From positions 1 through 20,389 of the forward strand of contig NZ_JAJBQV010000034.1 of the NCBI RefSeq assembly GCF_020539865.1: a stretch of DNA of 20,389 bases, read 5' to 3'. Source of the DNA: Megasphaera elsdenii. Lineage in GTDB: Bacteria; Bacillota; Negativicutes; Veillonellales; Megasphaeraceae. The first letter of the stretch is position 1, and the number at the start of each line of letters is the position of its first letter. Shown one piece after another: positions 1-20,389 of this stretch. Below the pieces are notes generated by a model. That model saw only the letters and a program-made list of their open reading frames with translations, had not been told where the DNA came from and did no database searches. Made by a program: the position numbers and the translations under genes.

Positions 1-149
1 ATCTGCCTGACATAACGCATAAAGTACCGTGGGTCGCACGGGAATCTACGCCTGTAGAGAGTGTATAAGCCGCAGCAGTTCCTCGGAGCTGTAGTGCTGT
101 TCTCGTTGAAGTAGGAAGCTCCCGCCTCTGTAGGCGGGGGTACGTTCAC
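1..149 (+). mobile_element. IS200/IS605-type element, right-end remnant
   Basis: The stretch looks like the 3' end of an IS605-group element. A degraded TnpB tail is followed by a hairpin (CCCGCC at 121-126, loop TCTGTA, GGCGGG at 133-138) and then TTCAC at 145-149, the kind of boundary seen at right ends of this family. The same DNA would correspond to the 3' part of the TnpB guide (omega) RNA in an intact element. The left end, and any TnpA, lie outside the window. The identification rests on recalled family features and was not checked by alignment. Confidence 0.5.
3..128 (+). pseudogene. TnpB C-terminal fragment, broken
   Basis: Reading from position 3 gives a peptide containing THKVPWVARESTPVESV, then TAA at 66-68, then in the same frame AVLVEVGSSRL running into the end hairpin. 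Both parts resemble the poorly conserved C-terminal tail that precedes the right end of IS605-type TnpB proteins. The in-frame TAA means either that the natural protein ends there or that the tail carries a nonsense mutation. The catalytic RuvC-like part is not in the window, so activity cannot be judged. Confidence is moderate because this tail is short and variable. Confidence 0.4.
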
Positions 150-178
150 TTTTATACGACGAAGAATCGACGTAAAAA

Positions 179-211
179 GGCGCTGTCTTTATGGGACAGC
201 GTCTTTTTTTT
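179..211 (+). terminator. Rho-independent terminator upstream of hrcA
   Basis: The stem pairs 179-187 (containing CGCTGTC) with 195-203 (containing GACAGCG), has a 7-nt loop, and is followed by a run of T to 211. It ends transcription coming from the left and insulates the hrcA promoter. Its GCTGTC/GACAGC core recurs in the terminators at 12997 and 16258. Confidence 0.85.
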
Positions 212-243
212 GCGATTAATTTGACTTTTTGACTTATATTCTC

Positions 244-272
244 TTGACAAAACATATTCTCCATGCTATCTT
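244..272 (+). promoter_or_regulatory. Promoter of the hrcA operon
   Basis: A perfect -35 box TTGACA (244-249) lies 17 bp from TATCTT (267-272), which is preceded by TGC, giving an extended -10. The predicted start near 279 is just upstream of the CIRCE operator, so repressor binding would block initiation or early elongation. Confidence 0.75.
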
Positions 273-282
273 ATATATAGTC

Positions 283-309
283 TTAGAGGTCAAATGGTCA
301 GACTGCTAA
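283..309 (+). promoter_or_regulatory. CIRCE operator (HrcA binding site)
   Basis: TTAGAGGTC (283-291), a 9-nt spacer and GACTGCTAA (301-309) match the CIRCE layout TTAGCACTC-N9-GAGTGCTAA. The right arm differs from consensus at one base and the left arm at three, while the outer TTAG and CTAA and the 9-nt spacing are kept. It lies between the promoter and hrcA, as expected for autoregulation by HrcA and induction on heat shock. Confidence 0.85.
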
Positions 310-339
310 GAATAGTCAAATGAGCAGAAGGTGAGTATA

Positions 340-1374
340 ATGGATTTGGATGCACGAAAACAAAAAATACTGCAGGCCATTATTCAGGATTACATCTCCT
401 CTGCCGAACCTGTCGGGTCGAGAACGATTGCCCGCAAGTATGACTTAGGCGTCAGTGCCGCGACGATTCGCAACGAAATGTTCGATTTGGAAATGATGGG
501 TTACCTGGAACAGCCTCACACGTCGGCTGGACGCATCCCGTCGCTGAAGGGATACCGCTTTTACGTCGACTGCCTGCTCGAGCCAACGAAGATTACAGAC
601 GCAGAAAAGCAATTCGTCTGTGCCTGGTTCCAGGATAAAGTGAGCAGCGTCGACCAGATTTTCCAGTCGACGGCCAAAGTACTGGCCAGGATTACGCATA
701 ATGTTACCCTGGTCATGGCGTCACAGCGACTCAATTCCAAGCTGAAGTACATCCGCTTCTTACCGCTCGATGAGCGCCGGGCCATCATGATCGTCGTCAC
801 CGATACGGGGCAAGTAGAGAACTGCCTTTACCCCAGACCGGCCGGTGCCAGCCTGGACGATTTGAATATCATCGCCCAGCGGTTGACCAATTACCTGGCC
901 GGCATGGCCATGGACCATATCGATGAAAAGACCATCGAAGCCTTTCATGAGACCATCGTCGACGACGTCGAATTGTACCGACTGGCCTTCCGGTCCATGG
1001 GACAGGCCCTCCATAAAGGACAGCAGTTCTACAAGGGCGGGACCATGGAACTTCTGAATAAACCGGAATTCAAAGATGTCGACAAGGCCAAGAGCCTCTT
1101 TACCATGCTGGAAGAACAGGATGTCGTCGCCAATATCCTTCACGACGAAGGAGAAGGCGAGGCCGTTACGGTCCGTATCGGTGAAGAAGCGAAGTTATCG
1201 CCTATCAATGATTGCAGTATCATTGAAGCGACCTTTACCGACCATGATGTAGTCCTCGGCAAGCTGGCCGTCTTGGGACCAGCCCGGATGGAGTATGCTA
1301 AGATTATCGGTCTCTTGGATTTCATGAAACAGCATGTGACACATATGCTGGCGCATTACCACGACGATAAGTAG
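340..1374 (+). CDS. hrcA: Heat-inducible transcription repressor HrcA
   Basis: HrcA is the dimeric repressor that binds CIRCE and shuts off chaperone operons until GroEL becomes titrated by unfolded protein. The 344-residue product opens with MDLDARKQKILQAIIQDYI. Its winged-helix segment contains VSAATIRNEM and LEQPHTSAGRIPS, hallmarks of the family, followed by the GAF-like dimerisation region. The ATG at 340 is chosen because AAGGTGAG (328-335) precedes it at suitable spacing. A GTG at 331 would add three residues but overlaps that Shine-Dalgarno. It is the first gene of the operon, with CIRCE directly upstream, so it represses itself and the genes behind it. No frame damage is seen. Confidence 0.97.
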   Translation: MDLDARKQKILQAIIQDYISSAEPVGSRTIARKYDLGVSAATIRNEMFDLEMMGYLEQPHTSAGRIPSLKGYRFYVDCLLEPTKITDAEKQFVCAWFQDKVSSVDQIFQSTAKVLARITHNVTLVMASQRLNSKLKYIRFLPLDERRAIMIVVTDTGQVENCLYPRPAGASLDDLNIIAQRLTNYLAGMAMDHIDEKTIEAFHETIVDDVELYRLAFRSMGQALHKGQQFYKGGTMELLNKPEFKDVDKAKSLFTMLEEQDVVANILHDEGEGEAVTVRIGEEAKLSPINDCSIIEATFTDHDVVLGKLAVLGPARMEYAKIIGLLDFMKQHVTHMLAHYHDDK

Positions 1375-1390
1375 GGAGGGGTACATAGAC

Positions 1391-1978
1391 ATGAGTAATA
1401 AAGAAAATAAAGAAGAAAAAGACACAGTGTTGAAAGACGACGCAGAAAAGGTCGTCGAAGACGCTATCAAAGAAAAGGACGATGAAAGTGCCCATGAAGC
1501 GGCGCCGGATGCCAAAGACGATGCTGCCAAAGCAGAAGCCGCAAAGGCCGCTAAGGTCCAGCAGCAATTCGTCCGTCTCCAGGCTGATTTTGCCAACTAT
1601 AAAAAACGCACAGCTGCTGAAAAGCTTCAGATTTCAGAAGTCGTCAAGATGGATGTCCTGACAAATATCCTGCCGGTCATCGATAATTTCGAACGGGCCT
1701 TGCAGGTTCCGCAGGATAAAGTCGCAGAAGACGTAAAATCCTTCATCGACGGCTATGAAATGATTTACAAACAGCTCCTGGGCGTCCTGGAAAAGGAAGG
1801 GGTCACGAAAATCGATGCCGTCGGAAAACCTTTCGACCCCAATTATCATCAGGCCGTCATGCGCGTGCCCAGTGACGAATACGATGACGATGTCGTCGTA
1901 GAAGTCCTCCAGGAAGGCTATCTCCTGGGTGACAAGACATTGCGTCCGGCCATGGTAAAAGTTGCATTCAACGGTTAA
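1391..1978 (+). CDS. grpE: Nucleotide exchange factor GrpE
   Basis: GrpE releases ADP from DnaK and so sets the pace of the chaperone cycle in the cytoplasm. The 195-residue protein has a highly charged, Lys/Glu/Ala-rich N-terminal part of about 55 residues. A long coiled-coil helix follows, containing QADFANYKKRTAAEK and ILPVIDNFERAL, and then the C-terminal beta domain with PFDPNYHQAVMRV and GYLLGDKTLRPAMVKV, the GrpE signature. A strong GGGAGGGG precedes the ATG. It starts 16 nt after hrcA and sits just before its partner dnaK. Length is normal for the family. Confidence 0.97.
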   Translation: MSNKENKEEKDTVLKDDAEKVVEDAIKEKDDESAHEAAPDAKDDAAKAEAAKAAKVQQQFVRLQADFANYKKRTAAEKLQISEVVKMDVLTNILPVIDNFERALQVPQDKVAEDVKSFIDGYEMIYKQLLGVLEKEGVTKIDAVGKPFDPNYHQAVMRVPSDEYDDDVVVEVLQEGYLLGDKTLRPAMVKVAFNG

Positions 1979-2011
1979 CCATCGTTTTAAATAAGATTGG
2001 AGGAATCTTTT

Positions 2012-3877
2012 ATGAGTAAAGTTATTGGTATTGACTTAGGTACAACGAACTCCGTAGTAGCTGTCATGGAAGGCGGCGAACCTACGGTCATCACGAATAC
2101 GGAAGGCTCTCGCCTCACACCGTCTGTCGTAGGCTTCTCCAAGACGGGCGAACGCCTCGTCGGTCAGTTGGCAAAACGCCAGGCCGTATCCAACCCGGAA
2201 AACACCATTTCGTCCATCAAACGTCACATGGGTGAAAATTATACCGTAGACATTCAGGGCAAGAAATATACACCGCAGGAAATCTCGGCAATGATTCTTC
2301 AGAAATTGAAGGAAGACGCTGAAAGCTACCTCGGCGAAAAAGTCACGCAGGCTGTCATCACCGTTCCGGCATACTTCAACGACGGCCAGCGCCAGGCTAC
2401 GAAAGATGCTGGCAAGATCGCCGGCCTCGACGTTCTCCGTATCGTCAACGAACCGACGGCAGCTGCCCTTGCTTATGGCCTTGATAAAGGCGGCGACGGT
2501 AAGATCCTCGTCTTCGACCTCGGCGGTGGCACCTTCGATGTTTCCATCCTCGAACTCGGCGACGGCGTCTTTGAAGTAAAGGCTACCAACGGCAACACCC
2601 ATCTCGGTGGCGATGACTTCGATAACAAAGTCATGGAATGGATGATCAGCGAATTCAAGAAAGAAACGGGCATCGACCTTTCGCAGGATAAGATGGCAGA
2701 ACAGCGCCTCAAAGAAGCTGCTGAAAAAGCGAAGATTGAATTGTCCACGGTCCTTTCGACTAACATCAACCTGCCGTTCATCACGGCGGATGCTACGGGC
2801 CCGAAACACCTCGATTTGACCTTGACCCGTGCTAAATTCAACGAATTGACGGAAGACCTCGTCCAGGCTACGATGGAACCGACGAAGAAAGCCATTGCTG
2901 ACTCGGGCTACACCATCGACGAAATCGACAAGATCATCCTCGTCGGCGGTTCCAGCCGTATCCCGGCTGTCCAGGATGCCATTAAATCCATCCTCGGCAA
3001 AGAACCGAGCAAAGGCGTCAACCCCGATGAATGTGTTGCTATCGGCGCAGCTATCCAGGCCGGTGTCCTCGTCGGCGATGTCAAAGACGTCCTGCTCCTC
3101 GATGTTACGCCGCTTTCCTTGGGCATTGAAACCCTTGGCGGTGTCTTCACCAAGATCATCGACCGCAACACGACCATCCCGACGTCTGGCAGCCAGGTCT
3201 TCTCGACAGCTGTCGATAACCAGCCGTCTGTCGACGTCCACGTCCTTCAGGGCGAACGTGAAATGGCAGCCGATAACAAGACCCTCGGCCGTTTTGAATT
3301 GACCGGTATCCCCGCTGCTCCCCGTGGAGTACCTCGTATCGAAGTCACCTTCAACATCGATGCCAACGGTATCGTAAACGTTTCGGCGAAAGACCTCGGC
3401 ACGGGCAAGGAACAGAAGATCACCATCAAATCTTCGTCGGGCCTCGACAAGAGCGAAATCGACCGCATGGTCAAAGAAGCTGCGGCTCATGAAGCCGAAG
3501 ACAAGAAACGTAAAGAAGGCATCGAAGCGAAGAACAACGCAGACTCCCTCATTTACCAGGCCGAAAAGACCATTAAGGATATGGGCGACAAAGCCGATGC
3601 TTCTAAAGTTTCGGAAATCAAAGATAAGATCGCTGCCTTGAAAGAAGCCATGAAGACGGACGATACGGATAAGATTAAAGCCGCATCCGAAGCCTTGACG
3701 AAACCGCTCTATGACCTGACCAGCGAAATGTACAAGAATGCAGACGCTGCCCAGCAGGCTCAGCAGCAGGCAGCAGGCGGTGCCCAGGCCGGTGCACAGC
3801 AAGCTCAGAGCGACGGTCAGAAAGATGAAAAAGTAGTCGATGCCGATTACACGGTAGTCGACGACGACAAGAAGTAA
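2012..3877 (+). CDS. dnaK: Molecular chaperone DnaK (Hsp70)
   Basis: DnaK is the ATP-dependent Hsp70 that binds exposed hydrophobic segments together with DnaJ and GrpE. The 621-residue product shows the phosphate-1 loop ([17 protein letters not shown]), phosphate-2 ([14 protein letters not shown]), the adenosine motif ([11 protein letters not shown]), the interdomain linker ([12 protein letters not shown]) and the substrate-binding domain. A Gln/Ala-rich tail ends in [16 protein letters not shown], the usual acidic C-terminal motif. The ATG at 2012 is chosen because GGAGG (1999-2003) lies in front of it. An in-frame ATG at 1997 would overlap that Shine-Dalgarno. Base use is strongly biased to C in third positions, as expected of a highly expressed gene. 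Confidence 0.98.
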
Positions 3878-3901
3878 GATAGATAAGAGGGGCTGCCCAC
3901 T

Positions 3902-5146
3902 ATGAGTAAAAGAGATTATTATGAAGTCCTCGGCGTTCCTAAAGACGCCAGCGACGCAGAAATCAAAAAAGCGTTCAAGAAATTAGCGCTTAAATACCAT
4001 CCGGACCGCAACCCGGATAACCCGAAGGCAGCCGAAGAAAAATTCAAGGAAATCAACGAAGCCTACAGCGTCCTGTCGAATAAACAGAAACGTGCTCAGT
4101 ATGACCAGTTCGGTCCGGCCGCATTCCAGAATGGTAATGCGGCTGGTGCCGGTGCCGGTTTCGGCCAGGGCGGCTTCGGAGGTTTTGGCGGCTTTGGCGG
4201 ATTTGGCCAGGGCGGTCAGGGCTTCGGTGGCTTCGAAGATATCTTTGATTCCTTCTTCGGCGGCCAGGGCAGCCGTCAGTCGGCCAATGGCCCGCAGCGC
4301 GGTGCCGATTTGCGCTTCGACGTAGACATCACCTTCAAACAGGCTGCCTTTGGTACAGAAATGGAAATCCAGGTCCCGAAAGAAGAAACGTGTGACCACT
4401 GTCACGGCAACGGTGCTGAACCGGGCAGCAAAGTAGATACGTGCCCGGACTGCCACGGCACAGGCCAGCAGCGTGTCGTCCAGAACACGCCTTTCGGTCA
4501 GATGGTCAACGTCCGCACCTGTTCCCGCTGCGGTGGCACAGGCAAGATTATCCATGATAAGTGCAAGAAGTGCCATGGCACGGGGACGGTCAAAGTCCGC
4601 AAGAAACTGAAAATCAAGATTCCTGCCGGTGTCGACGACGGCGCACGCCTGCGCGTAGCTGGCGAAGGCGAACCGGGCGTCCGCGGCGGCGGTCACGGCG
4701 ACTTGTACGTCTACATCTTCGTCCGCCGCGATCCGAAGTTCACCCGCGAAGGCAATGACATCTTGTCGCAGGAAACGATTTCTTTCGCCCAGGCTGCCCT
4801 GGGGGCGAAGATTCTCGTCGAAACCCTGGACGGCAAGATTGAATTGACCATCCCGGCTGGCACCCAGACGGGGACGGTCTTCCGCATTCGCGGCAAAGGC
4901 GTACCGGTCCTGGGGTCTAAGAACCGCCGTGGCGACCACCACGTCCAGGTCACGGTCTCTGTACCGAAGCACCTCAACGCCAAACAGAAGGAACTCCTGC
5001 GGGAATTCGCCTATGCTGGCGGCGAAACGTGGGTGGGGGAGCCAAAGCCGGCTGAACAACCGGCCGACGGTGACGCCACAAGCGATAAGAAAGATACGAA
5101 GAAGACGAAAAAGAGTTTTTGGAGTAAGTTAAAAGAAGATCTGTAA
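3902..5146 (+). CDS. dnaJ: Co-chaperone DnaJ (Hsp40)
   Basis: DnaJ delivers substrates to DnaK and stimulates its ATPase. The 414-residue protein has the J domain (about residues 4-70, with HPD in [11 protein letters not shown]), a long Gly/Phe-rich linker of repeated GFGG units (about 78-120), and four CxxCxGxG zinc repeats ([32 protein letters not shown]). The C-terminal substrate-binding domains follow. The tail is unusually Lys-rich before FWSKLKEDL. It follows dnaK by 24 nt with no terminator between them. This is a full-length type I DnaJ with every zinc ligand present. Confidence 0.97.
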
Positions 5147-5166
5147 AGATAAAGGGAGTATGAACG

Positions 5167-6042
5167 ATGCAATGGAATGAAGTAGATTTGCTCGTTTCCC
5201 CAACGGCCACCGATTTGGTGGCCCTTCTTGTTTTTGAATGTGGAAGCCATGGCTCGGTCATCGACGACGAGCACCCGGACCACAAAGGGCGCATCCGCAT
5301 TACGGCGTATTTCCCGCTGGCACAGGAAGGTCTTGTGGAAACGATACGAGAAAAGATGGGCGCCTTGGAAAAACGGGGCGTCGACTTAGGCGACTGGAAG
5401 GTCGTCGAAAAGAAGGCTGACGATAAGGACTGGCTCTTTGCCTGGCAGGAACACTTCCACCCCAAGAAGATTTCCCGCCATTTCTGGGCGGCACCGGCAT
5501 GGGAACCGGCTCGGCCGGCTGATGGCGAAGACGTCATCACCATCGATCCGGGCCTGGCCTTTGGCAGCGGCTTCCACGACACGACGTGCATGTGCGTCCA
5601 GTACCTGGAAGATACGGTACAGCCTGGCGACACGGTCTTTGACATCGGCACGGGCACAGGTATCCTGGCCATTGCCGCTGCTAAACTGGGCGCGTCTCAT
5701 GTGACGGCTGTCGACTTCGACGGTGTCGCCGTCAAACAGGCTGGGGTCAACGCCAAACTGAACGGCGTTGAAGATAGATTGACCATTGCCAACAGCGACC
5801 TCTTGGCGGCTATCCCGGCAGGGGAAAAAGCCGACGTTGTCGTAGCCAATCTGGTGACCAACGCTGTCCTGGCCCTGCTGCCGACGCTGCCGCCATATCT
5901 CAAGGAAGGCGGTACGCTCATTGCCAGCGGCATCATTGACGAACGCATTGACGAAGTGCGCCGTGCTGCCGCTGCCGTCGGCTTCACCTTAGTCGATGAA
6001 CAGTTCCGGAGCGGCTGGTATGCCATCCAGATGAAGAGGTGA
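5167..6042 (+). CDS. prmA: Ribosomal protein L11 methyltransferase PrmA
   Basis: PrmA transfers methyl groups from S-adenosylmethionine to amino groups of ribosomal protein L11. The 291-residue product has the N-terminal L11-recognition part (WNEVDLLVSPTATDLVALLV), the DPGLAFGSGFHDTT segment typical of the family, SAM motif I (FDIGTGTGILAIAAAKLGA) and the post-motif VVANLVTNAVL. The ATG at 5167 is preceded by AAAGGGAG. It lies 20 nt after dnaJ, and this dnaJ-prmA-rsmE-mtaB order is conserved in many Firmicutes, so it should share the CIRCE-controlled transcript. Confidence 0.95.
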   Translation: MQWNEVDLLVSPTATDLVALLVFECGSHGSVIDDEHPDHKGRIRITAYFPLAQEGLVETIREKMGALEKRGVDLGDWKVVEKKADDKDWLFAWQEHFHPKKISRHFWAAPAWEPARPADGEDVITIDPGLAFGSGFHDTTCMCVQYLEDTVQPGDTVFDIGTGTGILAIAAAKLGASHVTAVDFDGVAVKQAGVNAKLNGVEDRLTIANSDLLAAIPAGEKADVVVANLVTNAVLALLPTLPPYLKEGGTLIASGIIDERIDEVRRAAAAVGFTLVDEQFRSGWYAIQMKR

Positions 6043-6046
6043 GATT

Positions 6047-6775
6047 ATGCGTAAGATTTTCACGGATTTCCCTATTTGCGGGACTTTTGAATTGTCTGCC
6101 GACGATGCCCATCATGTTGTCGTCGTCCTGCGCCATACCGTTGGCGATACGCTGAACGTCACGGACTGCACCGGCGCGACTTATGAATGTTTCATCACCC
6201 GCATGGAAGGCCATTCGGCGTATCTCACGCCGGCACGCAAATTATCCGATGGACCGTCAGCGAACGGCAAGGTCATCTTGGCAGCCGGACTTTTGAAGGG
6301 CGACAAGTTCGACTGGGTCGTCCAGAAGGCGACGGAACTCGGTGCCGGGCGGATCGTTCCTGTACAAATGGAGCATTGTGTAGTAAAATTAGATGACAAA
6401 CGGCGGCAGGCACGGCTCGAACGCTGGCAGCGCCTGGCCCTGGAAGCGGCCAAGCAATGCGGCCGCGACGACGTGCCCAACGTAGCGCCGGTCATGACCT
6501 TTACGGAACTCGTCGATGCCTATGCGGACACGCGCTTCGTCATCCCTTATGAACAGGAGACGGCGCCGTTGTCGGAAGCCTGCCACGACGTGCGAACCGG
6601 TGACCTCGTCATCGCCATCGGCCCCGAAGGGGGCTATGCTGAAAAAGAAATCGCCTATGCTACGCAGCATCTGTCATGGTGCCGTACGGTCTCTCTCGGG
6701 CCCCGCATCTTGCGCGCTGAAACGGCGTCGCTGGCGGCCCTGTCTATCATTATGTACGAAAGAGGATTCAAGTAA
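6047..6775 (+). CDS. rsmE: 16S rRNA m3U1498 methyltransferase RsmE
   Basis: RsmE is a SPOUT-family enzyme that methylates N3 of U1498 in helix 44 of 16S rRNA. The 242-residue protein has an N-terminal PUA-like part followed by the trefoil-knot SAM site: LLKGDKFDWVVQKATELGAGRI, then IAIGPEGGYAEKEI, then SLGPRILRAETASLAALSII, all standard for the family. It begins 4 nt after prmA, with AGAGGTGAG at the prmA stop acting as its ribosome site. Its own TAA overlaps the mtaB ATG by one base (TAATG), which suggests translational coupling. Confidence 0.95.
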   Translation: MRKIFTDFPICGTFELSADDAHHVVVVLRHTVGDTLNVTDCTGATYECFITRMEGHSAYLTPARKLSDGPSANGKVILAAGLLKGDKFDWVVQKATELGAGRIVPVQMEHCVVKLDDKRRQARLERWQRLALEAAKQCGRDDVPNVAPVMTFTELVDAYADTRFVIPYEQETAPLSEACHDVRTGDLVIAIGPEGGYAEKEIAYATQHLSWCRTVSLGPRILRAETASLAALSIIMYERGFK

Positions 6776-8103
6776 TGCCAACTATCGCTTTTGCCACTCT
6801 TGGCTGCCGTGTCAACCAGTACGATACGGACAGTATGCGCGGCCTTTTCTTGGCTGCGGGCTTCACAGAAGCCGAATTCGACGGTCCGGCTGACGTCTAT
6901 GTCATCAATACCTGTTCGGTCACCCAGGTCGGCGAAAAGAAATCACGCCAGCTCATCCGGCGGACGAAGAAACGCAACGCCGCGGCCAAGGTCATCGTCA
7001 CCGGCTGCTATGCCCAGCTCGACCCGGAGCTCTTGACGTCCATGCCCGAAGTCGATGCCGTCGTCGGGACCAATGAACGCAAGCGCATCGTATCCATTGT
7101 CGGCGAACTCCTGCACGACAAGGAAGACGAAGCCATCACGGCTGTCCACGACGTGCGCCGTCATGACGAATTCGAGGAAATTCCTCTCTATCCGTCAGCG
7201 GTGGAACATACGCGGGCAGACTTGAAGATACAAGAAGGGTGCAACAATTTCTGTTCCTACTGCATCATTCCTTATACGCGGGGGGCTTTGAAATCGCGCC
7301 AGCCAGACGCCATTGTCGCCGAGGCGAACCGTTTGGTCGCAGCGGGCTTCAAAGAAATCGTCTTGACGGGCATTCATCTCGGTGCCTATGGCCGCGACCT
7401 CGACACCCATCCGTCGCTGGCCCATATCCTGGACCGCCTGGTCAAGGAAACCGACGTGGCCCGCATCCGCCTGGGCTCCATCGAGTCCCTGGAAATCGGC
7501 GACGACATGATTGCCGTCATGAACAGCTCAGACCGCATTTGCCCGCATCTGCACCTGCCCCTTCAGTCTGGATCGGATCCTATCTTGAAGGCCATGAACC
7601 GTCATTACACGGTTGCCGAATATGAGAATCTCATAGCCCGCCTGCGCAGCCGCATCGACGGCCTGACCGTGTCGACGGATCTCATCTTGGGATTTCCGGG
7701 CGAAACGGAAGCCCTCTTCGAGGATACGATGGCGACGCTGGAACGGCTCTCTTTCTCTCATATCCACGCTTTTCCTTATTCCCAGCGCAAGGGGACGCCG
7801 GCAGCGGCCATGAAGGACCAAGTCGATACAGCCGAAAAGAAGCGGCGCGTCGAGCTCGTCAATGAACTGTCAGCCCGCCAGAAAGCAGCGCTCCTGACGT
7901 CCCTCGTCGGCAAGACGGCATCAGTCCTAGTGGAAAAACAGGATGGCGCGACAGGCGAAGGCTTTACGGAGAACTATGAACGGGCCGTCGTCGAAGGCCT
8001 GTCAGCCTGTGCGGAAGGCACCGTCGTCGAAGTCACCCTCACCGGCACGGACGGACGGAAGCTCGTAGGTCGTTCGTCGCAAAGGATAAAAAATAGTTTC
8101 TGA
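6775..8103 (+). CDS. mtaB: tRNA t6A37 methylthiotransferase MtaB
   Basis: MtaB is a radical-SAM enzyme that converts t6A37 to ms2t6A37 in ANN-decoding tRNAs, stabilising codon pairing. The 442-residue product has the UPF0004 domain with cluster ligands C11 (TLGCRVNQYD), C47 (NTCSVT) and C78 (TGCYAQ). The radical-SAM triad is CNNFCSYC (C156, C160, C163), followed by GSIESLEIG and HLPLQSGSDPILKAMNRHYT. A C-terminal TRAM-like domain ends the protein. All six cysteines are present, so it should bind both 4Fe-4S clusters. It is coupled to rsmE by a one-base overlap. Confidence 0.95.
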   Translation: MPTIAFATLGCRVNQYDTDSMRGLFLAAGFTEAEFDGPADVYVINTCSVTQVGEKKSRQLIRRTKKRNAAAKVIVTGCYAQLDPELLTSMPEVDAVVGTNERKRIVSIVGELLHDKEDEAITAVHDVRRHDEFEEIPLYPSAVEHTRADLKIQEGCNNFCSYCIIPYTRGALKSRQPDAIVAEANRLVAAGFKEIVLTGIHLGAYGRDLDTHPSLAHILDRLVKETDVARIRLGSIESLEIGDDMIAVMNSSDRICPHLHLPLQSGSDPILKAMNRHYTVAEYENLIARLRSRIDGLTVSTDLILGFPGETEALFEDTMATLERLSFSHIHAFPYSQRKGTPAAAMKDQVDTAEKKRRVELVNELSARQKAALLTSLVGKTASVLVEKQDGATGEGFTENYERAVVEGLSACAEGTVVEVTLTGTDGRKLVGRSSQRIKNSF

Positions 8104-8113
8104 CACGAAACGG

Positions 8114-8140
8114 GTAGGAGTTCGCACGTGGCGCGCCCTT
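8114..8140. repeat. Single copy of a degenerate dispersed repeat
   Basis: AGGAGTTCGCACGTGGCG (8116-8133) followed by CGCCC closely resembles the units of the tandem array at 16147-16200, which carry AGGAGCTCGCAC and CGCACGTGGCGAGCCC. It fills most of the 60-nt gap between mtaB and the HIT gene. It contains the palindrome GGCGCGCC. No function is evident. Confidence 0.55.
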
Positions 8141-8163
8141 ACACAACAAAGGAGGAATTTATC

Positions 8164-8508
8164 ATGGAAGACTGCATTTTCTGCAAAATCATCGCCGGGG
8201 ATATCCCGAGCACCAAAGTTTGGGAAGACGATAATTTCTTCGCCTTCAAAGACATCAACCCTGTCGCTCCGGTCCATGTCTTGGTCATCCCTAAGAAGCA
8301 TATCCAGAGCATTGCCGACTTGACACCGGATGATGCTGCCATCGCTGGCAAGATGCTCTATGCCATCCAAAAAGTCGCCCAGGTCATGGGCCTCGATAAA
8401 GACGGCTTCCGCGTCGTCTTCAATACCGGTGAAAAGGCAGGCCAGACGGTCCATCACATGCACGCCCACATCTTAGGCGGCAAAGAAATGGCTTGGCCCG
8501 GCGTATGA
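8164..8508 (+). CDS. HIT-family purine nucleotide hydrolase (HinT-like)
   Basis: HIT proteins of this branch hydrolyse adenosine phosphoramidates and aminoacyl-AMP adducts. The 114-residue protein begins MEDCIFCKIIAGDIPSTKVW, with a CxxC that often binds zinc, and carries the central DINPVAPVHVLVIPKKHI strand pair. It ends with the catalytic triad HHMHAHILGG (H98-x-H100-x-H102) and a final Trp (MAWPGV). The ATG at 8164 is chosen because a perfect AAGGAGG lies at 8149-8155. An upstream in-frame start would have to read through the repeat. It is the eighth gene of the heat-shock operon. Its TGA overlaps the next start (ATGA). Confidence 0.93.
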   Translation: MEDCIFCKIIAGDIPSTKVWEDDNFFAFKDINPVAPVHVLVIPKKHIQSIADLTPDDAAIAGKMLYAIQKVAQVMGLDKDGFRVVFNTGEKAGQTVHHMHAHILGGKEMAWPGV

Positions 8509-8633
8509 GTGAACGGCGGCAGAGACGGAAGCCTCAGCGCCAGGTAATGATTACGGCGGCGGCCCTTATCCGCGTCATCGCCATCGTCTTGCTCATCGGC
8601 ATCGTCGCTTTCTTGATGATTCACAAAATTTAA
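8505..8633 (+). CDS. 42-residue single-helix membrane protein
   Basis: I do not recognise this family. The ATG at 8505 overlaps the HIT stop as ATGA, a classic coupling signal, and the frame runs 42 codons to TAA at 8631-8633, just before the operon terminator. The product starts with a very basic stretch (SERRQRRKPQRQ), followed by about 25 hydrophobic residues (roughly 15-39, with one Arg at 23) and the end IHKI. By the positive-inside rule the N-terminus should be cytoplasmic. There is no separate Shine-Dalgarno, so translation would depend on the HIT gene. Coding status rests on the overlap, the composition and the fit to the terminator. Confidence 0.6.
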   Translation: MSERRQRRKPQRQVMITAAALIRVIAIVLLIGIVAFLMIHKI

Positions 8634-8645
8634 TCTTCTTCTCAT

Positions 8646-8673
8646 AAAAAAGACCTGGAAAGGTCTTTTTTTT
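8646..8673 (+). terminator. Terminator of the hrcA operon
   Basis: The stem AAGACCT/AGGTCTT (extended by A/T pairs, 8646-8656 with 8661-8671) has a GGAA tetraloop and runs into T to 8673. It lies 13 nt after the 42-residue gene and closes the nine-gene transcript. The flanking A and T runs could let it work in both directions. Confidence 0.9.
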
Positions 8674-8738
8674 ATGTCTTTTTAATCTTTTTCCCCTACG
8701 ATGGACGTAATCGGATGAATAGAGAAAGGGGAATCGCC

Positions 8739-9110
8739 ATGGAGAAAAATCTATTAGGTTGTTATGGAGAACAGGCGGCGCTGGCTTATGTATGCCGTGA
8801 AAAGGGGTATCGCCTGTGCTGCTGTAATTACCGCAATTGCCTGGGAGAAATCGACATCATCGCCGAAGATGGTCCTACACTAGTCTTTGTAGAAGTCAAG
8901 ACGAGGACGACAGGCGCGTACGGGTTACCTTGTGAAGCCGTCGAAAGACGCAAGCGCCGCAAAATCACCCGCGCCGCATCGGCCTATCTGGCTCAGTATG
9001 GGCTTTGGGACCGGCCGTGCCGGTTCGATGTCATCGAAGTCTGGCCCGATGACCAGGGGCGGCCGGTCATCCATCACATTGTCCACGCTTTCCTGGCAGA
9101 AAGGCGGTGA
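8739..9110 (+). CDS. YraN family (UPF0102) endonuclease-like protein
   Basis: This 123-residue protein belongs to the YraN/UPF0102 family, which has a restriction-endonuclease-like fold and is commonly found beside comM and dprA, where a role in DNA metabolism is suspected. The core is visible: GCYGEQAALAYVCREKGY, then CNYRNCLGEIDIIAED and LVFVEVKTRTTGAYG, which supply the E-x-D and E-x-K residues expected of a nuclease site, then RRKRRKITRAASAYL. The ATG at 8739 follows AAAGGGG (8725-8731). An upstream ATG at 8715 has no ribosome site. It is the first gene after the terminator, with no convincing promoter in the 65-nt gap. It ends 4 nt before comM. Confidence 0.9.
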   Translation: MEKNLLGCYGEQAALAYVCREKGYRLCCCNYRNCLGEIDIIAEDGPTLVFVEVKTRTTGAYGLPCEAVERRKRRKITRAASAYLAQYGLWDRPCRFDVIEVWPDDQGRPVIHHIVHAFLAERR

Positions 9111-9114
9111 CGCC

Positions 9115-10629
9115 ATGTTTTCACGCATCTACGGGGCGGCGACATTAGGGCTGAACGGCCATGTCATTGCTGTTGAAACGGATATTTCCAACGGCCTGCC
9201 GTCGTTCGACTTAGTGGGCTTGGCAGCTACGTCTGTGAAAGAAGCCAAAGAACGGGTCCGGGCAGCCGTCAAGAACAGTGGTTATGAATTCCCCATGCGA
9301 CGCCTGACGGTTAATCTGGCACCGGCAGACCTCAAGAAAGATACAGCCGGCCTCGACCTGAGCCTGGCCATAGCCATCCTTGTATCGAGTGGCCAAATAG
9401 CTGCTGAAGCTTGCGAAGGCTGTCTCTTCATGGGCGAACTGGCCCTGGATGGGAGGCTCCGCCCGGTCAACGGTATCTTGCCTATGGTATTGGAAGGGGC
9501 AGCTCAAGGGATGAAGACCGTCTTCGTCAGCCGGGACAATGCAGCGGAAGCCCTGCTCTGTCCGGACCTTACGGTCTATGGCGTTGAAACACTTTGCGAT
9601 GTCGCTGGCCATTTGACTGGTGAAAAGCCCTTGGAAGCGGCCCAGGTAGCGCCGCCGGCACCGGACCTGGCGGACTATGACGTCGATTTTTCTGAAGTCC
9701 AAGGCCAAGCCGAGGCGAAACGGGTATTGGAAATCGCCGCTGCCGGTGGGCATAATGTGCTCATGATTGGGCCGCCCGGGAGCGGAAAGACCATGCTGGC
9801 CAAGCGGATTCCGACTATTTTGCCGCCTATGAGTGAAAAGGAAGCCTTGGAAGTGACTAAGATATACAGCGTCGCCGGCCTGCTCCGCGACGGCCAGCTC
9901 ATGCATCGGCGCCCTTTCCGCAGTCCCCATCACACTATTTCTACAGCCGGCCTCGTCGGCGGCGGGTCCATTCCGAAACCGGGCGAAGTGACTCTCTGTC
10001 ATCACGGCGTCCTCTTCCTCGACGAATTGCCGGAATTTCCCCGGTCCGTCTTGGAAGTCCTGCGCCAGCCCTTGGAAGACGGCGTCGTCCATATTTCCCG
10101 TGTCCAAGCTGCTTTGTCCTATCCGTCGCACTTCGTCTTGATAGCAGCGATGAATCCCTGTCCCTGCGGGCGTTATGGCTTTGATGAAGGCTGTACCTGT
10201 TCGGACAGTGAAATCCGCCGCTATACCCATAAGATTTCCGGGCCCCTTCTGGACCGCATCGACTTACATGTCCGCGTAGAACGGCCGGATTATCGGGAAC
10301 TGACAGGCCAAGGGAAAGGGGAGCCGTCCGCTTCTATCCGGTCACGGGTCCTGGCGGCTCGCCATCGTCAGGAGAAACGATTGGCCCCTTATGGCTGTAC
10401 TTGCAATGCCCACATGGGCCATCGGGAAATCCGGGCCGTCTGCGAATTGACCGAAGCGGCGCAGCAGTTGTTGCGGGAAGCCTTCGACGTGCTGCGCCTG
10501 AGTGCCCGCAGTTACGACAGGATCATCAAAGTCTCGCAGACCATTGCCGACTTAGCCAAAGAACCGGTCATTGCCAAGGAACATGTCGCCGAGGCCATCA
10601 GTTATCGCAATAAGATGCATCAGCCATGA
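9115..10629 (+). CDS. comM: YifB/ComM-family Mg-chelatase-like AAA+ ATPase
   Basis: ComM-type proteins are hexameric helicases that promote branch migration when transformed DNA integrates. The 504-residue protein has an N-terminal Lon-protease-like fold (ETDISNGLPSFDLVGLAATS through GLDLSLAIAILVSSGQI). The AAA+ core has Walker A GPPGSGKT near residue 218, Walker B VLFLDELPEF near 298, and the Mg-chelatase-like segment RSPHHTISTAGLVGGG. A Cys-rich AAMNPCPCGRYG and C-terminal Mg_chelatase_C domain follow. The ATG at 9115, 4 nt after yraN, is the natural start because the family begins at MFSRIYGAATLG. The next gene, dprA, is in the same competence pathway. Confidence 0.94.
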   Translation: MFSRIYGAATLGLNGHVIAVETDISNGLPSFDLVGLAATSVKEAKERVRAAVKNSGYEFPMRRLTVNLAPADLKKDTAGLDLSLAIAILVSSGQIAAEACEGCLFMGELALDGRLRPVNGILPMVLEGAAQGMKTVFVSRDNAAEALLCPDLTVYGVETLCDVAGHLTGEKPLEAAQVAPPAPDLADYDVDFSEVQGQAEAKRVLEIAAAGGHNVLMIGPPGSGKTMLAKRIPTILPPMSEKEALEVTKIYSVAGLLRDGQLMHRRPFRSPHHTISTAGLVGGGSIPKPGEVTLCHHGVLFLDELPEFPRSVLEVLRQPLEDGVVHISRVQAALSYPSHFVLIAAMNPCPCGRYGFDEGCTCSDSEIRRYTHKISGPLLDRIDLHVRVERPDYRELTGQGKGEPSASIRSRVLAARHRQEKRLAPYGCTCNAHMGHREIRAVCELTEAAQQLLREAFDVLRLSARSYDRIIKVSQTIADLAKEPVIAKEHVAEAISYRNKMHQP

Positions 10630-10642
10630 AGGAGGGAGAACG

Positions 10643-11758
10643 GTGAATCAAGAAACAATGTATGCAGCTGCGCTCCAATCCCTAAAAGGCTGTGGCAGTT
10701 CCCGCTTGGAGGCCCTCATCGACGTATGCCGCTCGCCACGGCAGGCTTGGGAAGCCGTCTGGGATGAGGACTTGCGGCGCCGGACCGGTATTCCGCCGCG
10801 CCTCTTTTCCCAACTCAGATAAGAACGAAATGTTTTTGACTGGGATACTTTTCAGCATAGACTGGACTTTTACGGCGTCCGTCCCGTCGCCTTGTGGGAC
10901 AACGAGTATCCGGCGTGGCTGCCGTTCATTGCCAGACCGCCGATAGTCCTTTTTTGCCAGGGCACGATGGGAAAAGATAGCAGCAGTATCGCCATCGTCG
11001 GATCCCGCCGGGCCAGCCCGTATGGCTTGAATGCCGCCGAGACTGTGGCAGCTGAACTGGCAGCCCAAGGGTTTACGATTATCAGCGGCGGTGCCAGAGG
11101 TATCGATACGCGGGCGCATCGGGGCGCCTTGAAAGGGAAGGGGCGGACTATCGTCGTCGTCGCGAATGGCCTGGACCGGACTTATCCCAGGGAGAACAAG
11201 GCCCTCTTTCGGCAGGTCGTCGATAACGGCGGTGCTGTTCTTTCTGAATATACCTTTGGCGTCGAGCCCTTGTCCCAGAATTTCCCTGCCCGGAACCGCA
11301 TCATTGCCGGCATGGCTGCGGCGACGATTGTCGTCGAAGCGGCCATGCGTAGCGGGTCCCTCATTACGGCTGACTTAGCCCTCGATGAAGGACGCGACGT
11401 CTTTGCCATGCCGGGCAGCGTCTTTTCGGAGACCAGCCGCGGGACGAATCACCTCTTGCAGCTCGGCGCCATTCCCTTGACCTGTACGGACGATGTCGTC
11501 CGGGAATTCCGCCGCCGCGGCTGGCAGGGACCGGAAACCGTCTCTGAGGCGGCGGCACCCAGCCTCAGTCCGGCTGAACAGGCCGTCATCGACGCCATCC
11601 CCTTTGACCGGGCCGTGCCGGTGAGCGAGCTTTTGGAAAAGACGGGCCTTTCTGTTTCAGAACTGCTGCCCCTGCTATTGACCTTGCAGATGAAAAAAGC
11701 CGCCGAGGAATTGCCTGGCGGCTATATCCGCTGTGCTGCGGCCTTTTCTGTTTTATAA
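10643..11758 (+). pseudogene. dprA: DNA-processing protein DprA, split by an in-frame TAA
   Basis: DprA loads RecA onto incoming single-stranded DNA during transformation. The frame opens with GTG at 10643 behind a perfect AAGGAGG and reads 59 residues of the N-terminal helix-hairpin part (ending PPRLFSQLR) to TAA at 10820-10822. The same frame continues without shift as ERNVFDWDTFQHRLDFYG and YP..L..I..PP. The full Rossmann domain follows (AIVGSRRASPYG, ISGGARGIDTRAH, NFPARNRIIAG, MRSGSLITADLA, VFAMPGSV), then a winged-helix C-terminus, to TAA at 11756-11758. Without that codon the protein would be 371 residues, normal for DprA. The nonsense codon could be a real inactivation, a read-through or reinitiation case (TTG at 10892, ATG at 10967, neither with a good ribosome site), or a base-call error. 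Confidence 0.85.
11693..11722 (-). terminator. Terminator of the minus-strand kinase gene, inside dprA
   Basis: On the minus strand GCCGCC (11722-11717) pairs with GGCGGC (11704-11699), helped by an inner AGG/CCT, and is followed by TTTTTT (11698-11693). It lies about 31 nt beyond the stop of the minus-strand gene and is embedded in the last codons of dprA. Confidence 0.75.
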
Positions 11759-12472
11759 GCCGATCACATAGGTTTTTGCCTTGTCGACGGATACGATGTC
11801 GATCCAGCCGAAAGGAACCAAGGCATGGCAACAGGCGAAGAGGGCATGATGGTCGGCGATGAATTCTTTTAAGGCAGTGAGGGTCTGTTTACTGCCTTCG
11901 ACACTGTAGTAGCCGGCGACAGCGGCATCGATGAGGTCATTGTCCGGCCATTCTTCACGGAAACAGCTGTGCAGGAAGAGAAACAGGTCCAACACCGGTG
12001 CCGGTGCGTTGACGAATTTCTTTTCGTTTTCCCAGTCGAGGAAGGTGATGGTCTTCGATGAGGTATCGTAGGCGATGTCCCGCAAAGCCGGCCGGCCATG
12101 GTGCAGGCCGGCGGCGTGGAGCTGTGCCAGGCCTTGGCCGGCTTTTTCAAAGGCATCGCGGCGGACATCGGCGTATTCTGCTTCCTTGGCGACGCCTTGC
12201 AAGGTCTTGCCGGCTCCTTCCATGACGAAGAAGTCTTCATCGAGGAGGACAATTTTGGGTGCTAACGGCAGGCGGGCATTGACGGTCATGATTTTATAAG
12301 CTTCACACCAGAATGCCGTGGACGGATCCTTCTTGGCAAAGGTGTTTCGCCCGTTGCTCATGCGGCGTTTGACAAAATACGTTTTATTTTTAAAAGAAAA
12401 TGATACAATCCGTTTATCTGGTTTTTCGGCGAGGAGCGATTGAACGAATTTTAAGAATATGCCGTCGAACAA
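11753..12472 (-). CDS. WaaP/InaA-like kinase-fold protein
   Basis: The 239-residue product has a shortened protein-kinase-like fold. A Lys in YFVKRR (about residue 35) and a Glu in FWCEAYK (about 57) could form the usual ion pair. AQLHAAGLHHGRPALRDI (catalytic-loop-like, Asp near 132) precedes TITFLDWEN (DFG-equivalent DWE, Asp near 146). This pattern resembles lipopolysaccharide-core kinases (WaaP, InaA) and Bud32-type kinases more than aminoglycoside kinases. An LPS-modifying role would suit a diderm Negativicute but is inference. The TTG at 12472 is chosen because AAAGGAG lies 8 nt upstream. A TTG at 12511 would add 13 residues. It is a single gene convergent with dprA, sharing the palindromic stop TTATAA. 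Confidence 0.7.
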   Translation of the reverse strand: MFDGIFLKFVQSLLAEKPDKRIVSFSFKNKTYFVKRRMSNGRNTFAKKDPSTAFWCEAYKIMTVNARLPLAPKIVLLDEDFFVMEGAGKTLQGVAKEAEYADVRRDAFEKAGQGLAQLHAAGLHHGRPALRDIAYDTSSKTITFLDWENEKKFVNAPAPVLDLFLFLHSCFREEWPDNDLIDAAVAGYYSVEGSKQTLTALKEFIADHHALFACCHALVPFGWIDIVSVDKAKTYVIGL

Positions 12473-12545
12473 GAAAGCCACTCCTTTCAAAATATTAAGA
12501 TATAATTTCAAAATTTACAAGATATACATATTAGGGTATTTATAT

Positions 12546-12574
12546 ATTATAACAAAATCTATCAGTAAAATAAA
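12546..12574 (-). promoter_or_regulatory. Promoter of the kinase-like gene
   Basis: On the minus strand TATAAT (12551-12546) is preceded by TGT, giving an extended -10 (TGTTATAAT). A weak -35 (TTTATT, 12574-12569) lies 17 bp upstream. It points toward the gene starting at 12472, and the surrounding 230-bp divergent region is very AT-rich. Confidence 0.5.
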
Positions 12575-12670
12575 TGGTTCTTTTTCAAGAAATAAGGCTA
12601 TTTATTGCGAAAATGCATCGAAATAGATTGTTCTGCAAACAAAATGTTATGTTGAATTTGATAAGCACTA

Positions 12671-12699
12671 TTGACATGTGAAAGGAGATACTTTATAAT
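12671..12699 (+). promoter_or_regulatory. Consensus promoter of the metal-ATPase locus
   Basis: A perfect TTGACA (12671-12676) and a perfect TATAAT (12694-12699) are separated by 17 bp. This is a strong sigma-A-type promoter for the gene at 12746. The context CTATTGACAT also occurs at the feo promoter (16322-16331). Confidence 0.85.
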
Positions 12700-12706
12700 A
12701 ATAGAC

Positions 12707-12725
12707 GTAAATGAATATCAATATT
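12707..12725 (+). promoter_or_regulatory. Possible Fur box
   Basis: The 19 bases starting GTAAATGAATATC match the classical Fur box GATAATGATAATCATTATC at 13 of 19 positions by my alignment. The site begins 8 bp after the -10, where a bound repressor would block the start. The feo operon has a better match in the same relative place. AT-rich DNA makes chance matches likely. Confidence 0.4.
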
Positions 12726-12745
12726 TTTAAAGGGAGATGTGTCGT

Positions 12746-12964
12746 ATGTTTCAGAATACAGATTTTTGGATTGGTTTAGGTATCGGTGTCGTTGCCGGCG
12801 TTTTCGGTTATAAATTGATGTCCGAACGGGAACAGCAGCTCTTGGCTATGCAGCAGCCCGCTGCCGGCGCCATGACCGCTTCGGTACCCTTGGCTGAATT
12901 GCAGCGTCAGAAAGAAGAATTAGAAGACATGATTGCAGCCCAGGAAGCCGCTCAGGCCAAATAA
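12746..12964 (+). CDS. 72-residue membrane-anchored protein, FezA-like candidate
   Basis: The product begins MFQNTDFWIGLGIGVVAGVFGYKL, one glycine-rich membrane helix at about residues 8-25. A soluble Gln/Ala/Glu-rich tail follows, likely helical (LAELQRQKEELEDMIAAQEAAQAK). AGGGAG at 12731-12736 supports the ATG at 12746. An in-frame ATG at 12737 overlaps that site. I cannot name the family from sequence. Its place directly ahead of HMA-like proteins and a P1B-type ATPase recalls the small hydrophobic FezA of ferrosome clusters. It has the strong promoter to itself, with a terminator right behind it, so it may be made in excess over the downstream proteins. Confidence 0.75.
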   Translation: MFQNTDFWIGLGIGVVAGVFGYKLMSEREQQLLAMQQPAAGAMTASVPLAELQRQKEELEDMIAAQEAAQAK

Positions 12965-12996
12965 TCTAATTTTTTCAACTTCAAACTCAAAAAAAA

Positions 12997-13028
12997 GAGG
13001 CTGTTTTAGTGGGACAGCCTCTTTTTTT
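12997..13028 (+). terminator. Terminator between the 72-residue gene and the HMA genes
   Basis: GAGGCTGT (12997-13004) pairs with ACAGCCTC (13014-13021) around a 9-nt loop and is followed by seven T. It lies inside an apparent operon, only 31 nt before the next start, which leaves little room for another promoter. Partial read-through is the simplest way to express the genes behind it. Confidence 0.85.
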
Positions 13029-13058
13029 GAGAGGAAAACGCCAGGAAGGACTGCTTGT

Positions 13059-13343
13059 ATGCTCATTCCAACATCGAAATGGGACCTTATCATGAGAACC
13101 GTCTCCATTTCGTCTTACTTGCCAGGCCGTATCCGCCTGCACAGTAAAAAACTCATTGGCAATGCCGAATTGGGCCGCAAGGTCTATGCATATATTGCCA
13201 GTTATAAAGAAATCGATGAAGTCGATATCAATGTCCTCACCGGTTCCGTATTGATCATCTACCGGCCGCAGGTCCTGCGGACCAACAGGGAACTCGTCCG
13301 CGTAGAGAATTATATTATGCACCATGCTGAAAGGAGAAGGTAA
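13059..13343 (+). CDS. Small HMA-like protein without CxxC
   Basis: The 94-residue product contains SISSYLPGRIRLHSKKLIGN, then ASYKEIDEVDINVLTGSVLIIYRP and a helical end. This is the ferredoxin-like beta-alpha-beta pattern of the HMA_2 type found beside certain P1B-like ATPases. The metal-binding GMxCxxC of ordinary HMA domains is absent, and the protein has no cysteine at all. The ATG at 13059 follows GGAAGGA (13043-13049). An internal ATG at 13092 would still keep the domain. It stands 2 nt before the next HMA-like gene. A FezC-like role in ferrosome formation is a hypothesis. Confidence 0.8.
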   Translation: MLIPTSKWDLIMRTVSISSYLPGRIRLHSKKLIGNAELGRKVYAYIASYKEIDEVDINVLTGSVLIIYRPQVLRTNRELVRVENYIMHHAERRR

Positions 13344-13345
13344 TT

Positions 13346-13996
13346 ATGTCTTATGCCTCAGGTTTTATGGTGGGCACGTCGATTGGTAAAGCCGTATACG
13401 ACTTGTTCCACAATAAGAAGGGCAAAGCGGCTGCCGCAGCTGCGCCCGCCGGCCCAATCCGGTCTCAGGCCCGGGCGGCAAAACCGGCAGCTGATGTACC
13501 CCGGTTTGCCTGCGTTTCCGTCTTGAAGGGACGCCGCCGCTATCGTGCGGCTGCCCTCGTCGGCAATCAGGAACTGGCTGAATTGATCGAAGAAAAAATC
13601 AGCACCTTGCCAGATGTCCAGTTCATCCAGGTCAGCGCTGTCACGGGCAGTATCTTGATTTTCGCTCATAGCGAAGGGACCCTGGACCGGCTGGAAAACT
13701 TCTTCCGTTTCCGTCTCTTCCCGAATGCTGTCGAAGGCATTGTCAGTGCTGTCTGCGACGCAGAACGGGAAGAAGCGAAGAAAAAGGAAGAAACGACCTA
13801 TCTCAAAGCGGTCCGCGATACGGGCACTTTTTTTAGCCGCATCATCCGCAATGAATCGAGTCGTTTTTTTGACTTGCGCACCGTTGCTGCGTTGCTCTTG
13901 ACGCTCCGCGGCCTGCGCAAAGTCGTATTTATGGGACAGCGTCCGTCGGGACCGCAGATGTTGTGGTGGGCTCTGTCCTTGCTGAGGGGGCATTAA
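13346..13996 (+). CDS. 216-residue HMA-like protein with a C-terminal hydrophobic segment
   Basis: The protein starts MSYASGFMVGTSIGKAVYDL, a glycine-containing amphipathic or membrane-associated segment. An Ala/Pro-rich linker (about 27-50) leads to an HMA_2-like domain (about 53-125) containing RYRAAALVGNQELAELI and VSAVTGSILIFAHSEG. A charged helix and a C-terminal hydrophobic part follow (DLRTVAALLLTLRGLRKVVF, then SGPQMLWWALSLL), probably membrane-associated. No metal-binding CxxC is present. AAAGGAGAAGG precedes the ATG. It lies 2 nt after the smaller HMA gene and 2 nt before the ATPase, so the three are almost certainly co-translated. I know of no defined function. A partner or scaffold role for the ATPase is inferred. 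Confidence 0.8.
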   Translation: MSYASGFMVGTSIGKAVYDLFHNKKGKAAAAAAPAGPIRSQARAAKPAADVPRFACVSVLKGRRRYRAAALVGNQELAELIEEKISTLPDVQFIQVSAVTGSILIFAHSEGTLDRLENFFRFRLFPNAVEGIVSAVCDAEREEAKKKEETTYLKAVRDTGTFFSRIIRNESSRFFDLRTVAALLLTLRGLRKVVFMGQRPSGPQMLWWALSLLRGH

Positions 13997-13998
13997 CC

Positions 13999-16092
13999 AT
14001 GTATATGCGCAATACCATCTTCTTGCACAGTGAAATCCCCAGCCGTATGCGTCCTGTCCTGAGCGTCAAACTCCGCCAGGCCCGCGGCATCGTTTCGGCT
14101 GTCGTAGAAGAAAAGAAGGTCACTGTCTATTATAGGGGACAGCTGGACTTGCGGGCACTCAATCTCTTTGTCCGCGCTTTTGAAGAAAAATATGGCCGCA
14201 AGAAAGAAGCTAAGAACGACGACATGGATGTTGCCACCTATCGTCGGGAAGCGATCATTTCCGTCGGCGGCTTCATTGCCATGAATATCCTGCGTAAAGT
14301 TAATCCGGAATTCTACGGGTCGATTCTCTTGTTTCGCCGATTATTTACCTTATATATTGCACGCCGTTACATTAAGAACGGTATCATGGGACTCGTAAAA
14401 GACCATCAGGCCAATGCCGATACCTTGACGGCAACGGCTGTGGCTGCGTCTGTCCTGGCAGGTAAGCCTGAATCGAGCCTGACGCTCCTGGCTCTTTCCA
14501 ACGGCGCTGAAATGATGACGGAATACGCTGCTGAAAAAGCACGCCATCAGATTTCGGGCCTCCTCAAGCTGGACCAGCGCGACGTATGGCTCGTCGAAAA
14601 CGGCCGGGAACGCAAAGTCCCTGTGGAATCGCTGAAGCGGGGCGACCTCATTGCCGTCCATTTGGGCGAAAAAATCTGCGTCGATGGCAGCGTCGTCAGC
14701 GGCAATGCGGCTGTCAACCAGGCATCCATTACGGGCGAATCGAATCCAGCCATTAAGCAGGAAAACTCGCCGGTTTATGCAGGCAGCGTCATCGAAGCCG
14801 GTGATCTGGTCATTCGCGTCGAAAAAGTCGGCGCGGACACCTCTTTGGCCCAGATCATCCACCTCGTCGAAGAAGCACAGACCCGGCGGGCACCGGTCCA
14901 GAACTTTGCTGATAAAATGGCCAATCTCTTGGTGCCCATTTCCTTCATTGGCGCAGCCATCGTCTACGGAGCGACGAAAGATTGGCAGCGCGTCCTCAAT
15001 CTCTTATTCATCGATTTCTCGTGCGGCTTGAAATTGTCGACAGCGACGGCGATTTCCGCGGCCATCGGCGTAGCCGCCCGCAAAGGGATCCTCATCAAAG
15101 GTGGCAACTACATCGAAAACCTGGCCGACATCGACACGGTCGTCCTCGATAAGACCGGGACCATTACCATGGGCGTTCCGCAGATCGACCATATCGAAAC
15201 GGTCGAAGGCGTCGATGATAAGGAAATGATCCTCCTCGCCGCTTCGGCAGAAATGCACTCTGTCCATCCGCTGGCTGTAGCCGTCCAGAAATACGTCAAC
15301 GCCCAGGGCTGGCAGACGCCGCCGCATGATTCGTCGGAAACCGTCGTCGCCCGCGGTATGAAAGCGACGGTGCCGGATTTTGAAGGCTATGAAGGCGGGG
15401 AGGTCCTCGTCGGCAGCCGCCGCTTCATGAATGAAGAAGGTGTCGAAGGAATGCCGGCAACGGATAACAAGACCTGGGGCAAGAACCTCTTGTACATCGC
15501 CCGCAATGGGGAATACATGGGCTTCCTGGTCATTCAGGACCCCGTTCGTCCGGGCATGAAGAAGACCTTGAACCGCATGCGCCGGCTGGGCATCGACGAA
15601 GTCGTCATGCTTACAGGCGATTCGAAAGCAGTGGCTGCCGAAGTCGCCCGTGACATGGATATCGACTCGTACCATGCCGAAATCCTGCCGGAAGACAAGG
15701 CAAATTACGTCATGAAGATGCAGAAACGGGGCAACGTCATGATGGTCGGCGACGGCATCAATGACGCACCGGCCCTGGCTTTTGCCGATATCGGCGTCAG
15801 CCTCGGCGGCAACAAGACGGATATTGCCGCTGAATCGGCGGCCATTACGATCCGCTCGGAAGACCCGTCGAAACTGTACGATGCCTTGTACATCGGCCGG
15901 GAAACGATGCGGGCCATCAATCAGAACTTCACGGCTACCATTGTGGTCAACTCGGCAGCCATGCTCCTCGGTGCCTTAGGGAAGATCAGCCCCCTCTGGG
16001 CTGCTGTCATCCACAACACAGCTACCTTGGCCGTCGTCCTGAACAGCGTCCGTATCCTGAAACCGGCGCGGACCGTCCGCCGTTCCGCGTAG
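13999..16092 (+). CDS. P1B-like metal-transporting ATPase, FezB-like candidate
   Basis: This 697-residue protein is a P-type ATPase. It has an HMA-like N-terminal domain without CxxC (residues 1-70), actuator motif TGES (245-248), phosphorylation site DKTGT (D384), the P1B HP motif (SVHPLAVAV, H423-P424) and GDGINDAPALA near 584. A closing membrane pair ends it (FTATIVVNSAAMLLGALGKI and on). The intramembrane CPC of copper and zinc pumps is replaced by F-S-C (FIDFSCGLKLSTATA, 338-350), so only one cysteine remains and the transported metal cannot be read from known codes. This, with HMA_2-type neighbours, fits the P1B6 group that includes FezB of ferrosomes. The ATG at 13999 follows GAGGGGG. 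Iron is the favoured substrate by context. Other metals are possible. Confidence 0.9.
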   Translation: MYMRNTIFLHSEIPSRMRPVLSVKLRQARGIVSAVVEEKKVTVYYRGQLDLRALNLFVRAFEEKYGRKKEAKNDDMDVATYRREAIISVGGFIAMNILRKVNPEFYGSILLFRRLFTLYIARRYIKNGIMGLVKDHQANADTLTATAVAASVLAGKPESSLTLLALSNGAEMMTEYAAEKARHQISGLLKLDQRDVWLVENGRERKVPVESLKRGDLIAVHLGEKICVDGSVVSGNAAVNQASITGESNPAIKQENSPVYAGSVIEAGDLVIRVEKVGADTSLAQIIHLVEEAQTRRAPVQNFADKMANLLVPISFIGAAIVYGATKDWQRVLNLLFIDFSCGLKLSTATAISAAIGVAARKGILIKGGNYIENLADIDTVVLDKTGTITMGVPQIDHIETVEGVDDKEMILLAASAEMHSVHPLAVAVQKYVNAQGWQTPPHDSSETVVARGMKATVPDFEGYEGGEVLVGSRRFMNEEGVEGMPATDNKTWGKNLLYIARNGEYMGFLVIQDPVRPGMKKTLNRMRRLGIDEVVMLTGDSKAVAAEVARDMDIDSYHAEILPEDKANYVMKMQKRGNVMMVGDGINDAPALAFADIGVSLGGNKTDIAAESAAITIRSEDPSKLYDALYIGRETMRAINQNFTATIVVNSAAMLLGALGKISPLWAAVIHNTATLAVVLNSVRILKPARTVRRSA

Positions 16093-16093
16093 C

Positions 16094-16200
16094 AGGGCTA
16101 GCACACGCCAATGGTTTGTAGGGGCCCACACGTGCCAATAATCTGTAGGAGCTCGCACATGCCAATGATTTATATGAGCCCGCACGTGGCGAGCCCGTCA
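16094..16200. repeat. Four degenerate 27-bp tandem repeats
   Basis: Units begin at 16094 (26 bp), 16120, 16147 and 16174 (27 bp each). The shared frame is AGGRGCYCRCACRTGCCAAT followed by RATTTRT. The fourth unit diverges after GCACGTG and ends GGCGAGCCCGTC. Units two to four contain CACRTG cores that are nearly palindromic. A related single copy lies at 8114-8140. There are no unique spacers, so it is not CRISPR. The repeat begins 2 nt after the ATPase stop. Confidence 0.75.
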
Positions 16201-16257
16201 GGTATATGTACGATGTCTGTGAACTGATTTGCGTGAACGACCTACAAGCAACGTAAC

Positions 16258-16292
16258 AAGAGGCTGTCCTTAATCCGACAGCCTCTTTTTTT
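16258..16292 (+). terminator. Terminator after the P1B ATPase
   Basis: AGAGGCTGTC (16259-16268) pairs with GACAGCCTCT (16277-16286) around an 8-nt loop and is followed by a T run and a second T-rich stretch. It separates the metal-ATPase locus from the feo promoter. The stem core is shared with the terminators at 179 and 12997. Confidence 0.92.
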
Positions 16293-16311
16293 CTTTTTTT
16301 ACAAATGAATT

Positions 16312-16328
16312 TCAATAGCAACTATTGA
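16312..16328 (+). promoter_or_regulatory. Perfect inverted repeat over the feo -35 box
   Basis: TCAATAG, the 3-nt spacer CAA and CTATTGA form a perfect 7-bp inverted repeat. Its right arm overlaps the TTGACA at 16325-16330. The position suits an operator for a dimeric regulator. Which regulator is unknown. Confidence 0.5.
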
Positions 16329-16353
16329 CATAGTATGTGAAAAAATATATAAT
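16325..16353 (+). promoter_or_regulatory. Consensus promoter of the feo operon
   Basis: TTGACA (16325-16330) and TATAAT (16348-16353) are both perfect and 17 bp apart. Transcription should start near 16360, inside the Fur box, and yields a leader of about 75 nt before the first gene. Confidence 0.88.
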
Positions 16354-16359
16354 GTTTTT

Positions 16360-16378
16360 GGTAATGAAATGTATTATC
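16360..16378 (+). promoter_or_regulatory. Fur box of the feo operon
   Basis: GGTAATGAAATGTATTATC matches GATAATGATAATCATTATC at 14 of 19 positions, including both outer hexamer halves almost completely. It covers the expected transcription start, a normal place for Fur repression under iron sufficiency, and precedes genes that are classic Fur targets. Confidence 0.65.
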
Positions 16379-16436
16379 ATAAACGGAAGGGATGTGTGAG
16401 TATTATTTACGGAGCTAATTGAAAGGAGCGATGTAA

Positions 16437-16727
16437 ATGAGTGTCGTCATCGTAGGTGGAAATGATTGTATGGTATGTCGCTATAAGCGTATTTGCAAAG
16501 AGTACGATTATAAGGCAAAAGTGTTTACACAGGTACCTAGCGATTTCAAATCGAAAATCGGATCGCCAGACCTGGTCGTGTTATTTACCAGCACCGTGAG
16601 CCACAGTATGGTCCGCTGTGCCATTAAGGAAGCGCAGCGCAAGAACGTCGAAGTCGTCCGTTCCCATACGAGCAGCTCGAACGCGCTGAAAAACATATTA
16701 GCCTCCCGGACGGAAGAAGCCGTCTGA
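16437..16727 (+). CDS. DUF2325 protein with clustered cysteines
   Basis: The 96-residue product fits the DUF2325 family: VVIVGGN at the start, PDLVVLFTSTVSHSMV in the middle (with the family's conserved Ser-His), and a final SHTSSSNALKNIL. Near the N-terminus it has DCMVCRYKRIC, a CxxC with a third Cys five residues on, which could bind iron or a cluster. AAAGGAG precedes the ATG at 16437. It is the first gene of the feo transcript, 22 nt before feoA. The family's biochemical role is not known to me. A part in iron sensing or Feo assembly, like the Cys-containing FeoC of other bacteria, is inference from position. Confidence 0.8.
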   Translation: MSVVIVGGNDCMVCRYKRICKEYDYKAKVFTQVPSDFKSKIGSPDLVVLFTSTVSHSMVRCAIKEAQRKNVEVVRSHTSSSNALKNILASRTEEAV

Positions 16728-16749
16728 AGGTAAAAAAGGGGAGTTAGTC

Positions 16750-16986
16750 ATGAAAATTGTTTCATTAGCCGACATGAAAGTCGGCCAGTCGGGCGTCGTC
16801 GAAACCCTGAAGGGACGAGGAAATATCCAGCACCGTCTCGTCGACATGGGCGTCGTCAAGGGCTCGCACATTTCTGTCTTCAAAAAGGCCCCGCTTGGAG
16901 ACCCTATTGAAGTAAAAGTCAAAGGGTGCGCACTGGCATTACGCATGAATGAAGCAGCGATGATTTCTGTCGCTGTTGAATCATAA
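16750..16986 (+). CDS. feoA: Ferrous iron transport protein FeoA
   Basis: FeoA is a small cytoplasmic SH3-like protein that supports FeoB. The 78-residue product shows the family pattern: SLADMKVGQSGVVETLKG, then HRLVDMGVVKGSHISVFKKA, PLGDPIEVKVKGCALALRMNEA and MISV. GGGGAG lies ahead of the ATG. It starts 22 nt after the DUF2325 gene and ends 17 nt before feoB, within the Fur-controlled unit. Length is normal. Confidence 0.95.
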   Translation: MKIVSLADMKVGQSGVVETLKGRGNIQHRLVDMGVVKGSHISVFKKAPLGDPIEVKVKGCALALRMNEAAMISVAVES

Positions 16987-17003
16987 AGGGGGTTATAGTA
17001 GTC

Positions 17004-19436
17004 ATGGAAAATGCAGCAAAAATCAAGATTGCCCTGGCCGGCAATCCGAACTGCGGTAAAACGACGATTTTTAACAATATTACCGGCGCAAAACAGCACG
17101 TCGGCAACTATCCTGGCGTTACTGTCGAAAAGAAAGAAGGCCATCGTACCTTCAACGGCAAAGATTTGCTCTTCGTCGACCTGCCTGGCACATACAGCCT
17201 GACGGCACGGTCCCTGGACGAAGTCGTCGCCCGTAACGTCATTATCAATGAAAAACCGGATATCATCGTCAACGTCCTCGATGCGTCCAACTTGGAACGT
17301 AACTTGTACTTGGCAGCACAGCTCGTCGAACTGGGCCGGCCTATGGTCATCGCTTTGAACATGATGGACATTGCAGACCGCATGGGCATCAAAATCGACT
17401 TGAAGAAACTAGGGAAGCAGCTCGGTGCCGTTGTCGTGCCCCTCGTCGGCAGCAAGAACATCGGTACGAAAGAATTGCTCGATGCCATTTCCGGTACGCA
17501 GACGCAGAACCTGGTCAATGCTAAAGTCGATTACGGTCCGGACGTCGAACCGGCCATTGCCAATTTGACAGACGCCATCGAAAAAATGGGCATCATCAAG
17601 TATCCGGTCCGCTGGCTGGCTGTCAAGCTCTTGGAAAATGACTCCGACGCTATTGCGAAAGTCCGCGCTATGGAAGGGACTAATTCCATCCTGGCCCTGG
17701 CTTCGACGCTGCGTGATTCCTTGGCTAACAAGATTGATTTGGACTTCTATTTCGCTCAATGTCGATATCAGTTCGCAACGGATGCATTTAATAAATCGAT
17801 TATCAATGTCGGTTCGAGCGACTCCTTGTCCGATAAGATCGACAGTGTCTTGACTCATCGCTATTTAGGGATTCCTATTTTCCTGGCCCTCATGTGGCTC
17901 ATGTTCGTCGTCGTCATCAACGTTGGCGCTTACCCGCAGGGATGGCTCGATACGGGCTTTTCCATGCTCGGCGACTGGTGCAGTGATGTCATCGAAGATG
18001 ACCAGCTCCGGTCCCTCGTCGTCGACGGCGTCATCGGCGGTGTCGGTTCCGTTCTTTCTTTCGTTCCCCTTATTGTTCTCTTGTATTTATTCATCAGCCT
18101 TCTCGAAGATACGGGGTATATGGCCCGTGCTGCTTTCCTTATCGACCGCGCTATGCGCGCCTTGGGGTTGCACGGCAAGTCCTTTATCCCGATGATCCTC
18201 GGCTTTGGTTGCAACGTACCGGGTATCATGGCTGCTCGTACCTTGGACAATGAAAAAGACCGTCTGGTTACGATCTTAGCTTGCCCGTTCATGAGCTGCG
18301 GTGCCCGCCTGCCGGTATATACCTTGCTCATTGCCGCCTTCTTCGGTGCTTCCGGTCACGGTGGTACGGTCCTCTTCGGGGTCTACCTCTTAGGCATCAT
18401 CATTTCTGTTTGCGTCGCCTTGGTCCTCCGTCATACGACGTTCAAAGGGGAACAGGAACCGTTCGTCATGGAAATGCCGCCGTACCATATTCCGACCTTG
18501 AAAGGCGTACTCATGCACATGTGGGAACGCACGGTCTTGTACCTCAAGAAAGCTGGTACGTTCATCCTCGGCGCATCTATCCTCGTCTGGTTCCTCACGG
18601 CATATCCGATGGATGTCGACTACTCTCAGGACTTCGATGCGGCAAAAGATCAGGTCACTGCTGAAATGGAACAGAAACAGGCTGACATCCTCCAGTCTTA
18701 TGGCCTCAGCGCTATCGAAGACAACGATGAATTGAATACGATGTATGAATCCATGGTTGCCGCTGCCGATGAAGCTGCTGACGAAGAAGATGAAGACGAA
18801 GCCGATACGGGCAACGCCTTGAACCCGGCTGCTGCTTTGAGCTCCGTTGAAGACCAGGTCAAAAATTCCGAAGAAGAAGACAACCTGTTCATGGGCAAAT
18901 ACCCACAGAGCTTCGCCGATCTCCAGGAACAGAATCCGGCCGTCTTCGCTCAGGCTCTGCCTCTCTTCGATGCCAAAGCCGATGCAGACGACGAATCGTC
19001 TAAACTCGATGACCAGCAGACTGCTGAAAAATTGCAGCAGTCCTATGCAGCCCGTCTTGGTAAATTTGTAGAACCGGTCATTGCACCGCTTGGCTTTGAC
19101 TGGAAAATTGGCGTAGGCCTTATCGCCTGCACAGCAGCTAAAGAAGTCATGGTCTCCACGTTGGGTACCATTTACAGTGTTGGCGGTGACGATACACACG
19201 AATCGGGCATCGTCGCTTACCTCCGAGATGACCCGGACTTCAACCAGGCCGTTGCTCTCTCGCTCATGGTATTCACCTTGCTCTACATGCCTTGCGTAGC
19301 TGCTATGGCTGTTATCAAACGTGAAACTGGCTCGTGGAAAATGCTTCTCGCCTGCGACGCTATGTGCCTCGTCCTCTCGTATGTCTTAGCTTTCATCACG
19401 TATCACCTGGCTCTCATGGCCGGTCTCGGTGCGTAA
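17004..19436 (+). CDS. feoB: Ferrous iron transporter FeoB
   Basis: FeoB imports Fe2+ across the inner membrane, driven by its N-terminal GTPase. The 810-residue protein has G1 GNPNCGKT (13-20), the G2-region HVGNYPGVTVE, G3 DLPG (58-61) and G4 NMMD (118-121). A helical stalk follows, then the membrane part with GFGCNVPGIMAARTL, LACPFMSCGARLPVY and LYMPCVAAMAVI, typical gate and core motifs. Between about 536 and 678 it carries a long, acidic, helix-prone insert (for example ADEEDEDEAD) before SYAARLGKFVEPVIAPLGFDWK. This is larger than the loop I expect there and explains the size above the usual 650-770 residues. AAAGGGGG precedes the ATG. Confidence 0.97.
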   Translation: MENAAKIKIALAGNPNCGKTTIFNNITGAKQHVGNYPGVTVEKKEGHRTFNGKDLLFVDLPGTYSLTARSLDEVVARNVIINEKPDIIVNVLDASNLERNLYLAAQLVELGRPMVIALNMMDIADRMGIKIDLKKLGKQLGAVVVPLVGSKNIGTKELLDAISGTQTQNLVNAKVDYGPDVEPAIANLTDAIEKMGIIKYPVRWLAVKLLENDSDAIAKVRAMEGTNSILALASTLRDSLANKIDLDFYFAQCRYQFATDAFNKSIINVGSSDSLSDKIDSVLTHRYLGIPIFLALMWLMFVVVINVGAYPQGWLDTGFSMLGDWCSDVIEDDQLRSLVVDGVIGGVGSVLSFVPLIVLLYLFISLLEDTGYMARAAFLIDRAMRALGLHGKSFIPMILGFGCNVPGIMAARTLDNEKDRLVTILACPFMSCGARLPVYTLLIAAFFGASGHGGTVLFGVYLLGIIISVCVALVLRHTTFKGEQEPFVMEMPPYHIPTLKGVLMHMWERTVLYLKKAGTFILGASILVWFLTAYPMDVDYSQDFDAAKDQVTAEMEQKQADILQSYGLSAIEDNDELNTMYESMVAAADEAADEEDEDEADTGNALNPAAALSSVEDQVKNSEEEDNLFMGKYPQSFADLQEQNPAVFAQALPLFDAKADADDESSKLDDQQTAEKLQQSYAARLGKFVEPVIAPLGFDWKIGVGLIACTAAKEVMVSTLGTIYSVGGDDTHESGIVAYLRDDPDFNQAVALSLMVFTLLYMPCVAAMAVIKRETGSWKMLLACDAMCLVLSYVLAFITYHLALMAGLGA

Positions 19437-19474
19437 CCTTGAAAGAAACTCTCTCATAACATATAATGTATTAG

Positions 19475-19530
19475 GGGCCGCCCAAAGGGCGGTCCGCTGA
19501 GGCCCAAAGGGCGCCGGAGCGGTTTATTTA
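19475..19530 (+). terminator. Paired GC-rich hairpins after feoB
   Basis: Hairpin one pairs GGGCCGCCC (19475-19483) with GGGCGGTCC (19487-19495) around AAA. A second structure pairs CCGCT (19494-19498) with AGCGG (19518-19522) around an inner GCCC-AAA-GGGC and is followed by TTTATTTA. The two overlap by 2 nt and so may compete. They could attenuate transcription between feoB and the small Cys-rich gene, or protect the feoB mRNA end. Confidence 0.5.
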
Positions 19531-19555
19531 TCATCTCTGCAAAGGAGGTATATCT

Positions 19556-19741
19556 ATGAGTCCTGCAACCATTATCGTCGCTATCGTCGTCATTATCGCC
19601 GTAGCGTACTTCATTCACCATATCCGCGGCTTGTTCAACGGGACGGCCAGCTGTTGCAGCAACTGCTCAGGCAGCTGCTCATCCAGCAGCAAAAACAAAA
19701 AAGGGGGCAACTCGAAACTGCCTCCGTGCTGCCAGAAATAG
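19556..19741 (+). CDS. FeoB-associated Cys-rich membrane protein
   Basis: This 61-residue protein has one N-terminal membrane helix (ATIIVAIVVIIAVAYFI, about residues 4-20). A short tail is packed with cysteines: CCSNCSGSC, then a Ser/Lys linker and a final PPCCQK, seven Cys in all. That is the form of the FeoB_associated family, found after feoB in many Firmicutes and presumed to bind or hand over iron. A strong AAAGGAGG precedes the ATG at 19556. It lies 119 nt after feoB beyond a hairpin pair, so its level may differ from feoB. The membrane-plus-Cys architecture and location make the call secure. Confidence 0.9.
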   Translation: MSPATIIVAIVVIIAVAYFIHHIRGLFNGTASCCSNCSGSCSSSSKNKKGGNSKLPPCCQK

Positions 19742-19753
19742 CATAAGAAGGGG

Positions 19754-19800
19754 CTGTAACAAAATGAGCTTTTTAGCTCATTTTGTTGCAGTCTTCTTTC
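19754..19800 (+). terminator. 17-bp hairpin ending the feo locus, possible IS boundary
   Basis: 19754-19770 pairs with 19775-19791 over 17 bp (one G-T pair) around a TTTT loop, followed by TCTTCTTTCTTT. It can end the feo transcript. The sequence GGGCTGTAACAAAATGAG also looks like the terminal repeat of an IS1182-type element, whose transposase ends about 150 bp to the right, so the hairpin may be the IS end. Confidence 0.7.
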
Positions 19801-19818
19801 TTTCCCATAACTAACACA

Positions 19819-19867
19819 ATAGCTGGCATTTTTCATTTTCGCGAAAAATGCCAGCTATCTGTTTTTA
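19819..19867 (+). terminator. 16-bp hairpin with T run
   Basis: ATAGCTGGCATTTTTC (19819-19834) pairs perfectly with GAAAAATGCCAGCTAT (19843-19858), has an 8-nt loop, and is followed by CTGTTTTT on the plus strand. On the minus strand no T run follows, so it works best for plus-strand transcription, which would shield the transposase region from read-through. Confidence 0.6.
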
Positions 19868-19903
19868 GGCGCACTTTAATAAGCCTTGCTGTTTTTTCTT
19901 TTT

Positions 19904-20389
19904 TTAGCAAGCTACTGTATGTGTTTCTTCTTTTTCTAAATAGTGTTGTTGTAATCGGTCCGTATCCCGGCGACTTCGGTATTTCCTCAGATTAAAGCCG
20001 AATGCCATGAACAACAGTTCCTTTTCTACATTTTCTTTTCCCTTATGTCTCACTCGGCGGTATTCGTAGTTTCTCTTTACTGTTCCAAACGCTCCTTCTA
20101 TCTGGATGGACCGATTGATCCGCAACTGTATTCCTTTTTTACTATGAATAAAATCGTAATCTTTGTCTAATAGGGATTGGTAGTAGGGATTGTACTGTAT
20201 CATCTTGTTCTGCTTTGGTTTCTTTCCCGTCCGGGTCGGCTGGCATTGACTCCGTTTTCCACAATACTGACAGTTTTCACATTGGTAGATTCGCATCGTT
20301 CGTTCGTATCCGCTGGTCTTATCGCGCTGCTTTGTTTCCGTTATGAAATGCAGCTTCCTTCCTTTGGCACAGGTATAGGTATCGCTGTC
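19904..20389 (-). CDS. IS1182-type transposase, C-terminal part (cut by window end)
   Basis: The frame is open from the window edge to TAA (19906-19904), giving the last 161 residues. Visible are SDTYTCAKGRKLHFI, a Cys-rich patch (YQCENCQYCGKRSQC), and RSIQIEGAFGTVKRNYEYRR, which carries the final catalytic Glu region of the DDE site in IS1182-like transposases. The end is ELLFMAFGFNLRKY. The N-terminal half, with the other two acidic residues, lies beyond 20389, so intactness cannot be judged. The base composition is more AT-rich and codon use differs from neighbouring genes, as expected for a mobile element inserted downstream of the feo operon. Confidence 0.85.
   Translation of the reverse strand, partial: DSDTYTCAKGRKLHFITETKQRDKTSGYERTMRIYQCENCQYCGKRSQCQPTRTGKKPKQNKMIQYNPYYQSLLDKDYDFIHSKKGIQLRINRSIQIEGAFGTVKRNYEYRRVRHKGKENVEKELLFMAFGFNLRKYRSRRDTDRLQQHYLEKEETHTVAC

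Follow-up and report, generated by a model that had tools for sequence, protein, structure and literature searches.

A gene cassette beside feoAB in Megasphaera elsdenii encodes a P-type ATPase sister to FezB-type pumps and may serve in iron storage or transport

Gene content and expression signals of the locus

The window analysed, a 20,389-nucleotide stretch of a Megasphaera elsdenii contig (NZ_JAJBQV010000034.1), had initially been annotated as containing a candidate ferrosome (fez) cluster beside the feo operon. It is apparent that the four open reading frames of that cluster are present at 12746-16092, on the forward strand, as are all of the features described here. They encode, in order, a small one-helix protein of 72 aa (12746-12964), two HMA2 proteins, designated HMA2a (93 aa, 13062-13343) and HMA2b (216 aa, 13346-13996), and a P1B ATPase of 697 aa (13999-16092). 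The last three genes are indeed separated by gaps of 2 nt, the HMA2a stop at 13343 being followed by the HMA2b ATG at 13346 and the HMA2b stop at 13996 by the ATPase ATG at 13999. A terminator was identified by terminator scan at 16258-16287, downstream of the ATPase gene. The adjacency to feoAB was also confirmed, with a DUF2325 gene (16437-16727; PF10087, 1.6e-32), the first after the feo promoter, situated between the cassette and feoA (16750-16986; PF04023, 1.3e-20) and feoB (17004-19436; TIGR00437, 645.6 bits vs a cut-off of 315.65). A FezC-type DUF4405 cytochrome is named for the fez cluster of D. magneticus, but not for C. difficile in the literature consulted; none of the seven genes between 12746 and 19436 gave a match to DUF4405.

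Two expression signals can be added to the initial annotation. The small gene is preceded by a promoter, TTGACA-17-TATAAT (12671-12699), that matches the sigma-70-type consensus at 12 of 12 positions, and the only other 12/12 match between 12300 and 17000 is the feo promoter (16325-16353). A terminator-like hairpin of 14 bp with a T-run (12994-13028; -17.7 kcal/mol) separates the small gene from the three genes that follow; it is absent from the consensus terminator scan, which demands five T after the stem. Of 12 loci examined, 10 have a hairpin of -15 kcal/mol or lower with a T-run. Because the hairpin comes after the small gene, the small protein is perhaps made in excess.

Identity and phylogeny of the ATPase

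The description of a P1B ATPase with FSC in place of CPC was upheld (TIGR01525, 529.5 bits vs 346.25), the TM4 motif being DFSC (15013-15024). The last helix, TM6, contains an HN motif (16012-16017) that had gone unmentioned. An HMA-like N-terminus had also been proposed, but no Pfam HMA match was obtained for the Megasphaera ATPase at E<=10; the corresponding regions of the Romboutsia and Intestinibacter ATPases match PF19991 (1.7e-13 and 2.6e-12, respectively). According to PMC9374683, HN in TM6 is a mark of P1B6 pumps, and a TM4 site other than CPC follows from the contrast it draws with CtpC; the Megasphaera ATPase has both features. Fe(II) is a substrate listed for P1B-6 in PMC7558416.

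In a phylogenetic tree rooted with KdpB, the clade containing the Megasphaera ATPase (W, 22 rows) was recovered with support of 100/100, and that containing the C. difficile FezB-type pump (F, 20 rows) with 99/100. W is sister to F (94/96) and not nested within it, and the Megasphaera ATPase thus lies outside the clade of the C. difficile pump. CtpC-like pumps form the next branch (86/78); AU tests rejected the grouping of F with CtpC (p 0.022) and, narrowly, that of W with CtpC (p 0.041). An earlier 63-row tree constructed without KdpB contained the same three groups, unrooted. In a check set in advance, the ATPase grouped with the FezB-type clade and not with the CPC (Cu, Zn/Cd) or SPC (P1B4) pumps. 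D-x-x-C in TM4, whether alone or together with HN, was observed in 42 of 42 W and F rows and in 0 of 28 other ATPases, although part of the W rows had been chosen by a pattern containing ID[FY][SI]C. HN in TM6 is not exclusive to W and F, as it occurs in all 42 of their rows, in 2/2 CtpC-like rows and in 3/17 CPC rows.

These results can be set against a reading in which the locus is a metal efflux platform, with patches of pump and PacL-like protein in the cell membrane exporting Fe(II) or several Feo-imported metals, and no organelle. The proximity of the CtpC-like branch is consistent with such a platform, as are the BLAST scores, in which a CtpC-like, DUF1490-associated pump (380 bits, 37.6% identity) exceeds the C. 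difficile pump (330 bits, 30.4%), and export would protect the cell from over-uptake through Feo. The TM4 site of the W pumps, however, is the D-x-x-C of the FezB-type pumps and not the CPC of the CtpC-like rows.

Identity as a CopA or ZntA exporter was rejected, since the ATPase lacks CPC and scores too low for the Cu model TIGR01511 (361.1 vs a mark of 397; C. difficile pump, 318.9; four other P1B pumps tried, 406-632). Its scores against the CopA model (289.6, mark 1316) and the ZntA model (303.3, mark 1240) weigh little, because named or CopA-like Gram-positive pumps also fall short of these equivalog marks. Another alternative is that the pump moves Zn, Cd, Mn, Co or Ni, the adjacency to feo being incidental. 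The ATPase does pass the 'cadmium family' model TIGR01512 (400.6 vs 313.5), but this tells little, because all five other P1B pumps tried, that of C. difficile included, pass it as well; furthermore, the pump has neither a CPC nor an SPC site.

HMA2 proteins and conservation of the cassette

The claim of two HMA-like proteins without CxxC held. Both match HMA_2 (PF19991; cut-off 30 bits), HMA2a at 45.8 bits (7.8e-12) and HMA2b at 86.1 bits (3.1e-24), and no CxxC was found in any of 204 HMA2-like ORFs, some of them partial, from this stretch and its relatives. HMA2a is a single HMA2 domain, predicted by AlphaFold2 with a mean pLDDT of 89 and a beta-beta-alpha-beta-beta-alpha fold. HMA2b consists of an N-terminal helix, the HMA2 domain and C-terminal helices, and block means of its AlphaFold2 model were 85-93 for residues 51-120 and 35-73 elsewhere. 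Literature searches on HMA2/PF19991 proteins, and on the HMA2 domain together with P-type ATPases, returned nothing related.

The two HMA2 genes had been taken for a variant layout; they are instead the rule in the W class. The small gene was present in 60 of 60 untruncated loci, the Megasphaera stretch counted, and 57 of these also contain at least two upstream HMA2 genes. A chance neighbourhood of unrelated genes, which these counts refute for the four genes as a unit, is scarcely credible; the feo link, by comparison, is merely frequent. The cassettes of Priestia megaterium plasmid pBM400 and Fusobacterium, ordered HMA2-HMA2-ATPase-HMA2-small, belong to the same clade and have the same gene set, but in them the small gene is last and a third HMA-like gene follows the ATPase.

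An HMA2 protein is also encoded in a six-gene cluster on Azospirillum brasilense p3, together with an HMA-like protein, a YtxH-annotated protein and an ATPase, with an iron ABC transporter adjoining. Unlike that of Megasphaera, this ATPase belongs to the F clade, and two further genes are present. A fez operon with as many genes is named for R. palustris in PMC12016538, and gene number and clade suggest that the Azospirillum cluster is a fez operon.

The small protein and its possible relatives

The small protein has no Pfam match above cut-off, DUF6110 included. C. difficile fezAB has been identified as CD630_05910-05920 (PMC11651100), and its presumed counterparts in our set are loci L117 and L118, in which the presumed FezA is a DUF6110 ('PacL-like') protein (1.6e-22). 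The family profile of the small protein nevertheless aligned with a FezA/DUF6110-type profile (hhalign 82.1%, E 1e-5, score 36.1), while controls reached at most 13.5 in 60 column-permuted profiles and 20.9 when reversed. These figures exclude one row of the F set that came from a W locus (L029); with that row the values are 85.8% and 37.1. The membrane helix contributes most of the match score, as the intact value of 37.1 fell to a median of 17.3 when the N-part was permuted and to 29.3 when the C-part was permuted (L029 row still included), and the C. difficile/Negativicutes subset alone gave only 2.0-59.1% against W subgroups. On these profile comparisons, the small protein is a probable remote relative and probably FezA/PacL-like.

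Likeness to C. difficile extends to the one-helix partner itself, with its Gly-rich helix and E-D-hydrophobic stretch (LEDMIAA in Megasphaera, VEDILAE in C. difficile), and to the P1B ATPase, whose TM4 reads D-F-S-C and whose TM6 contains HN. Compared with C. difficile fezAB, the Megasphaera locus differs in having an ATPase of a sister clade (30% identity), two additional HMA2 genes and a small protein that lacks a DUF6110 match.

In the mycobacterial PacL-CtpC platform, too, the scaffold is a one-helix protein whose gene accompanies that of a P1B pump, and this pump contains HN in TM6. The platform differs from the Megasphaera cassette in its CPC site in TM4, DUF1490, a C-terminal metal-binding motif and zinc efflux; a DUF1490-plus-P1B6-like pump pair was identified in Rhodococcus, and no PF07371 (DUF1490) match was found in the Megasphaera cassette proteins. 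In favour of an efflux platform, PacL proteins act as scaffolds for CtpC, which gathers in membrane foci (PMC9374683), and are described as similar to DUF6110 proteins (PMC13043812); PMC9374683 also treats DUF6110 as a family related to PacL that is encoded alongside P1B6 pumps. Only these two papers name DUF6110 in the literature searched, and the accessible text of PMC13043812 contains no occurrence of ferrosomes or Fez. Against an efflux platform, the C-terminus of the small protein has no His and no His-rich motif, and C. difficile FezA is reported to be necessary for ferrosomes (PMC12574912). Export from such a platform is considered somewhat unlikely.

Distribution, association with feo, and regulation

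The W class is present in at least five phyla. Among 250 Negativicutes genomes, W was found in 80 and F in 35, with none containing both, vs 11.2 expected in counts that ignore shared ancestry. There was likewise no overlap among 71 Peptostreptococcaceae (14 and 6 for the two types; p 0.25, not significant) or 245 Clostridia (W in 4, DUF6110 in 13, 9 of them above cut-off), where the numbers are too small to tell. The C. difficile pump as query recovered 0 of 369 Gammaproteobacteria at 1e-100, in a sample without a positive control.

Within the DNA available around each locus, feoA or feoB accompanied W in 16 of 104 cases and F in 18 of 47, and accompanied none of 30 loci of other P-type ATPases; for loci of approximately 5 kb, the values were 6/20 (W) and 18/41 (F). 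In several Negativicutes, the F-type genes come after feoB and a FeoB-associated gene. The low W frequency is compatible with transport of a metal other than iron. Against this stand the feo-linked loci of Megasphaera, Sporomusa, Desulforamulus, Neobacillus and Turicibacter, compared with none among the control loci, and we regard that reading as improbable.

A Fur-like box had been cited in support of the cassette. Three generally known 7-1-7 forms of the Fur consensus were compared with the DNA preceding 12 fez-like and 6 feo starts. Ahead of the small gene (130 nt), the best match, 10/14, was reached by 61% of shuffles, and none of the 12 fez-like sites (9-11/14, reached by 10-93%) exceeded chance; the box was therefore rejected as support. 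The feo sites scored 11-12/14 (0.7-14% of shuffles) and, in 5 of 6 cases, were located 53-57 nt upstream of the start. Fur-family genes were present in 19 of 20 genomes checked, including all 8 W genomes.

Ferritin absence as the reason for a second store was rejected, as PF00210 was matched in 20/20 genomes, several weakly. The match was strong (E<=1e-33) in 7 of the 8 W genomes checked and 2.6e-6 in the eighth; a store made by the cassette would therefore not be their sole iron store.

Proposed function and implications

The ferrosome reading of the initial annotation thus stands in part. The FezB-type grouping, the probable FezA-like protein, the HMA2 partners and the feo linkage favour it; the position of the pump as sister to, and not inside, the FezB clade, the BLAST preference for CtpC-like pumps and the lack of a Fur box do not. 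Literature searches on Megasphaera with iron storage and feoB found nothing, and no experimentally tested W member appeared in the literature found.

With modest confidence, we consider it probable that 12746-16092 is a member of a widespread W class, a sister group of fez cassettes, and that its function is to deliver Fe(II) to a membrane compartment or to carry it across the membrane, with the aid of a FezA/PacL-like scaffold. The observations cover gene content, conservation, phylogeny, motifs, linkage to feo and the lack of co-occurrence with F-type pumps in one bacterial class; iron as the substrate, along with direction, compartment and stoichiometry, belongs to the proposed model, which is as follows. 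Fe(II) would be bound by the ATPase at a membrane site of mixed O/N/S character, formed by the Asp and Cys of TM4 (D-x-x-C) and the His-Asn of TM6, where Cu/Zn pumps have their sulphur-rich CPC site. Metal leaving the cytosol by this route would enter the lumen of a ferrosome-like membrane compartment or cross the cell membrane. By analogy with FezA/PacL-type scaffolds, the small protein may cluster and stabilise the pump, and the HMA2 proteins, which lack CxxC and in HMA2b have extra helices, may attach to the pump or influence membrane shape.

Since pump and helper resemble cousins of the known ones, and the set recurs in several phyla, the cassette possibly represents a second ferrosome-type system with an evolutionary origin of its own. 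More tentatively, it is possible that there are two anciently separate ferrosome-type storage machineries, of FezB/FezA type and of HMA2-rich W type, that replace each other beside feo in related gut bacteria, with W also on plasmids in aerobic Priestia. Their PacL/FezA scaffold would be common to mycobacterial effluxosomes, organelle and efflux patch being two outcomes of one pump-plus-scaffold design.

If correct, these proposals would extend ferrosome-like storage to relatives of both Megasphaera and Selenomonas, and also to Sporomusa, Fusobacterium, Leptotrichia, Succinivibrio, Bacteroidales and Priestia; a number of these groups live in the gut or mouth, where they compete for iron. Priestia megaterium would provide a non-pathogenic model, with the genes on a plasmid, for the working of such cassettes, and the ferrosome and effluxosome literatures would be joined through one scaffold family.

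Gene organization in the window

The cassette comprises four forward-strand genes: an ORF for a 72-aa small protein (12746-12964), HMA2a (13062-13343) and HMA2b (13346-13996), both matching PF19991 in Pfam, and a 697-aa ATPase (13999-16092) with Pfam E1-E2_ATPase and Hydrolase domains. It lies between dprA and an uncharacterised minus-strand gene upstream, and DUF2325-feoAB downstream. The DNA resembles that of Megasphaera: the ATPase is 97% identical to some database proteins and 92% to Megasphaera sp. proteins; the nearest locus in a named genome is that of Megasphaera sp. NM10 (L073, 97%). The dprA gene (PF02481, 10643-11758) has an in-frame TAA at 10820-10822, beyond which the frame continues without a shift. 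The minus-strand gene (11753-12511) encodes 252 aa, with weak kinase-like Pfam matches only (APH, Kdo; E 0.1). The DUF2325 gene (16437-16727) is the first of the Megasphaera feo operon; a second DUF2325 gene was seen near a FezB-type cluster on an Arcobacter plasmid (L152, 2155-2487).

The small gene has a promoter matching the consensus at 12/12 positions (TTGACA-17-TATAAT), and DUF2325-feoAB has its own of equal quality (12/12). In the loci from Anaeroglobus, Colibacter and M. micronuciformis (L044, L057, L061), an inverted repeat, TTCTCAA...TTGAGAA, overlaps the promoter upstream of the small gene and is possibly a different operator; none was seen in the remaining upstream sequences compared. 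The interval between the small gene and HMA2a holds a 14-bp hairpin followed by a T-run (-17.7 kcal/mol, folded without shuffles), which is absent from the list produced by a consensus terminator scan. Among 12 small-gene-first loci folded in the same way, 10 (3 of the 12 being near-copies) have a hairpin of -15 kcal/mol or below followed by at least four T, and L066 and L068 have none. A likely effect would be production of the small protein in excess over the pump. Between the ATPase gene and the terminator, a degenerate 27-bp unit is repeated in tandem 3.4 times (16095-16185); L073 has a partial form of this repeat at the same position.

Recurrence of the cassette

The comparison covered 84 loci: the window, three plasmid loci and the best 80 of 387 relatives in named genomes (L007-L086), the last found with two short TM4-region patterns and thus partly selected for that motif. 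The small gene was present in all 60 loci not cut short, upstream in 11 and downstream in the other 49. Of these 60 loci, 57 have two or more upstream HMA2 genes (L036, L045 and L059 have one), and 36 a third HMA-like gene. By their labels in a tree, the loci come from Bacillota, Fusobacteriota, Bacteroidota, Thermodesulfobacteriota and Pseudomonadota, and L046 (Melioribacteraceae) would bring the number of phyla to six. A pair of HMA2 genes is thus the norm, and the initial annotation's view of two separate HMA-like proteins as a variant layout is refuted. The genes and the cassette class are solidly established.

Phylogeny of the ATPase

A KdpB-rooted tree was built from 70 rows, labelled by motif: 22 of the window's type (W), 20 of the Clostridioides difficile FezB type (F), 17 CPC, 2 CtpC-like, 2 SPC/P1B4, 5 others and 2 KdpB (outgroup). 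L149 is annotated cadA, and the Rhodococcus CtpC-like pump L005 lies beside a DUF1490 gene. It is apparent that W (100/100) and F (99/100) each form one clade, and that the two are sisters (94/96). CtpC-like pumps branch next (86/78), with CPC and SPC pumps elsewhere. AU tests rejected F+CtpC (p 0.022) and, marginally, W+CtpC (p 0.041); the software gave warnings about a single long branch and about uneven composition. The ATPase had been proposed to be FezB-type: it does group with F, away from CPC and SPC pumps, but as sister to that clade and not inside it.

In BLAST, the window ATPase scored highest with L005 (380 bits), followed by the C. difficile pump (330), Azospirillum (324), CadA (315), a CopA-like pump (278) and SPC (257); the W/F sisterhood is therefore invisible to plain similarity. 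Against NCBIfam, it passed the cut-offs of TIGR01525 (heavy metal) and TIGR01512 (cadmium family) but did not reach that of TIGR01511 (copper). The C. difficile FezB-type pump, used as a yardstick, gave the same pattern (499.0, 349.7 and 318.9, respectively), while C. difficile CopA-like, annotated Listeria cadA, SPC and CtpC-like pumps passed all three. The cadmium-model match accordingly carries little weight.

TM4 D-x-x-C together with TM6 HN occurred in 42/42 W and F rows and 0/28 others; HN alone was also present in 2 CtpC-like and 3 CPC rows. In PMC9374683, HN is the P1B6 criterion and CtpC is 'P1B6-like' with CPC. Treating D-x-x-C as a W+F site feature is our own reading, and not from that paper. 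There is good support for the window ATPase as a P1B6-like pump, sister to FezB-type pumps.

Relationship to ferrosome loci

W-type ATPases were found in 14/71 Peptostreptococcaceae genomes (E<1e-210), the family of the Romboutsia genome. Six others (L143-L148) encode a 699-aa ATPase, near-identical relatives of which carry the name Clostridioides difficile. In L118 this ATPase is preceded by a 131-aa one-helix protein matching DUF6110 (1.6e-22). The C. difficile fezAB genes are CD630_05910-05920 in PMC11651100, and the position of the 699-aa ATPase locus (0.71 Mb in genome G013) fits the place given there. FezA, a membrane protein, and FezB, a transporter, are described in a review as Fur-repressed and required for ferrosomes (PMC12574912). 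We infer that the L118-type locus is fezAB, on the basis of name, order and place, not of an accession match.

Relatives of this pump were found in 18/247 Desulfobacterota genomes (1e-100); feoA was nearby in five such loci, and in L126 feoA occurs together with an HMA2 gene and a gene for a small one-helix protein. A six-gene set on Azospirillum brasilense p3 adjoins an iron ABC transporter and includes an HMA2 protein (31.6 bits, cut-off 30), an HMA-like protein (26.8 bits), a protein annotated YtxH and an ATPase; six is also the number of fez genes reported for R. palustris (PMC12016538).

HMA2 and small proteins

HMA2a is predicted to fold as beta-beta-alpha-beta-beta-alpha (mean pLDDT 89); the HMA2b model has the same core, with poorly modelled N- and C-terminal helices. 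Fold searches with these models gave no single confident match. Conserved motifs are (P)GR-x-R and TGS. The HMA-like proteins had been described as lacking CxxC, and this was borne out: none of 204 HMA2-like ORFs or 77 ATPase N-termini contains it, so a CopZ-like metal site appears unlikely. PF19991 also occurs inside other P-type ATPase frames, as in a Sporomusa pump with TM4 GCPIAV (L182; G005 C1:4762583-4764469), and in very long ones (1045 aa in G005, 1435 aa in G008).

PacL (DUF1490) acts as a scaffold for CtpC in membrane foci; proteins of the DUF6110 family, termed PacL-like, are co-encoded with P1B6 pumps (PMC9374683, PMC13043812). Searches with small proteins from W and F loci, three of each, gave hit lists that did not overlap at 1e-4. 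The W and F profiles matched at a score of 36.1 (82.1%, E 1e-5), most of it from the helix; 60 controls with permuted columns reached at most 13.5, and the reversed profile 20.9. Against W subgroups, the Desulfobacterota subset gave 68.9-87.2% and the C. difficile/Negativicutes subset 2.0-59.1%. Behind the W ATPase of L029 are tandem one-helix ORFs (1218-1475 and 1475-1681); one is W-like and the other matches an F-type query at 3.6e-5, making it a possible bridge. Judged from these profiles, the W and F small proteins are probable, but not proven, remote homologues.

Association with feo genes and distribution

With near-copies counted and roughly 1.5 to 8 kb of flanking DNA covered, feoA or feoB was found near 16/104 W and 18/47 F loci, and near 0/30 control loci encoding other P-type ATPases. 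Among loci about 5 kb long, the counts were 6/20 for W (L188-L207) and 18/41 for F (L122-L142, L208-L227). Outside Megasphaera, W adjoins feo in Sporomusa, Desulforamulus (ATPase split over several frames), Neobacillus (SPC pump also present) and Turicibacter. FeoB was encoded in 13/20 Negativicutes F loci; in 4/7 inspected, the F-type ATPase locus follows feoB, with a FeoB-associated gene (PF12669) intervening in L217. In several Negativicutes (L217, L220, L223, L226) the F-type ATPase is followed by a membrane-protein pair of about 131-140 and 284-292 aa.

Among 250 genomes of Megasphaera's class, which we take to be Negativicutes, 80 carried W (E<=1e-150), 35 carried F (E<=1e-120) and none both, versus 11.2 expected (hypergeometric 3.9e-7, a statistic that ignores shared ancestry); the number of independent W/F switches may be small. 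In Peptostreptococcaceae, W occurred in 14/71, F in 6/71 and both in none (p 0.25).

Because its ATPase falls outside the FezB clade, the cassette is classed as a sister class of fez cassettes, not a fez cluster proper. Iron is likely to be its metal. On present evidence the cassette would work like a fez cassette, with the organelle as a candidate only.
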